64,000 nt of DNA from NCBI RefSeq assembly GCF_025602895.1, contig NW_026516269.1, positions 62,001 to 126,000 on the forward strand, in the 5' to 3' direction. The notes under the pieces were generated by a model. It saw only the letters and a list, made by a program, of their open reading frames with translations, did no database searches and was not told where the DNA came from. Origin of the DNA: Polychytrium aggregatum. Its lineage: Eukaryota > Chytridiomycota > Chytridiomycetes > Polychytriales. Both the position numbers and the translations under genes were made by a program. Position 1 is the first letter of the stretch; the number at the start of each line of letters is the position of its first letter. This document shows, one piece after another, positions 1-64,000 of the stretch.

Positions 1-380
1 TTCAGCGGCGTTCAGTACCGACTCTCCCAGCTCTTTCCAGTTCTGGAGTCCCAAGATGTCGCCCGCACAATCGTGTCCGTCCTGGAGTCGAACCGCAGCC
101 AGGATGTCGTCTTGCCCTTCATCTTCAACTTTATGCCGCTCATGCGAGCGTTTCCGATCGAAATCACTGATCTGGCCACAACGGTGAGCCCAGCTCTGAT
201 TCACTTGGCCATCGCCGTGCTTATTCCATCCACATGTCGCATCGTCAAAGCACCCGCTGTCGACACCACGCACCCACACATGCTAACGCTAAGCACTCAT
301 ATGTGCTGTCTATCCAATCGCCTCGATGCCAGCTTCTGGGGGCAAACGAAAACATGAAGCAGCACCGCAAACAGAGATAG
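1..380 (+). CDS. 3' end of an unidentified protein (partial, two exons)
   Basis: Reading frame 1 is open from the window edge to 183, followed by a GTGAGC donor at 184. A branch-like GCTAAC lies near 281 and the acceptor CAG ends at 332. Exon 2 (333-380) continues in phase for 15 codons (LLGANENMKQHRKQR) to a TAG stop at 378-380. The visible part is about 76 residues, hydrophobic in the middle (VLPFIFNFMPLMRAF) with a basic tail. I do not recognise the family. It is convergent with the next gene, whose stop lies 165 bp further on. The intron is supported by phase and a good branch site, but no homologous protein was available to confirm it. Confidence 0.5.
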
Positions 381-544
381 CTGCCGAACAAGCTTTGCTC
401 CATGTTAGACAGATTTCTCTCCTTGAGGCATGTTCATGGCCGGATTCCCATCTGGATGCAAAGTGGGCCGAGTCAATAGAGTCAATCTCGAGACAAGATG
501 GTCCAGTATTGCACTGCACTTCACCTTCGCTGAGGTGACGCTGG

Positions 545-3500
545 CTACGGGTTGCTCAGCCCTGAGCGTGCAGGGCTGGGACTCTCGTTGATTCGGAGTC
601 GACTTGGAACCAAATCGCCCGATCTGTTGTCCGCGCTATCCGATTGCTTCTCGATGCTATCGCTGAAGGCATCGATGGCGCCGATATCGTGGAACACGGC
701 CCGTCTCGCTACTGGGGTAATGCTGGGAGCATTGATTGCCTCGTTGGACCCTTGCCGTTCCTTCTCCGGCGACTCGGCATCATCGGCCTTTTGCTCGCTT
801 TGCTCCTCGGCCAGGTCGAGGTTTGCAAGCTCCTGTGCGTTCTCATCGCCTTTGTCGGCACGGCCTGCTTCGAGATAGTCTGCTATCTCCGGGATGCTGA
901 TAAGTGCCTTGGGCGGAATCATGAACTGGTGGATGCAGCCAGGCCAAAGCAGTTACTCATACGAAATAATCGCAGTGGCAGCATGCTGTCAACGCCAACA
1001 GTCACAGCAGCCTGTGCAGGCACAGAAGAAACACAAGCATGGATGCCGATGGAACAACGAAAGCGCTGCTGGCACATATGCTTTTGGCCATATCCCAGCG
1101 ACCTACCAGCATTCGCCTGCGGGTGCGCGAAATAAATCGGTGCATTATAAAATGGATCAGTGCGGACCCCAAGCGTTCCAAGAAATTGGGGTCAAAGACC
1201 CGATGATCAGTGCTCTCGGTCCCAACAGCTGCTTAGCTCATGTACAGCGCATTTCCGACTCGCAGCCACTTGCCTGGCTCGCTTGGCACTGGCCTCGAGA
1301 TTTCTCAGATACTTGGGCATGAGGTAAAACGTCATGAATAAGAAAAATACCGTTGAAATGCCGAATGAGGCGTTGCAGAAGGCGTATGCGAATTCTATGA
1401 CCGGCGTGATGTTGTCGCTCAGAATGGTGGCCGCCTGTTCGGATGGGTGGCCAGAGACGGACCATCAAGGCAGGATTCAATAAGCACGTTCATCGCAAAG
1501 ACACTCCATGAATGTAACATCTGTCAAATTAGATGAGGACAAACAGCCGTCGCTGCGGCGATATATCCATAGAGACAGCGATTGATATCGCGGAGCGTGC
1601 AGCCATCCAGCCACGCAGATCAAAGCCGAGCAACTCGGCCGCCATGCAGACACCATGAGAAAGTGCATGTCCACAACCTCTGCGAACAGACTGCCCCAAG
1701 GCCTTGTATACCTGATCCAGATCCGAAAGCAGGATGCCGTCTGGACTGTCCATGAGGGCCTGCAGCTGGATATATACGGGCGACAATGTCGTGTTGATCC
1801 CATTCACTCGCGGCGGCTCTTGCGTGATCAAGATTGCCAAAGTTGATGCGAACTGCAGCAAGTAGTCCAGGGATCCGCACGCCTCGATCGGACCCAGGCA
1901 TTTGCTGTTGTACTCCAGATCATCCAGCGCAGGGATCCGTCCCTTGAAGCCGCTCAGTCCTAACGAGGCGTTTCCAGTCTGGAGACCCTCATTGATGAAG
2001 AAAAGCTCCTCGGCAACCATTTTCATGAGCTGAACAGTGCTTGGGTAGTTGAGGGAGTTGGTGTCGTTTCTCATTAGCTCCTGCGACTGCGAGAGCAAAA
2101 GCCATGCGTCTAAGACAGACGAAGTCAAATGAACCCAGCGTTATGATCGGATTAGTCATTGGGCCGAGGCAGGTTAGTTCATCGCTCTGTCACTCGCTCC
2201 CTTGGCTTGTATAATGACCAAACGAGTGCTTGACAAAGGTGCCTCAAGTACTCGGCACCGACACTGACATCGACTCGATGAGCGGAATGGGTAAGGCGGT
2301 GGAAAGTTACACACAACATGACTTACAGCCAGAACGGATGGTCGCATATCGCTCTTCCACAGCAAGCTGGACCAGAGTGCTGTTTGCCAGCGACAACAGA
2401 TACAGCGAGATCCCCGTGATGATTGCAAAAGTCAAGAGCGACGCGACATAGGAGATCCCGACGGCCTTCAGGCGAAGAGGCATCTGCTTTTCGAAGGCCT
2501 TGAGGCTCTCTCTCGTCTGGTAATTTACCGCGGTCTTGGACTCTCGCTTGACGATCGCTGTGGAAAACCGACCTTTTTTGGAAATCTCCTTGTTCTTGAG
2601 CTTTTGTATAATGTGGTCGATGACTGAGTCGGGCACTCTGAAGAACAGCTCGCTCGAGATGCGAAAGTCGCGGCTCACTTTGTAGAAGAACGGCACAAAG
2701 ATGAAGAGACAGAGAAGCAGCGGCACGGCTCCGCAAGCGATGGCGCTGATGATGGCAAGGTAGAAGCGCTTGTTGTTGCTATCGCTCTGCATTTCCGACT
2801 ACATATGTGAAGCACATCAATGGTGAGAGGGTGCGGTGGGTTTTCGCCGATTGTGCAGCCGTAATCCTGAATGAGCGCATCAAGCCGTGTCGTCATGCAG
2901 CACACGGTTCAATCGGCTACCTGGTAGGCGTTCGCGACGTTTAGCAGTCCATAAAACACAGTCATTGGTCCATTCTGGATCACAAACTTCCAGTACGGAA
3001 GGACATTGACGGGAGTTTGATTGTACGTGGCAATGTTGTATAGCGATTCTGAATACAGAAAGATGGCTTCGCGGAGGTTCGAATTGACGACCTGGCCTGT
3101 AAAGCCCAGTCCCGGGGAGTAGTTGACGATGCCGAGATTGGGTGCTGATCGCGGAAAAACGTTGAGAATGTGCGTCGTTTGGGTCAGGGATCTTGCAAGA
3201 GAATGCCATTGCGGTGCACGCGGCTATTCCGCCACGGGCAGGGCAAAGACTATTCATCAAGGTCATTGGCACGGCGTTTTTTGATAGCCGTTTTCAAGTT
3301 TGCAATAGCACAGTCCACGTTACGGAGCATATCACTGGCTCCTGCCAGGAATCGACCATCCTTTGGGGCAGCAGGTCACACACGCTACTTACTGTTCCAG
3401 GCAGCATCGATCGCTGCAGAGCTGAGCGACGTATCCTTGAGGAATGCAGTCGCCGACGAGGATATGTTTGAGGATATCTCAATCAACTGACTCCTGGTGA

Positions 3501-6500
3501 ACGATATGCTGTGTGGAAACATGGCGGGGTACTGTTGGATCCACTCGAGACCCCTGGCCCAGTACACCGCTTCTTGGGCAAGCGAGCGCAGTCCAAGGCT
3601 CTCCATAAACGCCACCTTTTGGTTGACGACGGTGTTGACAAAGATCGGAAATGCCACCGCAAACATGGCAATGCTGCACATGAACAGAAAAACCAGCGAG
3701 CTGTACACCGAGATACGGAGGCCGTTGATAATGCGAGCTGCCGCCTGGTTTGTATTTCCACTGCCTTGGCCAATCGAAAACCTGCAAAAGCACCAGCACC
3801 GGTAAGCCGCTATCGTATCGCCGTATGGGGGGCTGCGGTCGATGGATGCATGGCGTCGCACTAGCGTCAATCGATTCCACCCACATGTGGCTAAGGTAGT
3901 CAAAGTCCACGTCGGCTTTGCTCTCGGTCAGGCTGAATGTGCTGTTCACGGTGCTGGCCGGGGACGCGACCGACTGCTGAGCGTTGAAAGATTTGGACTG
4001 AATCGACTCATGCTTCATACGGCGCTTCCTTTGCTGTGAGGCCTCGAGGAACTCTGCATGGCTTTCGACCTTGGCAGCGAGCGCTGGCTCGAAGCTCACG
4101 TGGCGCAAGAAGTTTGAAAATGCCTTCAGCACCTTGATGGACTGTGGAAATGCCTGCGTGAGGCGCTGGATGGGGAGATAGGGAATGAGCAGCCGCGTTG
4201 ACAAGCGGGCGAACGCTTTGTACGATAGCTACGCTAGATACGACTCATGGCTCCTGGCTTATGGCGTATGACTCATGGCTCCTGGCTTATGGCGTATGGC
4301 TTATGGTTCATGGCTTATGGCTTATGGCTTATGGTTCATGGCTTATGGCTTATGGTTTCGCTCCCACCTTGTAGTATCCTCGAGCTGCCTCTTCGTGTGT
4401 CTCCACATTGTCCAGGATACTCATAAGCATTCGTAGGTCGTAGTTTTGTCGCTGGACCTGCTGCCAGAACATTAGAGCATTCTTCACAGCTTTCTCTTCG
4501 TGGTGCTTGGCGGAGGACATGTCGTGTCGGAACTGAACAGCCTGGATGATATCTATGGAGCGCATATGTACAGCCACGTGGATGGTGAGTAATCGTTGCA
4601 AATGCGACCATCTGAGGCTCGAGTCCACCAACCTTTGACACCCTCGGACTCGGAGAGCGTGGCTTGGTCGTACTGGGCGTGGTTTATAAGTATAGCGGAT
4701 CAGTTTAGAGTTGCGCATCCCTGCCAATAGATGAGCCGAAACAGGGCGCTGGATTGTGGCTGAATCGTCCTCTCACCTCCCTACACAGTGTCGGCCCATG
4801 TGAAATGAGTTGTCAGCCATCTCGAGGACAACGCGGAGCCATGTGCATGGTCAAGTGCGGGAACAGTGCGCTATCAAGCGCGAGGACAATCCATCATGAT
4901 CGCCGACGCTACATACCATTTTTTGAAGAGAAAGAACAGGCAAAACTCAGTGTCAGCCGTTGGCTCCATGAGCAGCGCCTGCTGAACCAACTGGAGCATT
5001 TGAGTCGTAGAAAGTTCACAAAGTTTGGAGCGTGCATAGATATTGTGGTGGACACAGTGGTTTGAGCAGCACAATTGATGGAACGGGTGTAGTTTGGTTA
5101 GAGTGACCGGGGCGACATGCGAACGACATGGTGGACGGCCTTGTGTTGGTCGGGGTCGATTGCGCCAAGAGCCAGAAATACTTACATCCTTGGCCATGTG
5201 CGCTGTAGGCATGGTAAAGTGGCCCGACAGAGCCTCTGTCTCGAACGTGAGTAGCAGCGAGAGCCTCGACATCAGCCACGCGCTCTTTGGAAACCGCTTT
5301 ATTCCCATCAACAGCATGTGTGCTGCAAGCACTTTAGCTTCATCCGATCCAAGGAGCTCGATGCCCTGGAATTTGAAGAAGCGGAGGCTGTGCTCGCGCA
5401 GGATTCGACGGAGGTACTTTGAGCCTCGGCTCTCAAACGTTCCAGAGAGTGACTCGAGACTGTCGTTCTTGCTCGGCTCTCTCTCCTTTGCCGTGACAAT
5501 GAGAAGAATCCTGGTGGCGAGCTCCAGGCCCAGTGGGGTCCAGTAGCTCGCAACCGCGGCCCTGAGAGTTTGTCTCAGACGCTTGGTACATCCGACTTCG
5601 TCGCAAACTTCATCTTCGGTATCCTTGTTTTTGAGTAGCGCAGTCAGCGTGTCGAGGTTGTCTGGAACTAGATAGAGCAGGCGCACACGCAACAACTGCG
5701 CGCTAAGAAGCCCAGCAAAAGGCATTGTCGCTATGATCCAGAAGATGGCCGTGGAAGGAGCCGATGTGTTTGACCAGGCAACGATGGCCGACGCCAGGGA
5801 TCCATAGACGTGGGAGCCTGTGCACAAGTACGAGTTGGGCATTCATGTTCATTTTCAGTGCGACCGAGACCTGTGTCATCCTCGCGCCTATTCCCTCGCA
5901 CTCTGGCATCTGCCAAAGCCCAGACCGGCCTACCGGTGACTATCGTCTTTCCGATGTTGCTGACAAGCGATGAGTATGGCGGATAGATAATGATCATGAA
6001 CAGGATCGAGAGATTGCCCAAGAGAAGGACACATGTCGCGGCCCAGGTGGGGACGATGGAGAACGCCAGCGAGATGAATGTTCGAATGATGACCTCGGAG
6101 AAGTCGACTCGAGGCGCATTTCGAGCACAGAAGCTCAGCGAGGGATTCTCACGCGCCGAGAACAGCACGGAGAGCGTCACGAAGATGGGTGTCAAGAAGA
6201 GAATCAAGCACACGGTCGAGGTAGCGACCTGCACAATGAGGTAGGGGTCGATCACAGTGTGCTCGGGCAAAGTAGCGTTGTTATTTGCAGCCGAGTAGCT
6301 GACAAAGGCCGATATGATGCGATAGTACGGCTCGAACAGATGCTCCTGAAGCCAAGCGATTTATGGACACATCAGCCTCGTTTTATGTGCAGGTCAAGCA
6401 GCTGCAGTCCGATCGAGTGGCTCTGAACGTACCGCCACGGGAAAGAACAAAACGGTTGCGAGGAAGCCGAGCTGGAGAAGACGTGGCGACAGGACAGCCA

Positions 6501-7782
6501 GGATGAGCGATCGCTGTGCGCTCTATACCAGATTGACATGCACTCGAGATCACCGCCTCGTGCCGGCGCGCGCTCAATATGCTTGATAACGAGCCACATC
6601 CTGTGCAGAGTACCCAAAACAGCATTGCGCTTCGTTGCGCAGAGATATCAACGTACCTGATATCGGGTGATAGCCAGGACCAAGTGAGAAGAGATGCCTG
6701 TTGGGCTGCGAATCTGGTACATCAACACAAAAATGTTGATGGCAAACCAAACGGATATAGCCACGCATGTCCAATAGAGAGCCTCCAAGTCGAATGGAAC
6801 TGCGTGCGTGGTGCGATGAAATGTCGGTGGGATGGGCCGAGTCAGCAACGATGTTTGCTCGTCCTTTGATGTTGCGCTCTCCTGAGCTTCAAACCATCCC
6901 AAACCATCCCACTCTGGACAAACCCGATTTGCTTACTCAAAAAGTAATGCAGGACTGTTTGCAACGCAGGTTGGTTCCATGGACTACATATCGGTAAAGA
7001 CATCAGAGCACTGGCCAAGCCCTGGTGCGAGACACACGGCGAAGCAAAAGTAGATGACCAACGCAGCGGGCGCATGGCTTGCGCATTGCATGAGTGCAGC
7101 ACAATCTAATGTCCCTACATTGACGGATGAAAGATAAATCTGACGATAGAGATAATTTCCGGTCAACTTTGTGCGAAGGCTCGGATATCCAAGCGGTGAG
7201 AATGAATTCGAGATGCATCGTCACCGAGCCGCCGTGGCTAGTACTGCCAGACTCACCCCAGATTCTGGATCGCGTCAAAGAGAAAGCCGCATCCCAGTAG
7301 ATTTTCGATGATGCGATTATCTGAGCACGGGCGGGAGAGGAAGAATGACCCCAAACGATGGCATCAGCAAGGCGGCTCTGAGATTTGGTCTCGCTCCTCT
7401 CTCGACACCCTGCGATTATTCTCCGTTTGTCTGGCAACTGAATCGACTCGCCATCGTTGCACCTGTTGTGAGAAGATAGACCAAATCAAAGGTCACGTTG
7501 CGAAACGACGAGCGCTTTCGCATATCGAACAGAGTAGCCCTCGGCGCTGATACGGGTGCTGGGTGTGGGAGCGCTGGTAGATGTCGCTTTCTGAGAAGAC
7601 GAAAGGAGGGGACGACAGCAACGGAATAATTCTCCGCGAAGGAGGGAAAACGATCCCGATGACGGCTCTGGAGCCGATTGCCAGATACTCGAGCTGCTAT
7701 CAGACCGGCCGCCTTCGATTCCACTCACACTGCCTCTGAGAAGTCGATAGGGGGTGGCCTTCCGGACTGATTGAGTGGGCAT
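545..7782 (-). CDS. TmcB/TmcC-like multipass membrane protein with helical (TPR-like) repeats
   Basis: Many minus-strand exons read as one long protein. The Ser-rich N-terminus (candidate ATG at 7782) is followed by several transmembrane stretches (about 7300-5700). A soluble helical region follows: one exon (about 5700-5200) has FPKSAWLMSRLSLLL, and the next (about 4570-4375) has an HEEKAVKNALMFWQQ helix, then FPQSIKVLKAFSNFLRHV near 4130. This run of an HxxAL..FW helix followed by a FPxSxKVLRxxxxFL helix is what I know from the tiny-macrocysts B/C family shared by Dictyostelium and chytrids. C-terminal to it are further TM pairs with long loops (about 3700, 2760-2400, 1440-1300) and a cytoplasmic tail with IPPKALISIPEIADYLE, ending at a stop at 545. 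Exon borders are only partly resolved and the N-terminal exons are uncertain. The molecular role is unknown; sensory or developmental signalling at the plasma membrane is inference. Confidence 0.55.
4243..4354. repeat. Minisatellite of ATGGCTTATGG-type units in an intron
   Basis: A run of degenerate units (ACTCATGGCTCCTGGCTTATGGCGT twice, then GGCTTATGG and GGTTCATGG units) occupies about 112 bp between two exons of the TmcB-like gene. It carries no conserved coding frame and is probably intronic. Confidence 0.75.
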
Positions 7783-8345
7783 GACATCACCCCAAGCAAG
7801 ACTACACCAGGAGCGAGTAGTTTGTGCGGATCAGAGAGGGACAGCCTCCAGCGGTGTGTCGAGTCCCTCTGATTCGCCAGCGAGCTTGCATCATACTTTT
7901 CAAACAACACTGTTTGCAGCACTCCTCGACTTTGTGCACCACCTCTTCGGAACAGGTATACTCTCGAGGATCGACTGTGGACAAGAATGATACATTGGTT
8001 ACTGCCTCAGGCGCAGCATAGTCGTGGGACAGTGTCAGTTCCCTCTGCTGCAAATCACGAGCCTGAAGCCCGATGGTCTGCAGGCCGCATGATCCCAGCC
8101 ATGAGACCGCTTCCTGTCTTGGGTATCTATCCCTTGCCCTGTCGCCATGAGATGGATATCCGTTGTATCTGTGTATGTATTCCCACCCAACCCCACCGCC
8201 AAAAAACAGTAACATTCGAAAGTGAGAGCGGTCTGCTCTGCTTGACTTTTCGAATGCTGAAACAACCCAGTATCCAATATGGAGCAATGCTCGGATCTGA
8301 TTCGCGACAAAGGAAGGCAGACTCCTTCTCTCGAGTCGCATTTGT
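7783..8345. other. Intergenic region without a recognisable gene
   Basis: It lies between the candidate start of the TmcB-like gene and the stop of the proline-rich protein gene, both on the minus strand. Open frames of 60-186 codons exist but show no domain or membrane pattern. It presumably holds the promoter of the TmcB-like gene, and an undetected 5' exon of that gene cannot be excluded. Confidence 0.4.
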
Positions 8346-11083
8346 TCAGCGAGATACGCCATAGTCTTGTGCGCTGATAAACTGATCCCGCGACCTGTAG
8401 GAGCGAGGAGAGTGGATCATTGGCGAGACCGGAGGCCGTGGCAGGAGCTGGTCCGAGGAAGATTTGATGGCAAGTAAACTAGGAGAGCTGTGTGTGAGAT
8501 AAGCGGGACAAGGGAGTTCGTCCGGCACGGCTCCTCGACCGATTCGGGGCAGCAGGGGTAATGGCGGCGGTGGTGGCGGCGGTTTGATCTTTCGAGCGTA
8601 TGGCGGCAGCGGGGGCGCCGTTGGTGGTGGGCTCGGTGCCAGAGAGGCCGGGGATGATGGCACCAAGCCCGTCTGCTCGCCTTGGCTCGCTGTATCTGCG
8701 CATGGGTCTGCAGGAATGCGGGGCGGGGAGTTGGCAAAGGGAAGGAGGATATCCTCGTTTCGGTAGTGAGGATTCACTGGAGGAGGAGGAGGTGGTGGTG
8801 GCGACGGTACCGTCGGGCTCGGCACGAGCAGAGGCGAGCAACTTTGCACAGGGCGAACAGGTCGGGCTTCCATTGGTGATCGACCAGAGGCCACCTGTGT
8901 TGCTCGATGGCTCTGGTTCGCAGGGCTTTGTGGCGACGGCATGGAACAGGCTGCAGGGGGCTGTGTGAACCCGGTGCGGAAGGACAGCAGATGACCGACA
9001 CCGGCCAACGGCGATGCGACCGACCCGAAGATAGGGCTGTCCGAGCGGTACGGAAGTGTCGCACTGTTTTCCACACGACCCTGGTTGTTGCTGGGTTGAG
9101 CGAACTGGGTATTGGGTTGTCCGCTTCCACTCGTTGTTGGAGTGTGGCCCGGGCACTCAGAGTTGTTGGGTCGCCCAGGACTTTCGCCATGCCGTGTGCC
9201 TGAAGTGGTGCACTCGAGTATCTGCTGTTTCATCTCGGTGTATACTTTTGCGAGCCGGCGAGAGTAGTCCCCCATCTCCCTCAAATATGCAAGTATGGCC
9301 TGGGGCAGCGCATTTCTTCGGAAGATGCGGTTGTCGTTGACAGTGCGCTGAAGCCGGTAGCGGGCACGGTCGAGGTCGTGAAGCTTCTTGGCCAGTGCGA
9401 GCTGTCGCTTGCTGGTGACGACTGGGGCCGTTGCTGGAGCATTTGTCGACGGGTGGATGCGGCGAGACGCCTTTGTTGCAGAGGCACCGACGACCGAAAG
9501 TGCCCGGAAATGATGAGTGACCGAGAGCTCTCGGGTGTGGACCTGAAGGAGCGTCATGGCGATCCGACCAAGGCAGGAGTGAATCCGAGACTTTGACTGG
9601 CAGAGCTGAGTGATGGGGTGGGGTGATGTTGGCGACTCCTCTATCCCGAACTGGTGCGCAAGCTGCTTTGAATGGCCGTGCCAGCTCAGCAAGATCCGAA
9701 GGTATAGTGGGAGGATGTCCGGATTTAGAGCTGGGCTCGCGGGTGGAAGCGCCAGGCCTGCGCTAGCAAGGGCAGTACTCGAAGTTGGTGAGGAACATGA
9801 AGGTCGCTTTGATGCTTGGAAGAGCTGCGTGGGATTCAGTGCGGGATCGGTGTGTGAAAGATTGAGGACACAGCAAGGGCGATGTTGTGAGCCAAGGTTC
9901 CCAGGCCGGTGTCGTGGGATATAGACGGCCATGCGATGCGGGAAGAATGCAGAGCAGTTGGCCATGCAAGCCCGGCCAAGCATATTCAGCAAACGAGACA
10001 CACAACCCACCTCCCACTCCGAGCCCCACCACCCAAGCAGATGCTCGGTATGGCGGAATTCTGATTCGAGGCACTCATTCCACAGCTCCAGGAGTCGGCT
10101 CACGACGGGTGGGAGCTTGCTCAGGGCCTTGAATCGGGGCTGGCTTGGTCCCGACAACGAGACCTCGGCCGCTCCTTCGGACGATAGCAGCTCGAGTGAA
10201 TTTTCGCCCAAGGTCGAGACGTAATCCGGCGGCAGCTGCGCGGAGGTGTAGTCCTCGAGCACTGCTGCGGTCTTGGAAAAGATATGGGCGAGCTTTTCCC
10301 ACATCTCGGTGCGACTTTCGCAGAGCGTCGTCAGGAGCAGCAGCGCCGGTCCCTGTTTCTGATGGATGGATTTTTCGGCTTCGAGGCCGGCCAGCAGACA
10401 TGCGTCATCCCATGCCTTCTTGAGGCCAGAGATTCTCGAGGTCGAGTGATCCAGCAATGGAATCAGGCTCTCGCGCTCGTCCTCGCCGTCATCGAGTTTT
10501 GTATTGGTCTCGGCCGGGACCACTTGCGAAGCATTGCGGCCGCTCAGGGCTTTCTTGTATGCCTTCTTTGCTCGGGCTTCGTTCCTGGCTCGTGTGCAAA
10601 CTTCCAAAAATGCGAGGCGGAATACGGCCAGTTCGTCAAGGTAGATGTCAAAGACCTTGAGCATGGGAGCAGAGGCCGTCTGGACGTTGGTGGATAACAG
10701 GGACATGGACTTGAATGCGTCAATGAGCCCTTGATCACGTTCCTCCTGCCAGAAACGACGACGCAAGACACATCAATGGGCGAACAGGACACGCAGTGGC
10801 AGAGAGTTTGCGAAGGAACATGCAGGCCTTCCCGTCTCGCTCCGATACTGCGGCTGCCTACATAAGCCCATGTCAGCGCCGTCGAAACCAATTCCTCGAA
10901 TGTCGCGGCAAGTTTTTCCCACGATGATCGCCAGCGACGGCCCTCCTTGATGCAGCGAGACGCGAATTGTCGATCGGGACGGCAGAGTCCGGATGTGAGG
11001 GTGAGTGAGCTGCCGTTCTGGGTCAACAGGAGGGACGAAGCCGGCGCTGGAGCAGCCCGAGCAACCGACGAAGCACATCCCAT
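8346..11083 (-). CDS. MGC-start, proline-rich protein with helical N-terminal domain (BAR-like?)
   Basis: Two exons: 11083-10862 (74 codons) and 10745-8346 (800 codons), about 873 residues. The 116-nt intron has a GTAGGC donor and a TTTCTGGCAG acceptor and is in phase. The N-terminus MGCASSVARAAP fits an N-myristoylation/palmitoylation signal (Gly2, Cys3, Ser6). Residues about 45-330 are helical with heptad-like stretches, and a second helical segment contains the run AKKLHDLDRARYRLQRT. The last 200 residues carry two runs of 8 and 7 prolines typical of SH3/profilin ligands. By analogy this is a membrane-bound cortical adaptor, possibly BAR-fold, but the family is not identified. There is no FH2 domain, so it is not a formin. 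An unspliced intron may hide near 10030-9800, where the sequence becomes less helical. Confidence 0.6.
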
Positions 11084-11456
11084 CGTTCGCGGCGGAGGGA
11101 GCAACAGGGAGGCAGTGGTTGACGCTGAGCAAAGAGGACAACACAGGGGAGGCGAGGTGGGCGAGGATGGCTGATGGACTAGAAGCCAAAGGAATACCAT
11201 GCAGCGACTCGGGTTGGCGCCAGAAGAGAGCCGGCTCGACAAACGCTTCATGGCCGAGGTCTGGTTGTGATTGGGGGTGGTGTGATGATCGAGGGCAGCA
11301 ACGGTGGAAGGACCCATCTCGCATGCGGGGCCAAACTGATGCTGGAGAAATTGTGGTTGCCTCTCCTCCCACACAGCCTCCCCTGATAATTTCATCGGCT
11401 TATTGTAGGTACGACATTGCAGTATTGAAAGTATATCGGCATAGAGAAGAGGGACT

Positions 11457-11530
11457 GCAGGATGGCAAAGTCCACAGCCCCTTGCTGCTGCCGATGCAGG
11501 GCGATTGTGCCGAGCACCCATCTCGCATGC
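11457..11530. repeat. 74-bp direct repeat, copy 1 (partner at 15614-15687)
   Basis: The sequence beginning GCAGGATGGCAAAGTCCAC is almost identical to 15614-15687. In both places it abuts the 3' terminal repeat of a transposon derivative on the same strand. Repeat plus derivative therefore look like one duplicated unit of about 370 bp. Confidence 0.85.
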
Positions 11531-11823
11531 TGATTGTACAGGGGGAAATGGAATACTTGCCCATAACCCATATGTCAGCGGAGTCTGTGATGGCATGCAT
11601 CCAGATAATCTATATGCAACAATCAGATCACCTCCGAGTGAACACCACCGGTCGCTCTCCGGTCTCCACAATCGGCATGCACACTGGTCTCGGAGTGTCA
11701 GCGGTGAATGGTGCTCTTGGACACTGGCGAATGGTCATGGCCAGCGCGCGATGGCTATTGGGTAACAAAATATATGATCAATGGACAATAACTAGGGTGT
11801 CCCGTTTTTTATTGAATAGACTG
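11531..11823 (-). mobile_element. Internal-deletion derivative of the Fanzor/DD34E transposon (relic E)
   Basis: On the minus strand the 5' end is at 11823, next to a TA at 11824-11825. It reads CAGTCTATTCAATAAAAAAC then GGGACACCC, nearly the terminal repeat of the full element. The start of the transposase gene (ATGACCATTCGCCA) and a fragment of its helix-turn-helix (TCCAAGAGCACCATTCACCG) follow. The sequence then jumps to the last Fanzor codons (IVETGERPVVFTRR) near 11682-11630. The other end, near 11531, has a decayed terminal repeat, TGTACAGGGGGAAATGG. No coding capacity remains. Confidence 0.85.
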
Positions 11824-12397
11824 TAACAACTGACAGTGGCACATGGGGTCATGTAATGTGTAGACAGCAGAAATGATCGATGGGGGGATTGTTTTCTGAA
11901 GAAAGAGGGGCGGTACGAAAGAGTGGATCAAAAATCTAGCTTCCCAGGTGACGGATGTAGATCCGACTGGTGTCGCATTAGTGGGATGTGAGGGGGGGGG
12001 CAGAGAAAAGAATGGCAGATGCTTTCAAAGTTTGCCAGGACAACATGTAAAGCTGTTGTTGTGGCGGGGGGGGGAAGGATGTCTGAGATGGAGAAACGTG
12101 CGCGAGATGCTCCGACCGGTATGTCGGTGTTGTCGAGATTCTGAATGTTGCGATGGGAGCCAGAGGATTCAAGCCCAGCCGGTTGACAGAATCGGTGACA
12201 AGCATCCAGATAGAGGGTCGGGTGTCTAGAGGAGGGCGGCATCATGTGGAGGAATAAATATAAAATACATATGGATGGTACCGCAGTGGCGGAAAGGGGG
12301 GGGGTCGGTGCGTTCCTGGTTGAGGCTCGTTCAAGCATCCACAAAAGAACATGGCGAGCAAGTGCAGCTGGGCTTTGGAAGGCAGGGGCCATCCTGG
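11824..12397. other. Intergenic region, G-tract rich
   Basis: It lies between relic E and the stop of the PH-domain gene. It has several poly-G runs of 7 or more (near 11991, 12068 and 12296) and no convincing reading frame. It probably contains the 3' UTR of the PH-domain gene. Confidence 0.5.
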
Positions 12398-14647
12398 TCA
12401 GACCGAGACCAAGGCAGCGGACGTCGTGCTGTGGCTTTGCATCATGTCGATGGTGTCGCGGCTCGGAACCTTGGGCAGGGCCATGGTTCGGAACAACTCT
12501 GCGTTGTCGGGAGTCGGCGAGCGCAGATCGATATCCATGGCAAGGGCGTTGCCGTAGAGCTTGTTGTTGACCCAGGACAAGCTGTCAAACGCATCGTCTC
12601 CGGGCAGGGGCGGGGCCACCGACTGGGCTGTGTTGCGCCGGTCCAGCGACGGCTGGCGGCCGCTGACAAAGGTGGTATCGGAAAGCACGGAGAGACCCTT
12701 GAGTTGATCAGCGAGGAGCATGCTGTCGGGACGAGCGCTGCTGGCGATCGAATCACGCTTGCGAAAGCCCGATGCCGGGCTCATGGGAGGCGCGCTGGCC
12801 GAAAACGAAGGCTCAGGCGACTTGAGGGATGGCTTGGGGCTCTTGAGGCGGAGCGAGATCAGGTTCGAGGTGTTGATGGGTGGAGGCAGCAGACTGTGTC
12901 TGGACTTGAACTTGGATTTGACTTTGGACAGCGAGCCCATTCGCAGCAGCGACGAGTCGGACGAGGCGGCCGGGAAGGAAAACGGCCGTCTGAGCGACTC
13001 GGGGTCGCTGGGTGCGAGCGGCGCGACCGAAGGTGCAGCCGAGGACACAATCGAGGGCGAAACCGGAGAGAGGGGCGGCTGCACCTTGGCTCCATGAGGT
13101 CGATCGAGAGATTCGGAAACGTGGACAGACAGATTGATGGCGTTGATCCAGGCTGTTGCGTCTGCCTCAGAGGCGCAGCGGAGCAGCCAGGCCGAGTCCT
13201 GGTCGTGCGAGTCGCCGCGGGCGGGAGCAGCGCGAGCGACTTCAAAGACGTTGCGCTTGCGATATTTCGACGACAGATTGCATGTCGAGTGCTGGTCAAC
13301 GACCATGGCGCCGACGACTGGCTCCTCGGCTCTCTTGGCCTTGAAGTAGTAAAGGCGATGGGGCGTCAGCAGGAAAAAGTACTGCTTGAAGGACTTGAAG
13401 AAGAGAGCCGAAGAGCGCTTTTCCATCTCGCCATGCAGACATTTTGGAAAGAGGTTCGAGAGCTCGCCGAGGGTGAGCTTGTCGAGCTCTGTGGTGGCGA
13501 GCGCGGGAGAGCGGGACGGCGCCATCGCCTTCAGGGACAGGGAGTTGGATCGCTGGAAGGCGAGGGCCGAGTTTCGGTGCGGTTGGCGGGGAGTGGTATT
13601 GCTGCGGACCAGGAGCGAGGCCTTGAGGTCGGTGTCGGAAGGATGGGTACTGCCGACCAAGGTGGTGTCATTGGAGGAGGGGCGATCGGGAACGGCGTCA
13701 TCGGAGTCGGGCCGGTAATAGCCCAGGCTGTATCTGTTGGGGTTGTCGGGGGTTCGGCTGAGGCGGTTGGGATTGGAGATGCCCTGAATGCTGATGAGGC
13801 TGCGTCTGTTGCGACTGGTAGTGCCAGGGGCGCTTCCGGAGGCGCTTTCGGTGCCGTGTCTGTTGCCGAGGCTGCGGGTGCTGGGATCGTCGCTGTCGGC
13901 ATCGAGCACCGAGTCGTCGTATATGCGCTCGCGGGTGGGCGGCCGGGGCGGCTCCTCCGAGGGAAGGTCGACGGTGGTAGTCTCGGGCATGGGCGTCGAG
14001 TCGGTGCTGCTGGTGGTCGAGAAGGAAAACTCGGCGCTGTTGGCATGGGCCGGAGCCAGGTAGACCGAGGGCGTCGGATAGCGGGACAGGGTCGAAAACG
14101 AGGCCGACACGGAGCGGGAGTGCGACGGATACATGTTGGCCGGAACGACGCCGAGCATCTGCAGCTCCAGGGCGTTGAGGTCGCGCACGTCGCTGGCGAG
14201 CTGGGACATGGCCGACTCGAGGGCACAGAGCGATCGGTTGGTGCCGACGTCGTAGGAGTAGAGCACACCATTGCGAACCTTGATGGCGCACGACGAGCGA
14301 CGCTGGAGGGTGTCGACACTGGAGGAAGGCCGGTGGAAGGAGCCTGAGGTCGAGCTGGCCCGGTCGAGGCCAAAGGACATGCGGAAGGACGCAGGCGAGC
14401 CCAGGACCGAATCACGGTAGTAGGACAGCGAGAGGACCGAGGGCGGCGGCGAAAAGAGCTGCGAATGCGCTGGAGATGCTGCCTGGGAATGCGACGGCAG
14501 CGGCGGGCTGAGCATGGCTGAAACAAGATGAGGTTGAGACGACTGGAAGGGCGAGCTGGGCACGGCCGCGCCGAGTTGGAGAGAGTGCGACGACTGGGAG
14601 GCCTCGGGCGAGCCGGAGCCCGAAGGACGATAGGCCACATGGACCAT
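12398..14647 (-). CDS. PH-domain protein, Ser/Pro-rich
   Basis: The frame gives 749 residues from the ATG at 14647 (MVHVAYRPSGSG). It is open further upstream, but that extension is a hydrophobic low-complexity tract, so I prefer the internal Met. A PH domain lies at roughly 13460-13090: the motif GEMEKRSSALFFKSFKQYFF starts strand 1-2, then LTPHRLYYFK, and it closes with the helix DATAWINAINLSV. This is the usual PH layout for phosphoinositide or membrane binding. The flanks are Ser/Pro-rich and probably disordered, with many possible phosphosites. No catalytic domain is visible. The protein is likely a membrane- or bud/rhizoid-associated adaptor; function beyond PH binding is inference. The long antisense frame over this gene is a by-product of its GC-rich codons. 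Confidence 0.8.
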   Translation of the reverse strand: MVHVAYRPSGSGSPEASQSSHSLQLGAAVPSSPFQSSQPHLVSAMLSPPLPSHSQAASPAHSQLFSPPPSVLSLSYYRDSVLGSPASFRMSFGLDRASSTSGSFHRPSSSVDTLQRRSSCAIKVRNGVLYSYDVGTNRSLCALESAMSQLASDVRDLNALELQMLGVVPANMYPSHSRSVSASFSTLSRYPTPSVYLAPAHANSAEFSFSTTSSTDSTPMPETTTVDLPSEEPPRPPTRERIYDDSVLDADSDDPSTRSLGNRHGTESASGSAPGTTSRNRRSLISIQGISNPNRLSRTPDNPNRYSLGYYRPDSDDAVPDRPSSNDTTLVGSTHPSDTDLKASLLVRSNTTPRQPHRNSALAFQRSNSLSLKAMAPSRSPALATTELDKLTLGELSNLFPKCLHGEMEKRSSALFFKSFKQYFFLLTPHRLYYFKAKRAEEPVVGAMVVDQHSTCNLSSKYRKRNVFEVARAAPARGDSHDQDSAWLLRCASEADATAWINAINLSVHVSESLDRPHGAKVQPPLSPVSPSIVSSAAPSVAPLAPSDPESLRRPFSFPAASSDSSLLRMGSLSKVKSKFKSRHSLLPPPINTSNLISLRLKSPKPSLKSPEPSFSASAPPMSPASGFRKRDSIASSARPDSMLLADQLKGLSVLSDTTFVSGRQPSLDRRNTAQSVAPPLPGDDAFDSLSWVNNKLYGNALAMDIDLRSPTPDNAELFRTMALPKVPSRDTIDMMQSHSTTSAALVSV

Positions 14648-15367
14648 GTGAGCAGGTTGCTGTGGAGGCGGAAAGCCGAGCCGGGAGCAGAGGGAGTGGA
14701 CTTGCGGCAAGACCTTGAGATGGGGGAAGCTGGATGGACACCGAGACTGGATGGACGCCGAGAGCGACAGAAGCGACAAAGAAAAGGCGATCGTAGATGC
14801 AACGAGCAAAGACAGCACCAGATGCAACGAGCAAAGGCAGAGGGCCTCGGGCGCCCAGACAGATGTCCAAGATCAGGCGAGAGGATGCGGGGCCGAGGGG
14901 CAGAAGGCGGTGGGCCAAGGTTGCAGATCGGCGATGGGGCGGGCTGGCGATTCGGAGGACGGCGAGGAGAAAGGGCGGTGCATGAAGGCAAACCGGTGCG
15001 ATCTGGGTGGGGACGGTGCCGCTGCAGCCTCCCCGAAGGCGATCAGCAGATGGACCGCGAAGGACAAGGGCAGCAGACAGTGGGGACAGCGGTGGTGGAG
15101 GAGGTGGTGGTGGGGGACGAGGCGGGTTGTTCGTGCAGTCGATAGGCCGGGTGGGCAGTTGCATCGATGGTCGACGGTTGATAGCGGAGAGTTGATGGTC
15201 GGTGGCCGATAGCCGAGATTGTTAAGTGGGTCGTTAATACCAAGTGGTGGATATCCGTGGCGGCGTGGGAACGGCCAACAAGGGCCAAGGACATTCGGCA
15301 AGGAGGACATTCGGCAAGGGCAGTCGGCAGCGGCACTCGGCAAGGACAGCACGCGGCTGGCACCGGG

Positions 15368-15419
15368 TGCATCTGGGTCGATGGACACGAATGTGCATCT
15401 GGGTCGATGGGCATGAATG
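15368..15419. repeat. Two tandem 26-bp units
   Basis: TGCATCTGGGTCGATGG followed by RCAYGAATG is repeated twice with two differences. It is non-coding as far as can be seen. Confidence 0.8.
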
Positions 15420-15425
15420 TGCGTC

Positions 15426-15540
15426 GAGTAACGACTGCCATCCACGGATTGACGACAGTGATCAACCAAGTAACGACTGTGATCAACCGAGTAACGACTG
15501 CTATCCACCAAGTAACGACTGCTATCCACGGATTAACGAC
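15426..15540. repeat. 21-bp minisatellite, about five units
   Basis: Units of the form AGTAACGACTG plus YKATCMACS are repeated with substitutions. On the minus strand they make an artificial YLVDSSR-type peptide repeat, an expected product of a 21-bp period rather than a sign of a gene. Confidence 0.8.
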
Positions 15541-15613
15541 ATGCAACTCGCTCGACAAAACGAGTACTGTCGCAGCCAGCAAGGCCAGCCCAAGTCGTCG
15601 CTCGGCCTTGGTC

Positions 15614-15687
15614 GCAGGATGGCAAAGTCCACCGCCCCTTGCTGCTGCCGATGCAGGGCGATTGTGCCGAGCACCCATCTCGCATGC
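15614..15687. repeat. 74-bp direct repeat, copy 2 (partner at 11457-11530)
   Basis: Near-identical to 11457-11530 and joined to relic F in the same way, with the same orientation. Confidence 0.85.
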
Positions 15688-15990
15688 TGATTGTACAGGG
15701 GGAGATGCGACACTTGCCCACAACCCATATGTCAGTGGAGTCTGTGATGGCATGCATCCAGATAATCTATATGCAACAATCAGATCACCTCCGATTGAAC
15801 ACCACCGGTCGCTCTCCGGTCTCCACAAATCGACACGCACACTGGTCTCGGAGTGTCAGCGGTGAATGGTGCTCTTGGACACACCGGCGAATGGTGCTCT
15901 TGGACACACCGGCGAATGACCATGGCCAGCGCGCGATGGTTATTGAGTAGCAAAATATATCATCAATGGTCGATAACCAGGGTGTCCCGT
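15688..15990 (-). mobile_element. Internal-deletion derivative of the Fanzor/DD34E transposon (relic F)
   Basis: Same structure as relic E: a decayed 3' terminal repeat (TGTACAGGGGGAGATG) near 15691, Fanzor last codons near 15800-15840, the transposase start (revcomp of CATGGCCAGCGCGCGATGG) near 15920, and the inner part of the 5' repeat (GGGTGTCCCGT), where similarity stops at 15990. A 25-bp unit beginning GAATGGTGCTCTTGGACAC is duplicated in tandem (15864-15888 and 15889-15913), a difference from relic E. The SRPBCC gene starts 141 bp downstream. Confidence 0.85.
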
Positions 15991-16130
15991 CGTAGGATGT
16001 GGATGCACTCGACCGACACAGCGGCCCTGCCTTGCCGCTGTCTGGGCTGTCCATGAAGACGCCCCACAGACACCGCACCAATCTCTCCCCCGGTCTCGCC
16101 AACCCATATCGTCCTCGCCGCCCTCATCCC

Positions 16131-16670
16131 ATGTCGTCTCCTGTCGTGCCGACACCTTCGATCCCCAAGGGCGGCCTCTTCACCGTCCAGGCCGAAGCAC
16201 GCATCGCCTGTCCGGATCAGACCGTCTTTGCCATCCTGCTCGACACTGCCAACTACGTCTGCTGGAACTCGTTTGTTCCAGAGGTCACTATTGTCCAGTC
16301 GCCTGTCTCGGACGGCTCCGGCTTGGTCTTGGCCGTTGGCGCACGGCTGGATTTCCTCGTCAACATGGAGCCGTCTATCCCGTCGAGCTTCTGGAACAAG
16401 ATGCGCATCGCTGGGCTCGAGGTGACCTGCCTGGACTCGCACCGGGTCTGTTGGCGAAGCCATTTCGGCTCGTCGCTGCTCCAGACTGCCGAGCGGGTCC
16501 AGCTCGTCGAGGACGACGGCGCCGGCGGATGTCGATACCTCACCTGGGAGACCTATCAAGGCCCGCTTGCCTACCTCGTTCAATACGTGCATGGGGATCG
16601 GCTCCAGGCCCGCTTCCAGGACTGTGCAAACGATCTGAAGCGATACGCCGAGTCCGGGTCGCAGCAGTGA
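16131..16670 (+). CDS. SRPBCC / START-like superfamily protein
   Basis: A single frame of 179 residues from ATG 16131 (CCCATGTCG; MSSPVVPTPSIPKGG). The frame is open upstream, but that part is basic and low-complexity. The N-terminal strand-helix unit VQAEARIACPDQTVFAILLD, the WNSFVPEV segment and the C-terminal long helix (AYLVQYVHGDRLQARFQDC) match the polyketide-cyclase/Bet v1-like fold, which binds a hydrophobic ligand in a cavity. Length fits the family. The ligand cannot be predicted. Relic F ends 140 bp upstream, so the promoter of this gene may include transposon sequence. Confidence 0.75.
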   Translation: MSSPVVPTPSIPKGGLFTVQAEARIACPDQTVFAILLDTANYVCWNSFVPEVTIVQSPVSDGSGLVLAVGARLDFLVNMEPSIPSSFWNKMRIAGLEVTCLDSHRVCWRSHFGSSLLQTAERVQLVEDDGAGGCRYLTWETYQGPLAYLVQYVHGDRLQARFQDCANDLKRYAESGSQQ

Positions 16671-16675
16671 ATGTC

Positions 16676-16765
16676 GATGCAATAGGCGATGCAATAATCG
16701 ATGCCGTAATCGTCAATGCGATGATCAATGCCGTGATCGTCAATGCGTTGATCGATCGCCCTGGG
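16676..16765. repeat. Tandem ATGC/ATCG-rich units after the SRPBCC gene
   Basis: Degenerate units of about 24 bp (AATCGATGCCGTAATCGTC and ATGATCAATGCCGTGATCG types) begin 5 bp after the stop codon at 16670. They give an artificial alternating hydrophobic peptide on the minus strand and are non-coding. Confidence 0.6.
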
Positions 16766-17137
16766 CACTGCAGGCTGCGGTCCACCGCCAGCGTTCGGAC
16801 TATGTCGATCGCCGCATTTCTGTTTCCATCGACCCTGCTGTCCAGAGCCGTCCTCGCTCTCCCCGCCGCCAAGGCCCTTGGTGCTGCCTCCACGTCCCCT
16901 TGCCCGCGATTGGCCTCGTCCGCGCAGATGAGTCGAAGCGGGTCAGCAGCACAACTCTCCCTCCATCAGCACTTCCACCAGCATCCACATCCGCACCTCC
17001 ATCGGCATCTCTCTCCGTACCCTCGCCAGACACCTGTCTGCCTGCAGTCGACCCTCATTGCCCACTTGCTGAATACAACCGTCTGTCCCTGGCTTGGCTC
17101 CGCTTCGTCAGACCCTTGATTCCTGCGCTCCTGCTCG

Positions 17138-18229
17138 TTGTCTTTCTTCCTCATCGTATCTGCGCTCGCCCAGACCACAAACAACCCGCTGTTGCCTCCG
17201 CATGTCCACTGGCCCGTTATGAAACCCAGCGGCCTCATCATCCTGCTGAGCATGGGCTCCCGAATCCCACTCGCAGCCAGCACAACCACTTGTCCAGCTC
17301 CGAGTCTATCCCATCCGCCACTTGCATCCAGCCCTTCCGCCCCGTCGATGCCTTTGCCGTCAAAATGGAAAGGCCCAACTCTCCTCGCAGCGTTACCAGC
17401 GGTTGAGCATCGGCTCCCATCAGCCTCAATACAGGCCGCCGATCCTCTCGAACTGTTCGAATCGTGTCCCCTGGCCTTCAACAGCAGCCAACTGTGGCCA
17501 CAGCCCATCTCGCTGGCTTCCCATCGTCATCTCCAACAGTCACCTTCGGGATTCCCTGCACAATATCCGTCTCCATCGCATCGCCCCCTCCAGGCGCCTT
17601 GGCCTCGCCTCCCTCAAAGCGACAGCGCCCGTGCGCTTCGAGACAGCGACAACACCCAATCGATCCACGACAGCCGCGACTGCTACGGCTCCAACAACTG
17701 CAACAGCTGCGACGACTGCGACGACTGCGACGACTCTGGGGACTGCACCCTCAACAGCCATGAAAATCGATGCAGCCATCGCCACGATATGCCTGCAGCT
17801 GCAGTCAGCACGGCCAGCACGGCCAGCATTCCTGTCCCGCCCAACTCAACCGACCCCTCATACGGAGCACCCGCTCGAACACCTCCCTCCATCACAGGCC
17901 TTCATCTGCACCGCTTCATCACGGACCTGCGTCGATGGCGCCTGTGGATCTCGCAGTCGCAGTCCGAGCAATTCTACGACCTCATGCTGCTCGTGCTGCT
18001 CGTCTTTTGGTGCGGCGGCACTCTCATCCGCGGCTGGAACAGCGAATATTCGCACTCGTTTGGGTGGGGCCTCAAGACGGACGGGCTGGAGACGAGCACA
18101 GAGGCAGCACCCAGCGACCCGGTCGACACTGAGGCTCCGAGCGAACTGGCGCTTCAGAGCGCCATGCGAGTTCTCGAGGCACGGTACATCTGCCAAGGAC
18201 GATATCGGCGGAATCTCTGGAGGGTATAG
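17138..18229 (+). CDS. Putative single-pass membrane protein with disordered N-terminal region
   Basis: The open frame is 363 codons. The C-terminal 120 residues look like real protein: a basic amphipathic stretch (HRFITDLRRWRLWISQ), one transmembrane helix (FYDLMLLVLLVFWCGG), then a short hydrophilic tail ending RYRRNLWRV. The first 240 residues are Pro/Ser/His-rich, including a tandem CGACGACTG tract near 17705-17740 (DDCDDCDD), so the true start and any introns are uncertain. I do not recognise the family. If real, it would be a tail-anchored or single-pass protein of an internal membrane. Confidence 0.4.
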   Translation: MSFFLIVSALAQTTNNPLLPPHVHWPVMKPSGLIILLSMGSRIPLAASTTTCPAPSLSHPPLASSPSAPSMPLPSKWKGPTLLAALPAVEHRLPSASIQAADPLELFESCPLAFNSSQLWPQPISLASHRHLQQSPSGFPAQYPSPSHRPLQAPWPRLPQSDSARALRDSDNTQSIHDSRDCYGSNNCNSCDDCDDCDDSGDCTLNSHENRCSHRHDMPAAAVSTASTASIPVPPNSTDPSYGAPARTPPSITGLHLHRFITDLRRWRLWISQSQSEQFYDLMLLVLLVFWCGGTLIRGWNSEYSHSFGWGLKTDGLETSTEAAPSDPVDTEAPSELALQSAMRVLEARYICQGRYRRNLWRV

Positions 18230-19152
18230 TAGACCCACCTATTGCAAACGGATGCAATTACTATCTCCCTCTCTCCCTTTCTCCCTCTCTCTCTCCCTCT
18301 CTCAGCCTGGACCGAGCGGAGGGCTCTCGCTGAAAAGTCCCTCCCAAGAGGCAGATCCACGCGCACACCGATGAGCGCAAGTACCAACCCATTAATCGAT
18401 GAACCTCGACGACCCCATACCCAAAGCCCTCTCGCGATCTGGCCCCCCCCCTCGACTAGCGGCTCCAATATCCTTTCCGGGATAGACTTTTATATGGTCT
18501 GCCAAGCACCTCATTCCTGCCGCTCCAGCCGACGTATCATAGCCCGTTCCCGATGATGCCCAGATACGCATGGATACCACAGGCCCGTTCCGCTTTTCCC
18601 TGATGCACACTTATCTCCATCTGGACACTTGCTTATTTCTTGGATTTCTACTACCACAACGGTTCTGTATTTGTGGTCCTGGCTTTTCTTTATCAAACAG
18701 CATCCTCTCCCTCGTCGCCGCCACCTCCGTTGAATTGCCCTATGTTTTGCTGTTGTCCCTGCTTTGTTGCTCATCCCTGCTCTTGTGTCGTCTCTTCACC
18801 ATCTCCTGCTCCCGTTTGGTTGTCCCTGCGCCTCATACGGCTCTTCCAAAGAGCGAAACAACAACAACAACAAAAATTCAATAAAACTCCATCTTTTTCT
18901 TGGATTTTCCGAGTTTCTCTTCGAGAGATGCCCATCACCGAAGGGCATTGGCGTTGACCCCGCCAGCACTCGATCCCCCATCGAGGACATGGCATCCCAG
19001 GCGCACGGCCAATGGCTACGAGCGAGGATCGGTTTGCTGTCCTGGAATCCAATGGAGACCATTCGATTATGAACGCAGAGAGCGGGATGAACGGAAGAAG
19101 CAAGAAAAAGACAGCAACGGAGGAAGCTCTTCTTTCCGGATTCGGGGATATG
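18230..19152. other. Intergenic region with pyrimidine tract
   Basis: A CTCTCCCTTT-rich tract lies at 18262-18305, a CAA repeat near 18858-18875, and a plus-strand AATAAA at 18880. It probably holds the 3' UTR of the membrane-protein gene and the 3' flank of MED4. No gene recognised. Confidence 0.5.
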
Positions 19153-20591
19153 CTACAGATCAAGATCGAGGACATCAACATCGGCCGCTTGGACCTCCGA
19201 CGAGTCGCCTTGGGTGACCTGCTCGCGAGTGCGGATATGGTCGAGAATGTCGGTCTCCATGGCATCGACTTCGTGCTGGATTTCTTCCCGCTCTGTTGGT
19301 TGGGTCGATTGGGACGGCAGTTAGTTAGGTGCAGGAGGGGGGGAGGAGGAGAGCAGAACGAAACGGAATGGACGAGCTACGAGAGGCTATCCATCTCGAT
19401 TCTGTCCTCCTCATGATGGTCCTTGTGGACATGCGGGCCTGTCGACTCCCAAGACGTCCTGACTCACGATGTTGGGTCACGGCCATGGTCTCGGCAAGAT
19501 AAGCCTCCAGGTTCTTTGGGAAGAGCAGGCTCGCTCGTATCAGAGTCTCTTGCGGGACAGGCGCACTAAACGGAATGGTTGGATCTGGATTCTGCGGGTT
19601 GAACTTGTGCGGGGCTGCAGTGTACGGCGCTACCCGCCGAGCATAGGCGATCACATCGCGGTAGTCGACATTGTCTGGCAGTTGAGATGAAGCAATGAGT
19701 GGGAAGCGATGAGCGGAAAGCAGTGAGTGGAAAGCAATGTCGCGGAGCAAGAAAGAGATAACGACAATGATGCCGTCCGCAATGGTGTGAATGCCTCTGA
19801 AGAGCTGGATAAAACGCACTGGTCTGCGACTGCTTCAACGATTCGATGCGTTCCCTGGATTGACTGAGGGTCAGCTCAATCGAGGCTTCAGCCTTGCGCA
19901 GGCTTTGGACGAGATTCAGGATGCCATGGGTATGCTGCTTGATTCGGGCCTGCAGATCGTCAATCTTTCTCTGGTTGGACTGATGCTGCTCCACTGGATA
20001 TGGGAACGAGCGACAGAGTGTAAGATAGTACCAATATCGGCTTCAACTGCGCTTGACACGGAGAGGACTGCCCTCAGGAAGGGGGTGAAAGTCCACCAAG
20101 CCGGCCAACCAACAGGTTGATCCATCGCATCGATCCGGCTAACAGGTCGATCCATCGCATCGATACGGCCAACGGGCTGATCACCACAGAGGAAGGAAGG
20201 AGTGGCAAGTCCCTCTTACGTTCATCAGCAAACTTTTGGATTTTCCGATCAAGGTCGATAATCTTGGCGATGAGCCGCTTGGCCTCGGCGGCTGGGTCAG
20301 AGCCCTGGACCAATGCGCCGGTGGCCTTGGACTGCTGCAAAGTCTGTAGCGACTCGAAGAGCTGCCGGATCAGCCGGGTATACTCGGGAAAGTAGCTGTT
20401 CCCGGATCGAGATGGGGGGGGGTGGATTCAAGGGGGGGGGAGAGATGAAGTGAGGAAGATGGGAGAGAAGAATCGAGGCGATTCGAGATTGTTCAGGACG
20501 GCTCGAGAGAGCGCCAATGATACCTGTTTGCCTTGATCCGGGGAGATATGCTCTCCCATGCTTGGTCGGCCAGCGGCTGGTCCGCAGACAT
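19153..20591 (-). CDS. MED4: Mediator complex subunit 4
   Basis: Exons that join in phase are 20591-20524 (MSADQPLADQAWESISP), 20395-20220 (YFPEYTRLIRQLFESLQ then a coiled coil), 19993-19820 (coiled coil NQRKIDDLQARIKQHTHGI) and 19674-19481 (VDYRDVIAYARRVAPYTAAP, then PVPQETLIRASLLF). The order of N-terminal coiled coil, the A-x-R-V/I-S/A...AP motif and the P-x-P-x-x-x-x-x-RASLL motif is the MED4 signature. MED4 sits in the middle module of Mediator and links it to RNA polymerase II. The C-terminus is ambiguous. A 59-nt intron (19422-19480) gives an acidic tail ending at 19377 (about 218 aa). Alternatively, reading on and splicing near 19370-19300 gives a longer acidic tail ending DVDVLDLDL at 19153. 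The outer limit given uses the second. Confidence 0.8.
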
Positions 20592-22289
20592 GGTATGGCG
20601 GCGAGTGTGTGTGGAAACGGATTGCGTGTATTGGATGAGTGTGCAGGATGCCGCTGAGATTGCAGATCCAGGTCAGGAGCAGACCAGATGGCGGCCTGGC
20701 GCGGGTTGGGGTTGGATTTGGGTTGCACTGCGGCCGCTGCTTCCCCGACATGCTCCCGTGCTGGGAGGTGTATCTGCTGCATATTGTTGGTGTGGAGGGG
20801 CGCTTATCGGGACCGCACAGAGCCATGATGCTTATAAGTGCCGATCCTGGTCGATCGATGGTATCCGGTCGAAAGAATATCGACTCTAGATGCTATCGAG
20901 CTCGCTGCTACATCGTGCTTGTGGTACTTGAGCTTTGGAAATGACGGCCAACTCCCTCTGATTGCACAGGACCACGCAACCAATCGAAACCAGAACCAGC
21001 CGGCAGCGTCCACTCCGATCCGATACGGCAGGCTGCCCCCTGTGCAGATACAGCAAACTCAGTGAAATGGGATGCCTTCACACGGATGGGTTGTGTGGAT
21101 TTCAGTGGTGCTGACCGATCAGGCTGAACGGCTTTGATCGGTGCTCGTGCTAATGGGATGGACTCTGCTGATACGCTGATTCTGTTCTGTTCTGTGGCAT
21201 CCCAGGTATGTCCTCGCGCAATTGGAGAGGGATATGCAAGAAACCCGCCATCCCAGAGGGAGTCCCCCCCCCTTGCATCTCTCCTTCTCCCCCCCCGCTG
21301 CCGCTGCACGACGAATATGGCGATGCCACTGGAGCCCTGCTATGCCGGTCGCAGAGTGCCAGCCGACCACCATGTCTGTCCGCCGAAACCATCCGCAAAC
21401 GTCGCTGCCCGGAGATATGGCCGGCCCCGGACGCAATCTGGGACCTGGCCGTTTCGGAGCCTGGGTGGGGCAGGGGTGGCATGGCAAGTGCTGCGCAGGA
21501 CCCCCTGTCGTCATGTGCGTGGCCAGGGTGTGGCTTGTGTTTTTTTCACTCCCGAGAGAGAGAGAGGAGAGAGATGGGCGAGAGAGGGTGTCTCGCCTCG
21601 CTGGTGCTGGGCCGCCGCCACCACCAACCGCGTCGCCGCCTTGGAAGCAGGGCAAGGCGGAAAGCAAAGCGCCGTGAAGGATCCAACCAGCCCAAGAGCG
21701 TCACCATGACGGCCGATCATCGCCAGCGCATGCAGCGACCAGGGCGGTGATCCAACAATGGCACCCGAGCCGAAGACGATCGCCCGATGAGTCGAGGTGA
21801 TGGGGACAAGAGACTGAATGACGGCAGGTTTCTGGAGCGACTTTGGCGCTGGGTCGGAGGAGCAGCAGTGCAAAGCGTGAGGGGGCAAATGTCGTTCATG
21901 AGAGCTCAAAATCGGTGTATTGCAAACTCTTCACGAAACCACAAGAGCAAGTACAAGATTCAAACAGAGCTGAGACGGCCTTCGGGAGGGTTTGGTAGCG
22001 GGAGAAAAGTGCTGAAGAGCTTGAGGAAGGGTGCGAAGGCCATCAAGAGACTGAAGTTGTGTCGAAAAGCAAGGAAAGGAAGATGGGGAGAGGAGGAGGG
22101 AATATCAAAGAGGTTGAAGCAATCCAGAAAGCGCAAGATGGTTGAGGTGAGGCAAGGGGTGAGAGAAAACATCAAAGGATAGAGGGAAAGTGATGCGAGA
22201 AAAAAATGGGCTAAAAGTTTATACAATCCGTTTTATTGGAACTCCATCTTTTCTTTTATTTTATGATCCTTTTGTGTTGATTGCTTGCC
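20592..22289. other. 1.7 kb between MED4 and 14-3-3 without a recognised gene
   Basis: Overlapping frames of 150-190 codons at 21134-21750 (plus) and 21119-21667 (minus) have skewed composition, C-runs (21266-21295) and no domain pattern. A purine-rich stretch occupies 21950-22200. Minus-strand poly(A)-like AATAAA sits just before 22260, fitting the 14-3-3 3' UTR. Confidence 0.45.
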
Positions 22290-24063
22290 CTACTTCGCCT
22301 CATCGGCATCGCCTTCTTTGGCCTCGTCGGCCTTGTCGGCACCATCACCTGAGGGGAGAGAATCGAGGGGGGGGGGAAATGGGAGAGGCGTCAGCGAGAG
22401 GGCCGCCTCGCAGATAAATCGAGCGCGGCAGCATGTCTGGCGCGCACTGCGGATCGGGGGGGGGCAGAGGGTGCATCAATTACCATCCTGGAGATCCGAG
22501 GTCCAGAGAGTGAGGTTATCACGCAGGAGCTGCATGATGAGAGTCGAGTCCTTGTATGACTCTTCGCTGAGAGTGTCAAGCTCGGCGATGGCGTCGTCGA
22601 AGGCGAGCTTGGCAAGATGGCAGGCACGGTCGGGTGAGTTCAGGATCTCGTAGTAGAAGACCGAGAAGTTGAGGGCAAGGCCGAGGCGGATGGGGTGGGT
22701 GGGGGCCAGCTCGGTCTGGGCAATGTCGGTGGCGGACTTGTAGGCATCGTGGGCGCAGTTGGCGGCCTCCTTGCGCTTGTCACCGGTGGCGAACTCGGCG
22801 AGGTAGCGGTGGTAGTCACCCTTCCTGCAGGCGTCAGAGACGGGGGGGGGGCGGGTTAGTATCGGACAGTTCCCTCTCGGCAGCAGACGTGATCGATAGA
22901 TGCGGCAAACAAACACCTACATCTTGTAGTAGAAGACCTTGGACTCGCCGGCCTCGGCAGAGGGGATGAGGTGCTGGTCGAGGACGTCAAGGATGTCGGT
23001 GCAGACATTGTTGAGCTCAGCCTCGATCTTGTTGCGGTACTCCTTGATCTTCTTGACCTGGTACTCGTTGCCCTTGCTCTCCTCCTTCTGCTCAATGGAG
23101 GAAACAATTCGCCAGGAGGCACGGCGGGCACCGATAACGTTCTTGTAGGCGACAGAGAGCAGGTTTCGCTCCTCAACAGTGAGCTCGACGCCGAGCTGGA
23201 CGCATCGAGACAGGCAAACACGGCGAGGGGTGTCAGCTGGGCGGGGCATGTGGGTGTCTGTTGGAGCTGGGGAAGCGGATCGAGGCCCCGGCACCGCGGC
23301 CGAGTCGGTGCGGGCTCGACCACAGAGACGCCGAGCAGCACAAGGCGCAACACGCCAGCCGAGAGAAAAAAAACCCCTCTCGCTACACTACCTTGGCGAC
23401 TTCCTATTGAGACAAATGGACGAACGAGGCTACGTTAGCTCCAAGCCAAATTCAAATGCTGCGCCCAGAGCGAGAGATGCGCGACCTCCCGACGAGCCGA
23501 GGCGGAGGAAGGGTCACTACGTCGATACTTGCCTTCATGTAAGAGACCATTTCTGCACGGAGAAAGCAGAGGAAGCACAGAGCAGGTCGCGGAGAGAGCA
23601 AAGAGAGACGATCAGTGTCAGTGGCTGGCGTATGCAGCAAGTCCGGTGCGAAGCAGCAGCGAGATCGCGGATGCAGGAGGGGCGTGCTGGAGAGGCTGAG
23701 ACAAACCATCGTAGCGCTCGGCCTGTTCAGCGAGCTTGGCCATGTAGACCTGGTCTTCGCGTGCTCCTGGAGGTGCGAGATACGGGGAGCAGGGCAGCGG
23801 TGGTTAGCGCAGGGTTTGCGACGACATGGTCTGTGACTTGGGGAGCAGCGGCGCCAATTGAGCCTCGATGTGTACGGGAGGTTTGGCTGGGACGACGATG
23901 GCCTGGCCAAGGGCCACCCGAGAAAAGCGCGTAGAGACCCGGTCGTCTCCCTCCATCGTCGCCAGCAACCGGCCGGAGGCGGCTCGGGAGCTGACAGACA
24001 CGCAACGGCCAGAGCCAGGCGGCAAGAACACGGCGGATCGAAAGTACCTTTCTCAGCGGCCAT
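22290..24063 (-). CDS. 14-3-3 protein
   Basis: Seven exons join in phase into 260 residues: 24063-24048 (MAAEK), 23766-23707 ([18 protein letters not shown]), 23552-23533 (20 nt), 23403-23392 (12 nt, EVAK), 23195-22921 ([19 protein letters not shown] and the RRASWRI motif), 22824-22484 (through [15 protein letters not shown]) and 22348-22290 (acidic tail). These are the classic 14-3-3 helices, with phosphopeptide-groove residues in [15 protein letters not shown] and [10 protein letters not shown]. The protein binds phospho-Ser/Thr motifs as a dimer in the cytosol. The intron after exon 3 has a GC donor (AAG|GCAAGT). The 12- and 20-nt exons restore the conserved ERYDEMVSYMKEVAKLGVEL run exactly, which strongly supports them. 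Confidence 0.95.
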
Positions 24064-25347
24064 TGTTCAGAGGTGGGGATGGATAGGGGGACGGGTGAGC
24101 AGAGCGGTGTGTGGGAGTGGGGCGAAGAGTCGAGATGCCTCGGGTGCAGGGAAAAGAGGACAAAAACGCAGAATCTCTGGCCTTTTGGCCAGGGTCGGCC
24201 AGGGCCAAACGAGGGGGTTGAAGAGACAGGGCGGCGAGGAGCGAGAGCGAGAGCGAGGCCGAGGGCGAGGCCGCCCGCAGAAGCGAAGAGAACGAGGGCG
24301 GCGCAATCAGGGCGACGGGCGTGTGTGTGTGGGCGTGAGCTGTCGGTGAGCTGTCGGTGAGCTGTCGGTGAGCTGTCGCTGTTGCGCCGTCTGTGGCGGC
24401 GGCGGCCATTATCGGGCGACACAGGACCGACCACTCAGGCGACGGCGTAGCATCGACACACACACACTGCGCCCCCGTGACCGTCCGAGGCAGGGCGAGC
24501 CGCGAAGAGCCGCCGGGCGAGAGGCGGGCCAGCGACACCCAGCGACATCCGGCAGCAGCCCAGCGACATCCGGCCGCATGCCTCTGATGCAGGCGAGGCC
24601 GGCAGCACACAATCGGATGGAGCGCCTGCTCTCTCCCCCCCCCATTGAGGCTGAGCCCATACACATCCCTCCGGGCGGACACGCGGCCCACGCCTCTCCC
24701 ACCGACAATGCGCGCCAGCGAGAGCAACCGAGGCGGCCGCCACCGCCTTGTCGCCCCGTCCCCCCCAATATGGAAATATGAGTCGGGCAGCGGGGTTTCG
24801 CCCATTGTTGGCCTCGCCTGCCCTCGCCTGCTCTCGCCCCTCGGCGAGGCCGTGTGGCTTGGCGGCGCTGTGGTGCTGACGTCAGCGCGGCGCGTGCATT
24901 CGCCGTCGATCCACCCCGCGGATCCAGCCGGCGGCTCGAGCCAAGCGCAGACGGCGCGCCCACGGCGCCGTGCGACGGCGTCGTTCCAAATCCGGCGGGC
25001 CTGTCGCACGACCGGGACACGGCCTTTGCCCGCGCCGTCCTGTTTTGGCTGCCGCGCGCACCGCACTGTCCCTGTGAGTCGCCACAGCCGGCTGCCGAGT
25101 ACCTCCTCGCCTGCATCTCGCCCGCACGCCGTCCTCGCTTGCGCACAGTCTGTGTGGTTTTCTGTGCTGCGGCGCCGTCCTCGGCACGCCCTCTCGCTCG
25201 CCCCCGTGTTCTCTCTCGCCTTCGCGGGCTCGCCTTCCCGGGCTCGTCTTGCCATTGCCGCTGCTTCCCCGCCTCGTCTTTGCCCCCACATCTGCCCATC
25301 TGCATCGGGTCGACTTGTCTCTGCCTCTCAGTCAGTCTGCTCCAAAC
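24064..25347. promoter_or_regulatory. Divergent GC-rich region between 14-3-3 and septin
   Basis: Both genes start outward from this 1.28 kb, so it must hold both promoters. It is very GC-rich, contains four tandem GTGAGCTGTCG units and CAGCGACATCCGGC-type repeats near 24530-24575. Frames up to 412 codons on the minus strand have arginine/glycine-rich, bias-driven composition and are not credible proteins. Confidence 0.6.
24335..24378. repeat. Four perfect tandem 11-bp units GTGAGCTGTCG
   Basis: Units at 24335, 24346, 24357 and 24368 are identical. They lie about 270 bp upstream of the 14-3-3 start codon. Confidence 0.9.
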
Positions 25348-27980
25348 ATGCCTGCCCCTGCTGTCGCCGCCCCCAGCCACATCGGCATTGCCAACCTGCC
25401 CAACCAGCGACACAAGATTGTGTCGAGAAAGGGTGCCCGCTTCACCATCATGGTTTTGGGTAATGCTCGGCCTCCTGCCTGCACCGACTTTTGTCCCTCT
25501 GTCCTGCGGGCTTCATCTTCCACAGCTCGCCGAGCAGTGCCGGTCCTCGGATACTCCCTCGAAGAGATGATGAGGCCCCTCTACTCGAGCGTTCTCCCTT
25601 CCTGTGGTTTCCGAGCCCTCGATGACGCCGACCCGATGGAGGCAACCCGATCCCCAAAGTCAACGATTGTGGCATCACATCGACTCCTCGCACCGTTTCT
25701 GGACAGGGACGCCTGAGCCCTCGTGCTGGGAAGACCCCGCTCAGCACTATGCTCCTGCCATCGACCTACCCAATGCATCGTCGGGCCAAAGTTGCATTGT
25801 GGGCTTTCGACCATTTGTCCGATAGGAGTGACATTCAGACACATCATCGGTGCATCGCTATAGCCATCATTCCACCTTCAAGACAGACACGAACACTGTC
25901 GACGGGTGGTGTTTGACCCCTTACCTCTCACCCGGATACCCCCCGGCAAAGTGGCATCATCCAGAGACCCATCGACCCATCGACCCGTCGAGCCAACCAG
26001 TCAATGTTCTGGAGCGGGCATCTCTACTACTTTGGGCGTCTTTCCTTTGTTGCTCCTTGGTCAACCCCTTCCTCCTCTCAATCTGCCCACTGCTTCCACA
26101 CTCCCGCTTTGGTGGATTTGATCTTCCAGAGAACTCACCCGATCCTCTTCTCTTGGTCGACAGGCGAGTCTGGTCTCGGTAAGACCACCTTCATCAACAC
26201 TCTCTTCACCACCATCCTGAAGGACTACAAGAAGCCTGAGCATCGCTTTGCCAAGCAGATCAACAACACCGTCGAGATTGAAATCACTCGCGCCGGTAAG
26301 CTCCTGCATCTCATGGATCGCAGCTGCATCCAAAGCCTCGCTACCAACCAGGGCGTCTCGGTCGTCGTGTACTGCAAATCACACCATGACTTTGTGGATG
26401 CTGTGATTTTCGGCCGTCCTCCCCCAAGGCTTCAGCACCTCTTGGTTGTGCCTTGGCTTCGTTCTTGCCTACTCATCCGACACTGTACATGTCATCAGAA
26501 ATCGAGGAGAAGGGCTTCAACGTCCAGCTGACTGTCATCGACACCCCTGGCTTTGGCGACTACGTCAACAACCGCGACTGCTGGGCTCCCATTGTCAACT
26601 TCATCGACGACCAGCACCACGGCTACATGAAGCACGAGTCTCGTCCCGAGCGCAAGAACTCGGACGATCTCCGTGTCCACGCCTGCTTGTACTTTATCCA
26701 GCCCACCGGCCACACGTACGTCGCTTTTTCGCCGCTTCCTCGAATCCTCAATGTGTGGGATACGAGATCCGATTGTTGCTGGACCTTGGGAGAGCCGACT
26801 CTGACAATCTGGCTCGTCGAGGATTTCTCAACCGAACCATCCATCATTTGGAGCTGACCTCTCTGATTCACCAACAGCCTCAAGCCCCTCGATATTGAGG
26901 TCATGAAGCAGCTCAGCACCCGTGTCAACCTCATCCCCGTCATTGCCAAGGCCGACACCCTCACCCCTTCGGACATGCAGGCCTTCAAGGATCGCATTCG
27001 CGACTGCATCAGCCACCATGGCATCCAGATCTTCCAGGCCACTCCTCATGATGACGATGACGCTGCCACCAAGGCCATCATGGTAAGTCCGCCTGAAGTC
27101 CGATCCATGGACCAGCTGCAGCAGTCATCCACCCAGACGCTGGCTTGGCATTCTGGCGATGTATTTGCTGCCTCGGTCGCACTCACCAGCCGCACACGCA
27201 AGCTTCGACCCAAGACAGCTATGGCCAAAGCTGATCCCGTATCATTGCTTCCTTGCCCACCATCCCCGTTGTGCAGGCTGCCTCGCCCTTCTCGGTTATT
27301 GGTTCCGAGACTGAGGTTACCTACGCCGATGGAAGCGTTGGTCCCGGTCGCCAGTACCTGTGGGGTGCCGCCGAGGTTGAGAACGAGAGCCACTGCGATT
27401 TCAAGAAGCTCCGCAACCTTCTGATCCGGTAAGCATCGTCAATCTGGTGCATCTCGACGGTACCCGCGTTTCCCCCAACGGACGATTCATCGGCGACCTG
27501 CTTCCGCCCAACTGACGCCATTATTATCCTGCCAACCATCAGCACCCACATGCACGATCTGATCTCTTCCACCGAGGAGACTCACTTTGAGAACTTCCGA
27601 TCGACCAAGCTCACCGCCGAGGGACGATCCGACGACGACCCCAGCGCCCGCGCCCGAAAGGTGATGGACACCAAGATGAAGGAGGAGGAAGATGCCCTCC
27701 GCAAGCGATTCACCGAGCAAGTCCGTCTGGAGGAGGCTCGCTTCAGACAGTGGGAGCAGAGGGTACGTTTCACCGCCACGCCGTCTTGCTAGCCAGGCAC
27801 GGACCGACTGCATCCTCTGCCAGCCAACGATTCTGTCTTTGCACTCACACGCGGCCTCGTTTTCTCTCCCAGCTCATTGCCGAGCGCGATCGCCTCAACC
27901 AGGACCTCGAACAGCAGCACCGTGCTGTAAAACAGCTGGAGGACGAGTACGAGGAGGTCCTTGCCCTGCGCAAGAAATAA
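25348..27980 (+). CDS. CDC11: Septin (CDC11/AspA type)
   Basis: Seven exons join in phase to 381 residues: 25348-25459, 26164-26295, 26499-26715, 26878-27082, 27277-27428, 27543-27762 and 27873-27980. The N-terminus [20 protein letters not shown] is the polybasic membrane-binding motif. The GTPase motifs are G1 GESGLGKT, G3 DTPGFGD and G4 AKAD, followed by the septin-unique element ([20 protein letters not shown]) and a C-terminal coiled coil ([20 protein letters not shown]). Sequence style matches fungal CDC11/AspA more than CDC3, CDC10 or CDC12. Septins assemble into filaments at the cortex, and in chytrids at rhizoid bases and sporangia. The first intron (704 nt) is much longer than the rest (110-203 nt). 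The TAA stop overlaps an AATAAA. Confidence 0.93.
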
Positions 27981-28526
27981 AAGCCGTACTGAAGACCGTG
28001 GATCCGCAAGCACGCTCCAACCGCGCCGTGTCCCGACACACCAAACTCCTCCATTCCTCTCCGCCTCTGTTTGTCGCCGCCTCCCCTTCCTCCTCACGCC
28101 TTTCGACCTTCCATACTGCGTTTTTTGTTACTTGGTTATTTCTCGTCCTCTTCGCACCTTCCTTTTGCTCCTCTTCGCTTCTTTTTTCTTTTCCTCTCTT
28201 TCTCGTCCATCTTACTTACACGTTACTCGCCACACCTTTCTCGATTTCATACTTCTGGGGAGGAAAGGCAGAACGCAAATCAAATACTAATCCGTGTAGA
28301 ACAGACCTTCGATCCCCCTTTGTGCGCTTCGTTTTGGTTTTTCTGAGCATCATCGCCTCCGCCATCGCCAGTGATTCAAAAGCATTGAGGGGCGGATGAG
28401 AAACCGGATGGAGCGGCAAGGAGGTTCTTTTGTCGGTTTTCGCTGCATGGATGTATGAGCCAATAGATTCAGAATAAGCCATGGTATCACCGAAATCGAG
28501 TCAAGCACATATGTCCCATTTGCTTA
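27981..28526. other. 3' flank of the septin gene
   Basis: Pyrimidine-rich sequence (28070-28240) without a recognisable gene, ending at the left end of relic B. GTTTTCGCTGCAT near 28435 resembles a stretch of relic C but is too short to call. Confidence 0.5.
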
Positions 28527-28730
28527 CAGCGTTTCCAAAATGAAATGGGACACCCCGTTGAGTCGTGACAGGGTTTTTTCTGTGGCCTGAATACACCCAC
28601 CCACTCATTGCATTCATGGCCAAACAAAGCACCCTCGATTTCCGCATCGCTGCACTGCGACCGGTGGTCTTCACTCGGAGGCTGCCAAAGCGATCTGCTC
28701 TATGTGTCCCATTTCCCCCTGAATACAGTG
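28527..28730 (+). mobile_element. 204-bp internal-deletion derivative of the Fanzor/DD34E transposon (relic B)
   Basis: TA at 28525-28526 precedes CAGCGTTTCCAAAATGAAAT then GGGACACCCC, a decayed 5' terminal repeat. At 28617 ATGGCCAAACAAAGCACC starts MAKQSTLDFRIAALR, matching the transposase start MTIRHTSDFRTAALR. This joins directly to RPVVFTRRLPK, matching the Fanzor C-terminus RPAVFTRRLPK, near 28658-28691. The 3' repeat, inverted, is TGTCCC then ATTTCCCCCTGAATACAGTG, ending at 28730. The region between Fanzor stop and 3' repeat seen in the full element is missing. The Fanzor stop TGA is CGA here, so the frame is open into the SEL1 gene. Confidence 0.9.
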
Positions 28731-28840
28731 TGTGTCGGGCCAGCCACTCAAACGCCGATTCGAGGCGCCCGAGTTTTCACCGGCGAAAACGAAGCGGGAC
28801 GCCGTCCCCTTCCCTTCTCCAGCGACTGCAATCGTTCGCC

Positions 28841-30382
28841 ATGGCCTCTGTCATCTCCCCTCTTCAGGACATATTCACCATCGTCTGTTTCAACGACGCC
28901 TTCCAGTTTGCACTCGACCATGACACCATCGACACCCTGCTCAAAGCCCACGATTGCGCCTGGCATCTTTTGAGCCCCAAGGTGCCCCGCTTCCTCCGCT
29001 GGTGCCAGCGGGCAAATCTGTGCGATCCAGACGGACAGCTGAAGGTCGACCTCACACCCAGTGAAAAGATCGCACTCTCGCTGCGCTACGAGGAGTCAGG
29101 CTCAGCCGATCGAGCCTGGCTTGTTGCTCTTGCGGACCGAGGGAACGCTGTCGCCTCGTATTTCCTTGCTCGGATCATCCAAACTGAAACCGATCGACGG
29201 CGTTTTATGGATGAGCTGGAGCGAGAAAACGCCCTCCAGCAAGCTTTTCGACGCCTGGAGCAGGCCAGCAATGCTTGCCATCCAATGGCCCAGTTCCACC
29301 TGGCCGAGTCCTATCGCAACGGCTTCGGAGTCCGTGCGAACTACGCCAAGGCCCTGGAACTGTATCGAGGTCTTGCAACCCGTGGAATGCCTCGGGCCCA
29401 AATTGCCTTTGGTCGCTGCTACGAGAACAGGGAAGGCGTCGGTCGAAACTTTGACACAGCCATCGAGTGGTATTCCAAGGCCGCAGATCAAGGCAGTGAA
29501 GACGGCCGACTCCACATCGTATTCCTGCAAGCCTGGTTCTCGTTCATCGGCCAGGGCGTCGAAAAGAGCGACGTAGATGCCTTCCGCCGATGGCGGGAGG
29601 TCAGCAACCAATCCACCGACCCGGTCCTCAAGCCCATCGCAACCCTCATGGTCGGGTGGATGCACTATCTTGGCCGTGGTACCGTGCGAGACAAACAGAA
29701 AGGCGTCAGGATCATCCAAGATAATCGATCGAATGCATTCCCCCTGGGAGAAGAAGGGTGCCTGGCTGGAGACGCTGGCCCTATCTGGAATCGTAGCTCC
29801 TCTGACTCGCCCGCTGCCTTGAAGTTCTATCAGCTATGTGAAATGGGATCCGATAGGGACTGCCTTTGCGAACATCTCATGGCCCTATGTCACTTCCATG
29901 GATTCGGAACCACAGAGGACCCGTCATCGGGAGCGGTTATCTTTGAGCAGCTCGCCCAAAAAGGCCATAGCGAGAGCCAGTTTTGGATAGGACACTGCTA
30001 CGTGACCGGGTTGGGGAGAAGGCGAGAATTGACGGAGGCCATTGAATGGTTCAACGAATCCGCCGAGAACGGCAACTCGTATGCTCAGTGGATGTCGGGT
30101 TGCTGCTACGATGGTGAAGGCAGAGATCAAGACGAAGACGAAGGTGAAAACGAAAATGACGATGGCAGGAACGACGAGGCCAAAAGAGTCGAGTGGTATA
30201 TCAAATCTGCCTGTCAAGGCAATCGGTATGGACAGTACGAACTCGGTCGATGCTTGCAATATGGCTTGGGCGTCCCCAAACACAAGGACACTGCGATCTT
30301 TTGGCTTCGTAAAGCTGCCGAACAGGGACACCCTGCAGCCACCTCCAGTCTCGAGCGTCTCGGCGAATTAACCCGAGCATGA
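28841..30382 (+). CDS. SEL1-repeat protein
   Basis: A single exon of 513 residues from ATG 28841, in an excellent context (GCCATGGCC). At least six SEL1-like repeats of about 36 residues run through the protein: AQFHLAESYRNGFGVRANYA, then ALELYRGLATRGMPRAQIAFG, and near the end AKRVEWYIKSACQGNRYGQY and LGVPKHKDTAIFWLRKAAEQ. SEL1 repeats form an alpha-solenoid that acts as a scaffold; fungal relatives include chitin-synthase activators and ERAD factors. An acidic insert (DQDEDEGENENDDGR) interrupts one repeat near 30125-30180. The same frame is open upstream to 28565, through transposon relic B, so an N-terminally extended product beginning in transposon sequence is possible. The internal ATG is preferred because protein-like sequence starts there. 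Confidence 0.85.
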   Translation: MASVISPLQDIFTIVCFNDAFQFALDHDTIDTLLKAHDCAWHLLSPKVPRFLRWCQRANLCDPDGQLKVDLTPSEKIALSLRYEESGSADRAWLVALADRGNAVASYFLARIIQTETDRRRFMDELERENALQQAFRRLEQASNACHPMAQFHLAESYRNGFGVRANYAKALELYRGLATRGMPRAQIAFGRCYENREGVGRNFDTAIEWYSKAADQGSEDGRLHIVFLQAWFSFIGQGVEKSDVDAFRRWREVSNQSTDPVLKPIATLMVGWMHYLGRGTVRDKQKGVRIIQDNRSNAFPLGEEGCLAGDAGPIWNRSSSDSPAALKFYQLCEMGSDRDCLCEHLMALCHFHGFGTTEDPSSGAVIFEQLAQKGHSESQFWIGHCYVTGLGRRRELTEAIEWFNESAENGNSYAQWMSGCCYDGEGRDQDEDEGENENDDGRNDEAKRVEWYIKSACQGNRYGQYELGRCLQYGLGVPKHKDTAIFWLRKAAEQGHPAATSSLERLGELTRA

Positions 30383-30732
30383 TCCTATTTGGCACATGTG
30401 CATCCTGAATACATGCTTCACAAGCACGCCGTCGTCGGATCATATCATACACTTGGCCAAGTGGGTCAATCATCTCCCATGGAGTCTATCTTATAGAGTC
30501 CATCTGTCTCGTTGGGTTTGTCGGTTTCATAGAGTCAGTTGAATACTCCAACACCTCTGCCACAACACTGACGGCCGTGGCTCCAGCGATGAGTGATGCC
30601 GACAAGAACTGTGTATTGAATGGGTGTCGCAAGAGCAAACGTGGATCTCATGACCGCTCGCAGCAATCGGCACAGTGCCGTGTGGATTTACGAGCATCAT
30701 ACGGACCAGATGCCGGTGCAGTGGGCTGTGGC
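30383..30732. other. Short convergent intergenic region
   Basis: It lies between the SEL1 stop and the stop of the DUF4336-like gene. No gene or structured element recognised. Confidence 0.6.
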
Positions 30733-31692
30733 TCAGACTTGCTTCTTGACTTCTCTAGCCTTGACGAACGTCTCGGCAGCATCGATCAGCGCCCTGACCA
30801 CATCCTCGACCGAGCCTTTCAGCTCCTTGCCGTGCGCCATTGAGATGCTGCGAACTCGGTACTGTTGGACGATAGAGACCAGATCTTTGGCAACCCAGTC
30901 GCGGGCTTGCGGGCCAGACTCAACGGCAATGAATCGACCGATGGCAGTGCAGCCGAAACCGCACGCAGTGCCGATCCAGACCAGGCACGGCTCCTCCTCT
31001 GGATCGATGTTGAAGAAAGTGTCGCAGTACACAAGGGCGTGGTGCTGCTCGTTCTCCAGGCGAAGGAGATATCCAAGCTCGCTGATATCTTGGTAGAAGC
31101 CCTTGGGGGCGACGTAGCGGATAGGCGGATCTGATTCCGACAGTCCGTTCGGCTCGGACGAGCCCCCGCTGACAGCCGGCGGGAACAGATCCTCGACAAA
31201 GGCATCCACTCGAACAGCTTGCTCGGCAGCAACCTTGAATTCGCGCGGACAGATCACCCTGGCTTCAGGGAAGCGCTCTGCATAGACAAACGCATCCAGC
31301 CGGTGCATTGGATTGGGAACCACGATGAAGGCCACCTTGCCGAGAGCCGTGATCTGCCCAAGGACCTTGTCGGTGCAGCAGATCGGGGAGTGGATCCAGA
31401 GCCGATCCGTCTTGGGCAGGCGGTAGATAATCATTCGTCGAGGCAGGCGTGGGCCGTCGGGCGGCAGGCTGCCCGAGAGTCCCCAGAGGTTGTCTGCAAG
31501 CTGCTCGAGCTCGCCGTGGGGGAAGATTTTGCGGGACCAGGGCAGTTTTCGGTCGGGCAGCGGGCCGAGCTTGAGGACCCGAACCAAGAGGTTGCGTTTC
31601 CATGCGCTGGGCATCAGGTAGACCGAGAGCGCCAGACCGGCAGCGCCGGTGGCCAGAACTGCAAGGGTTTTGGAAAGTGTCGTGAGGAGCAT
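30733..31692 (-). CDS. DUF4336-like protein (metallo-beta-lactamase-like fold?)
   Basis: A single exon of 319 residues from ATG 31692 (MLLTTLSKTLAVLATGAAGL). The frame is open further 5' but becomes low-complexity. The N-terminal 20-25 residues form a signal-anchor or TM helix (LAVLATGAAGLALSVYLM). The core ADNLWGLSG..., RLPKTDRLWIHSPICCTDKV, LGKVAFIVVPNPMHRLDAFV and ERFPEARVICP follows the DUF4336 pattern (LW...RM..RL..G.LW.HSP...PN..H). The enzymatic role of this family is not established. The His in NPMHRL is the only clear candidate for a retained metal ligand. It is head-on to the SEL1 gene. Confidence 0.7.
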   Translation of the reverse strand: MLLTTLSKTLAVLATGAAGLALSVYLMPSAWKRNLLVRVLKLGPLPDRKLPWSRKIFPHGELEQLADNLWGLSGSLPPDGPRLPRRMIIYRLPKTDRLWIHSPICCTDKVLGQITALGKVAFIVVPNPMHRLDAFVYAERFPEARVICPREFKVAAEQAVRVDAFVEDLFPPAVSGGSSEPNGLSESDPPIRYVAPKGFYQDISELGYLLRLENEQHHALVYCDTFFNIDPEEEPCLVWIGTACGFGCTAIGRFIAVESGPQARDWVAKDLVSIVQQYRVRSISMAHGKELKGSVEDVVRALIDAAETFVKAREVKKQV

Positions 31693-32781
31693 GTCCGCAA
31701 GAAGGGCGAGATCGGCTCGGGGGCCAAGACGGAGGAGAGGAATGATGGGCGACCGCCGACTGAACAGAGATTTGGACAGAAGATGCCAGCAGCGAGCGGG
31801 GGATTGTGTGTGGATCCAAACACACCCATCGGAGAGCCACGCCAAATGGGCCCATCGAAACCTCGCACCTCGCACCACAGCGCCACCCAGGCTCATGGGC
31901 TCATGGGTTCATGGGGCCTGTTGATCACGAGATTCAAGCCAGGTCTGCACTCCTCGGACCATCAGTCGATCGATGCCGGGCGAGAACAGAGTGGTCGATT
32001 TGACGATGTGCGCACTGCTATCGACCAGCCTGCTGCCAGAGCTCAAGTGTCTGTTCATATCAAGCACCTCCGCTTGCTCTGCTGGCTCCTTCAATATCGA
32101 CACCAACACTCGCTCGATCAACCCGACGCCATCTAGTCGTTCTGTAAGCGGATGTTGTGCAGACTACCCATATGCGCCCTGAAGTGCAATGTTCCCATGC
32201 GAATCCAGGGTCGGCTGGAACAGAATCAAGCAAAGAAAAGTTTATGATGCCGGGACTGAGCCCAGAAACTCTGTCGCATGACCAAGGCAGCGCAATAGCT
32301 AGAGCAACAATGCCATTGTGTCTCCATCACCCGCTGGGTCTCATCAACGACGAAATCGACTTTTGCGCACGGATCCCTCGGCGTTACAAACGTAATGATC
32401 CAAAGTGAGGTGCTCCCCGCAAACCCCTGTGACCAAGTGTTTGGAAGGAGATAGCAGAACCATGCAAACACTTTGATCCGCATTGTGAGAGCGTTCAAGC
32501 GGCAGGGCGGCCCAAAACTGCCTGATCGCAAACCGGATGCTACCGCAGCTCCAGCCTGAATACTATTCCTTTGATGATTCCTCTGAAGCCTAGTAGAATA
32601 TAGACTAGACATCAACGAGAACGCCGTTGAAACCCCAAACTTGAACGCCGACACGTTGCTGAGTGAGCCAAAGCAGGAGTTCGCTCGCGCGATATCTACG
32701 ACCTCGCTTCATTGTGGATGCTGTTGGGGATCTGGAGTCAGTGCGATCAACGAGTCCTGCGCTTCCTTCTGAGCCTGGCCG
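31693..32781. other. 1.09 kb with candidate unassigned minus-strand exons
   Basis: On the minus strand an acceptor CTTACAG near 32140 precedes a 75-codon open stretch to a stop at 31909. It has protein-like composition (RLDGVGLIERVLVSILKEP, then MNRHLSSGSRLVDSSAHIVK). Upstream, ATG near 32712 starts MKRGRRYRASELLLWLTQQR and continues VGVQVWGFNGVLVD before a stop. These could be exons of one small gene between TAF11 and the DUF4336-like gene, but I could not join them convincingly or name them. Confidence 0.3.
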
Positions 32782-34096
32782 TTACAGCAGCAGCTTTTCC
32801 TGATACCCCACGGCCTTCATTCGATCGCCCTGCTGTCGGTATCGGCGAAATGCCTCTCGCAGCTGGGCAGGGGTGATGGCGCCTTCTTCGCCCCACTCTT
32901 CCATGACGTCCTTTGCTGTGATTGAGAAACCAGCAATTGTGAATGTTGGCCAACAGAACAGGTCGATAGAGAACACCATGGATCAAACGATTTGTCGTCG
33001 CCAGGGTGCCTCTTTGGAGTGAAGCGTTTTTTGTGCTGGCAGCGCTGGAAGCGCTGGAAGCAAAACAGCGACCGCCCTCGACAAGCCAGAGCTGGACATG
33101 CAGCCTGAGCGACAGCGATCGCTGCACCATCGTTTCCACCGGTGTTGCCACAGATAAAGCCTTCTTACCTAGCTCGACCAGCTCGCCGACAAAGAGCTTT
33201 CCGGCTCCTTGCACAATTGTCAAGACGCTTTGTTGTGGGGGGTGGCCGATGATGTTCTGGATGAACTGTGAAGGGCAAAAGCAGAGCCCGTCAGGACGGG
33301 GATCGTTCTTTGGACCTATTGGGTGTGGCTACGTAGAAGGGTGATCTGGATAAATATGCCTACCTTTCTGCACGTTGATTTGTTGATGACCGATCGTCTA
33401 TAGACCTCGTATCGGTCGAGCTCCTCGGGATTGAGAGCAAAGCTATCGAGGAGCGACCTGTGGTTCCCAGAAGTGAGCAGTGACCCAATAAGCTTGCAGG
33501 AGCAGAGCAATTCGCAAAGAGATCATAGGAGGAGGACGATGATGATGGGGGCCATACTTCATCGCATCGGCGTTCTTGGCGACAGATGGCAGAACCAAAA
33601 TATCTTCATAGTCTTCCTCATCATCAATAACATCGTCCTTCTTCTCATCTTCCTGAGAAGCCCCAGGAGCGAGGGGCTGAGGGGTCGATCCGTCTGCGTT
33701 TGGTAGTGCAAGCCCCGATGTCGATGCGGCCGGCGGCTGTGAATCGAGATGAGAGGATGCTGGCGGAGGCTGGAGATCATCCGGGGGCTCGGACTTGTTG
33801 TCCTGCTCCTCCTGTGCCGACAAAACACTCGACTGGCGCTTGGGCTTGGTTGTCTTGGGCTTTTGGATACCCTTGGGTGTGAAGGGAGTCGAGGGCAGCG
33901 ACGAGGCAGAGGCGGCCGATCCGCTGCCGGGGACGGCCAGCGACGGACCGGAGGTTGTCGACGAAGAAGCGGCCGCCAGATCAGATTTGCGGGGCCGACC
34001 CAGCTTTGTGGGTGGCTTCGGCGTGCCCGAAGGGTCCTTCGAGGATGTAGATTTCCGGGGCTTTTTGGTCGGAGGCGTCGACACCGGGAGATCCAT
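32782..34096 (-). CDS. TAF11: TFIID subunit TAF11 (histone-fold)
   Basis: Four exons join in phase to 287 residues: 34096-33558, 33457-33364, 33265-33169 and 32915-32782. The first 180 residues are Ser/Pro/Lys-rich with an AT-hook-like KLGRPRKS and an acidic patch (DDVIDDEEDYEDI). The conserved C-terminal histone fold reads PEELDRYEVYRRSVINKSTC, IQNIIGHPPQQSVLTIVQGA, GKLFVGELVELAKDVMEEWG and ITPAQLREAFRRYRQQGDR, the TAF11 pattern (RYE.FRRS, FVGE.VE.A, L.P..LREA.RR). In TFIID it pairs with TAF13 and contacts TBP/TFIIA. Intron sizes are 100, 98 and 253 nt. Confidence 0.92.
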
Positions 34097-34260
34097 GGCG
34101 AGTGCGGCTGGATAGGAGGGGACGGCAGAGCCGAAGGTTGATGCTGACGGGAAACGCGAGCTTGAGCAAGTCAAGCGCCTGGATCGCCCGCGCATCGAGG
34201 ATCTGACCGGCGGCTGCTGGTTCTCACGGACTCGCTTGCAGCACTCCAGGCGGTCCACTT

Positions 34261-34515
34261 GAGGTGATGCGCCGTGCCAGCGATTGTCCGTTTGTTTCTA
34301 GGCGCTGAATACACCCATCTATCGCTGCACTGCGGCACTTGAGACCCAGCTGCTGGAGAGTGTGGAATCGCGATGCCAATGCGACGCACAACATGATCTC
34401 ATCGCGCAGCCCGATTGTGGAGGCCAGAGAGCGACCTTTGCTCGCTCGGAAGCTGCCGAGGTGATCGTTTTTCGCTGCATATGGCTTTGTTTGACGCATA
34501 CTACGCTCTCATGAG
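34261..34515 (+). mobile_element. Decayed Fanzor/DD34E transposon fragment (relic C)
   Basis: GTGTGGAATCGCGATGCC near 34361 encodes VWNRDANATHNMI, aligned with VWNRDVNAARNMI, the RuvC-III segment of the intact Fanzor. It continues through IVE...RP to the region after the stop (GGCTTTGTTTGACGCATAC near 34483). Just before it, TGAATACACCCATCTATCG then CTGCACTGCG matches the transposase-side sequence of relic B, so this too is a deletion product. Terminal repeats are no longer recognisable. Confidence 0.8.
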
Positions 34516-34559
34516 GTATAGCGAAGACCTCCCGTTAGCTCATGTGTAGAGTGTCGAGC

Positions 34560-35684
34560 TCAGGGTTCTATCGGCACCTCGAGAATCACCAATCTCCCAG
34601 CCAGACTCTCATATTCGTAGGACAGATTCGAGAGGCGATAGCGCACGAGCCGAGCTCTGGCGCTTCTCTCTTGTGAGCTCAGAGCCGCCAGCTGGTTCTG
34701 CAGCCGGTCTACCCGACACCACAGTTGGGACTCAAGCCTGGCGAGGTTTTCGGCCATGTCTGCCAGTGCCACCTGCTGGGCCTCGAGTGCCTGAAGCTTG
34801 GACGCCTTGAAGCTGGAGAGATTCACGTCGAGGGGCCCAAAGAGGATGAGCTCCCCGGCCTCGACCCCAGCTTCTGCTGGAAGTGTCTCGGCAAGGCTCC
34901 CGAGAAGGGCGTTGGCGACATCGATGTGGTCCCGGCTCCGGTTGGAGAACTCGATCCTGTTAAGCACCAGGATCTGGTTTCGGAAGTAACGATCGATTTC
35001 TTCGGGGTGCAGAGCGACCTTGAGCGACCGCAGGGCTTGGCGCAAGTTACGAGTCGCTTCACTCATCATATGGGCAGAGTTGCGGATCTGTGGCAAGTGG
35101 TCCCGCGTCTTTGCCATCTCGGATTCAATCAGGTCCAGCTCTTGGAGAATGGCTTGGTTTTCGGGATGATCGGGCGTGGGCGGCGCAAAATGGCTGTCCA
35201 GCAGAGCCAGTAGATCCATAACGAGCGAATCGAAGCGAGCCCGTTCGGCATCAAGTTCGGCAGCCTCGACTGTCGCCGACTGGAGCATCGCCCGCAGAAC
35301 CTCGAGCTGCTCTTGGCGTTGTTGGTATTGCTGCTCGAGCCTGAATTTCGACTTTTGCGACTCCTCGATGAGGCTGCCCCGAGTGCCGGCCAAAAGGGTC
35401 TGGAGTTTGGTGAAGGAAAGGCGCTGCAAGCGACGGAGGAGACGAGACTCATCCGAAACAGCCGAGTCGAGCCGAGAGAGGGCAACTTGACCCGACCGGA
35501 CTTGGTCGCGGATGCCCTGGAGAATACCGCGCTGCTGTTCTTGGATGGCCGGGACGTTGCCAAGCGCATTTAGGGCAGAGACGATGGCCATGTATGCTTG
35601 GAGGAAAGGGGGCACTGGCTGGGCCATGACGGGATGGCGAGGCAAGGCTGCGTCAATAAGCGTTGCTTGATTCAGGTATGACAC
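34560..35684 (-). CDS. Coiled-coil protein of unknown function
   Basis: A single exon of 374 residues (ATG 35684, or possibly the internal Met at 35627). The central and C-terminal parts are almost entirely heptad-patterned helix: SKFRLEQQYQQRQEQLEVLR, ERARFDSLVMDLLALLDSHF and the C-terminal ARLESQLWCRVDRLQNQLAA. No catalytic motif, TM helix or zinc site is visible. It is flanked by transposon fragment C downstream and the full transposon upstream. A structural or complex-assembly role is inference; I do not recognise the family. Confidence 0.7.
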   Translation of the reverse strand: MSYLNQATLIDAALPRHPVMAQPVPPFLQAYMAIVSALNALGNVPAIQEQQRGILQGIRDQVRSGQVALSRLDSAVSDESRLLRRLQRLSFTKLQTLLAGTRGSLIEESQKSKFRLEQQYQQRQEQLEVLRAMLQSATVEAAELDAERARFDSLVMDLLALLDSHFAPPTPDHPENQAILQELDLIESEMAKTRDHLPQIRNSAHMMSEATRNLRQALRSLKVALHPEEIDRYFRNQILVLNRIEFSNRSRDHIDVANALLGSLAETLPAEAGVEAGELILFGPLDVNLSSFKASKLQALEAQQVALADMAENLARLESQLWCRVDRLQNQLAALSSQERSARARLVRYRLSNLSYEYESLAGRLVILEVPIEP

Positions 35685-36088
35685 AATAGATGTACGAGTC
35701 GGATGATGCTGCCGATGCCGCTCGTTTGGCTGGAGTAGTCCAGGGGCCGGGGTTTGAATGTGGCCAGAGCAAAGTCATGAGGGCAGGAAGCATTCGCACA
35801 GCTAGTCGTCGCTGCGAATCGAGCTGGTGTGGGTGCGACGCCGAAAGTGAAAGCATCGACAGTCCAAGAACCCAGAGGTCGCCCAAGACGAATTCTGGCC
35901 AATCCTCGTTCCGCGCTGTCCGTGCGAACGGCTTGCGAGAACAAAACGGGACAGTAGTGTCCCTGGGTGCCCTTCGCATCAGCCACTGCCTTCAGCGCAG
36001 CGATCTGCAGGCCGCATGGTCAAAGCCATACGATCGTTTCCGGTCTCGGTTGGAGATCGAGTGGCTTTGTTTGTTCGGGGGCAGTCTT
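35685..36088. other. Left flank of the Fanzor transposon
   Basis: No gene recognised. AAAACGGGACAG at 35944-35955 matches the inner 11 bp of the transposon terminal repeat, but nothing around it extends the similarity. Confidence 0.5.
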
Positions 36089-36090
36089 TA

Positions 36091-36116
36091 CAGGCAATCC
36101 AATAAAAAACGGGACA
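36091..36116 (+). repeat. Left terminal inverted repeat
   Basis: It starts CAGGCAATCCAATAAAAAAC and ends GGGACA. Compared with the right repeat it matches at most positions, with the inner AAAAAACGGGACA block identical. Confidence 0.92.
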
Positions 36117-36174
36117 CCCGGGTTTTTGACCATTCATCGAATATTTTGTTACCCAATGTTATCGCGCGCTGGCC

Positions 36175-37097
36175 ATGACCATTCGCCACACATCCGACTT
36201 TCGCACCGCCGCATTGCGATGCTACGCCCTCATCCATAGCCTGCGTAAGGTTGCCTCCATATTCAGTGTATCCAAGAGCACCATCCATCGATGGCACCGA
36301 GGACACAAGCTAACCGAGTCACAGCTCGCAGATCCACTTTCTTTGAGCAGGCATGTCCAGTCATTCGCACCCTGATTGAACAGGACCCGTTCCAGACTGG
36401 TCCTGTGTTGCGGTGCAAGCTCGAGTCCATCCTCCAGAGGAAAGTATCACTCTCACTCTGCTACACTGCCATCCACCGAGCAGGTCTCTCACACAAGAGG
36501 GCAACACACCTCTACAAGTCCAAGCGACTGGATGAGCGAGTGGCACAGTTCAGGGACCAGGTCCGCTCCATCGACCCACGACGATTCGTTTTTGTCGATG
36601 AGACAGGGATCAGGAGATCCATTTTTCCTCTTTACGGATACTCACCGAAGGGTGCTCCGCTTCGCCAGCGCAATCACATGGAACACAAGTCTGTCTCGGC
36701 TGCATTTGCCATCAACCACTCTGGTGTGCTGCATCGCATGTACATCCCCACATCATTCAAGACACACTCGATGGTCGAGTTCTTTGAGCGAGCGAGCTTC
36801 CCAGACGACTCTGTGATTGTGATGGACAATGTCAGCATGCACAAGACACGGGCTGTCCTGGACTGCATCGAGCGCCGAGGATGGTCAGTGATCTTCACCC
36901 CACCTGCTTCACCCGACTTCAATCCCATCGAGAACTTCTTTGGGATTGTGAAGCATCAGTACAGGAAGATGGCAGCGCTGAATGCGTCCGAGGGGTTCAG
37001 AGTCGGGATGGTGACCCTGTTTGAGTCTGCCGTTCGGAGGGTGCTTCCAGATGTCTTCCCACGGCTGATTGAGCGAGCGATGCGCTTCTGGGGTTGA
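36175..37097 (+). pseudogene. DD34E transposase, probably frameshifted
   Basis: Frame 1 from ATG 36175 gives the N-terminal helix-turn-helix (RKVASIFSVSKSTIHRWHRG) but stops at 36373-36375. The catalytic part continues in the -1 frame from about 36340 to 37097: VFVDETGIRRS (first Asp), VIVMDNVSMHKT (second Asp), SPDFNPIENFFGIVK (Glu), with 34 residues between the second Asp and the Glu. Together about 307 codons, near the family norm of 340. The switch falls near the run CCACTTTCTTTG at 36334-36345. A one-base indel is most likely; a programmed -1 shift is an alternative. All three catalytic residues are present. Confidence 0.85.
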
Positions 37098-37214
37098 GTT
37101 CCCTCCAATCAAGCCGCCATTTTCACGCTCAAATCCCTGGCTTGAACCTCTCGGCGATTTTTGAACAGGGTCGCTTCCCCAACCAACCCGCAAAGACGGG
37201 CTCCTGCTCTCGGG

Positions 37215-37220
37215 TATAAA
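37215..37220 (+). promoter_or_regulatory. TATA box candidate for the Fanzor gene
   Basis: TATAAA (context GGGTATAAATGCC) lies 118 bp after the transposase stop and 131 bp before the preferred Fanzor ATG. This fits a separate promoter rather than one transcript for both genes. Confidence 0.5.
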
Positions 37221-37350
37221 TGCCACACCTTCGTCCTGCTGCTTTCTTCCCTCATCTCGCCTTGATCTGATCATCGCGCTATTGTACGATAAAAAAAAAG
37301 TCTCTGCTCTGACCAGTACCACTGGCAGGCATCCAGCATCCTCTGCCCCC

Positions 37351-39723
37351 ATGCCTCCGAAGCGTAAGGGTACCGGTGATGGCCAGCCTCGGCCACCCAG
37401 GCCCAAGAAAGCCAAGTCACAGTCGGAGCCTGTCTCTGGTTCGTATTCTGACCCCACGCATGCTTGTTCGTCTGTTGCTCCGTCGCTCACCACCACTGCT
37501 TCTGCAGATCCAATGGATGTCGATCCCACCGAGCCTGGTCCATCTACTTCCTCGAGTACCGGCAAGCGATGTCCCAAGTGCGATGGCACCGATCACGAAC
37601 GCTGCAACACCAACAAGTGTCCCAAATACCGGCCCCTCAAGAGTTCTGTCGTCCCACTCGTGGATGGAAGGTCATCCGCCCCTCAGTTCAGCTGCTTCAA
37701 GCAGACGATGGATGGCTGTTGTCTCAATCCCGCTCTCCGCGACAAGATCCAGGCCACCGTCGAGGCCATGACCCAGATCCAGTTCGAGGCATCCAGGCTG
37801 CTCAACCTGCACATCCTCCGGTGCATCGAGCAGGATCTTCCCGTCCCCGTCATCTCCAAGTCCACCCCTGCTTTCATCCGCCAATGCTTTAAGATCGTCC
37901 AGGACGGTGCCCTCTCCCCGACCGGGGACAATGAGAAATACAACGAGCATCTGGTCGCTTCCTTTCGCGACTACCAGACCACTCGGCACGCAGACCTGCC
38001 TCCGGCCCCTCGTCTGCCTGATGGTGCTCACAGTCAGCTTCTCACACTGGCTGTCAATGCCTATGCCACCAACCGCACCACCCACCTCGATCTGGCCTAC
38101 TGGCGACTCCTTCGCCGCTTTTGTGCTGCCGTCTTCTCAGCCAACAAGCACAAGCACGAAGCCATCGAGGCCTGTCTCGAGCTCTTCGAGAAACCAGGGC
38201 AGACACCACCCAAGGCCGATCTCGAGTTCCTCTACCCGGACTTTGGCCACGTCCTGGACGAGTTTCGGTACAGCAACGACCAGGACCGCTTCCGGGCCCT
38301 CCATCGCCTCTCACACCATGTGAGAATCCTCGCCCGAGACAAGATGCAGGACGATGTCCACAAGTGGATCGACTGTGACATGCCCGCCCTCCGAGTCACC
38401 GAGCTGCAGCGCCAGGCCAAGCTGGACGAGCTCACTACCAGAGGCATTCCCTCCGACGACAAGAGGTTCACCACGGCCAAGTCTGAGCTCGGCACCACCA
38501 AGTCCAAGATCAACAAGCTGGCATCCAGACTCAAGTGGGCCCTCAAGCAGCTCGCTCTCGACACTCCTCCGGCCGTGTGCACGATGGTTCCTCTGTGCAC
38601 TGCCACGGCCAAGTATGTCAAGATTGACACCGTCGCACTCTGGGAGCTCCTGGGTCCAAAGAAGCGCCTTGGACTCACCAGGGACAAGCTCAAGGAAGAA
38701 GGCGAGGACGGCATCAACAACCAGGATCGTCTCTGGCGCAGTTGCTTCAAGCTGCGTAGTTCCCTCTTCCAAGAGCGGGTCAGGGACAAGAAGCTGTTCA
38801 ACTACGAGATCAGCACCGATGGCATTGGATGCACCATCGGCCTCGTCAAGTTTGTGCGTCGAACCGATCGCACCGAGACCTCCGAGTCTCCTCCGACTGC
38901 CGAGCAGCGTATCCAGGCCCACATCGGTGACCCAGACCCCGGTGGCACCACTTGGATTGGCATCGATCCTGGAGTCGGCTCCATCTTCACGGCGGTCATC
39001 CAAGCACCGGGCCACCAAGACGAGGTAGTCTCGTTCTCCAATGCCCACTACCAGCACATGTGTGGCCATACGTCCAACACCAAGTGGCACAATATCATGA
39101 AGTATCGACTCAGCATCGAGACCTGGATGTCGTCCACCCCCTCGCCCAAGGTGTCGTCCTCGGAGGCTTTCAAGGTCCATCTCACCCATGTCCTGCGACC
39201 GGAGCTGCGAGTGCAGCTCGACTTCCACCTTGGCAAGAAGGCCCGTCACCATCGCTTCACGGGCCACAAGAGGCGCCAAGTGGCCGTCGACAGGATGTGC
39301 AAGGCCGTCCTGAAGCACGCCCCGATACGGACCGATGTGGTGATCGCCTTTGGCAATGCGTCATGGCGTCAAGGCAAGGGCTATGCATCCAGCCCTCGGA
39401 GGCAGCGATTTGCTCAGTACTTTGAGCAGTTCGAGCACCACCGACGCCGTCCCAATCACCATCATGGAAGCGTCAAGGTAGTCTCGACGAACGAGTTCAA
39501 CACCTCACAGGTGTGCTCCAAGTGCCTGGAGCCAGTTCGGCTGGGGGATCTGAAAGCGCCCAGTGTTGCGAATTCCCACTTTGTCAGGAGCTGCAAGAAT
39601 CCCAGCTGCCGGACAGTGTGGAATCGCGACGTCAATGCGGCGCGCAACATGATCACAGTATGCAGGTCGATTGTGGAGATCGGAGAGCGACCGGCGGTCT
39701 TCACTCGGAGGCTGCCAAAGTGA
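37351..39723 (+). CDS. Fanzor (eukaryotic TnpB-like RNA-guided nuclease)
   Basis: 790 residues from ATG 37351 (MPPKRKGTGDGQPRPPRPKK, a nuclear-localisation-like start). The frame is open to an earlier ATG at 37282, but MPPKRK follows the TATA box better. A zinc-knuckle-like CPKCDGTDHERC...CP begins at residue 74. After a helical middle come the RuvC elements: WIGIDPGVGSIFT (Asp539), VVIAFGNASW where TnpB has its second acidic residue (no Glu here), STNEFNTSQVCSKC (Glu715, Cys722, Cys725), CKNPSC (Cys748, Cys753) and WNRDVNAARNM (Asp760). A shifted catalytic Glu just before the TS-x-x-C motif is characteristic of Fanzor. It should cut DNA guided by an RNA from the element's 3' end. No stop, frameshift or obvious intron is seen. 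Confidence 0.93.
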   Translation: MPPKRKGTGDGQPRPPRPKKAKSQSEPVSGSYSDPTHACSSVAPSLTTTASADPMDVDPTEPGPSTSSSTGKRCPKCDGTDHERCNTNKCPKYRPLKSSVVPLVDGRSSAPQFSCFKQTMDGCCLNPALRDKIQATVEAMTQIQFEASRLLNLHILRCIEQDLPVPVISKSTPAFIRQCFKIVQDGALSPTGDNEKYNEHLVASFRDYQTTRHADLPPAPRLPDGAHSQLLTLAVNAYATNRTTHLDLAYWRLLRRFCAAVFSANKHKHEAIEACLELFEKPGQTPPKADLEFLYPDFGHVLDEFRYSNDQDRFRALHRLSHHVRILARDKMQDDVHKWIDCDMPALRVTELQRQAKLDELTTRGIPSDDKRFTTAKSELGTTKSKINKLASRLKWALKQLALDTPPAVCTMVPLCTATAKYVKIDTVALWELLGPKKRLGLTRDKLKEEGEDGINNQDRLWRSCFKLRSSLFQERVRDKKLFNYEISTDGIGCTIGLVKFVRRTDRTETSESPPTAEQRIQAHIGDPDPGGTTWIGIDPGVGSIFTAVIQAPGHQDEVVSFSNAHYQHMCGHTSNTKWHNIMKYRLSIETWMSSTPSPKVSSSEAFKVHLTHVLRPELRVQLDFHLGKKARHHRFTGHKRRQVAVDRMCKAVLKHAPIRTDVVIAFGNASWRQGKGYASSPRRQRFAQYFEQFEHHRRRPNHHHGSVKVVSTNEFNTSQVCSKCLEPVRLGDLKAPSVANSHFVRSCKNPSCRTVWNRDVNAARNMITVCRSIVEIGERPAVFTRRLPK

Positions 39724-39821
39724 TCTGTTTTATTTCTTGTGGCTTTGCTTGACGCAAGCACAGCACATACTACATGTTCATGGAAACGGCTATATTGTCC
39801 CGTTTTTTTCTGAATAAAGTG
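39724..39821 (+). ncRNA. Candidate Fanzor guide-RNA scaffold at the element's right end
   Basis: In TnpB and Fanzor systems the guide RNA comes from the region overlapping the nuclease gene's 3' end and the element terminus. Here the 98 bp after the stop contain a hairpin TGCTTG-ACG-CAAGCA (39746-39760). Relic D keeps it as AGCTTG-ACG-CAAGCT, swapping the outermost pair, and a following CATACTACRYKYTCATGGAA block is also shared. Transcription is not shown; this is inference. Confidence 0.45.
39796..39821 (-). repeat. Right terminal inverted repeat
   Basis: Read inward on the minus strand: CACTTTATTCAGAAAAAAAC then GGGACA. It is followed by TA at 39822-39823. Confidence 0.92.
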
Positions 39822-39823
39822 TA

Positions 39824-40579
39824 GTGCATCTGGTTGATCTCCTTGGACACGCTGTTTGGACATGGGTCGGAACAACGACACTCGCTTCGTTTTGGGTGCC
39901 CTGGAAACGGGCATTTCGCCCTGGTTGAGTACGCCGCCAACATGCCAGCCGTTGTCCACATTGGGCTGCTCGGTCGTCTCCACAATCAGCCTCCACCCGA
40001 CGGTCATGGTTTGTATATCGCTGTTGCTGGGGCGGCATGTTGGATATATCGGATGCGCAGGCTCCAGAATTGGGGAAAGCATTCGATATGGCGCTTCGGG
40101 GAGCAGGGGCGATGTCCTTTGAGAAGCAAAGTTGCGATTTGAGGCGCTGAAGCGACGGAGAATAATAATAATAACAAATGATGCCGATCCAGCAGAAGCA
40201 ATGCCGATCCACCCAAGGCAGCGGCGGTGAGGGACCGTGCCAGTTCATGACACAAGGGTCTGAGTCACATGGGTGGCGGCTTGTGCAGTGATTGATTCTG
40301 GCGCGAATGCCCATCCGATCGATTTGTGCCTTCTGGATGGGGGTTCGGATTCGATCTCGACAGCCAGGTTGCTCCCCCCACCCAGTCCCAGTATCGTGCG
40401 GCAATGCCATCCACCACCCAGGTCATTTTCGCCACCACCCACACTTCCGAGGCAAGCCGAGAGCTGTCGCTGGGTATATCAACCGGCAGCACTTGCCTCT
40501 CTCCTCAATTACCATCTCAGCGAGCCAAGCCCGCAATTGAACCGAGTAGCCCTTTACCACCCTTCATCGACAACCAAGC
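39824..40579. other. Intergenic region upstream of the glycosyltransferase
   Basis: No recognisable gene on either strand; one AATAATAATAATAAC run near 40160. It must contain the glycosyltransferase promoter. Confidence 0.5.
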
Positions 40580-42855
40580 ATGCCCACTCCGCTCGTTGCC
40601 ATCTATGCCTTTGGCTCGGCCGGCGATGTTATGCCGATGCTCGCTCTTGGCCGTGCGCTGCACACCCAGTGCGGTTACCGTGTGCGAATCGTTGCCCCCG
40701 CCAAGTGGGAGGAGAAGGTGTGCAAAGAAGGATTGGAGTACTTCGACCTCAAGGTGAGTGCGATTGCCTGCTCGTCTCGTCTGATCGTTGTCAGGCCGAA
40801 GGAATCGCGGCAGTCGCAGTTGATTCGTTCCTGATGTCGTTGTTCGACTTCCTCCTCTCCCAGAACGATCCCATATCGAAAAGCACCACCACGTTTGATC
40901 CAAAAGAAGTTGGCCGGTTCGTCACGCACCGTAAAACCATTCAGGGAATCATGCCTCTCATGCGGGTAGGAGCCAATGCACTGGCACACGCATAATGGGA
41001 CATGAGCCTGTGTCTTGCATTTTGCACCTTGCATCAAACTAATCAACACCGCACAATCCCGTCCTCAACGATGGCTGGTGCGACAGGCGCTGATCCCTGT
41101 TCTCAAATTCCTCTTCAAGACCGCCGACGAACATCTCAAAGGAGTCGATCTGGCTATTTTGACAAACGTTGCTCTGCAGCTTCGAGAGGACGTGAGTTTC
41201 AGTTTGGCAGCGCCATCTGGCTGTGATCGTTGCTGCCAACACCATCAGAACAGCCACACGCTGCTCTCGTGATGCGAGCGATGGCAATGCACCGGCGTCG
41301 CTGCTCCAGCCCTGCCAGCCCTGCCAGCCCTGACCCTGTCCATTGATGTCATATACAGTGCGAAAAGCGAGGTATCCCGACTGTGGCTTGCTACCTCCAG
41401 CCTAGCCAGGCCACGAAGGACTACCCACCCCCTGTTCTTGGATTGGAGTATCAGCCAGACAACGACAAGGCGAGACGCAGCAATCTCATGACCGTAAGTC
41501 GGTCTGACACCCGAGCCGCGGCATGCTTGTCATCTGCCAGGGACGCCTGTCACAGAGCCGACTGTCACAGAGCCGAATGATGACCCACAAAGTAACGCTT
41601 TGTATCTCTGGCTGCCCGCACCAGTGGTTGTCCCTTGGGATCCGCTCCCTCTGGATCTTCAATCCGATCCTTCAAGAGAGACGACGAGCACTGGGACTCC
41701 GCCGCGGATTCTTGCCTTCGTACATCACTGCCATCTATGATATCATTCAACTGATGATCAGGGAGGCTCGTGCGCGGGCTGCCATGCCGTTTATTTGCAC
41801 TTTCAGCCCAGCACTGGTTCCCATCGCCTCCGATTTGTGAGTACCGGGACAGCAGCACGATGTCGATAGTGGTTGTGGTTGTGGTAGTGGTTGTGACGGC
41901 ACGCCAACGATGATACTCACCCTCGCTGCTGTGTGTTTCGATCAATAGCAAGCCCACCATGGATTTCGTCCAGTCTGGTCCTCTCCAGCTGGAAGCAGAT
42001 CAGTACGCCGAACCATTCTCCGCTCCCGTTGAGCTGGTAAGCAGTCGCCTCGATCAATCCGTCCTCGGTGTCGCTTGGTGGCTTCGTCCGTCTCGAGCAC
42101 ATTGAGCCTGTCCGTCTTGAGCACACGCGGCCACACATGCCAAGTCGTCTGCCACCACAGCCGGTCACTGATCCAACACACCCCTCGATCTCCAGGACGA
42201 GTTCCTTGCCTCCGGAAAGATCGTCTATTTTGGATACGGCTCGCTCCAGAAGCTCGGCCCAACCTCCACCAAGGAGATCGACCACATGACCATCTGGCTC
42301 ACGGCCATCCAAGAGCTGGAGTCGCAGGGTGTGAAGTTGAGAGCCGTCTTTGCATTCTCGTGGGGCCCCGACGATGTATCCGCCGACCCGACCAACACAA
42401 AGTACCATGCACTCCGAGAGCAACTGGATGCCATGATCCAACAGAAGAAGGTCTACCGCCTCGTCGGATCGTTCCCGCACACCTACCTGTTCCCAAGGTG
42501 CCATGTGGCAGTCCACCACGGCGGCGCCGGAACAACTCAGACGGCAGCAAAGTACCGGCTCCCGGCTATCATCGTGCCGCATGTCGTTGACCAACCCTTC
42601 ATGGCCTCGGTCGCCAAGTACCGAGGCATCGCCAATGTGATCGATCTGGACGACTTTTCGACCTCAACGCTGGTCGGAGCGCTGAAGGACATCCTGGTGG
42701 ACCGGGCCGAGTATTTCAAGAAGAACTGCGACCGCATCGGCGACGAGATGGCCAAGGAGAATCCCATCGGCGATGCTGTTGCACTGGTCCAGAGAACGCT
42801 CCAGAAGGCTCGCTCTGCCACGTCCGACGCAAGTTCTGAGAACACCGCCGTTTGA
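40580..42855 (+). CDS. UDP-glycosyltransferase (sterol-glucosyltransferase-like GT1 family)
   Basis: Seven exons join in phase to 514 residues: 40580-40753, 40795-40965, 41087-41191, 41359-41493, 41625-41836, 41949-42036 and 42196-42855. The N-terminal Rossmann half begins VAIYAFGSAGDVMPMLALGR, the acceptor-side GSxGDVxP motif. The C-terminal half has VYFGYGSL, the donor-binding HHGGAGTTQTAAKYRLPAII and VPHVVDQPFMA, the layout of fungal sterol/lipid glucosyltransferases. It would move a sugar from a nucleotide donor to a lipid or small molecule. There is no N-terminal PH/GRAM part, so the lipid target is uncertain. Introns are as short as 41 nt. Transposon ends lie on both sides (39821 and 43040). 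Confidence 0.88.
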
Positions 42856-43039
42856 CCAGGATCATCGACTCGGGCCGTTTTTTTTCTCCAGCCCCCACAA
42901 ATTTTCGACCAGGGGATATCACCCCAAGTTCCTAGCCAGCGACATCGTGGCAGAATCGAATCTACTCTACTCCGTTCTCAGAAACGAAGAGAACATTGCC
43001 TCATTTCAATTGAACATGTAGTTTTGATGCCTGTGCCTA

Positions 43040-43200
43040 CACTGTATTCAGAAAAACGGGACACTACATCCGCTTCCATGAGCGTGTAGTATATGATAAG
43101 CTTGCGTCAAGCTCAGCCATAAGATATAAACAGATCACTTTGGCTGCTTCCAAGTAGAGGCCACGGGTCGCTCTCCGATCTCCACATTCTCCTTTCGTGA
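43040..43200 (-). mobile_element. Truncated right end of the Fanzor transposon (relic D)
   Basis: TA at 43038-43039 precedes CACTGTATTCAGAAAAACGG then GACA, a good right terminal repeat. On the minus strand the hairpin (43099-43113) and a Fanzor C-terminus VEIGERPVASTWKQPK (stop at 43135) are kept. Similarity ends near 43200 and the left part is absent. Closest of the relics to the intact element. Confidence 0.88.
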
Positions 43201-43725
43201 TGATGGCCATTTCACATCATTTGTTCCACCTCCAGACAGCTCCAAACACAGGGCGCCCCGTTTCGTTTGCTGACCCGTGACGATGCCAGGCCTCCCGCGC
43301 CACAAGCTCCCAGAGCCGAGGCGCGCACAGGCCCTGCCAAAACAGGCAGGCGGGTGCCACAGGAGCAAGGAGAGGGCTGGTGTGTCTGTGCTCAAGCCGC
43401 CGGTCCACAGAGACGCTTCCACACCAGCAGGCCCGGCTGCGAATCCAGTTGCGAATCCTGCTTTGCAGCCATTGGCCAGCGCCTGCCTGTGTTGGTGCCG
43501 CCCAGCTGTCCTCGCCCACTGTTCCTGTGGGTGCGGCTCAAAGGCCCGTGTAACCGCCACAACCCCGGGCAGCCACGTCGGATCCAGCCACACCCTGGCT
43601 GCCGCACCCCTGTTTTTCTGCTCGGCGGTCGGCGTCCGTTCTTTGCCCGCGATCTCCTCTGCCATCGTGCCAACGGGCTGATCGCACCTCCCCCCTCCCC
43701 TTCCGTCTGCCACCCGCCACATGCC
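43201..43725. other. Upstream region of the TMEM214-like gene
   Basis: GC-rich sequence with frames on both strands but no recognisable domain; probably promoter and 5' UTR. Confidence 0.45.
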
Positions 43726-46700
43726 ATGTCTGAAAAGTGGGAAACCGTCACAAAATCTCCGAAAAAGTCGCAGTCCAAGCGCTCTCCCCAGAAGCCCGCC
43801 CACGATTCGGACTCGTCTGGTGGGTTTCATGTGCAGCTGTACTCTATTGTCAGCGCCCCGCCCTGGCGATCGACCTGCCCGGCGTCATTGTCCAAAGGAT
43901 TTGTTCAGCCAGCCTACCGTCGATGACGGTCCTCTATACTCCATATTTTCTGTACTCTCTCTCGCTTGCTGGCTCTGGCCACTCAGTGCACTTGGACTCC
44001 TCTCCGACTCCAGGACTTACCGGCCTTTCTCCGGCCTTTTCTTCTCACTCCCTTGCGACTCGATGCAGCGGTGTCGTCTCTAAAGACCACATCGATGTTC
44101 GACGCCCTCGAGAATGATGCGCCGTTCCCCAAGGACCCGAAGGAGCCCAAGCCAGCCCAGTCGGTGCTGGCGTCGTCCAACACAAACAAGCCTGCTGTCC
44201 AAAAGCAAACCAAGTCGCCATCCAAGCAAAAGACGGAAGCACCCCCAAAGTCAAAGTCCAAGCCATCTGCCGAGCCTCCTGCCAAACAGTCGTCCACCGG
44301 CTCCGATCAGGAAGACCCGCAGCCCCTCGTTGGCCCCGCTGTAGCCCCTGGCCCTGCGCCTGGCCCTGCTCCTGGCCCTACTCCCGCTCCCGGTCCGGCT
44401 GCTGCTGGTGTCAAAAAGAAGTTTAACAAGCTTACCGACATTGTATATGTATGTGGAGGGCATTCTCGATCTTTTGGTCATGGCCACACCGCTGTGAGAC
44501 GCTGCGATTGATGCCCCCCCCCACAACAATCGAACCGCATGTGTGTGTTGTGTATCCAGACTAATATCTCCCATCGTGACCCGGCTCAGATCGATGTGCC
44601 CAGGACTACTGAAAAGCTCTGCGCCGTGACCGCAGAGATTCGCAGCAAAAAGAAACCCGAGCTGTTGCTTGAGTACTGCAAGTTCCTCGATGCCCAGATT
44701 GCCGACAAGAACATCAAGGTCGGCATCATGGGCCACAAGTCCTTCAGCCTGATCAACAGCGAAAAAACAGGCTTCTGGCAGTATCCATACAACTTCTATC
44801 CGTTCTCGCTCAAGAAGATCACTGATGAGGAGCTTCTCAAGTGCTTCCCCACGGAGAACGATCCTGGACTTGTCAAAACAGTCTATCTGATCGCTAAGCA
44901 GATTGTCGAGTCCCAGATCCAAGGTGAGCAACTGGGACTTTGCAGTTGCCCGATAATGTGGCCATCGTTGGTGGGGCTTTACGGGTACCAACCCACCTTT
45001 GGCTCGGCCTTCGCCTCGCCTTCTGTTCTCCGCCAGCATCGCCACTTTCTTGTTTGCGACACTGAGCAATCCATATGCCCTATCCCTCTGTCCGGACAGC
45101 TGCTCGTGTATCGGCCTTGAACAGCGCCGGTCTTGGCTACCAAATCGTCATGCAGAACTTGATCCTACTCCATCACAACGTCATGTTTGCTCCCTTTGCG
45201 GACGGACGAAGCGTCGTGGAGACTCTGTTCCACGACTACCGAAACAAGTTCGCGTCCTACCCGCCTATTGGCAACACGCTCTTGTGGATCTTGGCGGCCC
45301 AGAATGTCTGGGTTCAGAACAAGCGTGCCCTCAATCCCAGATCGATCGAATGTGAGTCTGCCGTGTTGATGCACTGCCTTTGCAGCTGTCGGTGACTGTG
45401 TGCGATCCACATATTCGCATGCAGCGTTCCCGACTACTTCTGCGACTGATCAGCTTCCTCCCCTTCTTGCCCCTTCCCAGGCTTCTTCAAGTATATCTAT
45501 CCCCAGCTCACGGGCGAAAGCGTCTACCCCGAGGACAAGGACTATTGTGTGTCCGTTGCCGAGACAAACAGCCTTGCCAAGACTGTGCTCGAGGGCTCCA
45601 TCGACTTTCTCAGCCTCGTTTATCAGAAAGGGTGTGTTGTCGGCCTCGATGCCATGATCTGCGCCTTATCTAGCGGCACCTCGCAAAGCCGATGTGCACC
45701 TGGCGGTTGTGATTTTGCTGATTAACCAGTGCTCCCAACCCCCGCTCCAGCATCGACATCTTGGACGATTGGGGAATACCTCTCCCTGGAGGACCGCTTG
45801 TGCTTCCGCGTGAGGTCTTTGAGTCTCTGGGTTTGATCGAGATCACCAAAAGTGTTCCGGCCTATGGCTCATTGCCTGAGGAACGTGCCGAGTTCCTGGT
45901 CAACGCTCTTGGTAAATTCTCTGCCTATATCCAGGTATGATTTCAATCCGCCAGAATGACGCTTCTGCAGACACAAGCTGCGTAAACGTGCCGCGACAAA
46001 AGTCGAGCTGATAACGGCGTCAGATGATGCGCGGTGATTGCCAGAGTGCTGATTATTGTAATCCATCGCATGTTTGCAGATGGCCTTGTTTGTGACGAAT
46101 CCTCGACTCAAGGAGCCCAACATCCGGGTCGACGTCTCGCCGTCCGTGTGGTTCACAGAGACCTTGGTCAAGTTGGACTCGTCCGTTGATCAAGATGCGC
46201 AAAATTATGTGAGTCAGCCACTCATGTCACTGCGTCAGAGTGCCTTTCCTTCCCTTTCCTTCCACGCTGCCGACATACCTTGTATCGTCTCAACTCGCTG
46301 ACACTGCCAAGCTGCGATACTAATTCAGCCACTCGTCGTCATATCAGTTCGCACGAACCTTGACCCTCATGCTCGTTAAAGCCAACAACGACTTTGTTCG
46401 GGGTGGTCGCAAGAGCGATGGCTTCCCCAAGGTATTCCAAGTCTTTGAGGAGCTGGTGGCCAAGCATCCTATTGCGTCAACTCGTCTACTCAACTTTATC
46501 TATGAGCAAAAGGGTGGATGGTCTCCACTCTCCAAGAAGCCGCTCTGGAGCCTCATAAAGAAGACCGACACAAAGTCCTTCCTGGGAAAGCTGATCCGTG
46601 CAGCCCAGGCTTCCCCTTCGAAAGACTCGAGCGAGCTCATTCGTTCAGCCAAGGTGGGTTGTCGCAGCGGTGCTGTTTTCGGCTTGCCTGTCCTGTAATC

Positions 46701-47592
46701 TCCATCCACCGATCCCTATCCATCCTTGAGTTCAATTGCTAACATCTGGACTTTGATTACTCTTGTTGCCGACATTTAGAGACTTCGATCTGCGCTTCCG
46801 AGCCCTCCTCAGCCATGGACGCTCTCTAGAATCATTCACAAGCTTTTCAGCTGGCTTTTTATCCTTTACTCCATATCCGTTGTTTACGCTGCCTTGAACG
46901 GTTGCCCCTACCAACGTGGCGCCGATCCCACGCTCTCCGAAACCCTGTACTGTCCCTACGTGGTCGTCACCAAAGAGCCCGAGGTCTCCAAAGCCCTCCA
47001 GGACTTCCATGTCCATGTTTGGGAGCCTTATTGCGAAGAAGCCTACGAAATGTACCTCGAGCCCGTCGTCAACGCCGCTTCCGGGCTTGGCCTTTCCAGC
47101 CGCACGTTGCAACCGCTCCAGACACAGGTTGATAAGCTTTCGAAGCCCTACCTCCGAAGTCTCCGCAAGAATTACCGCCGTAATCTCGCCCCACATGTGC
47201 GCAAGTGGATGCAGAGTCAATTCGTTCGAAGCCAGATTCGACGCGGCAGGAACATCATCACCGATGTCGGCACGGGTATCGAAAACACCGTCTTTCTGGC
47301 TGTTCAAGGCTATAAATACAGCCGCGGAACCCTGGACAAACAGGAGCAGGCTTACTGGCAGAGCGTCTACGACCGCGCCGAAGATTTCGTGAAGGAGTGG
47401 TTCAAGGAGAACTCCAGATTCGGCAAGCTCATGAAGGAGCGCGAGGCGCAATACAAGAAGTTCCTTGACCAAGAGAAGCTGAAGGAAGAAAAGATTGCTG
47501 CCAAGGCTGCCGAGATTGCCGACAGCGAGGATGGTGACGCCGACGGCGACGACGGCGATGATGATGGTGATAACGATGACAGCGACAACTAA
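43726..47592 (+). CDS. TMEM214-like membrane protein (tentative)
   Basis: Nine exons join in phase to 880 residues: 43726-43819, 44069-44448, 44590-44923, 45100-45351, 45481-45631, 45751-45934, 46080-46208, 46348-46653 and 46780-47592. The N-terminus MSEKWETVTKSPKK resembles the WEVVKK start of animal TMEM214. Then come a Lys/Pro-rich disordered part with PGPAPGPAPGP repeats (44345-44400), a long helical region (ARVSALNSAGLGYQIVMQNL; NTLLWILAAQNVWVQNKRAL), one TM helix (KLFSWLFILYSISVVYAAL, about 46835-46895) and a Lys-rich helix ending in an Asp/Gly acidic tail. General layout and spacing fit TMEM214, an ER protein, but similarity is weak. It could be an unnamed fungal ER protein. Confidence 0.6.
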
Positions 47593-48462
47593 GCCACGGA
47601 GACGCTTTCTCCTGGCAGCCCCGGGTCTTCAGATCTCGAAGCCGTTGCTTTAGCCGGCCGAGAGGCCGGAGCGTCTCTGACCAGGAGCTTTCGCAGCACA
47701 CTTGTTCTGGGGGACGTGTGGCATTCACGCCCACGCCCGCGGGCTGCCATCCATCTGCTACGTATACTTTCCCAGCCACCGCCTTGGGCTTTCCATCGCA
47801 TCCCTCTTTCTCGGTTGTTATTTCTTCGGGTTTACGGTCGAGTACAAGAGCGGGGGACTGCCACTTGCTTGCCTTGTTTGTTTTGCGATCTATTGCGTGC
47901 AAAAAAGAGTGAAGGGGACTCTCAATTGAAGCCAGTGACAACCAATCGCCCTGGTCGTTGAATAAACCTATTCGTCCCGTCTGTGATGCCTGGGTCGCTG
48001 TTCCGGGTTGGTGTCGCGTCCCTTCCGGGTGCGCAAGTTCAATGTCACTATCAGCACAAACGCCCATGGAATGGGGTGCTCCCCATCGCTCGCTTATGCC
48101 GAGGCAGCAATTGATTTGATATTATCGATGTTCCTGGATGGGCCGTGTCCGCTGGCACTTTAGTCGGAGCCGTTTCCCTATCAACATTTGTGAGCGGACG
48201 CAGTCCCAACACGCTCTCTGCAGAACAAACGGCCGTTGAGCAGCCATCAAACGGTCAGCAGTTGGCTGCTAACCCTTGCCGTGCCACTTGGAGAGGCCCA
48301 TCTCTCTGGCTGATATCGTATCAAATCGGAATTTCTTCCTCGGGCCTCACTGAGACCGGTGTCGCAAATTCATCGATGACAGGGTGCAAGTTGCGAGCCA
48401 TAGAGGAAAGTACATGATCGTGGTTAGCGAACCGCCCACCGCCACCGATGACGGATCCTCCT
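47593..48462. other. Convergent 3' flank between two genes
   Basis: No gene recognised. AATAAA at 47961-47966 (plus) is a likely poly(A) signal for the TMEM214-like gene. Confidence 0.55.
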
Positions 48463-51093
48463 CTATCGAGCACTGCCAGGATCGATGCATTCTTGTGGGT
48501 CATAGCACGCAGTCGCTCTGGTGTGTCGTAACAGATGCTCACCAATCATATCGGCACGAATGAGCTTCAGTCGCGCGATTGCAAGTGAAACCTCGCGCTT
48601 GTAGCTCTCGCCCATTTTGAGTGATTTGGAAAAAATGGCCGAGCGCTGGTTGTTCGACTTGAGTCGGAGGACCTATTACCCCGCCCCCGTTAGATGTGCC
48701 CTGCATCGATTAGAACTATGTGCTCCCATCCTGATTGTTCTTAGGTCTGCGTCGCGAAAGTAGCTGCTTCCCAGCCACACGACAAAACCGAGCGCTGACC
48801 TTGTTGTGGCTGTCGACTCTGGCCTGGATTTGCTTCTCGGTGATAAGCCCAACAATCTCGCGCTCGAGTTCGGCCACAGAAGTGTTGAACGCTGTCGCCA
48901 TCTTTTTCATGTCCACGGACGAGAAGGGGGTGAAGTACTGGGCAAGGGCCTTCTTGCGGATGTTGCTGTAGAGGGTGTCTACATGAATCGACAGGTTGAT
49001 GTCGAGGAGAAAATCGTTCTGCATGGGTTGGGAGTCGTCGTTGACACACGAATATCAGTAACCCTGGATAGCTATGACCTGTGCCAGATCAAATGCCGTG
49101 CCAAGGAATTGGCCCAGACACTGGATATTTGCCGCAGGCGAATGGAGGCGAGATCCACCGATTTGGGATCCATCGATTTGGGGGCGGCGTGGGTGGCTCT
49201 GCAGCTACTTTGCACCGCTACTGCAGCCGGCCGGGTCGCCAGACCCACAAGTTCATTGCTCACCTTCATCTTTCCAAGCAGCTCCAGGCAGGAGGTGTAC
49301 TTGGAATTGAAGAAGCTCGTCAGCAGTTCCTGCACTTGAGGCTCGAGCTCCAGGAAATGCTTGAAGCTTGTGTTTTCGAACACATGCACCCGGAGCTCGG
49401 TTCGATCAAACGAAGCCAGCGCGCAGAGACCGCCATAAATTGCAACGTCGTTGGGCGAAAGTAGCTGGAGGTAATGGACTGGATCAGAGCTCATAGGGGA
49501 ACTGCCGGGACGCTAGCTATACGACGTACCAGCCACGGGGCATGGATGCTGGGGAGAGGCGACATACTGTGGTATAGCTTCCGCTGGGATCAAAGGTGAT
49601 CTCGAGGAAGCTCTTGGCCGCGCGCTTGAAGTTTCCAAGATCGAGGCTAACTAGTCCAGATGCGCACTTGAACAGACCGGCAGCAGCTGTTTTCTCGGGA
49701 ATGTCCGGCACAGCCTCTGCCTTGGCAATATACGACGGGATGTGGCTATAGCTTCCTAATTCAATGCACACCTAGGTCAAGTCAAGCCGGATTAGAGTCG
49801 GGGGGGGGCTGCTGGTCGTCTGGAAGCTTGGGGATGACAGAATCTTTGGCTCCAGCATCCAACTGTTTGGCAACCACAGCTCATGGCGCGAAACACGATA
49901 GCGCTGCATGCATGAGCGGCTGATACTCAGCAGCGATCTCCCACCTTGATGACGTTCATGCACATCTCGATGATGTGCTTGGCCGTGGTGCAGTAGTCTC
50001 GGGTCTTGTTGTAGTTGCGTAGAGCCCCGACAAGGTCGCCACATTCATACAGATGGCTTCCAAGGTCGCTGTAGCCCATCTGGGACGGATCGACAACGAG
50101 GATGGTTAATTTCGATGATCGCCGCACCGTGGGAAGGCTACCATAACATCGGATACCCAACATTGCGAAGTCACGACCATAAAAACGACGCATCGGCATG
50201 CGGATCGTGCGGCCTGCTCGGTCCACAAATGCTCTGCTCAAGCCTACCCGGCGCCGCATCGCCGGTGGGGGTTTGATTCAGGGCAGCCAACGAATTCATT
50301 AGCCGACCAGACAACATGCTTACCCTAATGCTCTCTTTGATCAAGTTGATCTTGTATCCACGCAGCTCCGCATCGAGTCGCTCGGTCTTTTCCTTGACCG
50401 CTTGGGCAGTTGCGGCGATCCAGTCAGAGTCGATGGCTGCGATAGCCTCGCCGCGGAGGACCAGCGCTTCGTTCAGGCTCAGACAGACGTTGTAATATCG
50501 GGCGGTATTCAATGATGTCTTCAGTTCATCCAGCGCATATCGGTATGCGTCCAGTTGGAGAGAAGGGCATCGCTCGGCGATATACAGAAGCCGGTTGATC
50601 TTGGCATGTCCTGCAGGCAAGCGCGGAGGGCCAGGGGTCGAGCAGTCAGGAACGTGCCGGCGATCGTGGCCGCGGGGAGGCCTGCCAGCTTGTCGAGCGA
50701 TATAGAAAATCGACAGCTCGAGGCGTCGATTGGGCCCCTCTCTCACTCTCGCTTGGCACAGAATCCACTTTCGCCCCAAGCACGACTGGAGGCCCAGAGT
50801 ATGTCCATCGAGCTCAAGCGCCAGAGTGTGCCCAGTGTACCCAGTCGGACATGTACGGGACCCAGCGTCACCAAAAGCAGAGTGAAGACGGTGAAAACAG
50901 AGACAGAGGCAGAAGCAGAAGCAAATCCCAGATGCCCCTTACCGGCGTAGTTGGAGATGTAGGTCTCCAGGTCCAACGATGGGTTGTCGACCATGACCTT
51001 GTGGATCTTTTTTTTCTTGTTTGCATCGTTGGAAGATTGCGAGGGGCCGCCAAGGATGACGAGCTCGCTTTCAGGGTTGACGTCAATGTCCAT
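48463..51093 (-). CDS. CSN1: COP9 signalosome subunit 1
   Basis: Seven exons join in phase to 484 residues, close to the human length: 51093-50943, 50610-50324, 50079-49945, 49771-49568, 49512-49264, 49018-48800 and 48672-48463. Diagnostic blocks are [60 protein letters not shown] and, in the PCI domain, [40 protein letters not shown] and [20 protein letters not shown] followed by [11 protein letters not shown]1 is a scaffold subunit of the CSN complex, which removes NEDD8 from cullins. The last exon is read straight through to the stop at 48463; a further intron there is possible but not needed. Confidence 0.93.
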
Positions 51094-51645
51094 CGGTGCT
51101 GGAGCGGAGATGCAGGTGGCCTCGGCTGTGTGGCTGCTGTGGGCGAGGAGCACAGGAGACGGGGTGCGCTCTCTGGCGGAAAGATGGCCTGGTTGTCCAG
51201 CGGCGCAGAGCCTGCAATGTCCAGGGTCTCAACGAAGCCAGCGACGCAGCGAGCAAGCGAGACCGGGAGAGAACGCTCTCGCAGAGAGGATGGCACGTGA
51301 CGACAACTGCCTGTCCCGTGACTCGCTCGACCAATTTGGGTGGGCACATGAACACCACAGCGCCGAACATGGACCGCCATGACGAAAGCACACAAGTCGA
51401 CCGCCACCGACAGAGATCGACGGCCTGTATTTGGAACTGCTTTCCCGGCCGACTGGCCATTGAAGGCTACGGTAGCAACTGTGGAATCGGCGTACGAAGC
51501 CAAGCATCGTGGGGCACGCGATTGACGCTGGCTTGCAGTGGCTCGGCAACAGAGCTATGCAAACATTCTTGCATCTTTCTCGGAAATGCTTCCGCTGGCT
51601 ACGAGATTCGCCACGAGCCTCTGCAGGGTGGGCAGCAAAATGAAG
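51094..51645. other. Intergenic between CSN1 and VPS16 (may include VPS16 C-terminal exon)
   Basis: No independent gene recognised. A minus-strand open piece at 51628-51543 (RLVANLVASGSISEKDARMF) follows a good acceptor and could be part of the VPS16 3' end. Confidence 0.35.
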
Positions 51646-54600
51646 TCAGTACCCCAACATGCAGCCACTCGAGATTTCAAAGAGAAGACCGAGCTCGCGC
51701 TGAGTCAAATGCGGCGCAGAGTGCTCTGGCGAATGACGATTACTTGCCTGGGCGGGCTCACGGAAGCCGTTGTTTAGTGCGTAGGTGATTGCCGACATGG
51801 CCACGTTCTTCGGGCATGTCATGAGATACTGTTGCGAGTAGGGTCAGACACCATGGGCATTGTGTGTTAGTGGAGCCTTCCAGGTCGGCGGAAAGATCTA
51901 TCCGAGCTCAAGCTCAGACTCAGACTCGGGGTAGTTTCTGGTTCTTGCCAGTTGGCACACATGTCTACCTTTCCTAGCTGATCCCAGCGCTGAGTCTGGA
52001 TCAGTGCCTTGATACTGAGCCACTGGAATCTGGAATCATGGCATCGTGGGGGGGGGGAATCGGTGATAGTGGTAGCGGTAGAGGTGGTAGGTCAATATCG
52101 CGGCTGTTCAACTCTGGTAGTTCAGCTTTCGTGCCCAGGTTCATAACCCCCCGTACAGGTTGGTGGCAATCATGGATCAAGAACCCACCGTTTCTCCGGG
52201 ACCTTGAGCTCAGACTTGATCGAGGTTGCAGCGGAGCCCAGCTCGAGAAGGAGACACTTGAAAATCGTTTCACTGACGGTGAGATTCAAAAAGTTCTGGC
52301 GCGTCTCGGCTTCGAGCTTCTTTTGCAGATTGGCGAGGGTGATTTCATCGTGGATGGACTGTCAAACGCAACATAAATCTCAAAAGTCAGTACCCGGCTC
52401 GCTGTAAGGGCTGATGAAACCTTGGTCCCTTCCGGGACTTCCGACAATCGATGCACTCAATCTCGAGCACTCCGGACCTGGTTGGCGAAATGGAGGCTCT
52501 TGTTTCCATTGCTAATTTCAGCAGCAGAGCTTAGAACCGCCAGACGTTGGGTAGAGTCCTGGTGTGCCAGTGCACCAGAGCAGCATTAGCCTTCTCGTCT
52601 TGGTGTGTGTCGTCACGGGTGTCATAGCAATACCCGAGAGCATATCGCATGCATCGAGCACGAGGAAACCCGCCTTCAATGCAGGATGTGCGATGGACTG
52701 CGAGCGCCAGCCTCACCAGTGCCTGGGACTCGGCGATCATCAAGTTGACACTTCCGCCGAGATTGTCGGCCTGGTAGTAATAGTCCTTCAGAAGCTCAGG
52801 ACTAGTGACTTTGGCATACTTTTCAAATAGATTCGCACTGAGTGGATGCGTTCCAATCAGGCGGAAAAACTCGGCTGTCGGCAGCGTCCGTTTTAGGTGG
52901 AGCATGACATTGTACACTGCCAGCATGAGGATAGGGTAAACCCATGAGTAAAGCTGACATCGCAAGTGGCACCACTGCCCAACGGGGCTTGCCAGCTACT
53001 GTACATTGCCGACCTTTGCGATGCACGGCCCTCGTCCACACTGCTCTACCTACCGAGGTTGCTATCCCCGCTTGCGACAGCTTTGTCGAGTGCTACGTCG
53101 TCGACGTTCATGCTTATCAGCAATGGGATCTGGGAGCTGGCATGTGGCTCATGTTCCAGGAGCTTTCCAATTCATAGGATCGATAATGCATACAGGTGAC
53201 CCGTAGCGACGCAGCGTCAGCTCCATTTCAAGACCAGCGTCATCTTTGCATCCCGGGCTGCAAATCGAGCGAGTGAGTGGGGGAGCTCTGCAGTCTTGTA
53301 GAGAAACTCACGCGAGTGGCAAGCGAGGATCGGCCGGCGTCAAACGCTGTCTGCGCAATCTCAGTGAACGAGATGTTCGGGCTCTGAATCGACAGCTTTT
53401 CGACAATCACTCGGGCCAGGTAGTCATCGCCCTCGTTTGAGTCTTTGATCTGCATATCATGGTGCGATGTAACGATAGCGATAAGTTTGGGACGATCGCC
53501 CTTCGCCCAGCGTGGCGCGCGTGCTTCATGGCCTCGATGGAGTAAATATAGGGCTTTACCTTGGCACAGGCCCAGTGGATCAGAACGCGATCGGCGCTGA
53601 TCTCAAAGATCTCACTGATCTTGATAGCCAGCAAGTAAAGCCTGCGATTGACGAGGCGATCCAGAATACCGTCCAGGCCAATCGCAGAGAGCCTAACAGG
53701 TCGAATCGATGTGCCAAGCGGCAGGTAAGTCAGATAATGACCTTGGCTGCTGCAGTCCCAGGCGAAACTTACTGGGCAAAGGTGATGGGAATACCCTTGT
53801 CCGGATGACGAAGTTCGTTGAGAAGCCGGAGGGTTTTGGCCATTGTCACAAACGGCTCAGGGTCATACGTATCGAGGAAGGCCTTGCCGAAGGACGCGGC
53901 CTGTGAATACCATTGAAGCCGATGTTCGTAAGCGCGGCGAGGCAATGTCGACCAAACGAGCGCATCTCAATAGAAATATGGCCGCAGCAACGCCAGTTCT
54001 TGCCCTCGAATATGGTGGCATGGCGACACGCATCAACCGTGCATTGTCTCAAAAACAGGGGCACTTTGGACCTTCATCAGCTGCTTCTGTCGCTCTGTGT
54101 TCCATTCGTGACCGGCAGCCTTGATGCAACCGGTGACGGCCTCGTCCAGTTCACCCTTGATATTCCGAATGTTTTCATCTGCCTTGGAGCTTTTGCGCTA
54201 CACGCAAGCATGCGGGGAAATGCCGGGACAGTCAGATTAGGACCAGGGCAAAGTCTCTCAGGCCGAGCCAGATGCACAACACCAACAAAGTAACGGATCC
54301 AGCACACCGATGCAAAGTGAAGGCTCGAGTGGTGAATCGGACTCGCCGATGGTATGCTTCGATAGATGAGGGTGCTTGCATGCGTGCGGACTCACCTGGA
54401 AGTGGTCATAGGCATCGTAGAGAATCGCGCTCGGCGCCACCGAGCCGATTTTGAAGACATTCTCCAAATCGACTAGAGACCCAAGGGCGGTGGAGTCAAT
54501 GAATTGAATACTCCGCGTCGTAGAGCAGAATAGACCGGATCGACTAACGCCGATGCTACTGGCCGCAGCGCAGGAGTATCCCAACTTACCGGGAACTTTC

Positions 54601-56619
54601 ATCAGCATTTCACACTTGTCATGGCTCAGGATTCGAACTCCGTCAATTTCCGTGACAACGTGGATCACTCCCTCGTAGTTGTATCTGTGAGTATCAGAGC
54701 ATCCGATGGACTAGTTGAGGGGCTAGCGGCAGAACAGCCAGAGCGCAAGCCGACGCAGGTACTGAGCACTTACTTGATCCAGTCTGCGAATGGACCCAAC
54801 ATCAGCAGGGTGTCTTTCCAATGTACAACGACCGTATCTGTGCCACACCTGATATGCCAGAGAAGATTACACAGATCAGCTCTGGGGGGGGGATTGCTCG
54901 GCAGATAGTTCGTGTCTTGGTTCACTGTCAGGGTGCGAATCTTCGTTCTTACCAGGCCATTTGGAGCGGAGCGTCTTCGGTTCCAGTGGAGAACTCGGCC
55001 AGCTTCTTTTCAAAGTCGGATGTAAGCACCAACAGCGATCCGGTGCTTGAAAAGAGAGCAAGGAATTTGCCGTTTGGTGCCGCTGCGATTCTGTTGAATG
55101 GGCCCTGCTGGAGGAGCTGAGCAAGTCGACCGGCCGAGTCAGAGAGGTGTCATGATATAGATCGGCAGAGTCATGGTCCCACCTGTTGCTGCGACTTGAT
55201 TCCGTCGAGCGTCACGATGCTGGAGCCAACGGCCATGATGACTTCGGGGTGCCCGCTGAGGGTCAACTTGGGGTCGAGCACAATCCAAGCGTGCGGTACC
55301 TGGGTCAGGCCTGGGGCAAACCGGCAGGAGGCGTCATTGGGTGCAGTCGTCAAGAGAGCGAGAAGAGTCAGACCAAAAACCGACCAGAGACAGAGCCGGT
55401 GCTGCTCGGCACATGCACCAACCTGCATCCGCTAGTTCCTTTGGATGGGAGTCTGCCAGATCCGCGATAAAGACAAACTTGAGGTTTCCGGTCAGCGCCA
55501 TCAAGCCACTGTCCCAGACCTGGCATTCCAGTACCCCGTATTCCTTGGAGTCCTGTGGTCAAAGATAGGTCGTTAGCAATGGGATCCATGGTCGTGCCTT
55601 CTCTACAGCCACGTCTTCGACTATACGACTCTGCGGGTGCAGCTCCGTACCTGTCCCAGCGAGAGCTGAGTGACTTCGCCAAAGAGATCGTAGATCCGGA
55701 CGAATCCGTTCTCCAGGACGCATACGAGGCGCTCCTGTGCTGTCCATCCCATGCCCACAATCCGGTTCCTGTTTTCCCACTAGAGATGATGATGGTGCGG
55801 GTGGATGAGTTGGAGACACAGAAGCCAGGAGTCTCACCGGCATTGAACGGGTTGCTGACGAGCTTGATATGCGAGAGCTCAGCGTCCAGCATGCGACATC
55901 CAGCATGCGGCATCCAGTAGAGGTGGGTTCAAATCTGCTACCGCAAGGGCGGTAACCAAGGCGCCTCAGCGAGACGGGGCAGGACGGTTTCCGGCGATGT
56001 GCCTGCTCAATGCTCGATTGCTGCTGACCTCAATGCGGGACAAGAGCTCTCCCGAGGAGGTGTAAATCGACAGAGTTGGCTTGGTTGATTTCGTCCTGAG
56101 CTCATGCAACTTGGTATCGTTTCGTATCACAGCTGCGGGAAGGGACGATCAGAAAGGGATGGAAACATTCAGCCTCTTGTATCGACGCTGTTCTGTGCTC
56201 AATTCAATGGATAGATCGATTCTGCATGCTCGTTCTTGGCCGGCAAGCAACGAGGGATTGGACGAGCCCCAAGGAGCCCGTCGCAAAGGACATGGGTCGG
56301 CTCGGGCAGCAAAATCCGTACCGAGGGGGCCTCCGAACGGAGCGGCGGCGATGATGCTGTTTTCGATATCGACTTCGCTCCAGAATAGTGTGTATATTTC
56401 CTGCTTCCTGGAGAGTTGGACATGCCGATGGAGGCGGCGAGTGTAAATATTGCGTGCGAGCCATCCGGGATGAGCAGGCTGATCCAAGCCACCGTCAATG
56501 GCGGTGGCGGCGGCGGCGACAAGCGAGGGGATTACTGTGAGGTCGAGCATGAATATGGACGCTCCGTACAGGTAAAAGCAGCCGTGCAGCAGCGTCCAGT
56601 CTGCGGTTGGAGTTGCCAT
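51646..56619 (-). CDS. VPS16: VPS16, HOPS/CORVET core subunit
   Basis: At least 19 exons, most joined in phase, from ATG 56619 (MATPTADWTLLHGCFY). Examples: 56407-56322 (IIAAAPFGGPLG), 55779-55651 (WENRNRIVGMGWTAQERLVC), 55552-55423, 54472-54396 (ENVFKIGSVAPSAILYDAYD), 54182-54072 (DEAVTGCIKAAGHEWNTERQ), 53692-53560 (ILDRLVNRRLYLLAIKISEI), 53162-53054 (LLEHEPHASSQIPLLISMN), 52916-52717 (AEFFRLIGTHPLSANLFEKY) and 52358-52185. The N-terminal beta-propeller and C-terminal alpha-solenoid order matches VPS16, which bridges the Sec1/Munc18 protein VPS33 into the vacuole-tethering complexes. Unresolved: the exon between 52717 and 52358 and the 3' end after the exon 51828-51748, which has a possible GC donor. 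The end given is the in-frame read-through stop. Confidence 0.88.
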
Positions 56620-57034
56620 CGTGCCGGTGTGCTCGTTTATCGGATGACCAGGGCCGAGGAGGGAGAGCCTGGTGCTGCTGGTGTTGGCGCTGGTCGGCAA
56701 AGGTGTCGGCCCTGCGGTCACGCGCCCTCCCTGTCCGATCACGTGGACAATGTAGGAACATCGACTGTCGATTTCCCATCCGCACCGCCCATAAGCGGAT
56801 TCCTGCGACATGGCTGTCTGCGACGTCCACGATTTCTGGATCGCAGATGGCCAGGTGCTGCTGGAAAATAAAGAGCGATGACAGAAATGGTGGTGCACCG
56901 AATGATACGAAGGCAAGTGCCCGCCGGCATTGAGTGCTTATCAAATCGCATGTTCATGTTTCTTCAAAGAATTGTGCTGCCACCAGACAGTCGAAGCACT
57001 CTCTAGCCGTCCTGACACACCAACCAAAGACCAG
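56620..57034. other. Intergenic between VPS16 start and dynein stop
   Basis: No gene recognised; it should hold the VPS16 promoter and the dynein 3' UTR. Confidence 0.55.
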
Positions 57035-60000
57035 CTAATCTGTATTCAGCACCAGGCACACTCCCTGCAGCACCCAGTGGCTAATGTGCTCGTTGGTGCT
57101 CAAATCGGCGTCGAAAACCCAGCCGATGCCGCTGGCATTGCGTCGCTGCTGAGTGGTGTAAACGGGCGTCCGGAAGGTGTTGACAAGCTTGAGTCGATGC
57201 ATCTCGATTGGGATAATCCGCAGAATCGGAAGTTCCTGGAGCAAGCGGCCGCCAGATTCGAGCCGAACGAGCGAGCCGGACTTGAGGTCCCATCCGGCGC
57301 CTTCGAGGTACAGTCCGGTCACATAGCAACCCGATGATGGCCGCTCATTCACCTCCGAAGGATTCACAAACGCTGTCACCTGTGTGTAGAGCGTCGAACG
57401 ATCCAGTGGCCAGCCGTTCTTGCGACAGGTTGCCTGAACGAGGGCCGTGATGAACGCCTCAGGGACATGGAGCCCCGAAAGCCATACAACGGCAGGCTCG
57501 CCGTTCTTGATCCACGACGAGTATTGCTGAAAGCGCCTCTCGAAGAATTGCATCCATCCGCCCAGACCTTTCTCGGTCTGGGGAGCCAGTTTGCGCCAGG
57601 CGCTCGGCAGGGCACCGTTGTAGAGGGCATTGGCCAGATCATCCAGCTTGGCGCTCATTCCAATCTCGCCTTTCAGCGCTCGTCTCAGGTCCTTTAGCGT
57701 GCTTGCCATGCATTCGACGAGGATGTTCCAGCGCTCCAATTCCTGCAGCAGCACAATCTGCGTCGGTGAAGGGACGCCGATGGACTTGTAGATTCTCGGG
57801 ACGTCGTATGTCGTGGGCAGCCTACTCTGGATATCCGAGGCAATGTTTGATATGAACTCTTCGCGACTGATGCCCCCGACTCCGTCCGAGGACCGGGGCT
57901 GCAGCGAGATGAGCTGGCTCCACATGTCCTTCACGGCCGTCGTCAAGTAGCCGATCTCAGCGTCGGGGTGGAGCCCGAACACATCTGGGGCATTGTTGAG
58001 GGGCAAGCTCTCGATGTATGCAATGTACTGTTCGCGCGTGCCGATCTCGGGGATTTTGTACTCGACGCTCGGGCTCTTGAAAAAGTAGAACGGCTGGAAC
58101 GAGTCGAACAAAAAATCGCCCATGTACTCGTCCAGATAGGTCATCAACACGCGGCGGTCGTAGTCGTCCGTGACTCGCCCACCGTAGATGGTCTCGCCAA
58201 TCAAATACCGCAGTGTTGTCCAAGGGATTTTGCCGTCCTTTTGTCCCGCAGTTTTGTCAAGGTAGGTCCGGAGGATCGTCAGGCTGACACGGAAATCGGA
58301 TTCGTTAAAGTCGTACTTGACGTTCCAGCCAATCTTTCCGTATTTGCCTCGCTCCTGCACGACGGCATGGAAGAATGCCTGCACGTAGATCAGCGGCTTG
58401 AACATTTCGTGCGAGCAGTCCTCCATCACCTCGTCGGTCAGCTTGAAGTAGTTGCTGCGGATGTTGAGTTTGAGGCCGTTTGGTGGCTCCGTCACGACCT
58501 TGAGCGACTTTTGGAGGATGCCGATCGGGAACTGCGGGGTGGGCTCGGTGGTGAGCCACAGCCGGAAATCCTTGTGTGGCTTTTCGATCTTCTCGAGAAC
58601 TTTCTCCAGATGGCGAAGCCAACCAACGAGCAGGTGGCAGTTCTGCAGCATCAGCCACTGTCCTCTGGCGACGGCAGTCTCCAGCAGCTGCAGCGCTATC
58701 GGGGCTTGTCCCTGTCCAAGCGACAAGAACTTGAGCCTGTTGCCGCCAAATCCGAGATTCTCTGCCAGTTTCTGAAGGTCACTCTGCGGGTCGGCGCCCG
58801 GACTGAGGATGAACACCACGGGGCTGGTGGGCGATGACTGGTCAAAGATGTTCTGGAAGTTGACCACGGGCGGCATCACGTACTTTTCGCCAATGTTTTT
58901 GATCACAAAGCTGGTGACGGCATTGTAGACCCGGTCAATCCGGAAGCAGCGCAGGAGACAGAGCTGCTGGAACGAGGTCAGGCGCTCCGAGTATCCCATC
59001 GGGAACGACGCAACTTCGGGCGCCTCGAGCTTGGCCCAAGTGTGCCACTCCGCTTCGTTGCCCTGCACATGCGTCACGAGGGAGCCAAAGTTTGGATGGA
59101 TGACCGAGAGCTTTAGCAGGTCCTTCCAGCCCTGGTCGGTGATCCAGATGAAAGGCTTGGGAATCGACGGCTGCTCAAGGGATATATCTCCCTTGAGGAA
59201 GAAGTTGAGCTCCGTAAGATCGACCTGGCCCTCGTGCTCCATGAGCTTGATGGTCATCTGAAAGGAAAACATGAGCTTGTGCTTTTCAAACAAACCCGTG
59301 CATGCGTAGTTGTATACCGCGTACTTGAGCGTGTCCATGATCTTGTTGAGTCGCTTAGAGAGCAGTGCGTCGGGCTTGCTCTTGTGAAGCGAGCCCACAA
59401 AGACCTCGAGGAACGCTGAGAGCGAGTACTGGTACATGGGATTGATGGTCGACAGCTCTGCAAGAACAAAGAAGAGCACCGCACCGCACTTTGCGGCTGG
59501 TCGATAGGCATCGCGGGAAGCTTCGACCTCTGCAGAGGTCTGGTTGGCAAGCACAAGCTTCTGTCCGATTTCGGTTGCCTTGGACTTGGTCTCTTCCAAG
59601 GTGCGGATCAATTCGACATTGTCAAGCATGAGGCCAGTCGACGAAGCGAGCTCTCGAAGCAACGTGTCCTCGAGGTCCTTCAGCAGACTCTTGTTCTGAC
59701 TCATCTCGATAATGAGGCGCTCACGCTGCTCTTCGAGCTCCTTGCGTTCATGACCAACGACGACGTTGAGCAACTGGTCGCTCAGGCCCTTGAAAGTGAC
59801 GCTGTAGTTGATCACAATCGCCGACCCAAAGACCTTGGGCGTGTACGTGGGATTGGCAAGGCGCGAGGTGAGATAGAGCCTGAATCCTGGGTCAAAGTCG
59901 ACTTCCTTGTCGCCCAGGACAATGAAGCGCCGCGAGCCCGCCACCTTGATGTTTTTCTCGAGAATGTTGTCGATAACGGGATCGATGTATTCGTCCACGT

Positions 60001-63000
60001 CTTCAAACAAGAACGGGAAGCCGTAGGTTATGGCCATCTCCAGGTGCTTCAAAAAGTCCGGGTCGTTGAAGGATGACACCTTGAGATTGTTGGTGGCCTC
60101 TCGTTTCTTGATCCAAGTCACGGCTTGCTGCTGGGGGTCAATGCAGAGGGGGAAGCGCGACGCCTTGGTTGTCAAGATGCCATTCTGGATCGACAGCTCG
60201 TCCGCCGGCAGGCCCTCCGATGCCCATTTCGACATTTCCACCTCCGTGACCAGAAGCCGCTCCACTCGAAAGGTCGCACTGAGCGGCACAGCTCGGTTGG
60301 TGAGGTCGCTGACCCATCGTTTGTAAACGAGCTCGTTGCGAAGCTCCCAATTGAAGGCTCCTGTGTAGCTGACAAACCCCGAGATCAGCAGACAGTCGCC
60401 CAGCAGCTGGATCCGCTGGTCTTTGAGAACGGCCAGGTCGTTGCCCCAGCGCACTCGCTCCGAGCCCAGGCCGGATATGAGTTTGTCGGCTGCGAGCAGG
60501 CGTCGCTCCATGACCTCCGCCATCTCCTTCAGTTCCAGCTGCTCCGACTTTGCCTTGTGGAACTGCTGCTGCAGAGTCGACAGCTCGTCGTTGAGCCGCT
60601 TGAGTTCCTTTGTGATCTTGTCGAACTCATTCTTGGAGAGCTGTAGGTTGCGCTCCAGCGTCGCTACCGCCGCGCGCTTGGGCTGGATTTGCTTGGCGAC
60701 GTTGCAGTATCCGACCACGGCGAGCACAAATGTCAGGAGACCCGCACCGGCGGAAGAAATCTCCTGCATGCGAGTTATGGTCACATCCAGCTCGCGCAAG
60801 ATGCTTTTGACGGCCTTGATCTGCCCGCTGGAGATGTTATCTACGTCGAGCGAGCTGAGCGACGATTTGAAGTCGGTTTGCGACATCATTGTCTTGGCAC
60901 TCTTCCACGAGACATCCTTGATTCCCTTGATGACGCAAATGCACTCGCACACCTTCTGCACCTCTTTGGGTGGCTTGGCAAACGACCGAATCTCTGTGAT
61001 TTCCGACGACGACAGGTTGGCCAAGGCCAATCGAGCCTGCTCAAGCGCCGGCAGCGCCTCGGAAAGCGCCGCCTCGGCTTCTTCCTTGTCCTTGGCAATC
61101 TGGATGTTCTGGGCATCGAGCTCGCTCTCCTTCTTCTGGGCAAGCCCCTTCTTCTCCTCAGCCTGGCGCGTGTTGGTTGTGATGACTTCGAGTAGCTGGT
61201 TGCATGCCTCAGTCTTGTTCTTGACGGCAATGTTCTGTTCAGCCAGCTGCTCGTTCAGGACATCGAGCTGCCGCGAGGATTCCTCCAGCTTGCCCAGTCC
61301 AGACTCCAGGCGGGCGCACAGCTTGCCGTTGAGCTCACGGTTTTCTTCCAGCAAACGGTTGTAAGTGCTGATGTAGTCAAGATAGTTCTTTGGTGTGACA
61401 TAGTTGGCCCGCCTGTACTTTTGAAGAAACTCGATGCTAATGTCGCCCACGGAGAGATGGACGCCAACCATGTGGGCAACGATTTGCGGGCGCTGCTCGC
61501 TGGGGATCAGACCTTCCTTCAGGAAGGCGTCGGCTACAGAGAACAGCGCTTGCTCGGGCCATGGAGGAAACCAATCGATGACGGTGTTGTTGACGAGACC
61601 CGGGAACGAGCGACATCGCTCGCGCAGCTTGTCGCCTTGCGGCGACATGCACAAAACCACATGTAGGTTGTCCCAGCACTTTCCGACAAAGTACTGCCAC
61701 ATGTTTTCGCGGTTCTGCACCATCCCAAGGCGAGCAACCTCATCACGGATTCCGCCCAGAATAGCGTCTTTCTCCTCGTCTTCATAGAGGGCCGGCACCA
61801 TTCCACTGGTGAGCATGTTGTTGATGAGTTCCAGAAAGCCCTCTTGGACGACGTGGGCATCGGTAAACATGAACACGGTCTTTTTTCCCGAGCCAAGCAT
61901 CGAATAGAGGATTTTGAGGCTCTCCCGGAACTCGACTTCGCTGTACCCCCGAGTCAGGGTGATCTCGTAGACGCCATATCCAGCTGCAAAGGCGGCCAGG
62001 CGGGTCAGCGATTGCTTACCCGAACCGCCTACGCCAACGAGTAGACAGTGACCGCGCTTCATGCGAATCACACGGTGGATTCGCGTCAAATGATCGAGCG
62101 CATCGTCGAAGAGCACCAGGTTCATCTTGTTGAACTTGTCGTTGTACTCCTCCAGGATCTCCTGGAAGATCGATCGGATGGCGGCAAAGTCGAGGAGATC
62201 TTCGTACAGCCGGACGGACTCTTCCTGCAGCGCATAGCGAAAGTCTCCAAAGAGAGACGGATTGCGGGTGACGTATTCCTCGTCTGCTTCAAAGTTGTCG
62301 AGGATCTGGCGATTGAGCAGCTTGTTGACGTAGTCCTTGTCTGCATCGGTTACGAGGCGGTCGTGGAAGACTCTAAGGGACTCGTTGCGCCAAAGGCGGA
62401 CAAATTGCTTGGAGGTTTGAAAGTGGTCCGGAGTCGACTGACACAGCCCTTCGTACACACGCGAGATGTCGCGCAGGTTGAAGATATAGTGGAACTTTGA
62501 TGGCGTTGGCATCAGTGTCTTGGATATCTCGGCAAAGATCTTCAGGGTGAGTGCCGTCAGCTTGTCCGCAGCGCGACGCACGTCGTCCGAGAACGGCGCT
62601 GTATGCCCCTGGATGATGCCCGAGTAGATGCGGATGAGCGATGCGTCCTTGGGGAATGTGATGTTGAAGACCGAGAACAGCGAGGCAAAGCGGGGGTCGA
62701 TGTCGTTGCGGCCGCCACCTGGGGTGCCCATGGATCCGAGACACTGCACGTCTTTGAGATACTTCCAGTTCAGCTCCTTTCCGCGGTCATAGAGTCCGCC
62801 GCGCTCGATCAGCAGCTTGAGCAGCGCAATGGGCTGCTGTGTGCCGTAGGTGTCCTTGGCGGGCATGTTGAGATCGTCTATGAACACAATCAGTCTCTTG
62901 CCCGCCGCTGGGCCGTACGTGTCCTTGGTGCGCTTCTCGACATTGACCTCCAAGTTACGCTGCACATCAAGCGAGGTTGTGCGCGACGAGAAGCTTATGT

Positions 63001-64000
63001 TGAGAATCAGGTTCTTGTCCGAGGGCAGAACTCGCAGATAGTTCTGGACCGTCACTGTCTTGGAGGTGCCCACCTCACCAACAAGCAATACTGGCTTCTT
63101 GATGCCAATGAGCTTCTCCAGCAGCCAGGTGTGGCGCACGGTGTCGAGCGTGGGCACCAGAATCTCGTGGAATGAGCATGATCGGCTGTGCTCGTATGCA
63201 GGCACGTAGTTGTTCCAGGGCACCCACTGCAGCTCAGAGGCATCAAAGTGGTAGTCGTACAAAGATTTGTCGTTACCGGGCAGCTGTCCGAGTACCACCG
63301 CCGCGGCCGTGTGCACCAGCGGGAGCTCCGAGAGCTTCTTGACGGCATCCGAGAACTTGATGCGGTCGTCTTCGAGCAAGCTGGCGCCAACCGACCATAT
63401 GAGGGACTGGATAAAGACACCCTCGACAATGGCTTCCTGAGCGAGCTGCTTTGGGTCTGTCAGCTGCATCTCGAGGATGGAGCACAGCTGCATCACGGTG
63501 TTGAGGCCGGTGACGGGTATCACGCGCTTGAGAGGATCGCCCATGAAGCCCTGGAAGGTGCCCTCCAGCACATACTCAACCAGCGATGGCACATACTTAT
63601 TGAAGAACTTCATGAGGCATTCGACCTTGGTTGGACGGCTGGCCAGCCACTTTTGGTAATACGGTCGGTAGCCCAGGTTCTTTGGGTCCATGTAAACCAT
63701 GCCGCATCTCGAGACCGTGGCCGGGCTGGCGTATTGAAGGTCACCAACCTCAAAAAGCAGTGCTACATGCTTCTGCAAGCGGATGCGCTCGCCGTTGGGC
63801 AGTGTCAGCAGCTTGTTGTCGTCCATGACCGAGTTCATGTTTTCGACCCAGACGGCATCAACGTCGCCATCAAAGACAATGTACTTGCGTTCCTTGCGAT
63901 CGGTGGGTTTGTTGGTCTCTCTGAAGATGTTGGAGAGCAGACCGTCGGTCCAGTCGCGCGTGGTCTGGTCCAACACACCGTACAGCTCTGCGACGGTAAC
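57035..64000 (-). CDS. Axonemal dynein heavy chain, inner-arm type (C-terminal part, partial)
   Basis: The frame is open from the window edge to the stop at 57035, about 2320 residues with no intron. In order: end of AAA2 ([20 protein letters not shown]), AAA3 P-loop GEVGTSKT near 63075 with sensor/Walker [12 protein letters not shown] near 62870, AAA4 P-loop [16 protein letters not shown] near 62030, coiled-coil stalk with microtubule-binding tip (about 61450-60400, [18 protein letters not shown]), AAA5 and AAA6, and the C-terminal domain ending [19 protein letters not shown]1 and the tail lie outside. It is an ATP-driven motor of flagellar inner arms. DNAH10-like C-terminal wording ([20 protein letters not shown]) suggests the I1/f beta chain, but the subtype is from memory of family style. 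Its presence implies a motile flagellum. Confidence 0.95.

Follow-up and report, generated by a model that had tools for sequence, protein, structure and literature searches.

Background

Elements that pair a Mariner transposase with a Fanzor1 gene are already in print: the passages on PGv-1 and PUl-1 in Bao and Jurka (2013, PMC3627910) describe both as Mariner elements with Fanzor1. In Spizellomyces punctatus, the account of Spu-1 given by Saito et al. (2023, PMC10432273) counts 42 loci that carry a complete or partial Fz and 134 ghosts, with no transposase found between the repeats. In this study, we analysed a 64,000-nucleotide stretch of the Polychytrium aggregatum genome (hereafter the window), in which positions 36091-39821 hold a Tc1/mariner-type element with TA on both sides and an open Fanzor of 790 amino acids. 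This one genome holds a transposase, a Fanzor, a putative guide RNA, a predicted target-adjacent motif (TAM), short copies resembling ghosts, and sites in their hundreds, each with its own tag; with all parts together, the role that a Fanzor plays for its transposon becomes testable.

Boundaries and ends of the element

An earlier note on this DNA had placed the boundaries at 36091 and 39821, with TA on either side; these were seen in the window copy, and the same ends were found in 38 further copies read. The left flank (36088..36090, plus strand) reads TTA, that is, the TA target duplication preceded by a near-constant T, and the right TA duplication lies at 39822..39823 (plus strand). Across independent sites, TA was present on the left at 31 of 31 and on the right at 29 of 31. 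The left terminal inverted repeat (36091..36116, plus strand), present in 39/39 copies read, agrees with the right one (39796..39821, plus strand) at 19 of 26 positions, a level reached by none of 200,000 random pairs of 26-mers from the window; the ends described as "matching" therefore do match, imperfectly. Both the TA duplication and the terminal inverted repeats characteristic of Tc1/mariner (IS630) elements were thus found. Judged by its sequence, the element belongs to a large Tc1/mariner-type family (TA target, DD34E) in which complete members carry genes for a transposase and a Fanzor1-like RNA-guided nuclease.

The transposase gene

The DD34E (DDE_3) transposase gene (36175..37097, plus strand) is frameshifted in the window copy, where a 10-bp deletion has thrown the HTH portion (36175-36375) out of frame with the DDE portion (36291-37097). 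The transposase proposed earlier holds for the family, with D145, D221 and E256 forming the DD34E triad in intact copies and a Pfam match to DDE_3 (6.4e-24), but not for the window copy, which cannot make its own transposase. HTH_23 was matched at E 8.8e-5, yet under its curated cut-off. A DD34E/D transposase with an HTH, as expected of Tc1/mariner, is accordingly present in intact copies and broken in this one.

The Fanzor gene

The frame at 37351..39723 (plus strand) is open over 790 codons, and the residues claimed for it (D539, within a DPG motif, E715 and D760) are in place, as is the four-Cys zinc site (Cys 722, 725, 748 and 753). The Fanzor signature described in PMC10711439 consists of a DPG motif, a Glu six residues ahead of the zinc finger and then a D; the window protein has DPG at 539-541, E715, its first Cys at 722, and D760, so that DPG, alternative Glu and Cys pattern are as in Fanzors. 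The search pattern printed in that paper contains two CxxC pairs and allows 120-160 residues between DPG and E; from this the protein departs in its second pair (C-x4-C, also present in the aligned SpuFz1 segment) and in a spacer of 173. The pattern given in PMC3627910, D-X(125,275)-[TS][TS]XX-C4 zinc finger-X(5,50)-RD, is matched by D539, T718-S719, Cys 722/725/748/753 and R759-D760. A TNB domain match in Pfam was counted as support beside DDE_3. In a profile search of the PDB, SpuFz1 was the sole match, a weak one (E 0.11); this match and the association with a Mariner-type element make the protein a candidate Fanzor1 rather than Fanzor2. The AlphaFold model, with a mean pLDDT of 34.2, was too poor for judging the fold (WED, REC, RuvC and NUC) or the placement of the triad. 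Scans with two peptide patterns, which detect only relatives sharing them, found no viral relatives of either protein.

Copies, relics and constraint

The earlier note had called for genome searches for same-ended copies and for empty sites. Further copies exist: the genome contains 395 left-end matches, and internally deleted copies are among the family. A joined-flank search for 31 insertions found no empty site, a result also expected if two haplotypes simply share old insertions. We read 39 copies, the best-scoring ones from a whole-element search, and both genes were open at full length in 15 of them. Identity between different sites was at best 98.1% among these 39 copies, with a median of 96.2% among the other 38, so the earlier description of the element as "recently active" was not demonstrated.

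The pN/pS ratio was 0.36 for the transposase and for the Fanzor, which indicates that both proteins are under constraint. The Fanzor frame was open in 31 of the 39 copies and carried a stop in 8, with singleton stops at 0.88 of the neutral expectation; in many copies the transposase is broken and the Fanzor open. Preferential retention of the Fanzor is hinted at by the 31 open frames, but the sample is score-biased, and whole-genome counts obtained with one pattern for each body (259 for the Fanzor, 275 for the transposase) do not show it. What survives of this idea is that the Fanzor has fewer small frameshifts: in 32 full-length copies it had none, whereas the transposase had 10 distinct ones.

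Relics related to the element lie in the same window. At 43040..43197 (minus strand) is a related right end, 82% identical over 153 bp (nhmmer 3.6e-36), and at 34315..34508 (plus strand) a related Fanzor C-terminus with right end (tblastn 48% over 54 aa; nhmmer 9.9e-32). Two ghost-like relics, at 11580..11823 and 15736..15990 (both minus strand), have a left end adjoining a right-end region with no open frame between. In this respect the sequence bore out the earlier proposal that a native Fanzor sits in a DD34E element that has TA on both sides and can still be resolved, with related relics in the same window.

The left-flank motif and the right end

Of 41 independent sites, 38 had T as the base preceding the left TA, and the mirror bias was absent, with A following the right TA at 4 of 41 (Fisher 5e-15); among the exact left ends listed, 98 of the first 100 were not among the six non-T ends. 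This near-constant, one-sided T predicts TTA as the Fanzor TAM, in the way that CATA is the TAM of SpuFz1. TTA is also present at 7 of 7 short derivatives in which a Fanzor would not fit, so the transposase, which picks the insertion sites, could be its cause, and we regard a target preference of the transposase, in place of a TAM, as a real possibility but less likely than not. Target preferences of Tc1/mariner elements are usually symmetric about the TA, and the one-sided bias therefore counts against that cause. In the S. punctatus data described in PMC10432273, moreover, ghost loci without Fz also keep the CA of the SpuFz1 TAM. The two causes are not mutually exclusive.

The Fanzor 3' end and the right end together (39690..39821, plus strand; hairpin 39738-39769) form a putative omega RNA (guide-RNA) scaffold. 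This region folds well (z -3.29; 1 of 200 shuffles as good) and is kept in relics; Rfam at gathering thresholds gave no match within the window. The flank past the right TA would be the guide. Guides aimed at the element itself were considered and rejected: 4 of 31 guides have their best match to family sequence at 3 mismatches in 16, compared with 20 of 300 random 16-mers at 3 or fewer, and TTA lies upstream of none of these four matches.

Mosaic bodies

Eight pairs of copies lie at sites whose flanks are almost the same (0.09% substitutions); in 7 of them the bodies differ by 1.1-3.5%. Linkage among 32 copies falls to background past about 40 bp. RIP-like or recurrent mutation is unlikely to lie behind the shared differences, since all twelve change types occur and, of 228 sites where a second allele is common, only 39 have a third. 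This leaves either conversion between copies at an extraordinary rate or scrambling by the assembly. The copies read seem to exchange sequence freely, behaving as one gene pool.

On the second reading, which we consider rather unlikely, reads from hundreds of similar copies were mixed, and neither the pairs nor the loss of linkage is biological. Differences within pairs become sparser near the ends (relative to other pairs, 0.47 over the first 50 bp and 0.00 over the last 60), as flank-anchored assembly would produce; linkage disappears within tens of bp, a distance on the order of short words, and several pair partners lie on small contigs. Against this, N is absent from the 362,609 letters examined, seven pairs show 10 differences at most 100 bp away from the left flank, and the variance of divergence between copies is 167, compared with 69 under site-shuffling (largest 131 in 300 shuffles), one copy (L040) contributing much of it. 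Also, 19 of 20 sampled retroelement copies were identical over 477 bp, a result that rules out random base noise, though not a mixing of copies. The ends, the TA duplication, both genes and hundreds of copies are seen in the sequence, and so are the mosaic bodies if the assembly is right.

A model for the family and its alternatives

The account that we find fairly probable as a whole is that the transposase moves the element, while the Fanzor cuts its own site when unoccupied and repair copies the element back. Movement would be by cut and paste, copies with a broken transposase, like that of the window, being moved in trans. The Fanzor would bind the right-end RNA and, with TTA as TAM, cut unoccupied versions of its site, whereupon repair from the occupied homologue would restore the element, as retention or homing. 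Repair synthesis over a body with hundreds of homologous templates would yield the mosaics and internal deletions. We count in favour of this account the ends and copies, DDE_3 and TNB, the Fanzor motifs, the constraint, the one-sided TTA, the folded right end, the lack of empty sites at 31 junctions and the internally deleted copies; against it stand the genome counts, the stops in 8 of 39 Fanzor frames and their near-neutral singletons, and TTA in Fanzor-less derivatives.

Excision gaps of Drosophila P elements are repaired with template switching. Turnover by the transposase alone, with gaps filled in this manner from the sister, the homologue or copies elsewhere in the genome and the Fanzor a passenger or in another role, would give both mosaics and internal deletions without any Fanzor, and the nearly equal frequencies of the two body patterns agree with it. 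We nevertheless think it unlikely, as the Fanzor is constrained, is free of frameshifts in the full-length copies and stays open in many copies whose transposase is broken. Quite improbable, in our view, is a reading in which homing driven by the Fanzor, together with template switching, turns hundreds of scattered copies into a single gene pool that recombines freely: each RNP would cut its own site where the element is missing, and repair would restore the element by jumping from copy to copy, producing a mosaic body and leaving the flank-specific guide unchanged. If true, copies of a eukaryotic transposon would in effect be having "sex" with one another. Should the mosaics prove real, the family preserves a natural record of copying during repair, and the influence of an RNA-guided nuclease on that process could be gauged from it.

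Comparison with known systems

As PMC3627910 describes PGv-1 and PUl-1, the likeness to the window family lies in a Mariner-like transposase and Fanzor1 within one element having terminal inverted repeats and TA duplications. PGv-1 differs in being, by the same description, single-copy and virus-borne and in also encoding an endonuclease, whereas the window family has its hundreds of left-end matches in one genome, with no third gene seen. With Spu-1, as presented in PMC10432273, the family shares inverted repeats, a structured right end and short nuclease-less ghost loci; the constant bases left of the TA are CA in Spu-1 and T here, and the CATA TAM of SpuFz1 was measured, whereas TTA is only predicted. 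Unlike Spu-1, the window family carries its transposase within the same element as the Fanzor. The TnpB of IS200/IS605, as described in PMC11870625, is likewise an RNA-guided nuclease encoded by its element, and one that keeps a record of where the element inserted; it is bacterial and works beside a single-strand peel-and-paste transposase. It is also the source of the retention or drive model, and retention in the window family is modelled by analogy with it.

The element and its coding regions

The Tc1/mariner-type transposon of the window was confirmed, by sequence and frame reading, to end at positions 36091 and 39821 with TA at either side and to carry a 790-codon Fanzor gene. The earlier note had paired this gene with a DD34E transposase gene in the same element; the Fanzor frame is open, but the window transposase lacks 10 bp relative to other copies and is broken into two frames, a deletion that, among the 39 copies analysed, recurs only in L046, whose flanks match those of the window copy. 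Pfam assigns DDE_3 to the transposase and Cas12f1-like_TNB to the Fanzor. Single-sequence searches of PDB gave no match at E 0.001. With profiles, the sole match of the Fanzor (19 copies; profile positions 739-789) up to E = 10 was SpuFz1 of Spizellomyces punctatus (8gkh; E 0.11), and that of the transposase (12 sequences) up to E = 1 was Sleeping Beauty (E 0.31); though weak, these matches are to the families expected.

Copies and empty sites in the genome

A search for further copies, proposed in the earlier note, was performed with the whole element, and 39 places including the window were scored, with both ends present in 39/39. Whole-genome pattern counts, allowing up to 3 mismatches and with reversed-pattern controls of 0, gave 395 for the left end, 337 for the right-end region, 259 for one 36-mer of the Fanzor body and 275 for one of the transposase body. 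The Fanzor frame was uninterrupted in 31 of the 39 copies and the transposase frame in 23, 19 of them full length (L022, which lost only its stop, is left out of this count); both frames were uninterrupted in 18, including 15 with full-length transposase. Four copies at different sites (L042, L043, L044 and L045) have identical internal transposase deletions, and form a non-autonomous sub-family in which the Fanzor gene is kept, open in L042 and L044. Seven short derivatives, recognised by the positions of their ends, measure about 308, 308, 279 and 381 bp and, in three cases, 1110 bp.

Empty sites, also proposed as a check, were not seen: joined 100-nt flanks of 31 sites, searched genome-wide, gave no junction-spanning match among the best 40 of 332 candidates, so that a miss is possible. 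A second genome place was found for the flanks of eight further sites, and seven of these places were occupied, one by a derivative of about 1.1 kb, as judged by end or body pattern or flank spacing; the eighth (C407:130709) is outside this count.

Mosaic bodies of the copies

Eight pairs of copies with near-identical flanks were present among the 39. Over 15,649 bp of collinear flank, the pair members differed by 14 substitutions, excluding the right flank of L012/L018 (204 substitutions in 1151) and the left flank of L015/L036 (352 in 1095), in which homology is lost within the fetched kilobase. In both, it stops on one side about 0.5 kb from the element, a structural difference between the paired places. 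Over about 29,600 bp of body sequence, 688 substitutions separate the pair members, or 1.1-3.5% per pair in seven pairs and 0.03% in L023/L025, and the minor alleles of 578 of these differences recurred in other copies. The 40 differences of L016/L021 fall into 17 clusters or single sites; L009 and L046 have their ends and a private deletion in common and differ in their interiors.

Among 32 full-length copies, r2 was 0.50 for sites 1-5 bp apart, had dropped to 0.045 by 20-40 bp and settled at 0.036-0.037 at greater distances; independent sites would give 0.032, and 50 clonal simulations gave 0.40 (range 0.19-0.72). This decay was also found in the Fanzor and in the transposase, when only transversions or only third codon positions were used, and when each site was represented by a single copy. 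Of the site pairs separated by more than 25 bp, 66-71% had all four gametes. Recurrent mutation is unlikely to explain this, since a third allele is present at only 39 of the 228 common sites.

The mosaics are probably the product of real conversion, a judgement that concerns conversion alone and no part played by the Fanzor. The analysis rests on an assembly and one transposon family, and flank-anchored assembly could have mixed the bodies, the loss of linkage then not being biological. Pair differences become sparser near the ends, with none in the last 60 bp, as gene conversion and such assembly alike predict, and the tens of bp over which linkage is lost are a word-size distance as well. 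In favour of real conversion, no N letters occur in the 362,609 analysed, ten pair differences lie less than 100 bp from the left flank in seven pairs, and divergence among copies is over-dispersed, largely owing to L040. In a retroelement family with at least 150 copies in the genome, 19 of 20 sampled copies were identical over 477 bp, although identical copies are unable to reveal mixing.

Many copies of this retroelement (e.g. L049-L067, 477 bp each) occur per contig stretch, for example on C11, C115, C201 and C366, and most among the matches listed have a 1284-codon open frame; as a guess, the clustering may mark centromere-like regions. Window segment 28868-30110 has at least 38 relatives genome-wide at about 70-72% identity.

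Selection on the two genes

Over the 39 copies, pN/pS was 0.36 for both genes. Distinct indels per kb numbered 1.3 in the Fanzor (3, all in-frame), 21.4 in the transposase (20) and 48-61 in non-coding sequence, and across the 32 full-length copies the transposase has ten distinct small frameshifts where the Fanzor has none (P 3e-6 by length). Open frames per copy (Fanzor 27/32 vs transposase 20/32) did not differ significantly (P 0.09). Strong protection of the Fanzor is also spoken against by premature stops in 8/39 copies and by singleton changes to stop at 0.88 of neutral expectation. As the 39 are the best-scoring copies, large losses are under-represented.

Right end of the element

Only 1 of 200 shuffles folded as well as the last 132 nt (z -3.29); shorter right-end pieces and the relic were not distinct from their shuffles (z -1.05, -1.40 and -1.06). 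The right-end region turns up repeatedly among old relics, and the hairpin at 39738-39769 is retained in a relic at 43090-43121 (minus strand); of its 13 pairs, one has changed on both sides and two on one side only, and one is broken. A shuffle control (269/500) is uninformative with two sequences; sliding the hairpin partners against each other reduced pairing, 96% in register, to at most 54%. Two-sided changes affected 2 of 28 predicted pairs in a three-sequence alignment. A right-end RNA structure is plausible, not proven.

Two window segments at 11457-11735 and 15614-15895, 95% alike and 4 kb apart, each have right-end-like sequence adjoining a left-end relic, and are ghost-like elements without a gene. 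The left flank of another sampled stretch, L084 (G000:C24:273840-273884), holds ATAAAGTGTA, which resembles the right end of another copy and suggests neighbouring or nested insertions.

Left flank, predicted TAM and known systems

The left TA is preceded by T at 28 of 31 independent sites, 10 of 10 further sites and 7 of 7 short derivatives, against a background of 13.8% of TA in the window. Genome-wide, six exact left ends have a non-T preceding base; two of them fall within the first 100 of the exact left ends listed, so that TTA was found at 98 of these. On the right, the mirror-image base would be an A following the TA, which was found at 4 of 41 sites; forty exact right ends genome-wide end in TAA, about 15% by an estimate based on the exact right end in 31 of 39 copies and the 337 right-end regions. 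By analogy with S. punctatus, TTA is the predicted target-adjacent motif (TAM) of this Fanzor family. Usual Tc1/mariner excision scars carry extra bases between two TAs, and TTA would then cease to adjoin the target; the Fanzor protein with its putative guide RNA would therefore aim at pristine empty sites, not at excision scars.

In the literature on Fanzor and gene conversion, consulted mostly without subscription papers, no earlier case of freely recombining Fanzor copies was found, and the papers met on retention and homing concerned TnpB. Transposon copies in general are already known to undergo non-allelic conversion (PMC4384637). Mariner-Fanzor1 elements with TA duplications have already been described, and the left-end TA in S. 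punctatus is a target duplication (PMC3627910). The TAM measured in that species, CATA, consists of a conserved CA plus the TA at the left end, at Fz and ghost loci alike (PMC10432273).
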